Below, piece after piece: positions 1 through 64,000 of a stretch of 64,000 bases of DNA. Numbering within the stretch: the stretch's first letter is position 1; every line of letters starts with the position of its first letter. Position numbers and translations under genes: made by a program. The stretch comes from Unio delphinus (lineage: Eukaryota > Mollusca > Bivalvia > Unionida > Unionidae). A model generated the notes under the pieces. That model was not told where the DNA came from. It saw nothing but the letters and a program-made list of their open reading frames with translations, and made no database searches. Location: the NCBI GenBank assembly GCA_029339505.1, contig JAQISU010000118.1:5259501-5323500 (forward strand), in the 5' to 3' direction.

Positions 1-412
1 TAATTCCACAATCCTCAATCATGGACAAAAATTAATTACACAACTGAAAGATTTGCATTACAACATTGCATTCTGACTCCAGTAGTTCCAATGTCATTAT
101 TGTTGCATATTGAAATTGTTACAAAACTGAATGTAAAACAGTTAAGTGTTAGCTGAATTTTGAATATAGTTTAAAAAAAAAAAAAATTCCACATACCTTA
201 GTTGTTTCTCTCTCAAAAGAATTAAGAAAACTTTTGTACATACCTAAGTTGGATTTTCATCATATTAAGTATACCAGTCTATATTACCAGTCTGGCTTTA
301 ACACATTCAATGTCTGGAACCATTTTAAGTTGTGATTCAAACTCGGTTATTTGAGTTACTTAATATCTAATTTATCAGACCCAACTGACTTTTCTCATAA
401 ATCTGATCATAA

Positions 413-706
<294 letters not shown>

Positions 707-2640
707 TAACCTAGATGTCCATCCCATCCTTACTTATCTGTGTGTCATAAATTGTGTTTCCACTCCATGCAGAGATTGTTGTTCAGGGTTCCACATGACT
801 CCAAAATAGACCTCAATTCCAGTGTAAATTGGTATGACTTTGTTCTTAAATTCAGTAATGTACCCCTGAAAATTGTATTCCCATGTGATCCATTTTTAAC
901 TTAATTGGCTATAAGACCAAGTGAGCTTATGGTATGATTTTTTTTTACTTCATAAAAACTGCTTGGCCAAATTTCAGCAAAGGAATATTTCTGAAGATAT
1001 GCTCAACCAAAAATTTGTTAGGGATGGCTCCTTGCCAACAGTGTGGTTTCCATAGTAACCAACTTTGGTACAGAGGTTCTCCTCTTATAAGACCACCTTT
1101 ATTGCAGTTTGTAAGACGACTGCAAAGTAAATCCTCAGCAGACGTATAGAAGGTGGATGAGGGCAACTCTCCACATGCCTAAAATGGGGTGGAGGGAGGA
1201 CCCCCCCCCCCCTTTTAAAAAATCCCAAGTTCATAAGACAATGTAAGTCCATGTCCTGCAACAATCTCCTGAGTTGAAGTTTTTATGAACAGGGGACTCA
1301 GATTGCAGATGAATAAAAAACAGAAAATGACAGTCACTAAGAATATGGTTGCATGATTGTTAATACATTCTGCAGGAAGCCTAATTGATATGAGCAGTTT
1401 TAAACACCTGAAACTAGAATTACTGTGTAGTATTGGGTTAGAATATACGTGGAGTTCAGTACCCTGTTTCTTTGTCAGTTTATTTTTTTGTATACATAAC
1501 AGTTATTAACATTTGTACAGATATGTCTAGAAAACTTTATTTGTATTTGAAATGCATTCCCAAAAATTTTCATAACCTTCCCATAATGAACCTAAGGTTT
1601 AATATTTGTTTCTGGTACATTAACAGGGTGACCACATAAAGTTTGCAAAAATACGGTAATACCTTACTTTTGTTCACATACTTTTGTAAATGGAAGACAT
1701 GTGCAAAAAAAATAATATGGAAAATCGTAGGAATAGCAACAAGATATGAAATAGTTATAATTTTCACTGTTGTTTTCCATAGTTTTTCTGCCTTATTTAT
1801 TTTCTATTTGCAAAGGGATTTTGAAAACAAATATAGGCAGTAGATGCATGAATTTGAAAGCAACTGTGAAATTTTAAATGTGTTCAGGACAAAAATCTGC
1901 ACTTTTGAATTACCTGCTCACATATCCAAAACTATAACTAAAAATTCTGTACAGTACAGAAAAATCTCCCACATAAGGTTAGCCTGTGGTAATACAATAA
2001 AACCTATCTTTAGATACTACCTCAAAGAGAGAAAACCTGTGTTAATAGACCAGATATTCAATGCAAAATCATTGATTTGAATGTGTTATGTCCTGTTATG
2101 GCAGATCACCTAATGACTGATCACCTATTTTGAGAAATGATTGCATTTTGCAGAAGGCTTGTCATACAAGACCACATTGTCTTTGGATAAGCATATATTT
2201 CTTCTTCCAGTTTCTTTTAATCTCGATCTCCGGCCTTGGAATCAGTTCTGATTACTTTGATAGTCATACATTGGAATGTTTTTGTATATCGCATATAATG
2301 TACTCACATGATTAAAATATTATCTCGTGATAGGCCTTATAACTTTATGTATTGCCAGGGGTTAAGCTTGCAAATAGGATCACCTGTCTCAAGATAGGCT
2401 TGTAGGTATTGTACTTAATACACAAAGGCTATAAATATATTCTGGTAGAAAGGCAAGACCAAGACCAAGACAAAATGCAACATTTTGATATTTCAGAAAT
2501 GTCATGGGGTTTAACACAGATAAGCCTAAGCTCATTGTAATGTGGAATTGATTAATAAATCAGAAGAGTCACAGTCTATACAGAGATATTGCAAATAACA
2601 ATATTTGCTGTTTATATTATTTTCTGATTGACCTGAAATT

Positions 2641-2817
2641 ATATACTCACTTATTAGCCAAGTCAAACTGCAAGCAACAAAGATCCTGATCTACCATAGC
2701 ATAATACACCTGCATATCAGGGTCTGTGCTGTTTTTTCTACTGATTACTCCTAACAAACTGCACAGACCCAGATCTGCCATTGCATTATGCCTCATATTA
2801 TAAGTGAGTATATACAG
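2641..2817. mobile_element. Foldback/MITE-like repeat, copy 1
   Basis: Ends carry inverted repeats (ATACTCACTTATTAG-like at the left, ATTATAAGTGAGTATAT-like at the right). The interior is itself roughly palindromic, with GATCTACCATAGCATAATAC near one end and CAGATCTGCCATTGCATTAT near the other. Related copies lie at 11057-11276, 23570-23788 and, as a fragment, 25162-25240. Confidence 0.6.
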
Positions 2818-4046
2818 TTCATCAAATAAAATACAGACTCTCCCTAACCTGGTACTATTAGTGTCATTGAATTTAAATTGAAATAATTGAATTTGCAGTG
2901 CTATCTGGTCCCAGCAATGCACAGAAAGAAAAGAAATACTTTAAGTAATGTAACACAGTAGAAGAAGGTCTATTCTGTTTGCATATTTCACAAGAATAAA
3001 AGATATTTTATCAAGAACAAAGAAAACTACACAGAAAAAATCATTTTAGTGTGTAAGTATTGTTGGCACACTTGCTGTTGAGTCTATTTCCATAAAACAT
3101 TAAGAGGTCTTTCATGCAACAAAGGGATAATGATTTCGGAGAACACAGTGAGTTGTCTCTTTTAAGAAATTATATTCAAGACAGGAAAGGACCTTGCAAT
3201 GGGCTTCATTATATCTGCAATTACATTCTAATTAGTTTTTCAGTAATGGATGAAGTCCATTGCACATTGTACTCCTAAAATTTGAGCAGTAATAAATGCA
3301 GTTCATTTGTATAAATGGTCAAATTTTAGAAACAAATAAAGAAGAAAAATTATGAATGTTTGAATCATGTTTTTTAAATTTGTAAAACTTTGTGAATGTA
3401 GATAAAAGATTTTTCTTCAAGCAAGGAAATATTTCAGTCCCATTTGACATTTTAGTATTTGGTTAATATAGTCTTTTGATTAGCTGACAATTTTACATTA
3501 AAACAAAGAAGGGAAGAAAAGCTTGTGACTTAGACTTCATTTTAGTGTGCTAAGTTATTATTGTCTTATTTCCTTTTTTTCAATCCAGTCATTTTGGCAA
3601 ATGAAATTGAGCTTTGGTATGCCTTTGTTGACAAGTACATTCAAAAGTTAATATAAGCTCAGGGGGACTTTTACCTGATGGCTGCTTGAATGTACCTGGT
3701 TTTTATGGTTTTACCCCATGCTGAGATTGATAACTATTAATACCAGACAAAGAACATGCAGGCCTTGCTTGCATAATTTAATATGGTAGCTGAATACTTT
3801 TTTTGACTATTGAACAGGAATTACAAATTCAATACTCTAATTTTTTAGAAATGCTTTGTAATAAATGTAAGTTAGATTCATTGAATTATACCACTAGTAC
3901 AGCATACACCACACTACTTTTGACTCAAACATTACCATGAAAGTTCTAGAGTACTTCAACATTTGATCAACATGTACATAATATGCCATTTTTTAGGATA
4001 TACATATATAGACAATGTAACATACAAGGCTAAGTCAGCATAGGTT

Positions 4047-4885
4047 TAGGGCTGTCAATGGGTACCCAGGTAACTGAACCCAGATACTGAAAATTAATGA
4101 TGAGTACCGGTTCACAAAAATAATTTGTGGACAACACTATCAACTATATTATCAGCAGTACGCTGATTTGAGTTGCAGCTCGTCTTTATTTAGGAGTAGG
4201 ACCACCCGCTATGCATCAGCGGCCCACTACTAAATGGCAGAAGCATGCTGTTGCTGTGCGAACGGCTTTACAGCTCAAAACAATACTAATATGTAGACTA
4301 TGCATGTTAACATATCACTTACTGATCAGTCAGTGAACAACCAACAAGCTGTGGCTGACTGCAACTGGGGGGAGGGTGGCAGGGCCAACTAATCTACTGC
4401 TATTAAAGTTCTCAATTGGAAGTTGACTTTCATTGCCATTTGCCATAAGTAATAAATAACAAAACAAGCTGTTGAAGTTGTTGGAAGTTTATTAAGAAGG
4501 GAAACAAGATTGTAATATTATTTCATTATTATTGATAAATCAAACAAAATATTATAGCGCATTTTAATATAGACAATTTGAATTACATGTACAACAGGAA
4601 TTTTTTTTATCTCCATTGACAGAATATCAGCTGTCTCCCATTGGGTGTGGGTAAAGTGTGAGAAAAAAGAATGGGAAATAGTGGACAAAGTATGGTAAAA
4701 AATGTCCAAAATTATGTAAATAGTCCGTTCATTTTGTTATCCTACAACAATACAGGTTTGTGAAACTTTGATAGTGGGGTAACTAGGCTTGTACATGTCT
4801 TTCATATTCTAACGGGTACCTGGTTACTAATTAAACGGTGCAATGGGTACCCAGGTGAAGTTTTCCGTGGTTTTCGACAGCCCTA
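4047..4885. mobile_element. Non-autonomous hAT-type element (about 840 bp)
   Basis: Terminal inverted repeats TAGGGCTGTCAA at the left and TTCGACAGCCCTA at the right (one mismatch). A second inner pair surrounds GGTACCCAGGT and ACCTGGTTAC. The flanking 8-mers CATAGGTT and TATAGGAT agree at 6 of 8 positions, as expected of an old 8-bp hAT target duplication. No transposase frame is visible inside. Confidence 0.65.
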
Positions 4886-5675
4886 TATAGGATACACATA
4901 TCAATTTGTCATAGATGACTTTTATGGAAATGACCAACTTGACTTACTATGGACATAGTCTTCTTCTCAGGCATTTGAAGTACATGTACTGTGAATTCAT
5001 TTTCAGTGATGGCATTATTTTCATTGTTTGTTGGATAAAGACATTTTGTTTGGTGTTTAAATTTGTTGATATAACTCTGACACAAAGCAAGTTTTTAATT
5101 GGATCATTACATCTAACAGCCTAAAAATGCACAAAATTTGGCTTTCCATGAGTACAGGTGAATTCACGGTAAATGTTTGGTTCCTTCTTTTAATGTATAA
5201 AATTTTGCATGATTGTTAGATAGATTTGGTTAGATAATGGAAACTCTACTTTGAACATCTTTTAATTTGTCCCACAAGGTTCATAGACTTCCAGCAATGG
5301 AGACTACATTTTGGGTGAAAGTTAGCAGAAAGGGTGGGAAATGTTTGTTTGATATATTATAATTATAGTCTCCTCAATTCTACACAAATATTCATATGAT
5401 TGCATTTGATATTAATGGAATTGCGGCTTAAGAAGTCAGTTATAGTTCTTAATTTGAAAACAGATTTTTAACAAAAAGATGACTTATACTGCTTGCACAT
5501 TCCTGCAACAGTCAAGTTAATCGCAGGTCCGCATATAGCCGTCATGGGGTGTGTCTTTAACTCCAGAGACAAACTTTGTAACATGGCAGCTAAGTTTTAC
5601 TGTGCAGAGTTAACTGAAATTACCATACTGCACAATAGAAAGTCATTCTGTAAAATCACAGGAAGAATGGCTACA

Positions 5676-5677
5676 AG

Positions 5678-5721
<44 letters not shown>
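5676..5721. repeat. (ATT)n microsatellite
   Basis: Uninterrupted trinucleotide run of about 15 units. Confidence 0.95.
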
Positions 5722-6570
5722 TGTTAAAGCACTGGAAGGACGGCTACAATGCCATCACATGTGCAAGTGAAATTGAAGTAAATTTTTATTTTTATTTACT
5801 AAAATAGATTTTTAAAAATCTCTATATTAAAAATTCAGTGCACTTCTTACTGTATAACTGTCCGACATTAAGCACAGGTTTTGTTTCTAGCTAATAAATG
5901 GTATATAAACTATGTCCTTTAAGATGAAATCAAGATATAGGTTGGCTTTTTGTAAAGATGGATGAGTACAACATTTTTTAAAATATTTTATTTTCTAATA
6001 TCTTAGTAAAAAATAAATAAAATGCATAGTGTATGTCATTAGTTAATAGTTAATTAATACTGGAACTGACGTTTAAAAAAAGGTCTTCAAAACAATGTCA
6101 CCATCATATCCAGTTTCCTCAATATCAAGTTTATGGCTCAAACATCTAGTTATAGAAAAGTCCAGAGGAATGGTAAACAAATTATCCGCTACAAATATTT
6201 ATCAACATTCCGTAATGACCTGTATTCTTTATAACATAATTCGTTGACTGATTAAGTATACAATATTTTTAATATCGATAAGCGTTAATGCATGAAAAGT
6301 TTTAAATCATGCCTATATTTTGCTTGATAAAAATAATTAATATTCATGAACCCCTCTACCACAGCTGCATTAATTTAATTACATGTATAAATACCTGAAG
6401 ACTTTTCTAACAATTTTTGTTTCTTCTAAAATCATTAGTATGGAGATTGCAATTAATAATCTATTTCATTTATCTTTCTATATTACCAGTCAAACTTATA
6501 GTTAAAGATGAATGAAGGTTACTATTGACTTTCTAACAAAAATAATTATTAGACCAAACAAAAAACAGTT

Positions 6571-6929
6571 GTCACTAATTTCATGTCATTATAGGACTTA
6601 TAGACTATAAAACAAGTCACTAATTTCATGTCATTATAGGACTTATAGACTATAAAACAAGTTACTAATTTCATGTCATTATAGGACTTATAGACCATAA
6701 AACAAGTCACTAATTTCATGTCATTATAGGACTTATAGACTATAAAACAAGTCACTAATTTCATGTCATTATAGGACTTATAGACTATAAAACAAGTCAC
6801 TAATTTCATGTCATTATAGGACTTATAGACTATAAAACAAGTCACTAATTTCATGTCATTATAGGACTTATAGACTATAAAACAAGTCACTAATTTCATG
6901 TCATTATAGGACTTATAGACTATAAAACA
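6571..6929. repeat. 45-bp minisatellite, about 8 copies
   Basis: Nearly identical 45-bp units containing TTCATGTCATTATAGGACTT. As 45 is a multiple of three it leaves an open frame, but this is repeat sequence, not a gene. Confidence 0.95.
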
Positions 6930-6976
6930 GTTTGGTTAATATTTTATCTTTAAGCGTTATTTTGTACTCAATGATA

Positions 6977-7215
6977 TGGGGGATCTGAGTGGCCGAGTGG
7001 TCCAAAGTGTTCACCATTACAGATCCCTCTCATCTCACTTCTTTCTGCATGGGTTCGAGTCTTGGGCCAATGTGGGTATCTGATAAGCTTAACCATAGCT
7101 TCTTGTGGGTCGGTGGTTCTTTTTAGTGTTTTCCCGGGTTCATCGTCCACGATTTGTATTGGCCACAATGTATTACTTATCTTGTGCAGAAAAATGGCAT
7201 TAAACCATACAACAA
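6977..7215 (+). mobile_element. tRNA-derived SINE, copy 1
   Basis: The 5' head has a tRNA-Ser/Leu-like A box TGGCCGAGTGG (6990-7000) and B box GGTTCGAGTCT (7052-7062), the two internal RNA polymerase III promoter parts. A non-tRNA body follows with CTTCTTGTGGGTCGGTGG and CCCGGGTTCATCGTCCAC, and the tail is ATGGCATTAAACCATACAAC. Two further copies of the body and tail in this window support a family. I did not match it to a named SINE. Confidence 0.75.
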
Positions 7216-7892
7216 AAACGACTTACTGATATGAGCAAATCAGCATAGTTCACAGAGTACAGAACGTGGCTTCACATAATGATCACATTGTCTACACTCT
7301 GATTTTGTTCTTTTGCTCTGAAATCAATATGGTACTGCAAGCCAGGTCTTGTGACACCATAAATGACATCAGATTATAGTAAAATCATAACATTCCATTG
7401 TTCCTCAATATTGCAACTTGATTAAATATGCACTTCTTCCCATTTGATGTACAGTAGAACCATGTAGTTTCTTTATTAACTTGTATCAGTTACAAATATA
7501 GTTCATGTTTTTACAGTGCACTTTTATCAAAGTGCCTACAGTGGGAAAATAACCAACTCCATATTAGAACAACGGAAACAACCTATCAGACACTTATAGA
7601 GTATGTTGCACATGAAAAGGACTAAATACAAAACCTTCTTGTTGGTGCAAATAAATACCTTATTTGGCAATTTCTCAATCCTTGAGCATTACATCCAAAC
7701 AAAAAAAAGAGAAATAAAACGACAAAATTATGTGCATTTATTTAACAACTTATAATATGTTTCAGTATGCAAATTTTTGAAGAACACTGCACATTAGCCA
7801 ATGGAAAAACATTGAAGTTTACTACATTGTGTGATTTTGAAGCTGATGCTACACCATTATGGTACTGTAATGTCAGCATTATTCATGTTTTG

Positions 7893-8096
7893 TAATTGAC
7901 TCGAGACAATCAGTTAATACATGTAGCTTATGTCATCATGTGGAAGGACCATTATGTTTGTAACTGACTAGAGACAGTCAGTTAATACATGTAGCTTATG
8001 TCATTACATGGAAGGACCATTAAGTTTGTAATTGACTAGAGACAGTCAGTTAATACATGTAGCTTATGTCATCATGTGGAAGGACCATTACGTTCT
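7893..8096. repeat. 68-bp tandem repeat, 3 copies
   Basis: Three copies containing CAGTTAATACATGTAGCTTA and GTGGAAGGACCATTA. Confidence 0.9.
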
Positions 8097-8286
8097 TGAG
8101 ATTTGTCAAGCCATATTAGCTGTTCAGTTAACACAACTGCTTTTTAATTGGCACCTGCAGATTGCCATTGACACTATGCGTTGGACCATTCAGATCATGT
8201 CTATTTAATCAACACATCTCCAACTGCTTTTGCCATTTGTCATTTAATTCTTACAAGCTACTAGCAGTACAGTACATGAACAATGC

Positions 8287-8520
8287 AGGGCCCTGGAAGG
8301 CAGAGTGGTCGAAAGCTCTCGCCTTCCATAGTCCCCATGAATTTGAGTCTCAGCCTCAGTCAAGGTAGGTATGTGAGAAAGCTTATCAGTAGCTTCCAGT
8401 GTGTCAGTGGTTCTTACCAGGATAAATTTCCCGGGTTCATCCTCCACCAGTTTTACTGAGTGCCATTTAAAGCTGCACATCATGCTCTGAAAAATGGCGT
8501 TAAACCCAAAACAACAAAAA
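8287..8520 (+). mobile_element. tRNA-derived SINE, copy 2
   Basis: Same family as 6977-7215. It has an A-box-like GGCAGAGTGG, a decayed B box TTTGAGTCTC, the body CCCGGGTTCATCCTCCACC, and the tail ATGGCGTTAAACCCAAAAC. The tail has then been amplified into the 27-bp array that follows. Confidence 0.75.
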
Positions 8521-8790
8521 ATGGCGTCAAACCCAAAACAACAAAAAATGGCGTTAAACCCAAAACAACAAAAAATGGCGTTAAACCCAAAACAACAAAA
8601 AATGGCGTTAAACCCAAAACAACAAAAAATGGCGTTAAACCCGAAACAACAAAAAATGGCGTTAAACCCAAAACAACAAAAAATGGCGTTAAACCCAAAA
8701 CAACAAAAAATGGCGTTAAACCCAAAACAACAAAAAATGGCGTTAAACCCGAAACAACAAAAAATGGCGTTAAACCCAAAACAACAAAAA
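8494..8790. repeat. 27-bp minisatellite made from the SINE tail, 11 copies
   Basis: Eleven copies of a 27-bp unit, ATGGCGTTAAACCC plus AAAACAACAAAAA. This is exactly the 3' end of the SINE to its left. Confidence 0.92.
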
Positions 8791-9363
8791 ACTAACATTA
8801 ACAATCTGGGATTGTGTAATAAAGCATATTTAGCTTGTGATAATGTTGAGAATGTTTGCCTGGGGTAACTCTGGCAATAGGTACTCAGACCAACTTGTTG
8901 GTACTGTGAAATTTATTTCACTCCCAGTATCTCATCAAATTGTGCAGAAATGTAAGAGGTGAATCAAAGCTTAATGTGGTCAGCCCATTGATCAGCTTAA
9001 CATCAAAATATAAAAAATATTCATGTGTAGGTCACATACGTGCATGCACATACATTTCATCACTCACTGAGAGAGCACAGCTATTTTCACTATTGTTAAC
9101 TTACATCATGACATTCTGGAATGGATATATGGCATTGAGTGTCAACCATACACAGTGGACTTGGGCACAACCATTCTATTTTCATGGGGAAACTGGGTAT
9201 TTATTAATTTATTTACATCATTTTTTATACAAATATGGAATTCAGGTAAAATCTAATACTAAGTTTCCTCTGATGACTTGCAATGCTTGTATCATTTTGT
9301 AGAATCGACAATTGCTGATATTTGTGTAACATATATTAGCCTGACTTTTGTTGTTCAATCAGC

Positions 9364-9496
9364 CAAGACTCATAAAGAGCCTCTTTTTCAATCTGGCAAG
9401 ACTCATTGTTTAAGAGCCTCTTTTTCAATCTGGCAAGACTCATTGTTTAAGAGCCTCTTTTTCAATCTGGCAAGACTCATTGTTTAAGAGCCTCTC
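9364..9496. repeat. 36-bp tandem repeat, about 3.7 copies
   Basis: Copies contain AATCTGGCAAGACTCATTG and AAGAGCCTCTTTT. Confidence 0.9.
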
Positions 9497-9595
9497 GTGA
9501 TACAGAAATTTAAATTAGAACATGTGTGATCTTGAACAGTTTCATACTAGATCATAAACACAGTTCAATGTAAAAATAAATGTGAGGTCATTTTG

Positions 9596-9705
9596 GAAAA
9601 TATTTTAGTTTGATTTTTAAAAGATTAATCAGCAGTTGTTAATTGATAGTTGTATTAAAAATACTTTAGTTTGATTTTTAAAAGATTAATCAGCAGTTGT
9701 TAATT
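9596..9705. repeat. Direct duplication, about 50 bp twice
   Basis: Two near-identical copies containing TTAGTTTGATTTTTAAAAG, about 60 bases apart. Confidence 0.88.
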
Positions 9706-11056
9706 GTATTTCCAGTTTGCTGATTCTTGAGAAAAATGTAATTTTAAAAAGTTGTCAGTAGAAATTAGATTTTCATGTTGATATTTTCTCCATTTTCTCC
9801 ATTTGTAAAGAAATGCAAGTAGTATAAGGTTGTTTTCTAGCCCAGCTTTGAAGGAATTTTTTTTTTTATTTTTAAAATTGGAAACAAAACTCAGGATTAT
9901 TTTAAATTTCCTTTCCAAACTTTGGGACTGTATTATCTGCAAATTTTCTTAGTTTGAACTTGAAATATAATTGTAAGAGATAAACCTTTTCTTGTGACAA
10001 AGTTTCAATATGTAACACCTGAATTATTGTTGACTTGAAACAGGGTGATTCAGATACATGTATGAAAATTGTTGGGGGACATGGTCTTCATTTTGATGAA
10101 TCTAAATATTTAAAAAATGAATATTCTAACAGCAGGACTCTGTGGTATCCAGGTACTTTGTACATATACCACTGTTAATGTCACTTTAAATTAAGGTGTG
10201 CTTCAAACAAATTTATGTTAAATAATAATATTAAGGAGGGAGGTATTATAATTAGGTGAAACTAACAGCAAAGAACCACATTCAAGTGGCGGAAAAAAAA
10301 TCAAACAATTTTAGTGACCTAAAATTTAATAAATTTAATTTGATCCATGACAGTAACTGTGCTATAAAAAAACCACACTATACTGAGTGGATTTATAGTG
10401 AGGGTATATTTGTATTGAGCCTAAGCAGTAAGTCTACATGTTGACAAAATAAGAGTGGGGATAAATGAACAGCTTTGGCCTCTACATTCTAATGACTCCT
10501 TGAATACTTTCTTTTATGTACATGAGACTGTGTTATAAATCAAAAACACTATAGTTGTTATTGGTTCCTCCTTCGATAATATGGGTGTTATTAATCATAA
10601 ACACTATTGTTGTTATTAGTTCCTCATTCTATATAATGTAAAATATATGGAAATCTGATCCAACAAACAAAATATAGATTTGCAATCGAAACATATCTTT
10701 GAAGATCTTGTGGCTAGAAATTTGATATGTATGTTCAAGGCAAAATGTGTTATCATACAATGAATGGTTCATTGAATACTATTTTGTTTCAATTAAAACA
10801 TTTTTTTGGACTGTAAACTGCTCAGTCGATAAAATAAACGTCATTTAGGTAAGTGACAATAAAGGCCTGACATTTATATACATGAAGTTACAATCCACAA
10901 TTTCTTGAACTTTCCTTGGAATTTGTGGAAATTGCACTTTTTTACACCTATAATTATATGTCGAAGTGGACCAAAACAGTTCTCTGACATAACAAGAGTC
11001 TTGAATGTTTATTATCAAAAGCTAAAAAGTTGTATACAGGCTTAGATGAACTCTAT

Positions 11057-11276
11057 ACCATATATACTCATTTTTAAGTTGAGCCAGACTCAAGCAACAA
11101 AGATCCTGATCTGCCATTGCATAAACACACCTGCAGATTTAGGATAATTGCTTTTTGTTCTATTAATTACTCCTAACAAACTGCACAGAGCAAGATCTGC
11201 CAGTGCCTTATACAGTGGCATATCTGGGTCTGTGTGATTTGCATTTGGACTCTTGAGTGAGTATATATGGTATTTT
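11057..11276. mobile_element. Foldback/MITE-like repeat, copy 2
   Basis: Shares with copy 1 the core AACAAAGATCCTGATCTGCC, the segment GATTACTCCTAACAAACTGC and terminal inverted repeats (CATATATACTCAT at the left, GAGTGAGTATATATGG at the right). Confidence 0.6.
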
Positions 11277-12237
11277 TGGAATAAATCATCTTACACAAAA
11301 ATATGCTCAGGATTTTAAAATTTAAAAGAAGTCTAGTACAAGTCGGAATGAAGTGCATATAAAGAGCTTTTGAAGGAGTACTAGAAGTCTTTTTCTTTAG
11401 CAGACTGCCTATAATTTGTTTGCTGAAAGATATCATGGTGTATAAAAGAGCTTAACCCTCTCCAGGAGGGATTGTATGTAAAATACCTGAGCATGCATTC
11501 TAGCAGACATTTCTGCCTATTTAGTATTGATTTTACATGGCTAGAAAGATTTGAATAAGTAATCCCAGTGGTTTATTCAGTACCTTTAACTGCTCTGTAT
11601 TGTGTAACAGGCATCTATATAAGAGAAAAGAGTTTTTAATGATGCCCTTTATGCGCTATAAAAAGACTTGTAAATGTTCGTGGGGAAGTTAGTATTTCTT
11701 TTTATAGGCATGGTCATATAGTAATCACTCTGTCCATCCATCCAGGCCTCTGGAAAATATTATAGTAACAATTTGCACACATTATCTCTAAGACAGTAAC
11801 ATTTACAAGCAATGGTTTGCTTTTGTGGAAAGTTATTAATAACTTCTTTCTTTCATTTAAATTTTATGGGATAAACATTAATATTTATTTTAAATTGGGG
11901 GTGGGGTGGCGTGGGGTACCAGACAGTACCCCCCCCCCCCCCATTTCCCAAAAAATAAAAATTGTTTCATGTTTAGTTGTTTTCCCCGAAGGTGTGTATG
12001 TTTGTACTATTTTATTTCCAATTTCCACAAAAAGAATTTGTTTTTGCAGGGTATTTTTGGTTCCAAGTGTAACTAAAAGGTTTAATTCCTATTTATAATT
12101 AGGTGGAACTCTTATAAAATTTTAAAGTACCAGCATTTCATTGATTGTTGAAACATTTTTAACTGATATTTTGAAAGTGTGTCTTTTCATTATGAAGATA
12201 TTTTCTTGTATATTGACCAATAATATTCATGTTCTAG

Positions 12238-12370
12238 AAACTTACCACATTGTGTTATTGGTTGACTGGTTCCAATGGCACATTTACCACATTGTGTTAT
12301 TGGTTGACTGGTTCCAATGGCACATTTACCACATTGTGTTATTGGTTGACTGGTTCCAGTGGCACATTTA
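12238..12370. repeat. 42-bp minisatellite, 3 copies
   Basis: Three copies containing CCACATTGTGTTATTGG and GACTGGTTCCAATGGCACAT. Confidence 0.93.
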
Positions 12371-14226
12371 ATTAACACATTGGTCGTTTTAATATCATAC
12401 CTACAAGTTTGGAGCTTAAGCCTTTCCCAAAAGCTGACCAAGGCATCCAAGCCCTGGCAGGCATTGGTAGGAATTAAACCAGAAACCCTTGGATTACGAG
12501 TCCAATACTTTGCCAACTGAGTTGTGGGAAATTTAAATATGACTATCTCCAAATCTCTTTCAGAGAGTGAAAGTTACTTGACTTGCATTGGAAAAAGATG
12601 AGGATGTTTTGATTTACTCTTGAATATAAATATATGAGTTTCCAGTGAGGCATAAAAATAAAACATGAGACAAAATCAGACTTAGTTCTGAGTGCTGAAT
12701 CTTTGCACAAAGTACGTGTAAATTAGCAATAAATGGCCTTACATCTATGTGTGTTTTAGGGTAAGGCACTTAATTACTCCAATTCCCTAGACACAAAATA
12801 GAACACATAACCAAACCAAATATTTATCTTGACAGTTACACATACTGTTAGACCTAGAACTAGGCATGAGTACGACATTTTTCTTGTTTTTTAATTTTGC
12901 AATATATTTATCTGGAATTTCATTAGTTGGCAATAAAAACTGATGTTTCAAAGGAAAAATTAATTGCAGTTGCAATCCGAAACTCATTTTAATGCTTCTG
13001 ATTACATTTTCAGAGCCTACCATCTTAAACTGTTTCTTGGGACTAACAGGGTTTTTATCAGTCAATAGCACATCCCATTTAATACCGTATTTATCGCATT
13101 TATTCTATGGTAGGTCCTCCCACACCTTTTTTTTTTTTACAAAATTTTGTCAATTGTTACTCAAGTTATCTGTTATCTTATAAAAAGCCTAAGCCTTCTT
13201 TTGAGAAATTTGTACATTCATGTGTTTGACCCCCCCCCCTTCTTTCTGCCCTCTGTCTTGTTTAGAATGTATATCGAAAATGTAATGTTGTTTTCTGTTG
13301 CAAATTTCAAGTTTTTGCCATTTGTTGAGAATCATCAGCAAAACATTATATTGGTCAATGATTTGTGTTCTTTGACGAGACCTATGTCCCATATTTTACA
13401 CAGGTATGCTTGTTTCAAAGTTAATACACATGTACTGTAGTTGGGGAAGAATGCATTCAGTCTAGTCATATGGACTCGGCTCAAAACTAAATGTTCAATC
13501 CTTCCTAGTATGAGCCAGCATTCTAATTAGGTGTCAGCAACTGGTGCAGCATTATCTGCATCAACTGCTACTGTATTTACCATATGCATTGGGACATGAT
13601 AAAATAATAATTTTTTTACTTGTGACCCTTGTTAGCTGCTCTAGCTGTAAGGTCCATACCCCATTCTGGTCCATTAAACCACACACCATGGATGCTCATT
13701 AGACATGACATTGACTCACCTTCCAGAGAAAACTGGAATCTTTAGAGCAAGAGTCTAATACCAGTGTAGCCAGCCTAGCATGTTGACCTCTTTTCAGTAA
13801 CTTCAATAAGCTTGCTAAAAAGGTAATCAATTACTAATGGCCCTTCATCATTTGTTGGAAACAGTATCAAATGCTTCTAGGCATGAGTTATCAGACTTGG
13901 TATTTCAAGTTGTAAAGAATAGCATCTCACTCGCTAAAGCCTAAACAGACTCTTTCTTGTGTCTTTTAATAAATTCCCCTATAAACGTTTGGGTATAGCT
14001 TCCTTTGATAACCTTACCCTCAAGACAGTTTTCTTGCTTGCCATAGTGTCTGTGAGACTAAGAAGTGGGCTTCAGGTTATATATTAAATAGGACATGGCT
14101 GCTTCAGGTATGGTGGAAATTAGGTGTCAGTTTATCTTTTTTTCAAAACAGCACTTTTAGAGGAAAAAAAACCAGCTTCCTTCAGTTGCTCCACTTCTAA
14201 TTGAGATTCCTAGTCTCAATCTTACC

Positions 14227-14712
14227 CATGTTAAGGATGATCAAGACAGACTTTTATGTCAAGTATTGTCATACCCATGTTAATGATGATCAAGACAGAC
14301 TTTTTGTCAAATATTGCCTTACCCATGTTAAGGATGATCAAGACAGACTTTTATGTCAAGTATTGTCATACCCATGTTAATGATGATCAAGACAGACTTT
14401 TATGTCAAGTATTGTCATACCCATGTTAATGATGATCAAGACAGACTTTTATGTCAAATATTGCCTTACCCATGTTAAGGATGATCAAGACAGACTTTTA
14501 TGTCAAATATTGCCTTACCCACGTTAAGGATGATCAAGACAGACTTTTATGTCAAGTATTGCCTTACCCATGTTAAGGATGATCAAGACAGACTTTTATG
14601 TCAAGTATTGTCTTACCCATGTTAATGATGATCAAGACAGACTTTTATGTCAAGTATTGCCTTCCCAAAGTTAAGGATGATCAAGACAGACTTTTATGTC
14701 AAGTATTGCCTT
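14227..14712. repeat. 48-bp minisatellite, about 10 copies
   Basis: Units contain GATGATCAAGACAGACTTTT and vary between GTTAAGG and GTTAATG, and between CAAGTATTG and CAAATATTG. Confidence 0.93.
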
Positions 14713-15507
14713 ATGTTTTTATTTGGGAGAAGGAAGGGTGGAAGAATCTTTACCTCTCTAAGATAGATTCATTTGATATTTTAGCTTCCACAATTTCTAG
14801 GTGGAATGCATCAAGATAGATTGCCTGGCAGTCTGTAACTGATAGAGACCTTTATTTCATGAAAATTAAAGACAATGAAGTTTGAGTCATTGAAGCTTCA
14901 CAGACCTATGTAACCTATTCATCTTTGGAGAATTGGATGATCTGATGAAAGTGTATGCTGGCACTCTCACACTACTTCTTGTTTTACTTTCACTTGTTAG
15001 CTCAGTATAGTTAAAATACTGGGCCCAGTCATCATTTCAAAAATGTCCTGTATGGATTCCATCCCATAGTAATTTTCTGCTCTTTTATGAGGTGAATATT
15101 CCTTATTGTTATTTTATTTGCCGGTTGTGGGATCATTAAGCCTCTGTCCAAACTGACAAATTCAATAGCAATTGTTGTGGTATTACTGATCTTAAAATGT
15201 AGTTTTGAGGAGGGGGGAGTGTAAACTAATTTTAATGATATAATACTTACCTTATACTATTGCCAGATTTTCTCTTCCCAGCCTGCACTTATATGTCACT
15301 AAGTTATGCCATTCTTACAGATAAGAATCAAGGACCAGCACACAGTGACAGATACATGTGGGTTTCCCCAGGGGCAAGCCTGTGTTCTAGAATCTTCAGG
15401 TTCATTTTATTTGGGGGATGAATTGAATATATTGGATATGGTTGAAATATTTTGGCTATGATAAATATCAGCTATAAATAGCAACAGGCAAGTAATAATA
15501 ATAATAA

Positions 15508-16351
15508 TGTTACGTGCTTAGGCTCGAATAAGCAGCAACACAGAAAGAGTGAAAACTAACAAGCTTGTAAAACTTTAACAATGATTTATTAAGTACAATT
15601 ATTTTCATAAAATAAGTAAACTTACGGTTTTAGAGAATCAAATCCAAAATTAATCCAATACAGAATTCACAAAAATAATCCACTAATGGAATTGCAAGTC
15701 CTGATAAATAAATGTTCTAATAGTTCCAGGTTCAAATCTTGACGATGTAATAATCCAAAATGGCTGACAATGTCACGTGATACAGTTCTCGTTTTAAATC
15801 ATCCAAATGAAATTATGAAACATATGTCTTTTTCCAGATAAATAGAATAATTCTTCTTTTCCAATGAATTGACATAAAGTCCAGAATAAGATATTAAACT
15901 CAAACAGAAAAATATACACAACTTATAATTTACAATAAGCCCAAATTCTACTAAAGTTAGCCTCCAAAACACAGCTATATATATATGTAATTCCCTCGTA
16001 AACAAGAGGAATCATGTGATTCTGGAAGGTCACAGAAAGAAGCTACCTTCTCCAAGTCACGTAATAATGGAATGTTCTAGAAGGAAATCATTCACTTTCC
16101 ACCCTCAAGAACTAAAAATAAAAGTTATCCTTGAAATTAACCAATAGTATTAAAGACCTGTTTACAATGTCTAAAGCAAGGTCAGATATTGAGGTAACCA
16201 AGCCAAGGTCAGCCTGTTTACAACTAAGAGTCTAGGTCAAACTGAATTTTCTAGAAAAAATCTCCCAATTAATGGATAAATATTAAACCCTAAATGACAA
16301 ATTTGGATTTAACAATAAAATATAAAATAAATTAAATTCAATAGCTGTAAC

Positions 16352-16352
<1 letters not shown>
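15508..16352 (-). mobile_element. Probable solo LTR (845 bp) in an (AAT)n run
   Basis: The segment starts TGTTAC and ends GTAACA, the TG...CA inverted ends of LTRs, and is flanked on both sides by (AAT)n. Read on the minus strand it has an AATAAA signal about 75 bases before the end. No coding region is present, so this would be a solo LTR. The target duplication cannot be read because the target is itself a microsatellite. A non-autonomous DNA element with short inverted ends is the alternative. Confidence 0.5.

Positions 16353-16405
<53 letters not shown>
16353..16405. repeat. (AAT)n microsatellite
   Basis: Trinucleotide run between the probable LTR and the LINE 3' end. Confidence 0.95.
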
Positions 16406-16976
16406 GACTTTATTTAGAGAAGGTAACTCAATTAGTTACAGAACTAATCTACCTTGAGGCCTTCTATCTGTTATGTACAATATATACAATACATACAACA
16501 TGATGTGAAGAGTCTGGCTCAACACTAAATAATTAAGGAATATTAAAATTCTAAGTATCAAGCCTGGAACACATGCACAGGCATCTGTAAAAACACAAAC
16601 ATATAAAAAACATAAAATATCATTCTGCATTGAAAAATTCAGTTTTGAAAATGATGCAAAATTACAAAAAAGCAGGTGGTATATTTTATGGTACTAGCAC
16701 TGTTCAGTTTTCTAAAGATTTCAGCCATTTAAGACATTGATTATGAAAAGAAGAAATGCTAGAAGCCTGGAAATGTTGTTCCATACTACTGGACCAGTAT
16801 ATTGAAAACTTTTTTTTAAACAATTCCTTCTTTGGCCTTGGTATAATGGAATTTTCCATGTTCATAATTATTACCCATCCCCCAACACTTCTGACATATT
16901 CAGTAGTTTTTATATTGTCAGTAGTATGTTTGACATGTGGATCTAGTTTTTGTATTGTCAATAGTATATTTGACAT
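16405..16976 (-). pseudogene. 3' end of a LINE (reverse transcriptase C-terminus), decayed
   Basis: On the minus strand the sequence reads IIPRPKKELFKK, then after a frame change YTGPVVWNNIS, which fits the conserved end of CR1/L2-like LINE ORFs (Pro-Arg-Pro, then Lys-x-Ser-Phe, then Gly-x-x-x-Trp-Asn). Its 3' end runs into AATAAAGACTTTATT-like sequence and the (AAT)n tail, as in many mollusc LINEs. The frame is broken and the 5' part is replaced by the 40-bp array. Confidence 0.6.
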
Positions 16977-18151
16977 GTGGATCTAGTTTTTGTATTGTCA
17001 GTAGTATGTTTGACATGTGGATCTAGTTTTTGTATTGTCAATAGTATATTTGACATGTGGATCTAGTTTTTGTATTGTCAGTAGTATGTTTGACATGTGG
17101 ATCTAGTTTTTGTATTGTCAATAGTATGTTTGACATGTGGATCTAGTTTTTGTATTGTCAATAGTATGTTTGACATGTGGATCTAGTTTTTGTATTGTCA
17201 ATAGTATATTTGACATGTGGATCTAGTTTTTGTATTGTCAGTAGTATGTTTGACATGTGGATCTAGTTTTTGTATTGTCAATAGTATATTTGACATGTGG
17301 ATCTAGTTTTTGTATTGTCAGTAGTATGTTTGACATGTGGATCTAGTTTTTGTATTGTCAATAGTATGTTTGACATGTGGATCTAGTTTTTGTATTGTCA
17401 GTAGTATGTTTGACATGTGGATCTAGTTTTTGTATTGTCAGTAGTATGTTTGACATGTGGATCTAGTTTTTTTATTGTCAATAGTATGTTTGACATGTGG
17501 ATCTAGTTTTTGTATTGTCAGTAGTATGTTTGACATGTGGATCTAGTTTTTGTATTGTCAGTAGTATGTTTGACATGTGGATCTAGTTTTTATATTGTCA
17601 ATAGTATGTTTGACATGTGGATCTAGTTTTTGTTTTGTCAGTAGTATGTTTGACATGTGGATCTAGTTTTTGTATTGTCAGTAGTATGTTTGACATGTGG
17701 ATCTAGTTTTTGTTTTGTCAGTAGTATGTTTGACATGTGGATCTAGTTTTTGTATTGTCAGTAGTATGTTTGACATGTGGATCTAGTTTTTGTTTTGTCA
17801 GTAGTATGTTTGACCTGTGGATCTAGTTTTTGTATTGTCAGTAGTATGTTTGACATGTGGATCTAGTTTTTGTATTGTCAGTAGTATGTTTGACATGTGG
17901 ATCTAGTTTTTGTATTGTCAGTAGTATGTTTGACATGTGGATCTAGTTTTTGTATTGTCAGTAGTATGTTTGACATGTGGATCTAGTTTTTGTATTGTCA
18001 GTAGTATGTTTGACATGTGGATCTAGTTTTTGTATTGTCAGTAGTATGTTTGACATGTGGATCTAGTTTTTGTATTGTCAGTAGTATGTTTGACATGTGG
18101 ATCTAGTTTTTGTATTGTCAGTAGTATATTTGACATGTGGATCTAGTTTTT
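16905..18151. repeat. 40-bp minisatellite, about 31 copies
   Basis: A 40-bp unit containing GTATGTTTGACATGTGGATC, with linked variants (CAGTAGTATG versus CAATAGTATA). Its right-to-left reading frame continues into the LINE fragment at 16405-16976, so it probably arose from LINE coding sequence. Confidence 0.95.
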
Positions 18152-18256
18152 GATGAACTTCTCCACAAAGCAATCAAATAATTTTAGCAGACAATCTGCT
18201 GTCATGCACACAACCAAAAAAAGCAGCTTAACAAACCCCTAGTAAGCAGCAGCATT

Positions 18257-18592
18257 GGCCAAGATAGCTGGGGTGATACACAGCTTGCCTGGTGTTATGT
18301 CTCTAGTTAGAGTCTATTACGTTCATAAGATAGCTGAGATGATACACAGCTTGCCTGGTGTTATGTCTCTAGTTAGAGCCTATTACGTTCATAAGATAGC
18401 TGGGGTGATACACAGCTTGCCTGGTGTTATGTCTCTAGTTAGAGCCTATTACGTTCATAAGATAGCTGGGGTGATACACAGCTTGCCTGGTGTTATGTCT
18501 CTAGTTAGAGCCTATTACGTTCATAAGATAGCTGGGGTGATACACAGCTTGCCTGGTGTTATGTCTCTAGTTAGAGCCTATTACGTTCATGA
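18257..18592. repeat. 66-bp minisatellite, 5 copies
   Basis: Five copies containing GGGGTGATACACAGCTTGCC and TCTCTAGTTAGAGCC. Confidence 0.95.
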
Positions 18593-18691
18593 ATTTTTCA
18601 TTTAGTGTGTTATGAACAGGATTTAAGATTTATGTCTGTAACATACATCAAGGCATTGTCTTCGTTGAGAATTAATGGAGATATGAAGTGT

Positions 18692-18793
18692 GTTTCAGTC
18701 AGGTCAGGGGGGAAATGTAGCAGGGCTGGCAGGGAACATTATTTCAGTCAGGTCAGGGGGGAAATGTAGCAGGGCTGGCAGGGAACATTATTT
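18692..18793. repeat. 48-bp tandem duplication, 2 copies
   Basis: Two copies containing TCAGTCAGGTCAGGGGGGAA and GCTGGCAGGGAACATT. Confidence 0.93.
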
Positions 18794-19499
18794 CAGAAAA
18801 CTCCGGTGTTAGTCTTCTTGCCTTATGTTGGGAGGCATTGGGTTCAAGCCTAGGTCAGCCTGCAAATTTATCTCTCTCTTAAACTGGCAACCCTATCTGT
18901 GAAATAGCAAAAAATATTGATTGGTCTCCTTACTGGTAGGAATAATTATCATTCAGCTATACTATACAACTTCAAGTGAAACTGTACAAGGACATGCAAT
19001 TACTCGTGCATTCATTTTCTTTAACCAATATAATTTCCTTTTTAATTTCCTCTGTAAGCTCCTAAATGATCCTATTTATTCAGTTAATTAATCCAAAAAG
19101 AAATTGACAGGCACTTTTAGTGTCAAGCCATACAGTAAATCATGAATGGAAAAACCGTCATAATATAACCATTTTATTGATCAACACATCATGGGTCCCA
19201 TGTGACTACCTCATTGTGTTTGCTGTTATTTATGCTGCTCTATTTTAACCTCAAAAGCTATTTTGCTTTTTAATTTATTTGATAATTGGCAGAAAATATT
19301 TAACTTGATCAGTTATTTTCAGGTATATTGCATAGTGAAGTTATTTGTTGAAATCGTACACTTAGGTCATTCAGCAGTTCTAGATGTCTTCTAAGATCTT
19401 GCCCATTTTTACACAATTACATTTGAACTTTAAAATACCACAGAGTCCAGCTCCTGCTGAGATTCATAAACAGAATTTTTTTAAACGCTGAACAGTCAT

Positions 19500-19760
19500 T
19501 AAACTTCTATATTTTTGTCATGCTAAATAGTCAGTCACCTTTCAAATTTTCAGCATGCTGAATAGTCAGTCATTTTTCAAATTTTCAGCATGCTAAATAG
19601 TCAGTAACTTTTCATATTTTTGTCATACTGAATAGTCAGTCACCTTTTCTATTTTTGTTGTACATGTATTTGTTGTTTTGCTGTATAATTAAGCAACTTT
19701 TGTATATTTGTCGTATTTGTTGTATTGCTGTATAATCAAGCAACTTTTGTATTTTTGTCA
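19500..19760. repeat. Degenerate repeat, about 35-bp unit
   Basis: Repeated but diverged copies of TTTGTCATGCTGAATAGTCA. Confidence 0.7.
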
Positions 19761-20278
19761 TGCTGAATTGTCTTTTTACCATCTGTATCTGTACCTGCAT
19801 TGTGCTGAATTGGCCCCTTTTGTATTTTGTATTATATTGTACAACTTTTGTATTTTGTTCATGGTGAATGGTTGGTCACCTTTTTGTAATTGTGTTGTAC
19901 TGTATAATCCATATTTTCATACTTTAATCTGAAGGAAATACATTTAACTATTTTACATCAGTTTCCATTTTAGTGTCCTTCCTTCATGCTTATAAATTTC
20001 CTGGCAGCTAACACAGAGTTAACTTAATCTGCAATAATGTTTCACTTCAATCAGGCTACTACACAAAATCTGCTTTTCTTCTTGCTCTTTATTAAGTTCT
20101 TTGGTATATTTGGACAGCACTACCTCACTTTAAGGTCCTTCATACTAATGATTCCTCTTATCATTTTAGTTATGGATTTCATTTAATTAAGAAACAATAT
20201 AATGATTTGTATAATGTACTTTGTTATAAGGTGGTCTTGGTATTATAGCAGTATAGTACTTAGTTTACTTCTTGTCTC

Positions 20279-20490
20279 CCATGGACAGTGTCATAGTGAA
20301 TGAATACTGTATGGACAGTGTCATAGTGAAGGAGTACTGTAAGGACAGTGTCATAGTGATGGAGTACTGTAAGTACAGTGTCATAGTGAAGGAGTACTAT
20401 ATGGACAGTGTCACAGTAAAGGAGTACTGTATGGACAGTGTTATAGTGAAGGAGTACTGTATGGACAGTGTTATAGTGAAGGAGTACTGT
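20279..20490. repeat. 30-bp minisatellite, 7 copies, just upstream of exon 2
   Basis: Units contain GGACAGTGTCATAGTGAAGG. The array ends about 110 bases before the exon's acceptor site. Confidence 0.94.
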
Positions 20491-20601
20491 ACAGTGATAA
20501 TGTTCTATTTTTTTCAGTTTGGGAATAAATACCACTCTGAATACATTTTCATGACTCTAAAACATTTTTATATATTATTAACTTTCTTTTTTTTAAAACA
20601 G

Positions 20602-20796
20602 CAACTACGCCATGATAATCTTGTGAACTTGCTGGAAGTGTTCAAGAGGAAAAAGAGATTGTATCTTGTGTTTGAATTTGTGGATCACACAGTTTTAGAC
20701 GAACTTGAAAAATGCCCAAACGGTTTGGACGAGACAACAGTCAGGAAAATATTGTGGCAAGTTCTGAAAGGAATAGAATTTTGCCACTTAAATAAT
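20602..20796 (+). CDS. CDKL2: CDKL2-like kinase, second coding exon (residues 57-121)
   Basis: The acceptor is TTTTAAAACAG|CAACTACG and the donor AATAAT|GTAAGT. Phase is 0 on both sides, and the 65 codons continue from the KKIAMRE helix through [13 protein letters not shown] and [15 protein letters not shown] to the hinge and helix E ([12 protein letters not shown]). There is no stop when joined to its neighbours. A longer open frame starting at 20272 is only chance read-through from an upstream 30-bp minisatellite into the exon. Confidence 0.93.
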
Positions 20797-20871
20797 GTAA
20801 GTTCTATATATGCTCATTATGATAAGCATTTAAGTAATGACCATGACTGTGAACTACTACTGTTCTGAGTG

Positions 20872-21845
20872 AGTGTTCACAAGTATTTAATAATACTATT
20901 CTTGAGTATTGATTAATAATATTTATGAGTATTTAATAATACTATTCTTGAGTATTGATTAATAATATTAATGAGTATTTAATAATACTATTCATGAGTA
21001 TTGATTAATAATATTCATGAGTATTTAATAATACTATTCTTGAATATTGATTAATAATATTCATGAGTATTTAATAATACTATTCACAAGTATTTAATAA
21101 TACTATTCATGAGTATTTATTAATACTATTCATGAGTATTTATTAATACTATTAATGAGTATTTAATAATAATATTCATGAGGATTTAATAATACTATTC
21201 ATGAGTATTTAATAATACTATTCATAAGTATTTATTAATACTATTCATGAAGATTTAATAATACTATTCATGAGTATTTAATAATAATATTCATGAGTAT
21301 TTAATAATACTATTCATGAGTATTTATTAATACTATTCATGAGGATTTAATAATAATATTCATGAGGATTTCATAATAATATTCATGAGTATTTAATAAT
21401 ACTATTCATGAGTATTTATTATTACTATTCATGAGGATTTAATAATAATATTCATGAGTATTTAATAATACTATTCATGAGCATTTAATAATATTCATGA
21501 GTGTTTAATAATACTATTCATGAGTATTTAATAATGCTATTCTTGAGTATTGATTAATGATATTCATGAGTATTTAATAATACTATTCACAAGTATTTAA
21601 TAATACTATTCATGAGTATTTAATAATAATATTCATGAGTATTTAATTATACTATTCATGAGTATTTATTAATACTATTCATGAGTATTTATTAATACTA
21701 TTCATAAGTATTTATGAATACTATTCATGAGTATTTAATAATACTATTCATGAGTATTTAATAATACTATTCATGAGGATTTAATAATTCTATTCATGAG
21801 TATTTAGTAATACTATTCATGAGTATCTGAGTAATACTATTCAAA
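20872..21845. repeat. AT-rich array, about 22-24 bp unit, roughly 40 copies
   Basis: Variants of TATTTAATAATACTATTCAT with GAG. It begins about 75 bases after the donor of exon 2. Copies differ at many positions, so the array is old. Confidence 0.93.
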
Positions 21846-21945
21846 GTTGCCAAAGTTTGGTATACCTCTATGGGGGATAATTAAACTGCTTCACACAAAC
21901 TAGCCAGGATTATGATGATGTACCATTAAATGCTATACATTGAAA

Positions 21946-21949
<4 letters not shown>

Positions 21950-22006
<57 letters not shown>
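21950..22006. repeat. (CA)n microsatellite
   Basis: Uninterrupted dinucleotide run. Confidence 0.97.
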
Positions 22007-22008
<2 letters not shown>

Positions 22009-22429
22009 ATGGAATAGACACAATTTACAGAAAAGTTAATGAACTTGAAAACGATATCTCATAGTATGCTTGTTCGGTAAATTAAGGAAATGGACCCAAA
22101 TCATATATATATTATAAATAACTCACATGTGTTCTAAGTGAGTGAGAACATGATAGTCAATTTAAATCGTTTCAGTTGAATGTAAATAATTCCAATTTCT
22201 TTATTTTTCCTCTCTTAATGTATGTTGCGTATATAACTCGTTTACAATGAGTTCTCTCATTCATGTGTTTTGATATTACGTTTTCTTTGCTTTTGTTGCT
22301 ATATAGTGTACTGTAAGTAATTTAATCACAAACTATGTTCCTAACTTTTTTGTATTTACGAAACATTAACTGAATGAAATCTCTTCTGAAGAGGAAATAA
22401 AGAAAGTCAGTCAGTCATACATGTATACA

Positions 22430-22685
22430 CACACATCCATCCATCCATCCTTCCATGCATGCATGCATGCATGCATGCATGCATGCATACATACATACAT
22501 ACATACATACATACATACATACATACATACATACATACATACATACATACATACATACCACATGTATACACATCCATCCATCCATCCATCCATACCTACC
22601 TACCTACCTACCTACCTACCTACCTACCTACCTACCTACATACATACATACATACATACATACATACATACATACATACATACAT
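22430..22685. repeat. Compound tetranucleotide repeat
   Basis: Consecutive runs of ATCC, ATGC, ATAC, ATCC, TACC and TACA. It follows what may be a LINE tail. Open frames in it are artefacts. Confidence 0.96.
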
Positions 22686-23569
22686 TGTTTATGGTCTCAG
22701 AAAGCATTCTTATATTGTTTTTATTGTTACATTTATTATTTATTTCTATTCTTCTTAATTTCAAACAAAATAGAAATGCATTTACAGAAGAAGGATTTTC
22801 AGATTTTTAGTGTTAGAGGGAGGAAACTATTGCTTTGGAATCTTATTGTATTAAAGGGTTGTCTTAATAATGTAGCAAAGCATTGGATTTGCAATAAATA
22901 TGAACATAAATACACAGTGCAAGAAATGTAAAACTATTGCTGTTGATTGTTAGCAAGCAAAATTGTTTTTTATATTTTGTTTCTTTGGTGTTTTAAAATT
23001 ATTTTGTCTCATTGTAATAAAAATTATACATGTCCGACCATAGGTGGTGATATCACCACAATGATTACAATCGATTACCTGTCAAGAACAATGTCATGCC
23101 TTGCAAGGGATTTAAAAACCCTGACAGCATAAAGAAATAGGGATTATCATGCAAAAGACCATGACAAATTTAGTGTGCTTTATTCCATTTTCATTTATAA
23201 TTCAACTTTTTGTATTTTGCACTGGCTTGCTCCATTTCCTTCAAAATGCATAAATTGTTTTATTAGTGTTTGTTCTACATTTCCTTTATATCAGTTGTGC
23301 ATTCTGTTTACATTCGTTCGTCATTTGCTATGTATTCCAGTTTTGTTTGACAGGTAAAATTATTCACTCCAGACAACCATTTTTCTGGACAGAATCTGTG
23401 TCCTATAGACTCAAGATAATCCATATTTTACTGTACAATATAAGGGTATTGTTTTAGGTGTGTGGGTGGCCATCTCAAAATGAGGGCTGTATATTACTTA
23501 AAGAATTATTATAAATGAATTTGGTGTTCTTATGTGATAATCTGTGAAAGTGTGCCATGCAAACATGTG

Positions 23570-23788
23570 TACAAGTCAAGTCAAACTGCAAACAACAAAA
23601 ATCCTGGTCTGCAGTAGTATAATGCACCTGAAGATAAGGGTCTGTGCTGTTTGTTCTACTGATCATTCCTAACAAACTGTAAACAGATCTTTCATAACAG
23701 AGTGCATAGGCCCAGATCTGCTGGTACATTATGCAATAGCAGATCAGGGTCTATGCAGTTTGCATAATCTTATAAGCAAGTATATACA
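23570..23788. mobile_element. Foldback/MITE-like repeat, copy 3
   Basis: Same family: contains GATCATTCCTAACAAACTG and CCCAGATCTGCTGGTACATT, and ends near AGCAAGTATATACAG. The left inverted repeat is degraded. Confidence 0.55.
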
Positions 23789-24484
23789 GTATATTTACTG
23801 AGGTTATGTGGAGTGGGAAATAAAGAAAAAGTAAAATGTTAATTCTTTTGGCCCAAAGTCTATATGAAGACATGGATATAGCAAAGTATTGTAGGTATAG
23901 ACAACTGATGATTATACTGTATCAAGGATATTTTGGAAGCAGTTTGGAGTCATGGAGGAATGAACAAACTCCATGCACTGCATAGCCATGACATAACCAT
24001 GGCTGAAGTGGTGTGAAAGGGTCTGGGCCTGGATATGTTGGGATGACAGAATATAATAGACCCATAATCGTTAAACCAGTCATGTTCTGAGGCACAGTAC
24101 TGGCTATCAAGAAATTACCATTTTCAGTGTCAGGCTGTGTGTGTGTGTCTGTCTTTCTGTGATGTCTATTTGTCCAGAATGAAAATGGCGCTGTTTCTCA
24201 CATCCAATATTTATACCACAGCAGCTAATTTGAAACTCTTGGTATCAATAAAAAATATCAGTGATAGTTTGAACATAAAAGGTAAAGGGAGGAAATCACC
24301 TTATTTTGAATTTGGGAATTTCATTTCATCCAGTAAAACTGAAGTCCCTGTGTTTTAAAGTACTGTTGAAGTATAATTTTGAAATGTTTTAAGATACCCT
24401 TGTATCTTTCAAATGAATGGAGTTTAAAAGAAAAAGATATAAAGTTGTAGTATAGTCATAGTCAAGATTGTATTGCTGCCAGTA

Positions 24485-25094
24485 GTAATATTTGTAATTC
24501 ATAATGTAATCATCTTAATTTAAAGTGTGAACCCTACCCCATAATAATTCATAATGTAATCATCTTAATTTAAAGTGTGAACCCTACCCCATAATAATTC
24601 ATAATGTAATCATCTTAATTTAAAGTGTGAACCCTACCCCATAATAATTCATAATTTAATCATCTTAATTTAAAATGTGAACCCTACCCCATAATAATTC
24701 ATAATGTAATCATCTTAATTTAAAATGTGAACCCTACCCCATAATAATTCATAATTTAATCATCTTAATTTAAAATGTGAACCCTACCCCATAATAATTC
24801 ATAATTTAATCATCTTAATTTAAAATGTGAACCCTACCCCATAATAATTCATAATGTAATCATCTTAATTTAAAGTGTGAACCCTACCCCATAATAATTC
24901 AGAATGTAATCATCTTAATTTAAAATGTGAACCCTACCCCATAATAATTCATAATTTAATCATCTTAATTTAAAGTGTGAACCCTACCCCATAATAATTC
25001 ATAATGTAATCATCTTAATTTAAAGTGTGAACCCTACCCCATAATAATTCATAATTTAATCATCTTAATTTAATGTGTGTACCCTACCCCATAA
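24485..25094. repeat. 50-bp minisatellite, 12 copies
   Basis: Units contain GTGTGAACCCTACCCCATAA and ATAATGTAATCATCTTAATT, with a G/T variant. Confidence 0.95.
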
Positions 25095-25161
25095 GCCCAT
25101 CATTGCAATGACATTAAACAGACTCCTAGTAAAATGTATAATATAGCATCATTTAGTTGCC

Positions 25162-25240
25162 ATGACATAATTTGCCTGCAGATCAGGGTCTATGTTCTTT
25201 GTTCTACTGATTACTCCTAACAAATTTCATAGACACAGGT
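25162..25240. mobile_element. Foldback/MITE-like repeat, fragment
   Basis: Partial copy with GCAGATCAGGGTCTATG followed by CTACTGATTACTCCTAACAA. Both ends are missing. Confidence 0.5.
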
Positions 25241-25292
25241 GAAAAGTTAAAACACATATTGTCATTACCCCTACATGACAAATCACAAATTT

Positions 25293-25398
25293 CCAGCATC
25301 GCAGAAGTAACTTTCATGCATTGTAGAAATAAACTTCCAGCATCATAGAAATAAATTTCCAGCAGCATAGAAATAAATTTCCAGCATCATAGAAATAA
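25293..25398. repeat. 22-bp repeat, about 5 copies
   Basis: Variants of TTCCAGCATCATAGAAATAA. Confidence 0.85.
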
Positions 25399-25749
25399 CT
25401 AGCATGATTTAACCCATCCATTGGGAATTAACTTAGATACCACCTGACTGACGAGTCGAAAGGGAAAGAGCTTGAAACTCTGGTCAACATATTTACAAAT
25501 AATTTTATTACATGTATTTTTAACTGTAATACCTACATACACATCTGTTTATAGGTCCTATATAATTCTACATTCTTAATTTCTTAAAAAAAGAACCTAT
25601 GCACATATGAAATGAAAAATCAACTAAGGATAATAACTATAATATACATTGTAATTATAGATATACATAACATTAACCCTAATGTTCATTGTATATTACC
25701 TGGCATACAGTCTTATTGTTATTTCTCAAAAGCAGTGGCGATTTTCAGT

Positions 25750-26330
25750 AAAACTTGGTTGGAATGTTTCAAAGGATATGCTCTACTAAAATTTTAGTCA
25801 GGGTGTATCCTCTGACAGTGGCAGAGCAAGAAATTCTGCCCACTTCTCCCCACCATAAACTTGTTTCTGGGACACCCATCAACTGAAAGAAAGTTGTTTG
25901 ATGGGAAGTTTGGACTTTCCCTGAACCTTGGTTCCCACAAAATTGCATGGGTAACATGTGGGGGTTGCTAGATGACTGTCCTTCAGCAATAAGGTGACTT
26001 TCTTAGCAAGATGGTTCAGCCAGTCTTTATCAAAACTTGGTAAGGCTATTTCTTAGAACTTTCACTTATGTTCTGGGTGGCTCTCCTAACAGTGGTGTGG
26101 CTTCCTTGTGAGCCATCTGAAAGACCTATTTTTCAACTTTCTGCTCAAGAAAACTTGGCAAATTTCAATCAAGCATGGTAAAATGTTTTGTTGGTACAGT
26201 CTTAATTGAATTTATCTCTTGGTTGGCTCCCTTAACAATTGTTTGGTTTCCATAACAATGAGACAGAGAAAGACCTTCAGACAGTTCTTATCTGTCATCA
26301 TGTGTGACTGTTGCTATTTAAAAAAACTAT
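25750..26330. repeat. Dispersed repeat family (two or three diverged copies)
   Basis: Diverged copies of a module with AAAACTTGG, GAATGTTTC, a CTCCTAACAGTGGTGTGGCT-like box and a following TTTCCATAGCAAC-like box. Similar modules occur at 980-1110, 41040-41110, 42780-43130 and 49380-49760. Confidence 0.55.
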
Positions 26331-26339
26331 CAATGAATG

Positions 26340-26672
26340 ACATTCCATTATTAACCATATATCATCCCAAATATAGTCCTAGCATCAAGATGCCATCCTT
26401 TACCATATATCATACCAAATGGGTGTATTTCTAGCATCAAGATGCCATCCTTTACCATATATCATACCAAAATAGTTATAGTCAGTCCTAGCATCAAAAT
26501 GCCATCCTTTACCATATATCATACCATATAGGTATAGTCAGTCCTAGCATCAAGATGCCATCCTTTACCATATATCATACCATATAGGTATAGTCAGTCC
26601 TAGCATCAAGATGCCATCCTTTACCATATATCATACCATATAGGTATAGTCAGTCCTAGCATCAAGATGACA
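26340..26672. repeat. 56-bp minisatellite, about 6 copies
   Basis: Units contain CCATCCTTTACCATATATCA and GTCCTAGCATCAAGATG. Confidence 0.92.
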
Positions 26673-27063
26673 ATATACCTTATAGTCAACTAAAGTTACT
26701 CAGAGCAAAAGCAGAGTTAAATAACATATCAAATATATCATCAGTTATTCAGAAATAACTGAAAATTGTCATGGCATGTGTGCCTGTGGGTCTTATAGGC
26801 ATATATGTCTTACTACTATGTCTGCCTTTTTGATTAATGTATGTGAGTGATATCAGGACCATTTGGCATTTTGTTTTGCACATTTTTAAAACTTTTTGAC
26901 TTCTCAAAAACTGTGCAGCAGAATTTGACGAGATTTGTGCAAATCATTAAGGCATGAAGGGCTTTCACGGTTTTACAAATGATGATTCACCATTGAAAAT
27001 ATGGGCACCATTACTAAATCAATGGAAACCTTCAAATAATATTTTCTCCAACAGAATTTGACC

Positions 27064-27215
27064 AGACTTGATACAATGGATCCTGGCATGAATGGCTTTT
27101 ATTTTTTATAAAAATGATGCTGATCTGCAATCAAATATTGTTGATACAATGGATCCTGGCATGAATGGCTTTCAGTTTTATAAAAATGATGCTGATCTGT
27201 AATCAAATATTGTTG
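27064..27215. repeat. Direct duplication, about 75 bp twice
   Basis: Two copies containing ATACAATGGATCCTGGCATG and AAAATGATGCTGATCTG. Confidence 0.88.
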
Positions 27216-27489
27216 CAGCAACTAAAAATATTTTAAAAAATAAATATTTAAGCAGCTTTATCTCAGTAAACTGCTAAATAGAGTTGAACGTAATTTGAAA
27301 TAAGACATTGTGGCAAAAAGAACATTTGTTAATGGATAAATGGTACTGATTTCTCATCAGAAGGGGATAAAATTTAAAAGCGAATAACAGAGAAACCATG
27401 AAAGAATTTAAGCCAGTCAACCGTATTGGAGGAAACGTTTACAGACTTGACAGAGTTTGATTTCTTGGTCATCTGTTCATGCATTTGGC

Positions 27490-27655
27490 TGTAAGATTGA
27501 TATTAAACAGGTGAATGTAAGATTGATATTAGACAGGTGAATGTAAGATTGATATTAGACAGGTGAATGATTCAAGGCCCACTGTAAGATTGATATTAGA
27601 CAGGTGAATGATTCAAGGCCCACTGTAAGATTGATATTAGGTGAATGATTCAAGG
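27490..27655. repeat. Short irregular tandem repeat
   Basis: Repeats of GTAAGATTGATATTAGACAG, with and without a GATTCAAGGCCCACT insert. Confidence 0.88.
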
Positions 27656-28117
27656 CTCACATTGTTTTTATGATAGCATTATTAACCAAACAATGAGGTA
27701 AATGACTGATATTTGGTAATCAGTTTTGAATAAGTATGCAGATGAACTGATTAGATTTTCATAGCAGTATAGCAATGTTTTGCAAACAGAAATCAAGTTT
27801 TATGGACAGTATAGAAATTAAATACATCTCATCCAGTAGCATAAAAATGCCCCCCCCCCCCCTGCAAAATTTAATTATGCAGCACCATTCCAAGTTAAAT
27901 AATGTTGTTTGATGAGACTGATGTTGAGCCCTAACTGGGCATGGATTGCCCTCCCCATCCCTAGGCCAGTGTTGTTTGGACAGTTGCTGATATCACCTTT
28001 TAAAATTATAATAATGAAAACATATTAAATATTTCATATAGAAAGCTTTAAGAATAAAGTTTTTGCTTCACTTTTCTTGTGACGATCTGCAACTGTTTAT
28101 CTATGTATTATTCATAA

Positions 28118-28336
<219 letters not shown>

Positions 28337-28580
28337 TAAGTCTGCAGGTTGTATTTTATAGTGTATTTTACCAGCCATTTTTATCTAATGTTATGTCTGC
28401 AGGTTGTTTTTTATGGTGTATTTTACCAGCCATTTTTATCTAATGTTATGTCTGCAGGTTGTTTTTTATGGCGTATTTTACCAGCCATTTTTATCTAATG
28501 TTATGTCTGCATGTTGTTTTTTATGGTGTATTTTACCAGCCATTTTTATCTAATGTTATGTCTGCAGGTTGTTTTTTATG
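28337..28580. repeat. 55-bp minisatellite starting at the splice donor of exon 3
   Basis: About 4.4 copies containing GTCTGCAGGTTGTTTTTTAT. The first unit overlaps the donor GTAAGTCTGCAGG. Confidence 0.93.
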
Positions 28581-28634
28581 GTGTTAAGTCCATGGAACTC
28601 AGCAGTTAACCTTTTGAAAAAGTAGGGACATGCT

Positions 28635-28858
28635 TTTTTTGGGGATAAGGTTGACAGGCTTTTTTAAGGACAAGACTGACAGGCTTTTTTATGGATAAGG
28701 CTGACAGGCTTTTTTATGGATAAGGCTAACAGGCTTTTTTATAGATAAGGCTGACAGGATTTTTTATAGATAAGGCTGACAGGCTTTTTTATGAATAAGG
28801 CTGACAGGCTTTTTCATGGATAAGCTGACAGGCTTTATAATAGATAAGGCTGACAGGA
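28635..28858. repeat. 25-bp minisatellite, about 9 copies
   Basis: Variants of GATAAGGCTGACAGGCTTTT plus TTATG. Confidence 0.92.
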
Positions 28859-31800
28859 AGGCAGCAAGAGATAGACTGAGTAAAGTGAATTTGGTATGAT
28901 AAAGTAAATTATATAATAGGGACTGAAAAGTAATGATTAGTTGTGCAAAATGATGTATATTAGTAAAACAATAAAGGCCTAGGTCAGCTAGTTTAATACT
29001 GTGTTACATAAATGTTTATTTACATCTGAAAAACAACTATTTAGAGGACAGACAGGTATAAAATGGGCCCAAAGTGGGGGGATATGGTCATCTTCAATTA
29101 AGTTTTAAAAGTGGGTGATGAGCTTTTAATTGGTCATTGCTGTTATCATCACATAATAGCCAGTATGTAATATCAGTTAATGCCGATGACTTTTCTACTA
29201 AGGAATACACCAAAATTTTACCTTTAAATCCCCACAGTAGGAAAACCATGCCATTGATTTCTGATATTGTATTACCATACCCATTGATAAGGCTGGAACT
29301 ACTTTTTCCTTGAGGTTTCCTGGTTACAACTGAACAAATGTAAATAAATATTGAGTAGCCTCACTTGAAATTTGAGAGGATTTATTTATTTAAATTATTC
29401 ACTGGAATTACAAAATGCTCCAAACTAAATCCCTATATTGGAATACTGTGAATTCATTCAAGGACATTTTGGATTATATCATTGTGATACATTAAGACCT
29501 TAAGATACATTACCACATTCCAGGCTATTGATACATCAGCACATTCAGAACTGTAATTCATTTGGATCACCACTGGAATTCATTTGGAACTCGTACATTT
29601 GGACTTGTGATAGAAATGTTAGGACTATCTGGAAGTTAATTTACAATACTGTAAGTTCTTTTCAAATTGTCACTTTGTATTCTAGTGAAATGAATTTTAT
29701 TTGTTAAATTTTACAAAACATTTTGGTTTTTGCTCTTTTCTGTAACTTATTTTAAGATTATAGAGTTGTAACAATCTCAAAAATCTTCTCATAGATGGAA
29801 AGTTAAATTGGTAATGACTTTTCACCAAAAGAAATCTGATGATGTCAAGTTGGTACTAAATGAAAATGGTGCTTTGTTCTCATCATTTATTTAATACCCA
29901 CTTTCTTATGATCTCACATGATTGTTTTGAGATCCTGATATTATCAACTCAGTCACCAGCATTTGATGGTAGTGATAGGAAATGTTGATAAATGAATATT
30001 TGATAATATGAAATTTAAATATTTACTACAATTCATATTAGAGAAAAACAATGAAAATGTCATTTTTAAATATGGGGTAATGCCATTTTTGCTTCAAAGT
30101 TTGTGGCCATGGATTGTATGTTATCTAGTCAAGCCAGGGCCACCGTTCACATGTTGGCTTTCTTTAATATTTTATTAGTAGGTAAAACCACTCCTAAACA
30201 TTTTCAAGAATGAATAAAATAAGTTGATATAATTCAACCCTTTCTGTCGTGATTTTATTAGTTTCTCACACTATTAAAATTCAAGTGTTTAAAATCACAT
30301 TAAGGACATGAGCCATGGAAGGTCAAAGATAGTATACCTTTGTGATGCATGCTTAGTTCTGACAATTCAGTTTGATCGAAGTGGAAAGGATAACACCAAT
30401 ATAGACCCAAAATTCCTGCTGAGCTGAAAATTATTTGACTTATCTAAAAACTAATTCATAATTCAGTTATTTAATAATCCATTAATCAAGGCAGAGTGAA
30501 TTCTTTTTTGTGTGTACTGCAGACATATAACAGTGTCATGGTTGAGGAGCTATGTGATCAGTGTTTACATAGAAAGTACATTGAAAATCACATCTGCATT
30601 ACATGTTGTACATTTTAAAAAATCAATTGTTATTCATCAAATTTATTTGAGATATTGTCTGAGGTTTAGATGGAAAAAAAAAACACTATAAAGTTAAGAT
30701 GGTAGTAAGCCAGGAATAAAAAGTGCAAGTCCTGCAGTGATTTATTATTTTCTTTCCAACCTATATTGCCTGGATGAAATTAGTAGAGAGAACAGCCTTT
30801 CTAATAATTTATGTTGATTCAATTCAAGAGAGGTTCCACTGAGTAGAATTAGTTATTTTAAAAGATTTAAATCAAGACAAATTTCCAAGGTTATTACAAC
30901 CTTGAAAGTCCTTGAATTGAGAGGTTTGCTTTAAAATGTTGTTGTCTTCTTTGTATAGGTGGCATTGTAACATTTGACCAACAATGAGATGTACTGTATA
31001 CTGTAGCAAATGGGATCTGCTTTATAGTAATTGGTAGAAAGATTTGAAGGGAGGATAAATGAGGGCAATTTTGTAAGGTGTTTGTGAAGATATTGGATAT
31101 GTCCAGAATGGTTGAAAATGCTTGCAGGTCTTATACGAAAAGTAAGGAGCAAGAGAAATGCAAGTTCATCTGCTGTTACATTTTATTAATTCTTTTAGCT
31201 TTCCTCTGCAAAGTTGAGGTAAAATATTTTATTACCTGTGACATCAGCGTTGGCATTGGCATCTGCACAGATAAAAGCATATACATATGTATACCTTCAT
31301 CGAATGTCAAACCATTCTTACTTCCTGTGTCTTGGGACACAGTTTGGAGTGGGTTTAATAGTATATACCAGCAGGAAAGAGGGCTGAGGAGACTGGATTT
31401 GTATATACATGTACATTGTTTTTGTGTTTGGCTTAGGCTTTTTTTGCACACTGTATATATACTTTGTACCATGAAATCAGTGAAACCTTGATACCCTTTA
31501 CTTGTTGAATGCCTATATGACCTGTTTGGCTTTTACTTTATTACGAGTTGGTATAGACAGGTGAAGTGTCTGAGTGAGATCAGATTAATTTTTTCTGGAT
31601 TCGACACATTTTTATTCTCTTACAAAGACCGTGCCCATAATAAATAAACAAGTCCATTAAAGTTCAAAGGTCACTGGGCAGTGCTGTGTGCACATTATTA
31701 TTATTATTACTGTATATTGATGCATCTGCAGTAATGTATTTATTTTGAAATTCAGCCTAAATTTCATTACTTTGATTCTTATAGTACATTCGTTTATTAT

Positions 31801-32154
31801 GAAGCCTTAGGTAGGAAAATGAAATAAGTGTACTGGCTTTTTCAAACTAATACTGTATTCCCAAAAATCCTACAGTATTACTAAAAAAAAAACTAGTTCC
31901 TGTTTTCCCGTACAAATGCAGTAGCCTATAATTCCTTTACTTCCTGACAAGTTGGATGAACCAATGTGCCGAAATTCCAATAGTTTGATTGATGCTGGTG
32001 AAAAATATGTTTTTGGATGCAGGATATATTTATGTTTTTAATCAAAAGAAAGTGACAGAGTCTGGGGAAAAAAACGGTAAGCAGATATACTTCTTTTCTC
32101 GTATCACATATTGAAGTCTTTCAAAAGGAACAGTCTTCCTTTTCGATAATAATT

Positions 32155-32488
32155 ATCTTCCAAAACAGTCGATTCAGCAAAAATGTTCTGATTCTATCAA
32201 GCTTGAAGCATTAAAATCTTTCCCCAAAACAGTCGATTCAGCAAAAATGTTCTGATTCTATCAAGCTTGAAGCATTAAAATCTTTCCCCAAAACAGTCGA
32301 TTCAGCAAAAATGTTCTGATTCTATCAAGCTTGAAGCATTAAAATCTTTCCCCAAAACAGTCGATTCAGCAAAAATGTTCTGATTCTATCAAGCTTGAAG
32401 CATTAAAATCTTTCCCCAAAACAGTCGATTCAGCAAAAATGTTCTGATTCTATCAAGCTTGAAGCATTAAAATCTTTCCCCAAAACAA
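32155..32488. repeat. 64-bp minisatellite, about 5 copies
   Basis: Near-identical units containing CCCCAAAACAGTCGATTCAG; very low divergence suggests recent expansion. Confidence 0.95.
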
Positions 32489-33729
32489 ACGCTTATGTTC
32501 ATTATAATACTCCTATAGGTTAAACATGAACAGAAAGCAGAAGGTGTTTTTTCTGTATTTACTTTTTTTCTTTTTTTGGGGCACCAGACAGATGCCCCCC
32601 TCCCAATTAAATAAAAAGTAAAATGTTTTTATGTGTGTATGTGCTCCCCTCGACATGTAGTTTATGTGAGTTTTTTTATTTTCTTTAAGTTCCCTTAAAT
32701 TTAGTTTTTCCTATTTGGATAATATAAAAATTTTGAAAGGGGTATTTTTATTCTCATTTTCCCTAGTGTTACTATAAAAGGGTTTTCCGAGGTGGGATTT
32801 ATCTACCCTCTTTCAGATCCACTTTCTTAATAATTTTGGTTTGACCATGGCTAGTGGTCTTTTGACCATGGCTAGTGGTCTCCTATATCCTGTGTTTGCT
32901 AATAATGTTGGTGCTATTTTGCCTGTGTGCTATATATATATACATATTTTCTTGTTTGGATAGCCTTTTCATTCGAATCTGACCAGTTGTCTTATTTCGT
33001 GATTTCTACCTCTAATTGGGTCATCTCTTTCATCATTTTTGTTAAAGAAGTACATACATTTATATTTATTTCATTTTGAATTTCGGTAAAGTAAGGTTTA
33101 TTTTTTAGATTGTTTATTTTACTGTGTCTCACTTTACTTTCTATGTTTATCTTCATTTAGTCCGACTGATCTTGAGTCGGGGTCTGTACATTTTTATTTT
33201 TGGCTGTACTTCTTCTGTCTTAAGTTAGGTCGTTTTTTTTTTTTTGTTTAGTTATTTAATCTTGAAAGTCTTTTGAAATGGTTTATTTCCCATGAATTTG
33301 GGTTCTATGCAGTATGGGATCTGCACAGAGAAAGAGTTTTTAGGATGTTAGCATCCAAAAGTAAAATTATTTAACTATTCCTATTCTAAGAAATGTATAT
33401 TCCTTAATGAGGTGTTTTCCAAACTCTTCCACAGGCCTGTCCACTCCGTGTAACACCATGTGATATAGCCCTATGACATCCTCATAATGTACTTTCCCCA
33501 TTAAGTCTCCTATTCTATGCAATCAATTTTACAATAAATTCAGCTCTAATTTTTTGTAAGAATTGTAATGGTCCAGCACCTTATTTTAATTTTTTTATTT
33601 ATTTATTTATATTTTCTTTTTCCTTTTTTGTAAATTTAAATTTTAAAATTTTAACAAAATAAAAAAAGAAGAAAAAAAAGTTTTTCCCTATTTCTTAATT
33701 GTAATAATTGTCCACATCTAAGCATCATC

Positions 33730-33872
33730 TTTGTAATGTAGTCTGTGATCTGTTTAATTAAGTCTTTATAATGTAGTCTGTGATCTGTCTAATTAAGTCT
33801 TTATAATGTAGTCTGTGATCTGTCTAATTAAGTCTTTATAATGTAGTCTGTGATCTGTCTAATTAAGTCTTT
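33730..33872. repeat. 35-bp minisatellite, about 4 copies
   Basis: Units contain TCTTTATAATGTAGTCTGTG. Its minus-strand frame joins the possible LINE fragment to its right. Confidence 0.92.
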
Positions 33873-34517
33873 TTTTAAATTTCCGTCTAAGAAGAGTATC
33901 TGTTGTATGTTATATTTGTCGATCTTAAAGATTTCCATAATAAGTTTAAGTCTCTCTTCTTTTATATTATCACATTGTGTCATTGTGTGGTACTTAGAAA
34001 AAAGGTGCATTCCTGCATAGTGGGCAGCTAACTTGGTTCCTTAAAGCCACTTCGCTTGTAAGCCAGGCGTTGTGGAGGTACTTTAATATAATACTCTGTA
34101 TTTTGTATGATGTTATATTGTATTTACATGCAAAATATGATTCAGTCAGTTCAAAGTCTTTCTGGATGGATGAAAGAGCTTGCTTCCCAAAAACAGAAAT
34201 ATCCATTGACAGTGAGTTGTCCTTCAAGAAATTTCTTTTTAACAGAGAGCATTTTTGGTTGGTTTACTAGATGATATCTTTGAACAGGTGTTAGAGGGAA
34301 GAGATGGGTTGATGATCTTAATACTAGAATTTGATGCACACTGGTATATCAAATTTCTTGCCATTTTTCTGTCTTGCAATCTCCCTGTTATCTGGTTCAT
34401 AATATACATATTGGATTTGAATATTGCAATACGTGTGTATTCAACTAAATTAGTAATGTCACTCGGTACAGAGAAATGGATGATCGGCTTAAATCTGCTT
34501 GATCTTGGTATTGCCAT
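33820..34517 (-). pseudogene. Possible LINE reverse-transcriptase C-terminus, broken
   Basis: Minus-strand frames read a Cys-Pro-Leu-Cys box followed about 15 residues later by an aromatic-rich stretch, then CDNIKEERLKLI, which resembles the zinc-like C-x-x-C...H...C end of some LINE reverse transcriptases. The frame is split over several overlapping pieces. The evidence is weak and no core RT motif is present. Confidence 0.35.
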
Positions 34518-34877
34518 GAAAGAGATGTATACATGTCAGTCATCTATTTACCATTCATAGATAATACTTAGTATTGCCATGAAATAGATGTATACATGTC
34601 AGCCATCTATTTACCATTCATAGGTAATACTTAGTATTGCCATGAAAGATGTATACATGTCAGTCATCTATTTACCATTCATAGATAATACTTAGTATTG
34701 CCATGAAAGATGTATACATGTCAGTCATCTATTTACCATTCATAGATAATACTTAGTATTGCCATGAAAGAGATGTATACATGTCAGTCATCTATTTACC
34801 ATTCATAGATAATACTTAGTATTGCCATGAAAGAGATGTATACATGTCAGCCATCTATTTACCATTCATAGATAATG
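34508..34877. repeat. About 61-bp minisatellite, 6 copies
   Basis: Units contain TATACATGTCAGTCATCTAT and TTAGTATTGCCATGAAA; 59 to 63 bp long. Confidence 0.93.
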
Positions 34878-35382
34878 CTTCTGCTGATTTTTCCTCCTGG
34901 ATATTTGTTAAAATCAATTTTGCTTCTAAAATTTCAAATTTAAAAGTTTGCTTTATAGAATCTAGAACCTGAGACATTTTTTTTCGGATGCTTTTTCCAG
35001 GCAAGGCAAGAGTTTGAGTCATTCAAATTCATCCTTTACAATTAATATGGAAGATTATGAATAAGGTCAAAAGTGACAGAGCTGATAAAAATTTGACAGT
35101 TAATTAGGTCTGTTCAGAGTTTCTCTCAAATTCAAGGTTCAAGACATGCATTGTTATTATGAATCCACATCAAGCAAAGTTTACTTTTTCTTGTTATGAT
35201 GGACATGTGGTTAAGGTGTTTCTACAGAATGGAGTTTAACATGGTGTTAAAAATGTGCTATTTTAGTAATCCCAACAGATTTATATGAATATTCATACAT
35301 AGATCTATCAGTAGCTGGCATTCATTTTATTTTCTGTATGTATGATTATTGGTATAAATGTGTGTTTGTGTTTATATATATA

Positions 35383-36272
35383 CAGTGGAGCCTCATTAAT
35401 CCGGACTCTGTTTATCCGGAAATCTTACTATCCGGACATAATTCAATGGGAGCGTAATTCCTAAACGTTTATTTGCTCCGTTAATCAAGAAATCCGTGTT
35501 CTGGATCTGGAAATCAAAATAGAGGACCAAAGTGTAAAATTACATTAAAACTTGTCTCAATAATCCAGAAATAATATGTCCAAAAATAAGAAAATTGAAA
35601 AAATCTTATATGAAAATACTGTCAGTAGAATAATACATAAACCACAATAGTGAAGCCTTTGAAAATCTATGGCCACTATCAATAACTAAGTAGTGTGACC
35701 ATATTGTAACCAGCGATTGTATAAACTGTCTATTTTAGCTAGTCACTGATGGGGTGTTAATAACGAAACAAACACACTGGGATCAAATCGTCCACGCTTT
35801 TTGACATAACATATGGTAAATAAATTAAAATTGTCATTAAGCTGATTTGTTGTTTACCAACTGTATGTAACAATCACAGTTTATTGATGGCTATACAAAT
35901 ACATTTGACAGATTTAAGCTGTGGACAGTTAGGCTTCATTTTCGAATAAAATGGGGACGTCAATCATTAGCAACTGTAACAGCTGAAAAATATGACTTAT
36001 AAAATGACTGCATTTTATTAGTTTACCATAACGCATTTAACTGCAAGATAACATATGGTAAATAAATTAATAGATGTATTCATTAATTTATTTCAACCAT
36101 TATTGAATATACAGTAAATTACATTTAAAGCTAGCATATACATGTACATATATATATACACTGTGATGATATTGTAAAATAAAAAATTTGCATGATTCAG
36201 TTATCTGGAAAACTCATTATTTCGGACATATTCACTGGGAAGGCATGTGTCCAGATTAACGAGGCTCCACTG
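35383..36272. mobile_element. Non-autonomous pogo/Tigger-like (Tc1-mariner) element, 890 bp
   Basis: Starts CAGTGGAGCCTCATTAATC and ends GATTAACGAGGCTCCACTG. These inverted repeats are flanked by TA on both sides (35381-35382 and 36273-36274), the target duplication of Tc1/mariner elements, and the terminus resembles Tigger elements. Inner inverted parts repeat TATCCGGA-like boxes. No transposase frame is seen. Confidence 0.8.
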
Positions 36273-36273
36273 T

Positions 36274-36284
36274 ATGTATGTATG

Positions 36285-36362
<78 letters not shown>
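36274..36362. repeat. (TATG)n/(TA)n microsatellite
   Basis: Starts as TATG units at the edge of the Tigger-like element and continues as a long TA run. Confidence 0.95.
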
Positions 36363-36366
<4 letters not shown>

Positions 36367-37154
36367 CAGAGACAGACAGACAGACAGAGTGAGAGTTGAT
36401 GGATTTATGGCTGATTGATGGGTATATGGATGTATGGAAGGTTCAATTAGGTTAGCATTAATGAAATTGATTTAGAATTTACAGGATGGACCAAAGTTTA
36501 ATAGATGTGCATGATCAAGACAGCAGTAAAGTCAAATTTTCTAAGATTTTTTTGATAATATTTGGTAATAGGTTATTACGTGTGTAGGTTTGATAACAAT
36601 ATATGAAAGATTTGAGCTAAAAATGTTATTTTTATGTTTGAAAATATTTTATCTGAATTCTTTCACCGGCACAATTTAAAGCTATGAAGATAATTATAAA
36701 TGGTATACATTAAATGTTCATGATTAGAATTAGGTTATTGTCATAGCATTCAACTTTAAATGGTTTTTATTTTCTATTTAATGCCAGCTTGGAACTCATT
36801 AAGAACATTTTTTATCTTTCCTGAGTCAGCTTCTTTGACTTTAAACCCAGTGTTGCATGGTTATTTTGGTCTAACTCTTTTGTTCCTTGGCCCAACTTCT
36901 GCTCTTGTTCAGACATAAATTTTACATAGTATACGTAGATATTTTTTATGCATATTTTCTTTGTAGGTAGGCAACACAGTTGCATTTATTTTGGTCCTAA
37001 TGGACACATATTGGATTGTTGTCGTAAGGATTTTCAGGTAATGGATTATTAATGACATGATGTTATTCAGACTCCATTTTTGCCTCCCAGCCACGTAAAT
37101 GTTCTCAATTCACACAAATTTTAGTTTTACTTTTCTCTGTAAAAAAAGAGAGAT

Positions 37155-38690
37155 TTATGTGTATGCATTTTCTAGTATGAAATTTAAGCATTGTTTTGAT
37201 ATTTATGACTACAGCGAAGACTTTCAATCAGAAATTTAAGTATTTTGTTTTGATATTTATGACTACACTGAAGCCTTTCAATCAGAAATTTAAGCATTGT
37301 TTTGATATTTATGACTACAGTGAAGACTTTCAGTCAGAAATTTAAGCATTGTTCTGATATTTATGACTACACTGAAGCCTTTCAATCAGAAATTTAAGCA
37401 TTGTTTTGATATTTTTGACTACAGTGAAGACTTTCAATCAGAAATTTAAGCATTTTGTTTTGATATTGATGACAACAGTGAAGACTTTCAATCAGAAATT
37501 TAAGCATTGTTCTGATATTTATGACTACAGTGAAGACTTTCAATCAGAAATGTAAGCATTGTTCTGATATTGATGACTACAGTGAAGACTTTCAATCAGA
37601 AATTTAAGCATTGTTTTGATATTTATGACTACAGTGAAGACTTTCAATCAGAAATTTAAGCATTGTTCTGATATTTATGACTACAGTGAAGACTTTCAAT
37701 CAGAAATTTAAGCATTGTTTTGATATTTATGACTACAGTGAAGACTTTCAATCAGAAATTTAAGCATTGTTCTGATATTTATGACTACAGTGAAGACTTT
37801 CAATCAGAAATTTAAGCATTGTTCTGATATTTATGACTACAGTGAAGACTTTCAATCAGAAATTTAAGCATTGTTTTGATATTTATGACTACAGTGAAGA
37901 CTTTCAATCAGAAATTTAAGCATTGTTTTGATATTTATGACTACAGTGAAGACTTTCAATCAGAAATTTAAGTATTTTGTTTTGATATTTATGACTACAG
38001 TGAAGACTTTCAATCAGAAATTTAAGCATTGTTCTGATATTGATGACTACAGTGAAGACTTTCAATCAGAAATTTAAGCATTGTTCTGATATTTATGACT
38101 ACAGTGAAGACTTTCAATCAGAAATTTAAGCATTGTTCTGATATTTATGACTACAGTGAAGACTTTCAATCAGAAATTTAAGCATTGTTTTGATATTTAT
38201 GACTACAGTGAAGACTTTCAATCAGAAATTTAAGCATTGTTCTGATATTTATGACTACAGTGAAGACTTTCAATCAGAAATTTAAGCATTTTGTTTTGAT
38301 ATTGATGACAACAGTGAAGACTTTCAATCAGAAATTTAAGCATTGTTCTGATATTTATGACTACAGTGAAGACTTTCAATCAGAAATTTAAGCATTGTTT
38401 TGATATTTATGACTACAGTGAAGACTTTCAATCAGAAATTTAAGCATTGTTATGATATTTATGACTACAGTGAACACTTTCAATCAGAAATTTAAGCATT
38501 GTTCTGATATTTATGACTACAGTGAAGACTTTCAATCAGAAATTTAAGCATTGTTTGATATTTATGACTACAGTGAAGACTTTCAATCAGAAATTTAAGT
38601 ATTTTGTTTTGATATTTATGACTACAGTGAAGACTTTCAATCAGTAATTTTAGCATTTTTTTTATATATATGACTACAGTGAAGACAAGA
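37155..38690. repeat. 52-bp minisatellite, about 29 copies
   Basis: Units contain TGACTACAGTGAAGACTTTC and AATCAGAAATTTAAGCATTG. A 55-bp variant (GCATTTTGTTTTG) recurs. Confidence 0.95.
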
Positions 38691-39026
38691 TAGATGAAAT
38701 CTTTCATAACTGCATTAGCAACATTGCTTTAGAATGGATAATAAATTTCAGATTGTGGAAAAAATGTGAATTTAGACAATGTCCTGGTTTTGCTGGAAAA
38801 CTTAAGAAAATTGCAAAAGTTTTATGCACACGGAGAACATTTAGATTAATTTACTAAATGAAAATTTTAGCCAAGGTTTGTGAAAACAGTAGTTTGAAGT
38901 TTTTGTAAGAAACTTTAACTGCCAGAATGGAACCAGCAATCTTCATTATTCAGACAATGTTTTAAATGAGATTGGATACTGGTGCTTTAGTGTCCAACAT
39001 ACTATGAGCTTTCAAAACTCCAGTCT

Positions 39027-39709
39027 TAATCACAATAGCTTCCTGTGGGTCAGCGGGTCTTGCCAGGGTTTTCTTGCATTCCTGTGGGTCAGCGGGTCTT
39101 GCCAGGGTTTTCTTGCATTCCTGTGGGTCAGCGGGTCTTGCCAGGGTTTTCTTGCATTCCTGTGGGTCAGTGTGTCTTGCCAGGGTTTTCTTGCATTCTT
39201 CCTGTGGGTCAGCGGGTCTTGCCAGGGTTTTCTTGCATTCTTCCTGTGGGTCAGTGGGTCTTGTCAGGGTTTTCTTGCATTCCTGCGGGTCAGCGGGTCT
39301 TGCCAGGGTTTCTTGCATTCTTCCTGTGGGTCAGCGGGTCTTGCCAGGGTTTTCTTGCATTCCTGTGGGTCAGCATGTCTTGCCAGGGTTTTCTTGCATT
39401 CTTCCTGTGGGTCAGCGGGTCTTGCCAGGGTTTTCTTGCATTCTTCCTGTGGTTCAGCGGGTCTTGCCAGGGTTTTCTTGCATTCTTCCTGTGGGTCAGC
39501 GGGTCTTGCCAGGGTTTTCTTGCATTCCTGTGGGTCAGCGGGTCTTGCCAGGGTTTTCTTGCATTCCTGTGGGTAAGCGGGTCTTGCCAGGGTTTTCTTG
39601 CATTCTTCCTGTGGGTCAGTGGGTCTTGCCAGGGTTTTCTTGCATTCTTCCTCCAACAGTCATACTGGTTGCTATATATAGCCTGTCTTGTCCTGAAAAA
39701 TGGCATTGA
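39027..39709 (+). mobile_element. SINE copy 3, with its core expanded into a 39/42-bp array
   Basis: The left flank CAATAGCTTCCTGTGGGTCA and the right flank TGAAAAATGGCATTGAATC match the body and tail of the SINE at 6977-7215 (CTTCTTGTGGGTCGG and ATGGCATTAAACC). Between them (39047-39655) about fifteen 39- or 42-bp units repeat the segment CTGTGGGTCAGCGGGTCTTG plus CCAGGGTTTTCTTGCAT. The tRNA head is missing. Confidence 0.8.
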
Positions 39710-40204
39710 ATCAGTGACAACACACAGATTTTGACCTATGATAATTGTTATATACACAGATTTCTAGGATACAGCCTTGCTCTAATAACATAACAGCAGT
39801 CAGGCAACTACCTACTAAAATATTTACATGTTCAGAAGAAATTTTTACTCAATTTATTGTAGAAATATAAATGTTGAGAATGTTAATAGCCTGAATTTAT
39901 CACATGAATCTTTTAAAAACTTTTTCACATGATCCTTGTAAAATAAATAGTTACTGATTAAGATATGTCTATGGTAAGCATATAGTATTATTGTGGAGTA
40001 AGACTGATGCACTTGTTTGAGCTTTAGTAAAACAAATGAAAGCAAATAGACTTCCTGTACAAAATATAGATCTTTCACAGAACAACGATGGCACGTTTTT
40101 TGACAACATCCTTTTCATTAAAGAGAATCTTGTTTTCTGAGAGAGTGGAAAATTAATTTGACTTGCAAAAATTTAAACTTACCAGTTTAAGTTGGTCTGT
40201 GGAT

Positions 40205-40330
40205 TTTGAACCCATACAGATAAATAATACATTCAATGAATTTTCAACCCATACAGATAAATAAATACATTCAATGAATTTTCAACACATACAATTAAAT
40301 AAATAAAGTGAATGCTCAACTTATACAGGT
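40205..40330. repeat. About 40-bp repeat, 3 copies, upstream of exon 4
   Basis: Variants of CATACAGATAAATAAATACA with TTCAATGAATTTTCAA. Confidence 0.85.
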
Positions 40331-40346
40331 GAAAAAATACATGTAG

Positions 40347-40502
<156 letters not shown>

Positions 40503-41090
40503 TGAATTTCTACTTCTTGTTTAAACATTTATTTTGGATCTAATTAAATATATATCACCCATAAATAGAGATAAATCAATTACTGTAAAAGATGACATCA
40601 CAAGTATATGTTAAAGAATCACTTAATTTTTAATTTCTGGTATTTCCTTATTTGCATGTGATGGGAACTTGTATATTCTACTTTGATGATTTCATGCTAA
40701 TTCTCTCAGAAAGTGTTCATACTTGGTAATTATATATTTTATGGAGTCAGTACTTGATCACATACACTTGTGGGCTTTTATTGTGTTCATACCATTGTTT
40801 TTTTTAGCTGTGAAATATGATATCGGCTGACATGAAATAGGGGCTAATGTCTGTGTTTCACATTTCAGTAAAACCATGTACTGAGGAAAACAAAAGTCCA
40901 TAACTGTGTTATTACCTAACCAGTTCTTACGACCAAGTGTCCTTGTGGCAAATGGTCCTGCATCTGGCATGCAATGTCCATCACCCATTGTCTGTCACGT
41001 GTCATCCATTCACATTGTTTTGTATCAACTTGTTCTAAAAATATGCTGTTTTCAGTTTTCACTCAGTCTTGGTAGGAATGTTCTACCACA

Positions 41091-42712
41091 ATTATTGTCA
41101 GGATAACTCCCTAGCAATGATGTGGAATTATTGTTAGGGTAGCTCCCTAGCAATGATGTGGAATTATTATCAGGGTAGCACCCTAGCAATGATGTGGAAT
41201 TATTGTCTGCGTAACTCCCTAGCAATGATGTGGAATTATTGTCAGGGTAGCTCCCTAGCAATGATGTGGAATTATTGTCAGGGTAGCTCCCTAGCAATGA
41301 TGTGGAATTATTGTCAGGGTAGCACCCTAGCAATGATGTGGAATTATTATCAGGGTAGCTCCCTAAGGGAGCAATGATGTGATATTACTGTCAGGGTAGC
41401 ACCCTAGCAATGATGTGGAATTATTGTCAGGGTAGCTCCCTAGCAATGATGTGGAATTATTATCAGGGTAGCACCCTAGCAATGATGTGGAATTATTGTC
41501 TGCGTAACTCCCTAGCAATGATGTGGAATTATTGTCAGGGTAGCTCCCTAGCAATGATGTGGAATTATTGTCAGGGTAACACCCTAGCAATGATGTGGAA
41601 TTATTGTCAGGATAACTCCCTAGCAATGATGTGGAATTATTGTCAGGGTAGCACCCTAGCAATGATGTGGAATTATTGTCAGGGTAGCTCCCTAGCAATG
41701 ATGTGGAATTATTGTCAGGATAACTCCCTAGCAATGATGTGGAATTATTGTCAGGATAACTCCCTAGCAATGATGTGGAATTATTGTCAGGATAACTCCC
41801 TAGCAATGATGTGGAATTATTGTCAGGATAACTCCCTAGCAATGATGTGGAATTATTGTCAGGGTAGCACCCTAGCAATGATGTGGAATTATTGTCTGCG
41901 TAACTCCCTAGCAATGATGTGGAATTATTGTCAGGGTAGCTCCCTAGCAATGATGTGGAATTATTGTCAGGGTAGCTCCCTAGCAATGATGTGGAATTAT
42001 TATCAGGGTAGCACCCTAGCAATGATGTGGAATTATTGTCTGCGTAACTCCCTAGCAATGATGTGGAATTATTGTCAGGGTAGCTCCCTAGCAATGATGT
42101 GGAATTATTGTCTGCGTAACTCCCTAGCAATGATGTGGAATTATTGTCAGGGTAGCTCCCTAGCAATGATGTGGAATTATTATCAGGGTAGCACCCTAGC
42201 AATGATGTGGAATTATTGTCAGGGTAGCTCCCTAGCAATGATGTGGAATTATTGTCAGGATAACTCCCTAGCAATGATGTGGAATTATTGTCAGGGTAGC
42301 ACCCTAGCAATGATGTGGAATTATTGTCTGCGTAACTCCCTAGCAATGATGTGGAATTATTGTCAGGGTAGCTCCCTAGCAATGATGTGGAATTATTGTC
42401 AGGATAACTCCCTAGCAATGTTGTGGAATTATTGTCAGGGTAGCTCCCTAGCAATGATGTGGAATTATTGTCAGGGTAGTTCCCTAGCAATGATGTGGAA
42501 TTATTGTCAGGGTAGCTACCTAGCAATGATGTGGAATTATTGTCAGGATAACTCCCTAGCAATGATGTGGAATTATTGTCAGGATAACTCCCTAGCAATG
42601 ATGTGATATTACTGTCAGGGTAGCTCCCTAGCAATGATGTGGAATTACTGTCAAGGTAGCTCCCTAGCAGTGATATGGAATTATTGTCAGGGTAGCTCAC
42701 TAGCAATAATGT
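41091..42712. repeat. 36-bp minisatellite, about 45 copies
   Basis: Units contain CTAGCAATGATGTGGAATTA and TTGTCAGGGTAGC. Variants at AGGGTAGC, AGGATAAC and TGCGTAAC alternate in a repeated order. It is open on both strands for hundreds of codons because 36 is a multiple of three; this is not coding. The unit resembles the CTCCCTTAGCAGTGGTGTG box of the dispersed repeat just downstream. Confidence 0.96.
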
Positions 42713-42779
42713 GGCTTCTATAGCACTGACAACTGTAAATCTAGAATAGCTCAACTAGTTTTATCAAATGTGATAGGAA

Positions 42780-43130
42780 TATATCTTAAGACCTGCCTTA
42801 TATCAAAAGTTTGTTTTGGGTGACTCCCTTAGCAGTGGTGTGACGTACATAACAGTCAAGCTGAAAACTGCACATCTAGCAGTTCTATAGATTCCTTAAA
42901 ATTTTTGTCTCCCTTAGCAATAACTTATTTTCTATTGCTATCATACAGAGAGAAAAAAAACTTTTTCAGCATCTTCTCCAGAGAGGTTGAACCAGTTTTG
43001 ATTGAAAGTTATGGCAATATAAGGAGATTTCTATCAAATTCTTTCAGGTGTTTTTTTTTAGCAACTTTTTGGTTTCCATAGCAACTAGGTTGTAAACCTA
43101 TTCTCAGCTTTTAGAATTACTGAGTCAATT
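42780..43130. repeat. Dispersed repeat family copy
   Basis: Contains GACTCCCTTAGCAGTGGTGT, a second GTCTCCCTTAGCAATAAC box and TTGGTTTCCATAGCAACTAG. Same family as 25750-26330. Confidence 0.55.
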
Positions 43131-43174
43131 TTGATCCAACTTGGTAGAAGTGGTTGTTGGAAGATGCACACCAT

Positions 43175-43350
43175 ATTTGTATCCCATATGAATTATTTTA
43201 TCCCATATAAATTATTTATATCCCATATAAATTATTTGTATCCCATATAAATTCATTTGTATTTCATTTGTATCCCATATAAATTATTTTATCCCATATA
43301 AATTATTTGTATCCCATATAAATTCATTTGTATCCCATATAAATTCATTA
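43175..43350. repeat. About 20-bp AT-rich repeat
   Basis: Irregular copies of ATCCCATATAAATTATTTGT. Confidence 0.88.
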
Positions 43351-43379
43351 TAATGGTTCATCAATTCCATGATGTCATG

Positions 43380-44372
43380 TTGGCTTAACTGTTATGGGCA
43401 AAGTGAGTCATTAGAACCATTCCCAGTCTCCAATGGAATCCAGCAAGATTTATCCACAACCCTTTTTAGTCTGCCATGTTTACTGATGCCTTCCATGACT
43501 TTGATTTTAGGAAAGATGTTAGATAATGGACTGATTGCAAACTCATTAATCTCGGTAGAGATGAAATTACAGAAATTGACTGTGATTTCCAGTTTATTAT
43601 TAATTGTTCCCTGAATGCCAAATCTGAGTCTGACATGGACCATTTCTCATCTAATGAAAATACTGATCTCATAATTTTGTATCAAGTAGATAGAGGTGGT
43701 ACATCAATCTATCCAAGGAAATCCTTATGTAGAATCTACCATCACAGTATATGGCCATCATTTCTCCTGGCAGTGGACAAGCGCACCTGTCTGGGACATA
43801 GACTGTCACATTCAGTTTACATTGATGATGAAACCAATGTTGAGTTGCTAAAGCAAGCTTAACCTTTGGCAGACCATGTGTAGATGTTGTTGGAGTGTAG
43901 AGCCATCGGTCTGAAAACAAACCTTTTGGTCTACAAAGCCACTGTATTGCCTACCCTGCTATATGCATGTGAAACCTGAATGGTGTACAGATGCCATGCA
44001 TAGAAGCTAAACGATTGTCAGATGTGTCACATTACTGTGTAAAATGAGGATAAGATGGCATGACATTGTCCCAGGCACAGAGGTTCTCACACAGGCAGGC
44101 ATCATCCAAGTATCAATCCACACCCTACCGATGAATTCAAAGTTGAGATGGACAGGCCATATCACCAGAATGTCAGAAGAGGAACTACCAAAGAATATTT
44201 TCTATGGTGTGTGGAATGAGGGAAAATGATCTCACAATAACAAGAAACCCTTCAAAGAGTCCATCATCCTGTAAACCCTTAAACATTGACCTTGAGTCTT
44301 GGGGAGATTTTGCACAGGATTGCTCTACCTGGCATAGTCTAATTATATTGTAGCTAAAGACTGAGCAATAAG
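43380..44372 (+). pseudogene. Decayed LINE: reverse transcriptase C-terminal half
   Basis: Pieces in several frames read SLEPFPVSNGIQQ (the RT palm approach seen in LINEs as PFPV-x-NGV-x-QG), then a TITVYGHHF-like segment, VHIDDE-like residues, YKATVLPTLLYACET, IRWHDIVPGTEVLTQAG and RWTGHITRMSEEELPKNIF. Together these are the typical end of an animal LINE polyprotein of the kind often labelled endonuclease-reverse transcriptase. Stops and frameshifts are frequent and the FADD catalytic box is not visible, so it is dead. It ends in an (AAT)n tail near 44372. Confidence 0.8.
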
Positions 44373-44373
44373 T

Positions 44374-47300
44374 AATAATAATAATAAATAATTTTATTTA
44401 AAGAAGAAGCACATTTGGTCAATTGACCCATTTTGCATGAGGTCTTCTACAATTACATGTGTACATATATCAATATATGTATGTATAATGCAAAATGTTT
44501 GCTAGATGAAGTTTCTTTAAAAACTAGATAATTGATCTGCTGCACAATAAAGTAAGTACATGGCTTTACAAATTAGCACATACAGAATTCATAAAATGAT
44601 TAGTAGTAAATGTGTAAAACATTACAGGTAATGACATGATATAACCTTGTGTTAAAGAGCAATGACAAAATTATTGTTTCAGTAGATGTTGACTATGCAG
44701 CTTTTTAAAAGCTTGAAATGAAATAGCCGACTTTATATAGGGTGTTATGCAATTCCATAGTTTGGCTGACTTTATATAGGGTGTTATGCAATTCCATAGG
44801 TTGGCCAACTTTATATAGGGTGTTATGCAATTCCATAGTTTGGCCGACTTTATATAGGGTGTTATGCAATTCCATGGTTTGGCCGACTTTATACAGGGTG
44901 TTATGCAATTCCATAGTTTGGCTGACTTTATATAGGGTGTAATGCAATTCCATAGTTTGGACAACTTTATATAGGGTGTTACGCAATTCCATAGTTTGGA
45001 CAACTTTATATAGGGTGTTATGCAATTCCATAGTTTGGCTGACTTTATATTGGGTGTTTTGCAATTCCATAGTTTGGCTGACTTTATATAGGGTGTTATG
45101 CAGTTCCATAGTTTGGCCGACTTTATATTGGGTGTTATGCAATTCCATGATTTGGACAACTTTATATAGGGTGTTATGCAATTCCATAGTTTGGACAACT
45201 TTATATAGTTTGGCTGACTTTATATAGTCTGTTATGCAGTTCCATAGTTTGGCCGACTTTATATAGGGTGTTATGCAATTCCATAGTTTGGACAACTTTA
45301 TATAGGGTATTATGCAATTCCATAGTTTGGCTGACTTTATATAGGGTGTTATGCAATTCCATAGTTTGGACAACTTTATATAGGGTGTTATGCAATTCCA
45401 TAGTTTGGACAACTTTATATAGGGTGTTATGCAATTCCATAGTTTGGACAACTTTATATAGGGTGTTATGCAATTCCATAGTTTGGCTGACTTTATATAG
45501 GGTGTTATGCAATTCCATAGTTTGGACAACTTTATATAGGGTGTTATGCAATTCCATAGTTTGGACAACTTTATATAGGGTGTTATGCAATTCCATAGTT
45601 TGGCTGACTTTATATAGGGTGTTATGCAATTCCATAGTTTGGCTGACTTTATACAGGGTGTTATGCAATTCCATAGTTTGGACAACTTTATATAGGGTGT
45701 TATGCAATTCCATAGTTTGGACAACTTTATATAGGGTGTTATGCAATTCCATAGTTTGGACAACTTTATATAGGGTATTATGCAATTCCATAGTTTGGCT
45801 GACTTTATATAGGGTGTTATGCAATTCCATAGTTTGGACAACTTTATATAGGGTGTTATGCAATTCCATAGTTTGGACAACTTTATATAGGGTGTTATGC
45901 AATTCCATAGTTTGGACAACTTTATATAGGGTGTTATGCAATTCCATAGTTTGGCTGACTTTATATAGTCTGTTATGCAGTTCCATAGTTTGGCCGACTT
46001 TATATTGGGTGTTATGCAATTCCATGGTTTGGACAACTTTATATAGGGTGTTATGCAATTCCATAGTTTGGACAACTTTATATAGGGTGTTATGCAATTC
46101 CATAGTTTGGACAACTTTATATAGGGTGTTATGCAATTCCATAGTTTGGACAACTTTATATAGGGTGTTATGCAATTCCATAGTTTGGCTGACTTTATAT
46201 AGGGTGTTATGCAATTCCATAGTTTGGCTGACTTTATATAGGGTGTTATGCAATTCCATGGTTTGGCCGACTTTATACAGGGTGTTATGCAATTCCATAG
46301 TTTGGCTGACTTTATATAGGGTGTTATGCAATTCCATAGTTTGGACGACTTTATATAGGGTGTTATGCAATTCCATAGTTTGGACAACTTTATATAGGGT
46401 GTTATGCAATTCCATAGTTTGGCTGACTTTATATTGGGTGTTTTGCAATTCCATAGTTTGGCTGACTTTATATAAGGTGTTATGCAGTTCCATAGTTTGG
46501 CCGACTTTATATTGGGTGTTATGCAATTCCATGATTTGGACAACTTTATATAGGGTATTATGCAATTCCATAGTTTGGACAACTTTATATAGGGTGTTAT
46601 GCAATTCCATAGTTTGGCTGACTTTATATAGTCTGTTATGCAGTTCCATAGTTTGGCCGACTTTATATTGGGTGTTATGCAATTCCATGGTTTGGACAAC
46701 TTTATATAGGGTGTTATGCAATTCCATAGTTTGGACAACTTTATATAGGGTGTTATGCAATTCCATAGTTTGGACAACTTTATATAGGGTGTTATGCAAT
46801 TCCATAGTTTGGCTGACTTTATATAGGGTGTTATGCAATTCCATAGTTTGGCTGACTTTATACAGGGTGTTATGCAATTCCATAGTTTGGACAACTTTAT
46901 ATGGGGTGTTATGCAATTCCATAGTTTGGACAACTTTATATAGGGTGTTATGCAATTTCATAGTTTGGACAACTTTATATAGGGTGTTATGCAATTCCAT
47001 AGTTTGGCTGACTTTATATAGGGTGTTATGCAATTCCATAGTTTGGCTGACTTTATATTGGGTGTTATGCAATTCCATAGTTTGGTTGACTTTATATAGG
47101 GTGTTATGCAATTCCATAGTTTGGCTGACTTTATATAGGGTGTTATGCAATTCCATAGTTTGGACAACTTTATATAGGGTGTTATGCAATTCCATGGTTT
47201 GGACAACTTTATATTGGGTGTTATGCAATTCCATGGTTTGGCCAACTTTATATAGGGTATTATGCAATTCCAAAGTTTGGCCGACTATACAGGGTGTTAT

Positions 47301-47850
47301 GCAATTCCATAGTTTGGCCAACTTTATATAGGGTGTTATGTAATTCCATAGTTTGGCCAACTTTATATAGGGTGTTATGCAATTCCATAGTTTGGACAAC
47401 TTTATATAGGGTGTTATGCAATTCCATAGTTTGGCTGACTTTATATAGGGTGTTATGCAATTCCATAGTTTGGACAACTTTATTTTGGGTGTTATGCAAT
47501 TCCATAGTTTGGCCAACTTTATATTGGGTGTTATGCAATTCCATAGTTTGGCCAACTTTATATAGGGTATTATGCAATTCCAAAGTTTGGCCAACTTTAT
47601 ACAGGGTGTTATGCAATTCCATAGTTTGGCCAACTTTATATACCGGTAGGGTATTCAATTCCATAGTTTGGCCAACTTTTTATAGGGTGTTATGCAATTC
47701 CATAGTTTGGCCAACTTTATATAGGGTGTTAAGCAATTCCATAGTTTGGCCAACTTTTTATAGGGTGTTATGCAATTCCATAGTTTGGCTCCAGAAAAAG
47801 TAAAAGTCTTCTTAAAAAACTCTGAATTTGGTTTAGGTATATACTGTATA
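44374..47850 (-). pseudogene. LINE 3' end with an internally expanded minisatellite
   Basis: On the minus strand, entering from 47850, the frame reads EFFKKTFTFSGAKLWNCI. It then repeats a 13-residue block (KLWNCITPYIKSA and variants) about 78 times, and leaves as ISFQAFKKLHSQHLL before a stop at 44671. The entry and exit are the usual C-terminus of CR1/L2-like LINE reverse transcriptases (Phe-x-Gly-Ala-x-x-Trp-Asn, then Phe-Lys). A 3' UTR of about 300 bases then ends in AAATAAAATTATT and an (ATT)n tail at 44374. The rest of the LINE is absent. Confidence 0.7.
44725..47790. repeat. 39-bp minisatellite, about 78 copies (3.1 kb)
   Basis: Units contain GGTGTTATGCAATTCCATAG and TTTGG, with class variants CTGAC, ACAAC, CCGAC and CCAAC. 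Marker variants (TATAGTCTG at about 45225, 45965 and 46627; GGGTGTTTTGC at 45052 and 46435) recur at multiples of the unit, showing higher-order repeats. The open frames of several hundred codons on both strands are artefacts of the 39-bp period. Confidence 0.97.
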
Positions 47851-48616
47851 TTTTTTTTTATAGATGGATCTTAAGCTTGTAAATAGGTACATTCAACAAA
47901 TTTAATATTACATTTAATCAGGATAATCCCTGTAATGATTTATTGACTAGCCAGTCAGATTAAAATCAGATCTCTACTATTATACATGAAGATCTGACAG
48001 CAATCGCTTATGGCAAATGTTCTGGTGACCTATGTTATTAGCATAATCTCTAAGTTTATTAACCAATCAGATCAAGTCTTCTATCTTCATGTTTGGAGAC
48101 TGAGCAGTGTGGATGAAACGCAGAAAGGTGTACCAAATGATCTGACTCACCTTCAGATTTGTGAAAGATGCATTTGGCAAAGGTCACTATAACTTGACCC
48201 TTAATTAAGCAGTCATCATCAGATCTTCACGTAGGAGAGCAGAGATTGATAGACTATTAAACCTTTTTCAAGTCGAATTCTATAGTGAAATATAAGTCCA
48301 GTAATGGTTTATTAAAAAAGATTTGTTGAGGTTGTATCTAAATCAGCTGCTCTGTTTTTTTTACATTTCTTTAATATTTTCTGTATCACTATTACCCCAG
48401 ATAGAACAGTATTCTTGGTGTGACTTGATATATACCTTGTAGAATATCTGTATAATTATATTCTTGAGGGACATATAATTATATTCAGTTCAAGAGATAA
48501 AGCATTGAGTAAACTTCTTTATCTGATCAACTTGTATTTTTGTATTTTCCATCAAAATATATTGTCTACCATGATGCTAAGTAATTTATCCTTTTCAGAC
48601 TGTTGTATGTTGTGTG

Positions 48617-48623
<7 letters not shown>

Positions 48624-48682
<59 letters not shown>
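48624..48682. repeat. (AT)n microsatellite
   Basis: Uninterrupted dinucleotide run. Confidence 0.97.
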
Positions 48683-49011
48683 CATGGCTTTTAAAGTGCT
48701 GGTATTAAGAAATTTGATACACCCATACTATACTATCGGTATATCAAATTGTGATCCACCCATGGTGCATTCTAGCGACTGTCTGCAGTTGACTGTAGAT
48801 CAATGATCAATTTCAATACATTAATCATTGGTGACATATGAAAATAACAATAAAATGAATGTTTCTTAATATGTACTCTGTATCAATGACATACCACTCG
48901 TATAAAATTTTCATTGAAAGGAAACTTGACAAGCCTTGTTTCCTTCTGATGAAAAATTTATATATCTCGTGGAATATCATTGATACAGCATACCTACTAT
49001 ATGCACACACA

Positions 49012-49012
<1 letters not shown>

Positions 49013-49085
<73 letters not shown>
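49013..49085. repeat. (AT)n microsatellite
   Basis: Uninterrupted dinucleotide run. Its flanks contain a CGTATAAAATTTTCAT / ATGAAAAATTTATATATC imperfect inverted pair at about 48900-48966. Confidence 0.96.
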
Positions 49086-49086
<1 letters not shown>

Positions 49087-50105
49087 CTTTTCCTACATTG
49101 AAATCATCTTTCTCAGCTTTTACTCCTGCTTGACTACCTGTGATCATGAATTGCAGAGGCAGTGCAGAAGTGCAATCATAAATCTCAGAACTGTTGCACA
49201 TGCTGTGTTGATCTAGCTACCCAAAGTGGCACCTCCTTTCCAATGTGCCAGATACAGTTTAGAGTGCAAAATGGCCTAATGAAACATTTGCATTCTCACA
49301 GATACCAAATCAGTTAATGATTATCAGGATCATCTAAAAACTAAAAGGAGTAACAACTAAAGCAGCAACAGCATGACTATTCTTTCATGGTGTGGTTTTC
49401 ACAGCAAAAACAAATGAAAAACATTTTCAGCTTTTACCTGTTTTGATCAAACTTGGCATGAATGTTTCTTAGGACATACTCTATCAAATCAGGTTTACAG
49501 TATTCTAGGACTTTTATATCCATACAAATGGTTCCAATCTGCTTTCCTTATTTGGTCACCATTGCTCAATAGCAAAATCTGTAAGTGACTCTTGAAAACC
49601 AAAAACCACTGGACTGAATTTGACCAGCTTTGAGAAAAGGTATTCTGTCAAAAATACTTTCATTGATGGACAAATGATGTTCATGTGCCACCAGATATGG
49701 ATGAAGACACAAAATATAAAACTTGGCATAACTCTTTTTGTAACATATGCAGTCAATCATTATTTGAAATAATTTCTTTAAAAAAACATCCTACCAAGGT
49801 CAAGGGATTACTTTTAAATTAAGGGATATTGCATTTGACTCTTAGGCAGCTGTGAGGTGAGTGACCTCAGACCTACTTGGACCTACTTAGACCTCTTTGG
49901 ACCTTTTGCTTAGCCTCATTTTATGGTACCTCTGCAACCAAAAGAGAAATTTCATAATTTAATAGCCAGGCTCTTTACACATGCACCTTAGTTGAAATGG
50001 TCAGATTTTGAGGTTATTAAGATGGCTTTGAACTAGCAGTATAAAAAGTTTCTGTATATTTTCGGTGGACGTATATATGTTATAAAGGTTCTTATACTTT
50101 TCCAG

Positions 50106-50245
50106 GAACTTTAACCCAGCGGCATAAAGAAGTATTCATGCGGAATCCCTTGTTTGTGGGCATGAGGTTACCAGAAGTTAGAGATACAACACCTTTAGAG
50201 AAGAAATTTCCTCGAATAACTCATCAAGCTTTAAGTCTTATGAAA
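50106..50245 (+). CDS. CDKL2: CDKL2-like kinase, fifth coding exon (C-lobe)
   Basis: The acceptor is CTTTTCCAG|GAACTT; it completes the split Gly codon and reads GTLTQRHKEVF, then RLPEVRDTTPLEKKFP, ending ALSLMK before the donor GTGAGA. The C-terminal quarter of the kinase domain and the tail are not in the window: I searched for the expected Cys-Leu-x-x-Asp-Pro continuation after this point and saw none. The next intron is therefore at least 13.7 kb and contains the virus-like element. Confidence 0.9.
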
Positions 50246-51147
50246 GTGAGATGTATACCATTAATTAACATTTTATTTGAATTGTTTATACTAGAAGAGA
50301 TCTTTGATATACATATTTGATACCGTTTACAGCTTAAAAAGTATTTTTGGAATTTTTTTTTTAACCAGAAAAGTCAAGTTTTTTAGTCCTGTTTTCTTAG
50401 CAATTAAGATATATTGATTTTTTTCCATTTTTACAAAAGTTGCAAATTTTTTCATATGTGGTGTGCTACTTTATTTCACACAGCAGCTGTCAAATCAAAC
50501 ATACGTTTCTGGAAAATAAACTCATACCTATGACTGTTAATTAAAATGGTGTTGTTAGCTCCCCTGTCCTAAGATGAATAGAGCTTGTGTGATGGTCCAT
50601 CACCTATTATCTGATTTAGGACCATTGCATAAGCTGAAGCAGTTGTTTGTTATATCTACTCTTTCTTAGCAACTTGGATGAAATGCATGACACTTGGCAC
50701 TTACTTTCATCCTGAGGTTTTTTGGCCTTAAATGAAAATGTCCCTTGGTCATCCAATTTAGCAGACACTACATCTATATCAGACATCGTGTCATGACCAC
50801 ATCTCCTGAATGTATGCTTGTATCCACATAAAAACTCAGAAGTTGGTGTGGCGTACCTCAAGTTTGAGGCTGAATGGCTCAAAGCAACATTGATTTTTTT
50901 TTCTTTATTGCTGAAATAGATACTCTGTATAAATGTTGATTACATTCAGGCAGTCGAGCCTAACCCTTTAATAAATAATAACCAAAACAATATGATTTGA
51001 TCCTGCAAATGGCGCCCTTTCCTCTCATTTATGCATGTACAAACCTTTCTGGAAGGTGAGAATACAGCCAGACATGGTTGGGTGGAAAATTACTGATTCT
51101 TTTAAACTTGGTTGTGCCAATATGTAAATGAAAGGGTTTGAGTCTGA
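50246..51147. other. Start of intron 5, no gene seen
   Basis: AT-rich intronic sequence between the fifth kinase exon and the 49-bp minisatellite. Short open frames here (for example 50616-50882 on the minus strand) show no family resemblance. Confidence 0.5.
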
Positions 51148-52793
51148 TTGTTGGGGCAGCTACTATACTGTGTCTTGGGAAAGGGTTTGATTCTGGTTAT
51201 TGGGTCAGCTACTATACTGTGTCTTGGGAAAGTAGGGCATAACCGATTAGCATTTTTCTACCGATTTCCGATTCCGGATTTTGGGCATGAAATTCTTCCG
51301 ATTCCGGATACAATTCAATTAATCGGAAATGCTAAATCCGTATTTTTTTTTCTAAAAAATTTCATCTTCCGTTTCAGGGTTTTTGGTATCTGCTTTTACT
51401 GTGTCTAGCATGTTACTTAGTACTTTACCATATCCGGCTTCATTTCCGGTTTTCACCCGTCGGTTCAAATAGATTGTCTCACAGCGTGGTTGTGTTGACC
51501 ATATTGGACATTTCTGACTTCTTATTTAACTTTATTAACGCACTATCGAATGACACGCAGTGTTAGACACAGTGCTATAGAAATTCAACTTTATTATTTT
51601 TATTAACCGAATGGGTCGTTCCTGCCTTGTCCGACTCCGATTAATCGGAAGTTCATACTATCCAGTGGAATACGATTTCCGGATCAAAAGTCGGTTATGC
51701 CCTATGGGAAAGGGTTTGATTCTGATTATTGGGTCAGCTACTATACTGTGTCTTGGGAAAGGGTTTGATTCTGATTATTGGGTCAGCTACTATACTGTGT
51801 CTTGGGAAAGGGTTTGATTCTGATTGTTGGGTCAGCTACTACACTGTGTCTTGGGAAAGGGTTTGATTCTGATTATTAAATCAGCTACTATACTGTGTCT
51901 TGGGAAAGGGTTTGATTCTAATTATTGGGTTAGCTACTATACTGTGTCTTGGGAAAGGGTTTGATTCTGATTATTGGGTCAGCTACTATACTGTGTCATG
52001 GGAAAGGGTTTGATTCTGATTATTGGGTCAGCAACTATACTGTGTCTTGGGAAAGGGTTTGATTCTAATTATTGGGTTAGCTACTATACTGTGTCTTGGG
52101 AAAGGGTTTGATTCTGATTGTTGGGTCAGCTACTATACTGTGTCTTGGGAAAGGGTTTGATTCTGATTATTGGGTCAGCAACTATACTGTGTCTTGGGAA
52201 AGGGTTTGATTCTAATTATTGGGTTAGCTACTATACTGTGTCTTGGGAAAGGGTTTGATTCTGATTATTGGGTCAGCTACTATAATGTGTCTAGGGAAAG
52301 TGTTTTATTCTAATTATTGGGTCAGCTGCTTTACTGTGTCTTGGGAAAGGGTTTGATTCTGATTATTGGGTCAGCTACTATACTGTGTCTTGGGGAAAGG
52401 TTTGAATCTGATTGTTGGGTCAGCTACTATACTGTGTCTTGGGAAAGGTTTGATTCTGATTGTTGGGTCAGCTACTATACTGTGTCTTGGGAAAGGGTTT
52501 GAATCTGATTGTTGGGTCAGCTACTATACTGTGTCTTGGGAAAGGGTTTGATTCTGATTATTGGGTCAGCTACTATACTGTGTCTTGGGAAAGGGTTTGA
52601 ATCTGATTGTTGGGTCAGCTACTATAATGTGTCTTGGGAAAGGGTTTGATTCTGATTGTTGGGTCAGCTACTATACTGTGTCTTGGGAAAGGGTTTGATT
52701 CTGATTGTTGGGTCAGCTACTATACTGTGTCTTGGGAAAGGGTTTGAATCTGATTTTTAAATCAGCTACTATACTGTGTCTTGGGAAAGGGTT
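51134..52793. repeat. 49-bp minisatellite interrupted by a hAT MITE and cut by the viral element
   Basis: About 23 units containing GGGAAAGGGTTTGATTCTGA and GTCAGCTACTATACTGTGTC. One unit is split by the hAT-type element at 51233-51704. The last unit stops after GGGAAAGGGTT at 52793, where the viral element begins. Confidence 0.95.
51233..51704. mobile_element. hAT-type MITE (472 bp) with perfect 8-bp target duplication
   Basis: Perfect 14-bp terminal inverted repeats TAGGGCATAACCGA / TCGGTTATGCCCTA, flanked by TGGGAAAG at 51225-51232 and again at 51705-51712. The 8-bp duplication and TAGGG ends are those of hAT transposons. The interior has repeated CCGATTCCGGAT boxes and no transposase. 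The clean duplication implies a recent insertion. Confidence 0.9.
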
Positions 52794-52943
52794 AGCAGCA
52801 GAGAGGGTGAACCTCACAACTTTCCGAGCGTCGATTCGGAAATCTGAGGCTTCTGCCAAATAGTAAAAAAAATGGCGTCTATTCGATAAAATAAGATTTC
52901 CTTATATACATCAACGTCGTTGTCATCCACCCTCTCTGCTGCT
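52794..52943. repeat. 16-bp perfect inverted repeat at the element's left end
   Basis: AGCAGCAGAGAGGGTG at 52794-52809 is repeated in inverse orientation at 52928-52943 (CACCCTCTCTGCTGCT). The first copy is the very end of the element. The pair could fold into a stem with a 118-base loop. Confidence 0.85.
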
Positions 52944-53032
52944 GCAAATGTTTCATTTGTGGTTAATAATTCTTTTACGATTTCAACCAAATATTTGATC
53001 GAGTCCGATACGATATCGTGTCCGAGGATCAT
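52814..53032 (-). CDS. Small unknown ORF overlapping the ATPase 3' end (72 aa)
   Basis: Starts with ATG inside the last 50 bases of the ATPase gene in another frame and runs to 20 bases from the element's end. The protein is acidic in its middle (ERVDDNDVD) and has no family I recognise. Conserved overlap in related elements would be needed to call it real. It may be a chance frame, or a C-terminal extension reached by a frameshift. Confidence 0.4.
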   Translation of the reverse strand: MILGHDIVSDSIKYLVEIVKELLTTNETFAAAERVDDNDVDVYKEILFYRIDAIFFTIWQKPQISESTLGKL

Positions 53033-53654
53033 GTAAATTTATTGTTACAAATCCATGCGGGGTTGACTGAGCATGACTAAAGAAATTTTTAAATTGATTG
53101 AAGTCCATATCGGAACACCATGTCTGCCAAATATTTCGTAGCGTATGTGTATCAACGCCGTTAAACACAGCAAGAATATTACAGTTATCTCTGATCACTT
53201 TTGGAATCTGAGTGTAGCGTTGAGTGACATATATCACATCAGTGTTTTTGTGACGCCCCCGGGAAAATATTCTAGCTGGGTTTTTTTGATTGTCTAACAT
53301 CACATCGTCGTATACGACTAAATTGTTAATGCTCCCATCAAGGTCATCCACGGATGGCGCCTCGTCAATATCAGTTATAAAATCAATGGTATTCTCACCT
53401 TTAATTTCTAATGCATTCTCGTTAAAATCCTTTAACACTTCATAGCATCGTTGATCATCTACGCTAGGGGCAATTAAATACAACTTATCCCACTTCATCC
53501 ATCTCATTATTAAATTGAGCAACAATTGCGTTTTACCGGATCCAGATGGCCCGATTATAATTGCACGGATAGAGTTTGGTAGCGCTGCATGATGCTTAAC
53601 TGGTTCTCTTATTTTAGTCGCTGAAAAATCAATTATATTCATATCTCTATACAT
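52983..53654 (-). CDS. Genome-packaging ATPase (A32/FtsK-like), 223 aa
   Basis: This would be the motor that pumps viral DNA into the capsid. Walker A GPSGSGKT is at residues 35-42, followed by helix QLLLNLIM. Walker B is VVYDD at 113-117. The segment ARIFSRGRHKNTDVIYVTQR, then Tyr-Thr-x-Ile-Pro-Lys-x-Ile-Arg-Asp-Asn-x-Asn, is the arginine/sensor region shared by packaging ATPases of Polintons, adintoviruses, virophages and large DNA viruses. Length is usual for the group (about 220-260). Translation may begin at M1 or M5 (53642). The gene is divergent from the zinc-ribbon gene, with only five bases between the two ATGs, so each promoter must lie in the other's coding sequence. Confidence 0.88.
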   Translation of the reverse strand: MYRDMNIIDFSATKIREPVKHHAALPNSIRAIIIGPSGSGKTQLLLNLIMRWMKWDKLYLIAPSVDDQRCYEVLKDFNENALEIKGENTIDFITDIDEAPSVDDLDGSINNLVVYDDVMLDNQKNPARIFSRGRHKNTDVIYVTQRYTQIPKVIRDNCNILAVFNGVDTHTLRNIWQTWCSDMDFNQFKNFFSHAQSTPHGFVTINLHDPRTRYRIGLDQIFG

Positions 53655-53659
53655 AAATT

Positions 53660-53866
53660 ATGGATCTATATTGTGTGAAGTGTAAAACGCGTACTAGCAC
53701 AAATGATGTGACGACGGTTACAACTAAAAATAACAGATCAGCACTAACTGGTAGATGTGCAACATGTGGTATAAAAAAGTTTAGATTTATTTCTACAAAA
53801 TCAAAGATTTTACAATCCGGAGATGTTTTAAAAAAAAACGAGGAGGTGATATCGCAGCCAAATTGA
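53660..53866 (+). CDS. Zinc-ribbon protein (DUF5679-like), 68 aa
   Basis: Begins MDLYCVKCKTRT with a Cys-x-x-Cys knuckle (C5, C8), then a Thr-Lys-Asn-x-Arg segment, then the second knuckle CATCGIKKFRF. This pattern (YCVKC...TKNGR...G-x-C-x-x-CG-x-KK) matches the small DUF5679-type zinc ribbons found in Polintons and giant viruses; the function is unknown, perhaps nucleic-acid binding. The last 15 or so codons are Lys/Glu-rich and lie beyond a T4A9 run, where the reading frame may be altered; see the PLA2 entry. Confidence 0.7.
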   Translation: MDLYCVKCKTRTSTNDVTTVTTKNNRSALTGRCATCGIKKFRFISTKSKILQSGDVLKKNEEVISQPN

Positions 53867-54198
53867 CAAAGCTCCCTGGAACCCCATGGGCAAAGTACCC
53901 CGGAGAAAAGCACCTTCCAGGATATAGCTACTGTGGTCCCGGAACACGATTAGATATCAGACTTGATGATCAAAATCAACCCCGACCCGGTGAAGAACCA
54001 ATAAACGCCATTGATAAGGCCTGTCACCTTCATGATGTTGCTTATAAAAGCAGCAACCTGCAACACAGGCATCTCGCGGATGTGAAATTAATTCATGCGT
54101 TAAATGCTATTCCTGATAAATCTTTTAAAGAAAAGTTGGCTTCGTGGTTGGTAAAATCAGCTATGAAAGGCAAATTGATGATGGGTGCTGGTAATTAA
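53785..54198 (+). CDS. Parvovirus-type phospholipase A2, start displaced (frame from 53785)
   Basis: Has the calcium loop YCGPGTRLD and, after a short insert, DKACHLHDVAYK with the catalytic His-Asp pair, as in the PLA2 domain of parvovirus VP1 and of Polinton/adintovirus proteins. There it cuts phospholipids so that an entering particle can leave the endosome. The frame is open from 53785 (after a TAG at 53782) to TAA at 54198, but has no ATG before the domain. An ATG at 53823 lies one base out of frame, next to a run of four T and nine A. Removing one base there would both end the zinc-ribbon gene and give PLA2 its own start, which points to a 1-base insertion or assembly error. Alternatively, A AAA AAC at 53833-53839 is a canonical -1 slippery heptamer in the zinc-ribbon frame and leads into this frame. 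The part after 53863 is certain. Confidence 0.8.
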   Translation: MYFYKIKDFTIRRCFKKKRGGDIAAKLTKLPGTPWAKYPGEKHLPGYSYCGPGTRLDIRLDDQNQPRPGEEPINAIDKACHLHDVAYKSSNLQHRHLADVKLIHALNAIPDKSFKEKLASWLVKSAMKGKLMMGAGN

Positions 54199-54202
54199 TA
54201 AT

Positions 54203-55165
54203 ATGGAATCAATTTATTATTCCCCAAGAGGATACTGGAGGGGTAAATCAGCAGTCCATAAACTCGCTAGCGCTGCAAAAGTGAAAAAAACTACAGCGGC
54301 GGATTGGTTATCCAAACAGGCACTATGGCAAATTTATCTACCACCACCTAAACAAATTCAATTCTCGCATTTTGATGTGACCGCTCCTAATGAAGTTCAT
54401 CAGGCTGATATATTATTTCTGCCACATGATCGTGGTTACAAATACGCGTTAACCGTAGTTGATATTGCAAGTCGATACAAAGAAGCAGAACCGTTAAAAA
54501 CAAAATCAGCCACTGAAGTTGCTTCTGCATTTGAAAGGATTTATCGACGAGGTCCTCTGCACTGGCCGAATCTATTGCAGGTTGATCCTGGCAAGGAATT
54601 TCAGGGTGCGGTTCTATCTACAATGAAAAATCATAATGTCACCATACGACGAGGGCATACTGCGCTACATCGCGATCAGGCCATTGTCGAACGATTTAAT
54701 CGGACGATTGCTGAGCGGTTATTTGGATATCAATACGCAAAAGAATTCATTCAAGAAAAGCGATCCAGTGAATGGGTTAAAAGATTACCATCTGTGATTA
54801 CTGCACTGAATAACGAGATTACTAGAACAATCAACATGAAACCTATCAACGCGATTAAAAAGAAGTCAATACCCGTACAACCACAAAAAGATTTCCCTAG
54901 AAACGCTAGCGTTTCCCAACCAATTCTTGGTAGTAGTGTCATTGTGAGGTACTTATACGAACCAGGAGAGCTTGAAGGGGGTAGAAAAAGGGCTACTGAT
55001 CCTATTTGGAGCGTCACTACGCATAAGATATCTAGTATAACACGATCAACTGGTAGACCAGCAATCTATAAACTGGATTCAACTGCTCCTCAGCGAGGAT
55101 TTACTCGACAACAACTGCAAGTGATTCCCGAGGATACTCAATTGCCACCGCATGGTCTTAACTAG
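54203..55165 (+). CDS. Retroviral-type (rve) DDE integrase, 320 aa
   Basis: This enzyme would insert the element into host DNA. The RNase H-fold core shows VHQADILFLP (D69), LLQVDPGKEFQG (D128) and RDQAIVERFNRTIAERL (E163). The second and third acidic residues are 35 apart, giving D,D(35)E as in retroviruses and Polintons. No N-terminal HHCC zinc finger and no chromodomain is evident; the C-terminal 120 residues are basic, with an SH3-like VIVRYLYEPG segment. The ATG at 54203 is used because the frame upstream begins only with GTG. It lies 4 bases after the PLA2 stop and its end overlaps the convergent polymerase gene by 8 bases. Confidence 0.92.
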   Translation: MESIYYSPRGYWRGKSAVHKLASAAKVKKTTAADWLSKQALWQIYLPPPKQIQFSHFDVTAPNEVHQADILFLPHDRGYKYALTVVDIASRYKEAEPLKTKSATEVASAFERIYRRGPLHWPNLLQVDPGKEFQGAVLSTMKNHNVTIRRGHTALHRDQAIVERFNRTIAERLFGYQYAKEFIQEKRSSEWVKRLPSVITALNNEITRTINMKPINAIKKKSIPVQPQKDFPRNASVSQPILGSSVIVRYLYEPGELEGGRKRATDPIWSVTTHKISSITRSTGRPAIYKLDSTAPQRGFTRQQLQVIPEDTQLPPHGLN

Positions 55166-58100
55166 CACCCTGGGTGCTGGCACCCCGGCGTCTATTGCAC
55201 TCAAGACAAGTCAACATCACATTATTTCTGACATGACCGAGATTGTTATTTTTTCTGTCTACGGTGAATTGGCGAGGATCCTTATCCGAATACTGCCAAC
55301 GTATTATACAATTGCAACTCGCGCAGTGATTATTCTGTTGTTTCTTCAAAGTGATTATTAATTTAGCATCAATATCAAATTCTCGTTGTTTTTTTTTGTC
55401 CTGTTGTTTGTAACCGGAGAGTTTTTTATTAATGATGCTAACATCAATATCACTTATTGTTGTGTCATTATCATCACCAATGATTTCATCATCGCCACTG
55501 GCTTCGCCAACAACAATTCTTCGAAGCTGATTTATTCTTCGTACTCTGGATACTGCGAGATAGACTAAATTCGACCATTCGATGCGATTATCTACCATCC
55601 AAACAATTGTATCCGATATAGTCAATCCCTGTGAAGAGTGTATTGTTGCTGCGTATCCTAGCGTCCATGGGGATTTATTAGCACGCAATGCATCTTCAAC
55701 GACATTGATATCAACCAGCACAATATCATTTAACACGAGAATCTGCTTTTCACTTCCTGACTTTGTCAGGCTTGGAATATCAACTTCTATATTCTGCTTT
55801 CGTGTATCCGAAGGCCTATAACACAACGGTACTGGAAGCGTTGCAAATTTTTCTTTATGCAATTCAAATAACTTCATCTGAAGTGTGTCTCTGACTATTT
55901 TTCTACTTGCTACTATCAAATCATTTGGTCTCCACGTTTCCCAGAAATCATTCATAGGAGTTTCTGAAATTATTTCACGCGCTATTTCGCATTGGATTTT
56001 ATCTGGTTGTAATCTAAGCAGTGCTTTGAACTCGCGTAATTGTTCATCAAGTGATCTATGGTCGGTATTAATTTCTTCATAATAGTCTACAGAACCCTTT
56101 AGCCATTCATGTGGAGATCCACCGACAAATGGTGGTGGTTGGCCGTGATCACCGCACATGACGACTTTTGTGTTTTTGTTTAACAACCACTCAAGAAATG
56201 TTTTTAATACATCTAATGACACTGTGCATATTTCATCCCAAATTATGACTTCAGGAATGAATTTATCACCCATACGCTCAGGAGTCCATTTGTCACCTTT
56301 CCATCGAAAAAAACTATGATAAGTACAGGCATTTACCCCTCGCTGTATCATCTCTCTGGCGAGTCTGTGAGTCGGTGTTAACACAATCATGTTAGTAGAA
56401 ATACAAGTATTTCCACCACCACGATATAATTCAATTGCACGAGTTGTCTTTCCTGACCCACCACAACCGTTTAAATAAACTGTCTTGTATCTACATATTG
56501 GATCAGATACCGGTGGTGCATTAGAAAATTCTGATTGAATCTCATCACATTTTAAGTACTTTTCATCCATGGCAACGTCTGCGGATTCACAATACTCATG
56601 TAGCATCTCCTTTTTAAATCGCCAACCCCCCCACGCTTCCTCCGGATCTGTGAATGCCGCTACAGCTGATTTGTACTTATTGTGTATATACATCGAATCA
56701 GTGGCTACTCTAACCGCGGTATTAGGAAATCTATTTATCATCGAAAATAGATTAATGCAAGCATAGGCTAGCATTGAACTTCTCAAATGTGTGTACTGGG
56801 AATTATATCCATCACAGTAGGTAACAACCGTACCCAATTTCTCACCATTGGATAGAAAAGCATCCTTACGGGATACAAGTTTTCCCTGTTTCGTTAAATC
56901 CGTTACAAGAAAATCGTATTCAGCGACATCTATGATCAACCGCGAGGAAAATTTTGCATTGTCGTATCTTCCACCCTGGGTAAATTTACCGATTATTTTT
57001 CGTCCAAAATCCTTTGCTTGTTCTTTTTTACTTTCAAATAACTTCTTAGACCAATTTATGATTTCTTCTTCATTGAAATCTGGACACTGTTTTCGTAGTT
57101 CGCTGATTATACGATCTAGATCGGGTTGTGGTAGCCAAACTTCTTTCTGAGCTCGATAGCATATAATAGCTTCGGAAACAATCAACGATATCAGCATGCC
57201 ACAATCAATCATATATCGTAGTAACACTATTGGCATCCAGGCCTTTTCAGATAGGTGTCTACCGAGCCAAACATAACTACACGGATGTAACCCTGTAGCG
57301 AGTTCAAATGATATCACACGAGCGAATCCGGTTAAATCAAAATCAGGTAATGGTCCATTAATCGCAACACGAGTCATTTCATGCGTGGGGTGTCCAAATC
57401 GTTTAAAATAGTTACTACATTCTCCATACCCGAGAAAACTTCCAGGATAACACGCGGATATATCAATTGAAATCATACCGTCACGATGGTATTTTGTATT
57501 CCACAGTCCTCCATGACCAAATTCGATGCAACTCAATTTAACGTCCTCGAGAAAATCACTTCGTGTTGGACGCCAGGAGTTTTTTTCTCTTGCGAAGTGA
57601 GCTACCACTGAAGAAATAGTAAAACTATCCGTGAGTAGTTTTTCATGGAAACTCTCTGGTGAAAAATCATTAGCGATTTTTCTCATTCTGTTATCTAATT
57701 CTTCAACGCGATATAATTCACCATTTGGTCTTACAAATTGATCAAATCCTGATTCGGAACCAGCACTACTAAGTAACCACACTGACACAGGATCATCTTT
57801 ACACAACGCATGAATAGCATCAAATAATTTCTCTTCATAGAAAACATCCCCGGAAAATTCCGGGGGGATATATCTCACGGTTCTATCTCGTGGAAATATT
57901 GTTACTGCAGGTGTCCACGCGTGTTCGTTATGATCAATAATTTGTATTGGCGCTCCTTGTAATTTATATTTCGGTTCGTGTAATACTTCTCCGGTTATCG
58001 TCATAACGGTTATTGGGAATCTTAATGATGTTTCTAATTTAGCTATATCAGAAATCTTTGCACCGTGCTGTTTCACTGTCAGTTCCCATTCTGTTATTTT

Positions 58101-59015
58101 CCTACGTCGCAGATCAGTTAGTTTATTTCCTCGGGATGCATTTGTGAAGTGTTCCATTACCCGTGTTGCTACACAATTGAGCCTTGACGAAGTCAATGGT
58201 GAATATTTCATAGGAGCTAGTTTTGCAATATCGGGTTTATCATTTAACGGATATATCCCATAAACGATTGCTGTTACGGGATAAGATCTCTCGTAGTATG
58301 GTTTGTCAATTCCAGTTAGAATTCCTGGTTTGGAATCTCTACTTACAATGACAGTTTTTTTATCCTTGAGGATTGGTTCAAATTTATCCTTAATAATCCA
58401 TTTGCCTTCGACTTCGATAATGAATTTTATTCTGAAAAAATACTTCTGATTGGAATTGCTTTGTTGGGAATTGCTTTGCTTGAAATCCTTTGGATTTCCA
58501 CCTTTGGATTTCCATCTTTGAATTTCCCCTTTGGATGGAAATTGCTTTGCTTGAAATCCTTTGGATTTCTCGCCAAGGTGTGAAATTATCTCAGCTGCTC
58601 TTTTATCGTTCATAGTAGCATCGATGATGGGTACATTGACATCTTCATCAATAATTCGAAATGTCGACCAACAGTATGCTGCACCGTCTCGGTAGAATTC
58701 ATTAAAACACTCCCTGATTTTACCGAGTATAGTTCTATCACCGATTAGACGTTTTGGTGTATCAGAGACTCTATCGAGATTGAATTTAGTATTTCTCCAA
58801 GGTTTGATTTTCGATAATCTTTGGAACTCCCTATCAAGATTGAATTTAGTATTTTTCCAAGGTTTGATTTTCGATAATCTTTGGAACTCCCTATCAAGAT
58901 TGAATTTAGTATTTTTCCAAGGTTTGATTTTCGATAATCTCTTGAACTCCCTATCAAGATTGAATTTAGTATTTTTCCAAGGTTTGATTTTCGATAATCT
59001 CTTGAACTCCTCCAT
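55158..59015 (-). CDS. Family B DNA polymerase - SF1 helicase - HNH fusion, 1285 aa
   Basis: Replication protein of the element. In order: four 20-residue repeats (residues 3-82, EF-K/Q-RLSKIKPW...); a Lys/Gln/Ser-rich low-complexity stretch (about 150-185); a divergent B-family polymerase with motif A DISACYPG (D518), the GKF of motif B (676-678) and motif C ATDSM (D773); then a superfamily 1 helicase with Walker A GCGGSGKT (850-857), Walker B IIWDE (D927), motif III GDHGQPPP (955-962), HSSQGLT (near 1126) and VSRVRR (near 1153); finally a Cys4/HNH domain with CASC (1231-1234), DRKNNNLGHVRNN and CLEC. Polinton polymerases are usually about 1000-1200 residues without this helicase and HNH tail. 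An upstream GTG-started extension is ignored; the ATG is at 59015. The Cys-rich gene diverges from it 42 bases away. All key residues are present, so it may be active. Confidence 0.88.
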   Translation of the reverse strand: MEEFKRLSKIKPWKNTKFNLDREFKRLSKIKPWKNTKFNLDREFQRLSKIKPWKNTKFNLDREFQRLSKIKPWRNTKFNLDRVSDTPKRLIGDRTILGKIRECFNEFYRDGAAYCWSTFRIIDEDVNVPIIDATMNDKRAAEIISHLGEKSKGFQAKQFPSKGEIQRWKSKGGNPKDFKQSNSQQSNSNQKYFFRIKFIIEVEGKWIIKDKFEPILKDKKTVIVSRDSKPGILTGIDKPYYERSYPVTAIVYGIYPLNDKPDIAKLAPMKYSPLTSSRLNCVATRVMEHFTNASRGNKLTDLRRRKITEWELTVKQHGAKISDIAKLETSLRFPITVMTITGEVLHEPKYKLQGAPIQIIDHNEHAWTPAVTIFPRDRTVRYIPPEFSGDVFYEEKLFDAIHALCKDDPVSVWLLSSAGSESGFDQFVRPNGELYRVEELDNRMRKIANDFSPESFHEKLLTDSFTISSVVAHFAREKNSWRPTRSDFLEDVKLSCIEFGHGGLWNTKYHRDGMISIDISACYPGSFLGYGECSNYFKRFGHPTHEMTRVAINGPLPDFDLTGFARVISFELATGLHPCSYVWLGRHLSEKAWMPIVLLRYMIDCGMLISLIVSEAIICYRAQKEVWLPQPDLDRIISELRKQCPDFNEEEIINWSKKLFESKKEQAKDFGRKIIGKFTQGGRYDNAKFSSRLIIDVAEYDFLVTDLTKQGKLVSRKDAFLSNGEKLGTVVTYCDGYNSQYTHLRSSMLAYACINLFSMINRFPNTAVRVATDSMYIHNKYKSAVAAFTDPEEAWGGWRFKKEMLHEYCESADVAMDEKYLKCDEIQSEFSNAPPVSDPICRYKTVYLNGCGGSGKTTRAIELYRGGGNTCISTNMIVLTPTHRLAREMIQRGVNACTYHSFFRWKGDKWTPERMGDKFIPEVIIWDEICTVSLDVLKTFLEWLLNKNTKVVMCGDHGQPPPFVGGSPHEWLKGSVDYYEEINTDHRSLDEQLREFKALLRLQPDKIQCEIAREIISETPMNDFWETWRPNDLIVASRKIVRDTLQMKLFELHKEKFATLPVPLCYRPSDTRKQNIEVDIPSLTKSGSEKQILVLNDIVLVDINVVEDALRANKSPWTLGYAATIHSSQGLTISDTIVWMVDNRIEWSNLVYLAVSRVRRINQLRRIVVGEASGDDEIIGDDNDTTISDIDVSIINKKLSGYKQQDKKKQREFDIDAKLIITLKKQQNNHCASCNCIIRWQYSDKDPRQFTVDRKNNNLGHVRNNVMLTCLECNRRRGASTQGAS
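58770..59009 (-). repeat. Four in-frame 60-bp repeats in the polymerase N-terminus
   Basis: Four consecutive 60-bp copies encode EFKRLSKIKPWKNTKFNLDR with only K/Q and K/R changes. They keep the frame, and the copies differ at few positions, so the expansion is recent. Confidence 0.95.
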
Positions 59016-59057
59016 GTTATAATTAAAACAAGTATTTAAATAGAAAAATATAGTATA
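59016..59057. promoter_or_regulatory. Candidate bidirectional promoter between polymerase and Cys-rich gene
   Basis: Only 42 bases separate the two ATGs. The interval is almost pure A/T and holds TATTTAAATAG and TATAGTATA, TATA-like in either direction. This is inferred from position and composition only. Confidence 0.4.
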
Positions 59058-59384
59058 ATGAATCACTGCAAGTGGCTAATGATTGGATCTACAACCCCGT
59101 GTAACAAATCATGCAGAAGCGAATTCTGTGGGTATCATATGCAAAGCGTGAGAAACGGTTCAAAAGGCCCTCTCCCATGCCTCCAATGTGGGGTGGGTGT
59201 TAGAGGAAAATCGAAATTATGCCTTGCTTGTGGGGGTAAACGATACAGGGAACTAAAACGCTACTATGACAAACGAATCATTGACTCCGTCATCCTTGAT
59301 AAAATCAAGGACAAAGTAATAAAAACCCCTCAAGATTATATCCAGAGATTTATAATTAAAGCAGATAATAAATTAGACAAGTAG
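59058..59384 (+). CDS. Cys-rich zinc-binding small protein, 108 aa, unknown
   Basis: The N-terminal half has many Cys and His residues (C4, PCNKSC, FCGYH), then PCLQCGVG and LCLACGG, two knuckles that look like a zinc ribbon. The C-terminal half is basic and helical (RELKRYYDKR, DKIKDKVIK). I do not recognise the family. It is the first of two co-directed genes, 13 bases before the NUMOD4/HNH gene, and it diverges from the polymerase, so a role in replication or transcription is possible but only inferred. Confidence 0.65.
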   Translation: MNHCKWLMIGSTTPCNKSCRSEFCGYHMQSVRNGSKGPLPCLQCGVGVRGKSKLCLACGGKRYRELKRYYDKRIIDSVILDKIKDKVIKTPQDYIQRFIIKADNKLDK

Positions 59385-59397
59385 TATTATTATACAA

Positions 59398-59898
59398 ATG
59401 AGCCAAGATTTCAGACCTCACCCAGTGCTTGCTAATTACGAAGCCTCTAGTGATGGTGTTGTCAGACACCGCAGACTCAAAGAACCTGTTGGGTATCTGA
59501 ATAATATGGGATATTTGATGTTTTCAGCTGGGAGGAAGAAGGATCTCTGTCACAGAGCCATCTATGAAGCATTTTACGGATTAATCGAAGACGGTCTTGT
59601 GATTGATCACATAAATGGCGTGAAGACTGATAATTGTCTTGGGAATCTTCAAGCCGTCTCGCAGCGCGATAACCTTTTAAAAAGCAACGCTGGTAAGCAC
59701 GCAAAACATCCCAAGGGTGTGAAATCGTTTGATTTAGAAAATAATGAAGAGAGAAGCTTTCAGTCGATAAATGCGGCTGGAAAATATTTCGATATTTGTA
59801 GTACTTCAATTCGATTTGTTGCTGAAAAAATCATTAAAACATCTCTGTCTAAAAAAAATGGTCATAAAATAAAGTTCGTATACACTGAAACTATTTAA
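59398..59898 (+). CDS. NUMOD4/HNH endonuclease with C-terminal NUMOD1-like motif, 166 aa
   Basis: Residues 4-35 (FRPHPVLANYEASSDGVVRH) fit the NUMOD4 motif. The HNH core is CHRAIYEAFYG, then VIDHINGVKTDNCLGNLQAV (Asp-His and the following Asn residues). The end, VKSFDLENNEERSFQSINAA plus a helix-turn-helix-like stretch (KYFDICSTSIRFVAE), fits the NUMOD1/IENR1 DNA-binding repeat. Such proteins are free-standing homing-type endonucleases common in phages and large DNA viruses. It is complete, starts with ATG and is co-directed with the Cys-rich gene. It may be a passenger of the element rather than part of its life cycle. Confidence 0.85.
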   Translation: MSQDFRPHPVLANYEASSDGVVRHRRLKEPVGYLNNMGYLMFSAGRKKDLCHRAIYEAFYGLIEDGLVIDHINGVKTDNCLGNLQAVSQRDNLLKSNAGKHAKHPKGVKSFDLENNEERSFQSINAAGKYFDICSTSIRFVAEKIIKTSLSKKNGHKIKFVYTETI

Positions 59899-60394
59899 GG
59901 GAGATAAATCCTTTATGGATAAATCCGCACTACAATTCACACTCTACCTACTAAGTTCCCTTGTATTATGACGTCAAAGGAATTTGTCGCCTGCTATATT
60001 ACCTGTACTTGACTAGGCGCGCCCACGTGACTGTAATGGAGATATAATGCATGAGTTTTCGATAGAGAATAAAACTTTTTATTGTCACTTGTGGGCTAAA
60101 ACTGCATTATTAGTTTTATTTATCTACATATCTCATGTGTGGGGTGGGTGGACTAGCAGTAAAGCAGACAGCTAACTCGTTCTTTTCAGTACAAAAATTC
60201 TTTATAATCTAACGCATTACCTATGTTCGCTCAGCCGGAACGCGAGTGTTTCCTATTCATTGAAGTATGTGGGCGTGGTTAAAATTCCTTGTATGTGAAT
60301 GTATTTTATCTAGAGAATTATAACAGAGTATAAAAACGCTGTTTTATTAAACAACTGTATTATTTTGTTTAAAATATTTCTCATTGTTGCAGCA

Positions 60395-60658
60395 TAAAAT
60401 TGTCTATTTTAAAAATCTCTTATTGTTAAGTATACATGTCTTCCCTCTCCTCTATATTGATCGGTATTCATGTGACCTTCAGTACACACTTCTGTTTCCC
60501 ACCCTGTATGATCGGTATTTCACTGACGCAGGCATGCGTGATTGATATTTACAAACAGTTAAATTAATTTTTTTTTTGTGTACTTAGTATTTTATATTCC
60601 TAAATACGATGGATACAGTAAAATTGTCTATTTTAAAAATCTCTTATTGTTAAGTATA
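60395..60658. repeat. Perfect 40-bp direct repeat (60395-60434 and 60619-60658)
   Basis: The two copies are identical over 40 bases (starting TAAAATTGTCTATTTTAAAA, ending TTATTGTTAAGTATA) and lie 224 bases apart. Confidence 0.93.
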
Positions 60659-60706
60659 TCAGATATATATATATATATATTAAAAAATCTCTATTCTGTA
60701 TGACTA

Positions 60707-60780
60707 GTCCGTGGTGTAATGGTATCGTGTTTGTCTTGTAAACATAGATCTATCAACTACGTGTTCGGTCCCCATAGCAG
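60707..60780 (+). tRNA. tRNA-like sequence (Thr-TGT-like anticodon loop), degenerate
   Basis: 74 bases with an A-box TGGTGTAATGGTA, a B-box-like TGTTCGGTCCC at the right spacing and an anticodon-loop-like CTTGTAA with a partly paired stem. The acceptor and T stems do not pair, so it is a decayed tRNA, a tRNA-derived SINE head, or chance. Confidence 0.3.
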
Positions 60781-60852
60781 ATACATTATTTGATGGCGAA
60801 ACGGAAGATGTTTTTTTCTATTAATTGGGGGGAGAGGGGCGGTCCCCCTCAG

Positions 60853-60962
60853 CCAAACCAACATGGCAACCCATGCTATCGCATTCTCGGTAGCGTGGGT
60901 TGGTGTTTTTTCTAACTCATGCAACCATGAATTCGATTTCATGGGTTGCCATGTTGGTTTGG
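60853..60962. repeat. 23-bp perfect inverted repeat with an alternative inner hairpin
   Basis: Arms at 60853-60875 and 60940-60962 are perfect reverse complements over 23 bases (core CCAACATGGCAACCCATG), separated by 64 bases. Part of the left arm plus CTATCG can instead pair with CGGTAGCGTGGGTTG at 60888-60902, so two folds compete. Confidence 0.92.
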
Positions 60963-61269
60963 TTTACCACGCCCACATCATACCATCATCGTTCCATTGA
61001 ATTATAATCCATCCTTAATTAAGTTAATTAATGTTATGCCTAAAATTTGCCACAACACTCGAGTGGAAATATATGGCATTGTGCCGTCCATGTTGTGACG
61101 TCCCCCCCAAGCATATCTTCTGGGCGGTCTAAGATGGCATTTGCCACGTTAGGCCTCCCTTCCGGAGATGTATGTTTTGGGTCCCCCTTGGGCTTACTTG
61201 GATGCGAAGGCACCCAAGGAGTTCCAAAGATGTGTTGTCATATTTTTTTTTTATTAATTAGAGATACAG

Positions 61270-61298
61270 TATACTATATTTATATAAAAATATAAATA
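61270..61298 (+). promoter_or_regulatory. TATA-like sequence before the 118-aa gene
   Basis: TATACTATATTTATATAAAA and further A/T run right up to the ATG at 61299. Position and composition suggest a core promoter, though it is very close to the start codon. Confidence 0.35.
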
Positions 61299-61655
61299 AT
61301 GGATATCAATGATGTAAATGCTATAATTGCTGAAATCTCAAATTTAAATAATAAAGGAGTATTATTATCTGAAAGTCTTGACGTTGACAAGATTACCTCG
61401 GAATATGAAGATATTGAATATCTGTCTAGTAAGGGTCGTTATGTTTTACCTAGGATGTACAGGCTCGTGAAAGGAATTCAAAAATCCATTAATGGTTGTT
61501 TGTACGGTAACGACATTAATTTATTTATAACGCTATTTAGCACCGTTGAAGCAATACGTCAAAAGCTTGGCCAAGAATATCAAAAACGAGCTGAAATTGG
61601 TTCTAAAGTTCGTGATCTTAGAAAAATGTTAAACGAGGAGCGACCCGTATCTTAA
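61299..61655 (+). CDS. Unknown helical protein, 118 aa
   Basis: ATG start, complete, with virus-like codon use. The sequence is mostly helical with heptad-like spacing near the end (AIRQKLGQEYQKRAEIGSKV), so a coiled coil is possible. I recognise no family. It converges on the 92-aa gene, with an A/T-rich gap (61656-61747) that contains AATAAA-like signals on both strands. Confidence 0.65.
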   Translation: MDINDVNAIIAEISNLNNKGVLLSESLDVDKITSEYEDIEYLSSKGRYVLPRMYRLVKGIQKSINGCLYGNDINLFITLFSTVEAIRQKLGQEYQKRAEIGSKVRDLRKMLNEERPVS

Positions 61656-61747
61656 CCACGTGAGTGTTACTAAAAAATAATATAGGCTTTCGTAAATAAT
61701 TTAAATAATTTATTTATTTTTTTTTTTAGCGTTTTTTGTAACACTTG

Positions 61748-62026
61748 TTACATAGGATTTTCTCCTGAAAGGATACTCATCAGTCTGGACTTGCTCATGC
61801 AGTTATGTGCATAATGGATGATCTGGTCGTAGTAGCAAGTAATCACCGCGACGCCTCCATTTTCACGTAATTGTTCTTGTTGCCGCGTCGTTAACACAAA
61901 TCGTTCATCGCCATTCTCAGATATTACAATTCTGAAATCCCCAGCGATGTTATTTCTGAAACACTCGCGGATAGCGTCGTACAGTTTAACCCTGTCGAAG
62001 ATGAATACGTTAGCTTGATGGTACAT
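61748..62026 (-). CDS. Unknown 92-aa protein resembling the polymerase N-terminal region
   Basis: ATG start at 62026. The N-terminal part, DRVKLYDAIRECF followed by FRIVISENGD, resembles residues 93-130 of the polymerase fusion (DRTILGKIRECF, then FRIIDED), so the two may share a small domain. The rest (ETTRQQEQL-like, then VAVITCYYDQIIHYAH) is unfamiliar. It diverges from the 330-aa gene across a spacer that holds two tandem copies of TTATTTAATAACTAAG. Confidence 0.6.
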   Translation of the reverse strand: MYHQANVFIFDRVKLYDAIRECFRNNIAGDFRIVISENGDERFVLTTRQQEQLRENGGVAVITCYYDQIIHYAHNCMSKSRLMSILSGENPM

Positions 62027-62119
62027 TATTTAATAACTAAGTTATTTAATAACTAAGCTTTTAATTATGATGGAAACCCTCCGGATTTCACATTTGAAAA
62101 TTTAGTTCACAATCAATAT
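62027..62119. promoter_or_regulatory. Divergent spacer with a tandem 16-bp repeat
   Basis: Two adjacent copies of TTATTTAATAACTAAG (about 62026-62057) lie between divergent start codons. They could be a bidirectional promoter element; no direct evidence. Confidence 0.35.
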
Positions 62120-63112
62120 ATGGTTGGTGAATCGCTTACAACTAAATTAGCCCGAGAGCGGCTAGCAGCAATTAAAAAGTTTATACCGGTTCGAGACAGA
62201 CTTCGCGAGAAACTTCAACAACGACAACAAGCGCAGACTGACTTTTCTGTGTCAAGTGAACAACTGTTTACTCCGATAACAAGTGCGACCAAAGATGTGA
62301 AAACAGCAACTGAACGAGCAATATACGGAGATATTCCTAAGGAAGGCAAGCGACGAGAAGTGCCTGTTCTTGGTGTGCTTGAAAAGATAGCAGCAGAGAC
62401 CGGACAAACACGCGCAGGGATACAACAGTTATCCAGTGATATAAAAACTCAGCGCGACTATGAACAACTAGCTGATATTGATGATGAAACTCAAAGAGTT
62501 TCCACTCCTGAACCACAACCTGTTGATGTCGTCACCCCAAGAGGTGTTTCCTTTATAGACAAACTCACCGAAGGAGCTATAGCAGAAATCAAACGACCTG
62601 AATTAATAAAATCCGAACATTATAAGATTTTTGGAAATTTTGCCGCCCAAAGCTTTCATTCCAGAAAAGACTTTTTAAAAGACGAGTATAAAAACAGTAG
62701 AGTAAGCCGAGATGAATGGGCTGATTGGTTGTATAAAACGAATAAGGGGGTTGGCCGTTTAAATAAAAGAGAATTGGGATATAAAGAATTTAGAAGGGGA
62801 ATTGAAGAGTATGATGAAACTGGTACAACTGAGAAAACAAGCGGAAAAGGATATTCGATTAAAAATCCAAAGGATGTCTTTGACTCTACCGTGACATGCC
62901 CTGGTAACATTCTCAGTGATATATCACGGTTAGAGGTTCTCATCGGAGGGAAACGAGCCGGAAATAACTCCGTCGAGATAATTAACGAGGCCGCTGATAT
63001 CTGTAGACGATTATTTGCTGGTGGTATCATGGACATTAATGTATATCGAGAACTTATTGCTGAATTAGTTGAAAATCACAACGATGAAAATCTTATGGAT
63101 GTAAGCGATTGA
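62120..63112 (+). CDS. Probable virion protein with helical N-terminus, 330 aa
   Basis: The N-terminal 70 residues are charged and probably coiled coil (REKLQQRQQAQ). A Pro-rich linker (STPEPQPVDVVTPRGVS) leads to a middle domain (HYKIFGNFAAQSFHSRKDFL) and to the C-terminal ISRLEVLIGGKRAGNNSVEI then NEAADICRRLFAGGIMD. This tail pattern (Gly-Asn-x-Ser...Asn-Glu...Leu, then Ile...Tyr) is one I associate with conserved proteins of Polinton-like elements, but I cannot name the family. Its place just before the pVI-like and capsid genes suggests a structural or assembly role. Confidence 0.65.
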   Translation: MVGESLTTKLARERLAAIKKFIPVRDRLREKLQQRQQAQTDFSVSSEQLFTPITSATKDVKTATERAIYGDIPKEGKRREVPVLGVLEKIAAETGQTRAGIQQLSSDIKTQRDYEQLADIDDETQRVSTPEPQPVDVVTPRGVSFIDKLTEGAIAEIKRPELIKSEHYKIFGNFAAQSFHSRKDFLKDEYKNSRVSRDEWADWLYKTNKGVGRLNKRELGYKEFRRGIEEYDETGTTEKTSGKGYSIKNPKDVFDSTVTCPGNILSDISRLEVLIGGKRAGNNSVEIINEAADICRRLFAGGIMDINVYRELIAELVENHNDENLMDVSD

Positions 63113-63146
63113 TCACTAATTGAAAAACTACTAGTTTTATAATAAG

Positions 63147-63635
63147 ATGATTATACACTACAACCATGATAAACCCGTAAGCGTCTACGTGGTAAACTCA
63201 CGATTGCCTGTTTATCGCGCGTGGTACGGAGATGGTTTCGGCAATACCATTGCGGGGTTATTTACAAGAATGGCTCCCAAGGTGGCGCCGTTAGCTAAAC
63301 AATTATCAATGAAAGCCATTGATGCTATCCGTGATAAGGGAATCAATTTCGTTGGAAATCTTGCAGGAAAGGCATTTTCTGCCGCGAAAGATAAAATAGC
63401 ATCATTGGTGCGAAAGAAACCACGAATGACTTCGTCATCGATGACTTCGTCATTAGTGCTGCCATCAACTACAGTGATGCCTGCAAAAATCAGCAAAGCA
63501 ATAAATAACGCAGTGGAAGAAAAACTAGCGCAATTGACTTCGTCACCACCGGTAACAGATAGCGCTATCATGAACGCGATAGCAGGAAGTGGTTTGAAAC
63601 AAAAAAGAAATTCGAGGAATTTTCAACGACGATGA
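63147..63635 (+). CDS. Small basic virion protein (adenovirus pVI/pX-like), 162 aa
   Basis: After a short lead the sequence reads YGDGFGNTIAGLFTRMAPKV, an amphipathic Gly-rich helix like the ones at the start of pVI/pX-type minor capsid proteins in adintoviruses and Polintons. Alanine- and lysine-rich helices follow (AGKAFSAAKDKIASL), and the end is very basic (KQKRNSRNFQRR). Such proteins can sit under the capsid, bind DNA or disturb membranes. Assignment is by composition, motif and place directly before the capsid gene. Confidence 0.65.
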   Translation: MIIHYNHDKPVSVYVVNSRLPVYRAWYGDGFGNTIAGLFTRMAPKVAPLAKQLSMKAIDAIRDKGINFVGNLAGKAFSAAKDKIASLVRKKPRMTSSSMTSSLVLPSTTVMPAKISKAINNAVEEKLAQLTSSPPVTDSAIMNAIAGSGLKQKRNSRNFQRR

Positions 63636-63653
63636 TTACAAAGATGAAAATGC

Positions 63654-63694
63654 TAGCGTTAAACTCTTCGAGTTTCACAATTGAAAACGCTAGT
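63654..63694 (+). promoter_or_regulatory. Bulged hairpin just upstream of the capsid gene
   Basis: Inner stem AAACTC/GAGTTT with a TTC loop (63662-63676), outer stem CTAGCGTT/AACGCTAG (63654-63661 with 63687-63694). The structure ends 10 bases before the capsid ATG. It could act in the DNA or in the mRNA leader. Confidence 0.45.
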
Positions 63695-63704
63695 AATGTT
63701 ATAA

Positions 63705-64000
63705 ATGTTTAAACGAACAGCTGATCCCGCGTTAGATATGGAAGCCCCAATGCGCAAGGATGATTCCGTCCGCGATTATCAATACTATTCCTATCATGCA
63801 ATACAACCCGACCTACGATCGCGAATTGAACTTCAAGTTCAAGATACCAGTAAATACTTTTTACCATGTGAAGCATTTATTGAAGTAGAAGGAAAACTTG
63901 TAACAAATGATGCAGCTGATACCCCATATGCAAATGATTCAAATATCCAAGTTGGTTTCGTCAACAACGGTATAATGGCGTTATTTGAAAGTGCAAGATA
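63705..64000 (+). CDS. Major capsid protein (double jelly-roll), N-terminal 98 residues, cut by window
   Basis: The ATG at 63705 opens a frame that runs off the window. After a short charged start it reads DYQYYSYHAIQPDLRSRIEL, QDTSKYFLPCEAFIEVEGKL, then a TPYAND segment and GFVNNGIMALFESARY. The pattern (Tyr-His-x-x-x-Pro, then a beta strand with Pro-x-Glu-Ala, Glu-Gly-Lys-Leu, then Asn-Asn-x-x-Met-x-Leu-Phe) agrees with the N-terminal jelly roll of capsid proteins in Polinton/adintovirus-type elements found in invertebrate genomes. Full proteins of this kind are usually several hundred residues. It follows the pVI-like gene, as expected for a late virion cluster. Confidence 0.75.
   Translation, partial: MFKRTADPALDMEAPMRKDDSVRDYQYYSYHAIQPDLRSRIELQVQDTSKYFLPCEAFIEVEGKLVTNDAADTPYANDSNIQVGFVNNGIMALFESAR

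What the first reader, a model, noticed from the sequence alone, without database searches (positions are those of the whole stretch)
52794..64000. Near-intact integrated DNA virus in an intron of a CDKL2-like gene
The sequence shows ATPase, PLA2, DDE integrase, PolB-helicase, HNH proteins, pVI-like and capsid genes in 11 kb, with catalytic motifs present. Polinton/adintovirus-like elements are known, but this gene set and its tightly overlapping layout are unusual. The mix of parvovirus-type PLA2, a polymerase-helicase-HNH fusion and a free homing endonuclease may define a separate lineage.
Basis: partly seen in the sequence, partly recalled or inferred. Interest (0 to 1): 0.9.

Follow-up and report, generated by a model that had tools for sequence, protein, structure and literature searches.

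The report
Mussel genome full of capsid-swapping viruses
The window holds most of a 17-kilobase virus-like element whose integrase gene sits, almost unchanged, at 123 or more places in the genome of what is almost certainly the freshwater mussel Unio delphinus; the element likely spread recently as a true virus, and its copies appear to have exchanged capsid genes with one another.

Summary
The element runs from 52794 to about window coordinate 69928 (17.1 kb, about 170-bp terminal inverted repeats, 5-bp target duplication) inside a 49-bp minisatellite. It encodes a packaging ATPase, PLA2, DDE integrase, a vOTU/protein-primed PolB/SF1-helicase/HNH fusion, double-jelly-roll capsid and an Ulp1/adenain-like protease. 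The host assembly matches Unio delphinus (identical largest contig). It is not a lone provirus: 123 loci carry the integrase at 99-100% identity, and 27 of 30 other copies fetched show a perfect 5-bp duplication. In ten copies chosen only by their ends, all capsid frames were open, pN/pS was 0.14-0.36 in four genes, and the capsid comes in two types 7-9% apart set in mixed backbones. I read it as an integrating Polinton-like virus with the Tlr1-type replicase known from protist elements and transpovirons, here in an animal, that likely multiplied through capsids recently. PLA2, HNH domains and the fusion are each known; the combination, host and burst look new within what I could search. Infectivity, the penton and the capsid's clade are untested or unresolved.

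The parts
51705..52793 (.). Left host flank: 49-bp minisatellite, 22 units; the same unit continues right of the element (L009:6029-9000, 60.8 units, to the end of the piece held)
   Evidence: TRF
52789..52793 (.). 5-bp target-site duplication, left copy; right copy is the first 5 bases after the right end (L009:6029-6033)
   Evidence: read from the flanks; same pattern in 27 of 30 other copies
52794..52963 (+). Left terminal inverted repeat, about 170 bp; its first 16 bases recur inverted at 52928-52943
52983..53654 (-). FtsK/A32-type packaging ATPase, Walker A and B present
   Evidence: PF04665 1.8e-11; motifs (motif labels recalled)
53863..54198 (+). Parvovirus-type phospholipase A2 (calcium loop and HD pair present); start codon not resolved
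   Evidence: PF08398 3e-12; motifs (motif labels recalled)
54185..55165 (+). Retroviral-type DDE integrase (D75, D134, E169; 34 residues between the last two); first ATG at 54203
   Evidence: PF00665 1.5e-8; NCBIfam IS481 3.4e-15, below its curated cut-off
55158..59066 (-). Replicase: N-terminal 20-aa repeats, vOTU-like (C298, H379), protein-primed PolB palm (motifs near 535, 693, 788), SF1 helicase (Walker A near 867), C-terminal HNH (1245-1292); frame called from GTG, first ATG at 59015
   Evidence: vOTU by motif only
59058..59384 (+). 108-aa Cys-rich ORF, function unknown; full length and open in 10 of 10 copies tested
59398..59898 (+). Free HNH homing-type endonuclease (HNH_3; NUMOD1 below its cut-off); its first 38-72 residues present in 10 of 10 copies tested (pieces end there)
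   Evidence: PF13392 3.2e-13
60853..60962 (.). Palindrome (49-nt arms, 84% complementary) in the stretch 59899-61298 that holds no assigned gene
61299..61655 (+). 118-aa ORF, unknown
61748..62026 (-). 92-aa ORF, unknown
62120..63112 (+). 330-aa ORF, unknown; virion candidate by position only
63147..63635 (+). 162-aa basic pVI-like candidate; homology not confirmed
   Evidence: pN/pS 0.36
63705..64000 (+). [quoted passage not shown] continues to window coordinate 65129, L010)
   Evidence: PF21738 1e-19; fold of homolog P0020

Best explanation
This is one copy of a 17.1-kb integrating Polinton-like virus that encodes its own integrase, capsid and polymerase-helicase, and that likely multiplied in this mussel through a virus cycle: predicted protein-primed copying of linear DNA, likely packaging in its own capsid, and likely insertion by its own integrase. 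Shown: the gene set, the ends, the 5-bp duplications at unrelated sites, the number of near-identical integrase loci, two capsid types in mixed backbones, and low pN/pS in integrase, capsid, penton-candidate and pVI-like genes. Inferred: (1) the replicase copies linear DNA from its ends with a protein primer, as phi29 polymerase does, its palm's closest solved fold; (2) the two terminal repeats are made alike during that copying, since they differ by 0.65 of 165 bases within a copy but by about 10 between copies; (3) the packaging ATPase fills capsids matured by the Ulp1/adenain-like protease; (4) PLA2 opens the endosome at entry, as proposed in print for PLV lipases; (5) the integrase joins ends to DNA with a 5-bp stagger and no site choice evident in the copies read; (6) different genomes met in one cell and recombined, exchanging the capsid gene.
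Against: No virion, expression or read evidence. In the ten end-chosen copies the replicase frame is broken in five, the integrase in one and the penton candidate in one. The metagenome relatives could be DNA shed by mussels. Capsid exchange could be gene conversion between resident copies. pN/pS rests on 11 copies and could be low if few source copies fed the burst. Two of 20 copies had own repeats differing by 16 and 65 positions and one end-chosen copy by 6, the window copy by 3. The penton candidate has no homology support.
Confidence: 0.6

Rival explanations
1. A self-synthesising transposon that jumps only inside the germline; the capsid genes are passengers kept for another use or not yet decayed.
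For: Many end-like sequences (814 first-look candidates, 40 scored), target duplications, terminal repeats and residence in host chromosomes are all expected.
Against: Capsid frames open in 10 of 10 copies and pN/pS 0.27; recurrent capsid exchange; relatives of the capsid in many metagenome contigs.
Confidence: 0.27
2. An ordinary animal Maverick/Polinton or adintovirus with a divergent polymerase.
For: Integrase, ATPase, capsid, protease and, in some, PLA2 occur in that group (PMC4642659, PMC4028283, PMC11071296 passages); Mavericks are annotated in all mollusc genomes of one survey, unionids included (PMC10294476, passages).
Against: The replicase is fused to an SF1 helicase and an HNH domain in the Tlr1-like order; duplications are 5 bp against 6 bp in vertebrate Mavericks. 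The capsid profile search reached no protein named as Polinton, but nearly all its hits are unnamed, so this is weak.
Confidence: 0.1
3. Contamination or a symbiont sequence in the assembly.
For: Relatives of the replicase are mostly unnamed metagenome proteins (16 of 18).
Against: Copies lie in contigs of up to 43.6 Mb at unrelated sites with target duplications, one inside a host minisatellite; capsid relatives are annotated in two other unionid genomes.
Confidence: 0.02

Closest known systems
Tlr1-like helicases (pPolB-S1H) of Polinton-like viruses, Tlr1 of Tetrahymena, and transpovirons
   Same: vOTU, protein-primed palm whose motif C lacks the first Asp, SF1 helicase, and in some a C-terminal HNH; Tlr1 also has an RVE integrase, ATPase and DJR capsid (PMC11071308, PMC4642659, PMC4028283 passages)
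   Different: Described from protists and giant-virus parasites; Tlr lacks the adenovirus-like protease (PMC4028283), which this element has; here the host is an animal
Maverick/Polinton and adintoviruses of animals
   Same: RVE integrase, packaging ATPase, DJR capsid, Ulp1/adenain-like protease, sometimes PLA2, terminal inverted repeats, animal host
   Different: Their pPolB is described with an exonuclease and without a fused helicase (PMC11071308 passages); vertebrate ones have 6-bp target duplications (PMC8097293), this one 5 bp
Oxyrrhis marina PLV
   Same: Large helicase-polymerase fusion in an endogenous PLV
   Different: Helicase is N-terminal there and the polymerase keeps its exonuclease; RVE integrase not detected, protease absent or unrecognisable (PMC12721341 passages)

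Membership tests
Tlr1-like (pPolB-S1H) Polinton-like elements | vOTU-palm-SF1 helicase-homing endonuclease order in one protein | tested here: met
   Motifs in order, Pfam/PHROG, palm fold, shared with homologs in an alignment of 19, several of them partial; vOTU by motif and position only
Tlr1-like (pPolB-S1H) Polinton-like elements | RVE integrase, packaging ATPase and DJR capsid (as Tlr1) | tested here: met
Tlr1-like (pPolB-S1H) Polinton-like elements | Capsid clades with PLV/Tlr capsids | not tested
   Reference capsids not in hand; sequence searches named only unionids, the rest unnamed
Tlr1 element proper | No adenovirus-like protease (stated in PMC4028283) | tested here: not met
   L009:1752-2306 matches ASFV S273R protease, 3.8e-6; PF00770 0.012, below cut-off
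Maverick/Polinton, adintovirus | RVE integrase, ATPase, DJR capsid, Ulp1/adenain-like protease | tested here: met
Maverick/Polinton, adintovirus | pPolB not fused to a helicase | tested here: not met
   SF1 helicase and HNH in the same 1302-aa frame; helicase also fused in the homologs aligned
Maverick/Polinton, adintovirus | Exonuclease domain upstream of the palm | tested here: inconclusive
   Region upstream of the palm aligns loosely with phi29 residues 54 on; no exonuclease family hit there
Maverick (vertebrate) | 6-bp target-site duplication | tested here: not met
   5 bp in 28 of 31 copies
Maverick/Polinton, PLV | Single-jelly-roll penton | tested here: inconclusive
   L009:4432-5781 full length in 10 of 10 copies, open in 9, constrained, but no family or convincing PDB relative

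The most novel reading that the evidence does not exclude
Freshwater mussels carry a living lineage of animal-infecting, genome-integrating viruses with the Tlr1-type polymerase-helicase so far known from protist and giant-virus parasites: it is loading Unio genomes with hundreds of copies now, circulates as at least two capsid types, and swaps capsids by recombination between co-infecting or resident genomes.
Probability: 0.4. Interest if true: 0.88.

Novelty: new variant of a known kind. Interest (0 to 1): 0.68.

Why it matters
Whether Polinton-like elements of animals still spread as viruses is open: for Mavericks, particles have not been observed (PMC8097293, abstract in the listing). Here a high-copy, recent, still-constrained family with exchanged capsid alleles sits in an animal that can be sampled, so virions, insertion differences between individuals and host control can be looked for directly. 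It also puts the Tlr1-type replicase in an animal, beside a Polinton-type protease and integrase, which bears on how Polintons, Polinton-like viruses and transpovirons exchanged replicases.

Tried and rejected
A lone near-intact provirus: rejected. A new enzyme fusion: rejected by PMC11071308 (passages). Relatives in IMG/VR with replicase, integrase and capsid queries: no confirmed relative; one capsid alignment was too diverse to search. Relatives among phage records: none for the capsid, only helicase-domain matches for the replicase. Solved structures by sequence for the capsid, integrase, ATPase and penton candidate were uninformative. Starrett et al. 2021 on adintoviruses is not held. Total copy number: later whole-genome searches did not complete. 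For selection estimates I did not use the integrase-chosen sample (its 20 synonymous and 6 non-synonymous integrase codon variants), because its members were ranked by integrase similarity; the end-chosen sample replaced it. No tRNA gene in 52000-64000.

Full report
What is there. The window is G000:C126:5259501-5323500 of a 2,505,324,503-base assembly in 1246 contigs. The largest contig I met, C14, is 43,585,313 bp, the exact size given for the largest contig of the Unio delphinus assembly, whose total is 2,505,989,517 bp in 1254 contigs (PMC10235117, passages).

The element starts at 52794 and ends at L009:6028, window coordinate 69928, 17.1 kb. Both ends carry an inverted repeat of about 170 bp (165 of the first 168 positions match; similarity drops after about 170). 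Within each repeat the outer 16 bases recur inverted about 135 bp inward. It sits in a 49-bp minisatellite, 22 units left and at least 60 right, with a 5-bp duplication. CDKL-type kinase exons lie upstream in the window; the intron claim is plausible, but no downstream exon was found.

Copies. The integrase is found at 123 scored loci, all 99-100% identical, two with an internal stop. Only the best 123 of 56,644 first-look candidates were scored, so this is a lower bound. The 150-bp end gave 814 first-look candidates; the 40 scored include 14 pairs 16.9-17.9 kb apart. I fetched both ends of 20 integrase-chosen copies: 17 have a perfect 5-bp duplication; one has none, one left flank reads N, one right end was not found. 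Of the 14 end-chosen pairs I took 10 (the limit of one call): 10 of 10 have the 5-bp duplication. The 30-base left flanks of 30 of these 31 copies (window included; the N flank dropped) are at most 50% identical in 435 pairs. So the copies are separate insertions, and I see no site preference, though none was tested formally.

Age and ends. Left-piece divergence among 21 copies averages 1.7% (0.17-4.9%). Within a copy the two terminal repeats differ by 0.65 of 165 bases on average, but between copies by about 10. That count used 17 of 20 integrase-chosen copies (one lacked an end; two whose own repeats differed by 16 and 65 were dropped) and 120 of 136 pairs (16 with more than 30 mismatches, probably indels, dropped; with them the mean is 19.8). 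In the end-chosen ten, nine have no difference and one has 6, but these were chosen by repeat similarity; the window copy has 3. I infer that the ends are made alike in each round of copying, as expected for a linear genome copied from its ends, and that most insertions are young; I give no date, as no mussel rate was tested.

Constraint and exchange. In the 10 end-chosen copies the capsid frame is open in 10, the penton candidate is full length in 10 and without a stop in 9, the integrase uninterrupted in 9, and the replicase a single frame of 1293-1325 codons in 5 and broken in 5. Over these ten and the window copy pN/pS is 0.14 (integrase), 0.18 (penton candidate), 0.27 (capsid) and 0.36 (pVI-like, partly incomplete pieces). 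Capsids fall into two types, 3 and 8 of 11, 7-9% apart with at most 1.8% within a type, while the same copies differ by at most 1.7% in the integrase and 2.4% in the penton candidate, and the pairings do not follow capsid type. Sliding comparison shows, for one pair, 3-19% divergence across the capsid and part of the pVI-like gene, falling to 0.7% just downstream and about 500 bases upstream; other pairs show different borders and some copies carry mixed patches. This is recombination or gene conversion between lineages. PMC8097293 drew particle formation and reinfection from purifying selection on virion genes of fish Mavericks (passages); I apply the same inference here with less data.

Relatives. 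Eighteen replicase homologs at 35-70% identity; the two with an organism name are from the fungus Diversispora epigaea. The closest, 96% identical, is from a 2298-bp contig of a JGI source.

Compared with what is known. The replicase is of the Tlr1-like (pPolB-S1H) kind (PMC11071308 and PMC3671162, passages), including the C-terminal HNH that PMC11071308 notes for some PLVs. PLA2-like lipases in some Polintons are noted in PMC4642659, which also proposes the entry role. PMC10120064 (passages) places the metazoan Maverick-Polinton capsids, cnidarian ones excepted, in one cluster; I could not test where this capsid falls. PMC10294476 (passages) annotates Mavericks in all its mollusc genomes, so relatives of this element may already lie in repeat libraries under that name. 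In the held open-licence library, the listings showed no paper on a Tlr1-type element in an animal or on this element in mussels; I saw titles and abstract openings, and passages of the papers cited. PMC11071296 describes HelPol polymerases and mixed meldviruses (passages); whether any equals this replicase was not tested.

Verdict. A real, complete and recently multiplied integrating Polinton-like virus family with a Tlr1-type replicase in an animal. Its working cycle is inferred; infectivity is not shown.

Noticed in passing
window:58771-59010: The replicase N-terminus is built of four 20-aa repeats encoded by a 60-bp tandem array; the open frame ranges from 1293 to 1325 codons among unbroken copies.
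   Followed up: partly
P0015, P0018: Two homologs of this replicase are annotated in the genome of the fungus Diversispora epigaea, so the replicase family is not confined to animals or protists.
   Followed up: no
window:60395-60434, 60619-60658 and 60853-60962: The 1.4-kb stretch in mid-element without an assigned gene has an exact 40-bp direct repeat and a palindrome with 49-bp arms, a possible origin or promoter region.
   Followed up: no
window:52794-52943: Each terminal repeat carries the outer 16 bases again, inverted, about 135 bp inward, so each end looks like a small element of its own or could fold back.
   Followed up: partly
window:51130-52793 and L009:6029-9000: Host 49-bp minisatellite of about 4 kb or more downstream of CDKL-type kinase exons (413-706, 28118-28336, about 40443).
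   Followed up: partly
window:55158-55165 and 59058-59066: Neighbouring frames overlap by 8-9 bp at both ends of the replicase frame as called from GTG; the second overlap vanishes if its first ATG (59015) is the start.
   Followed up: no
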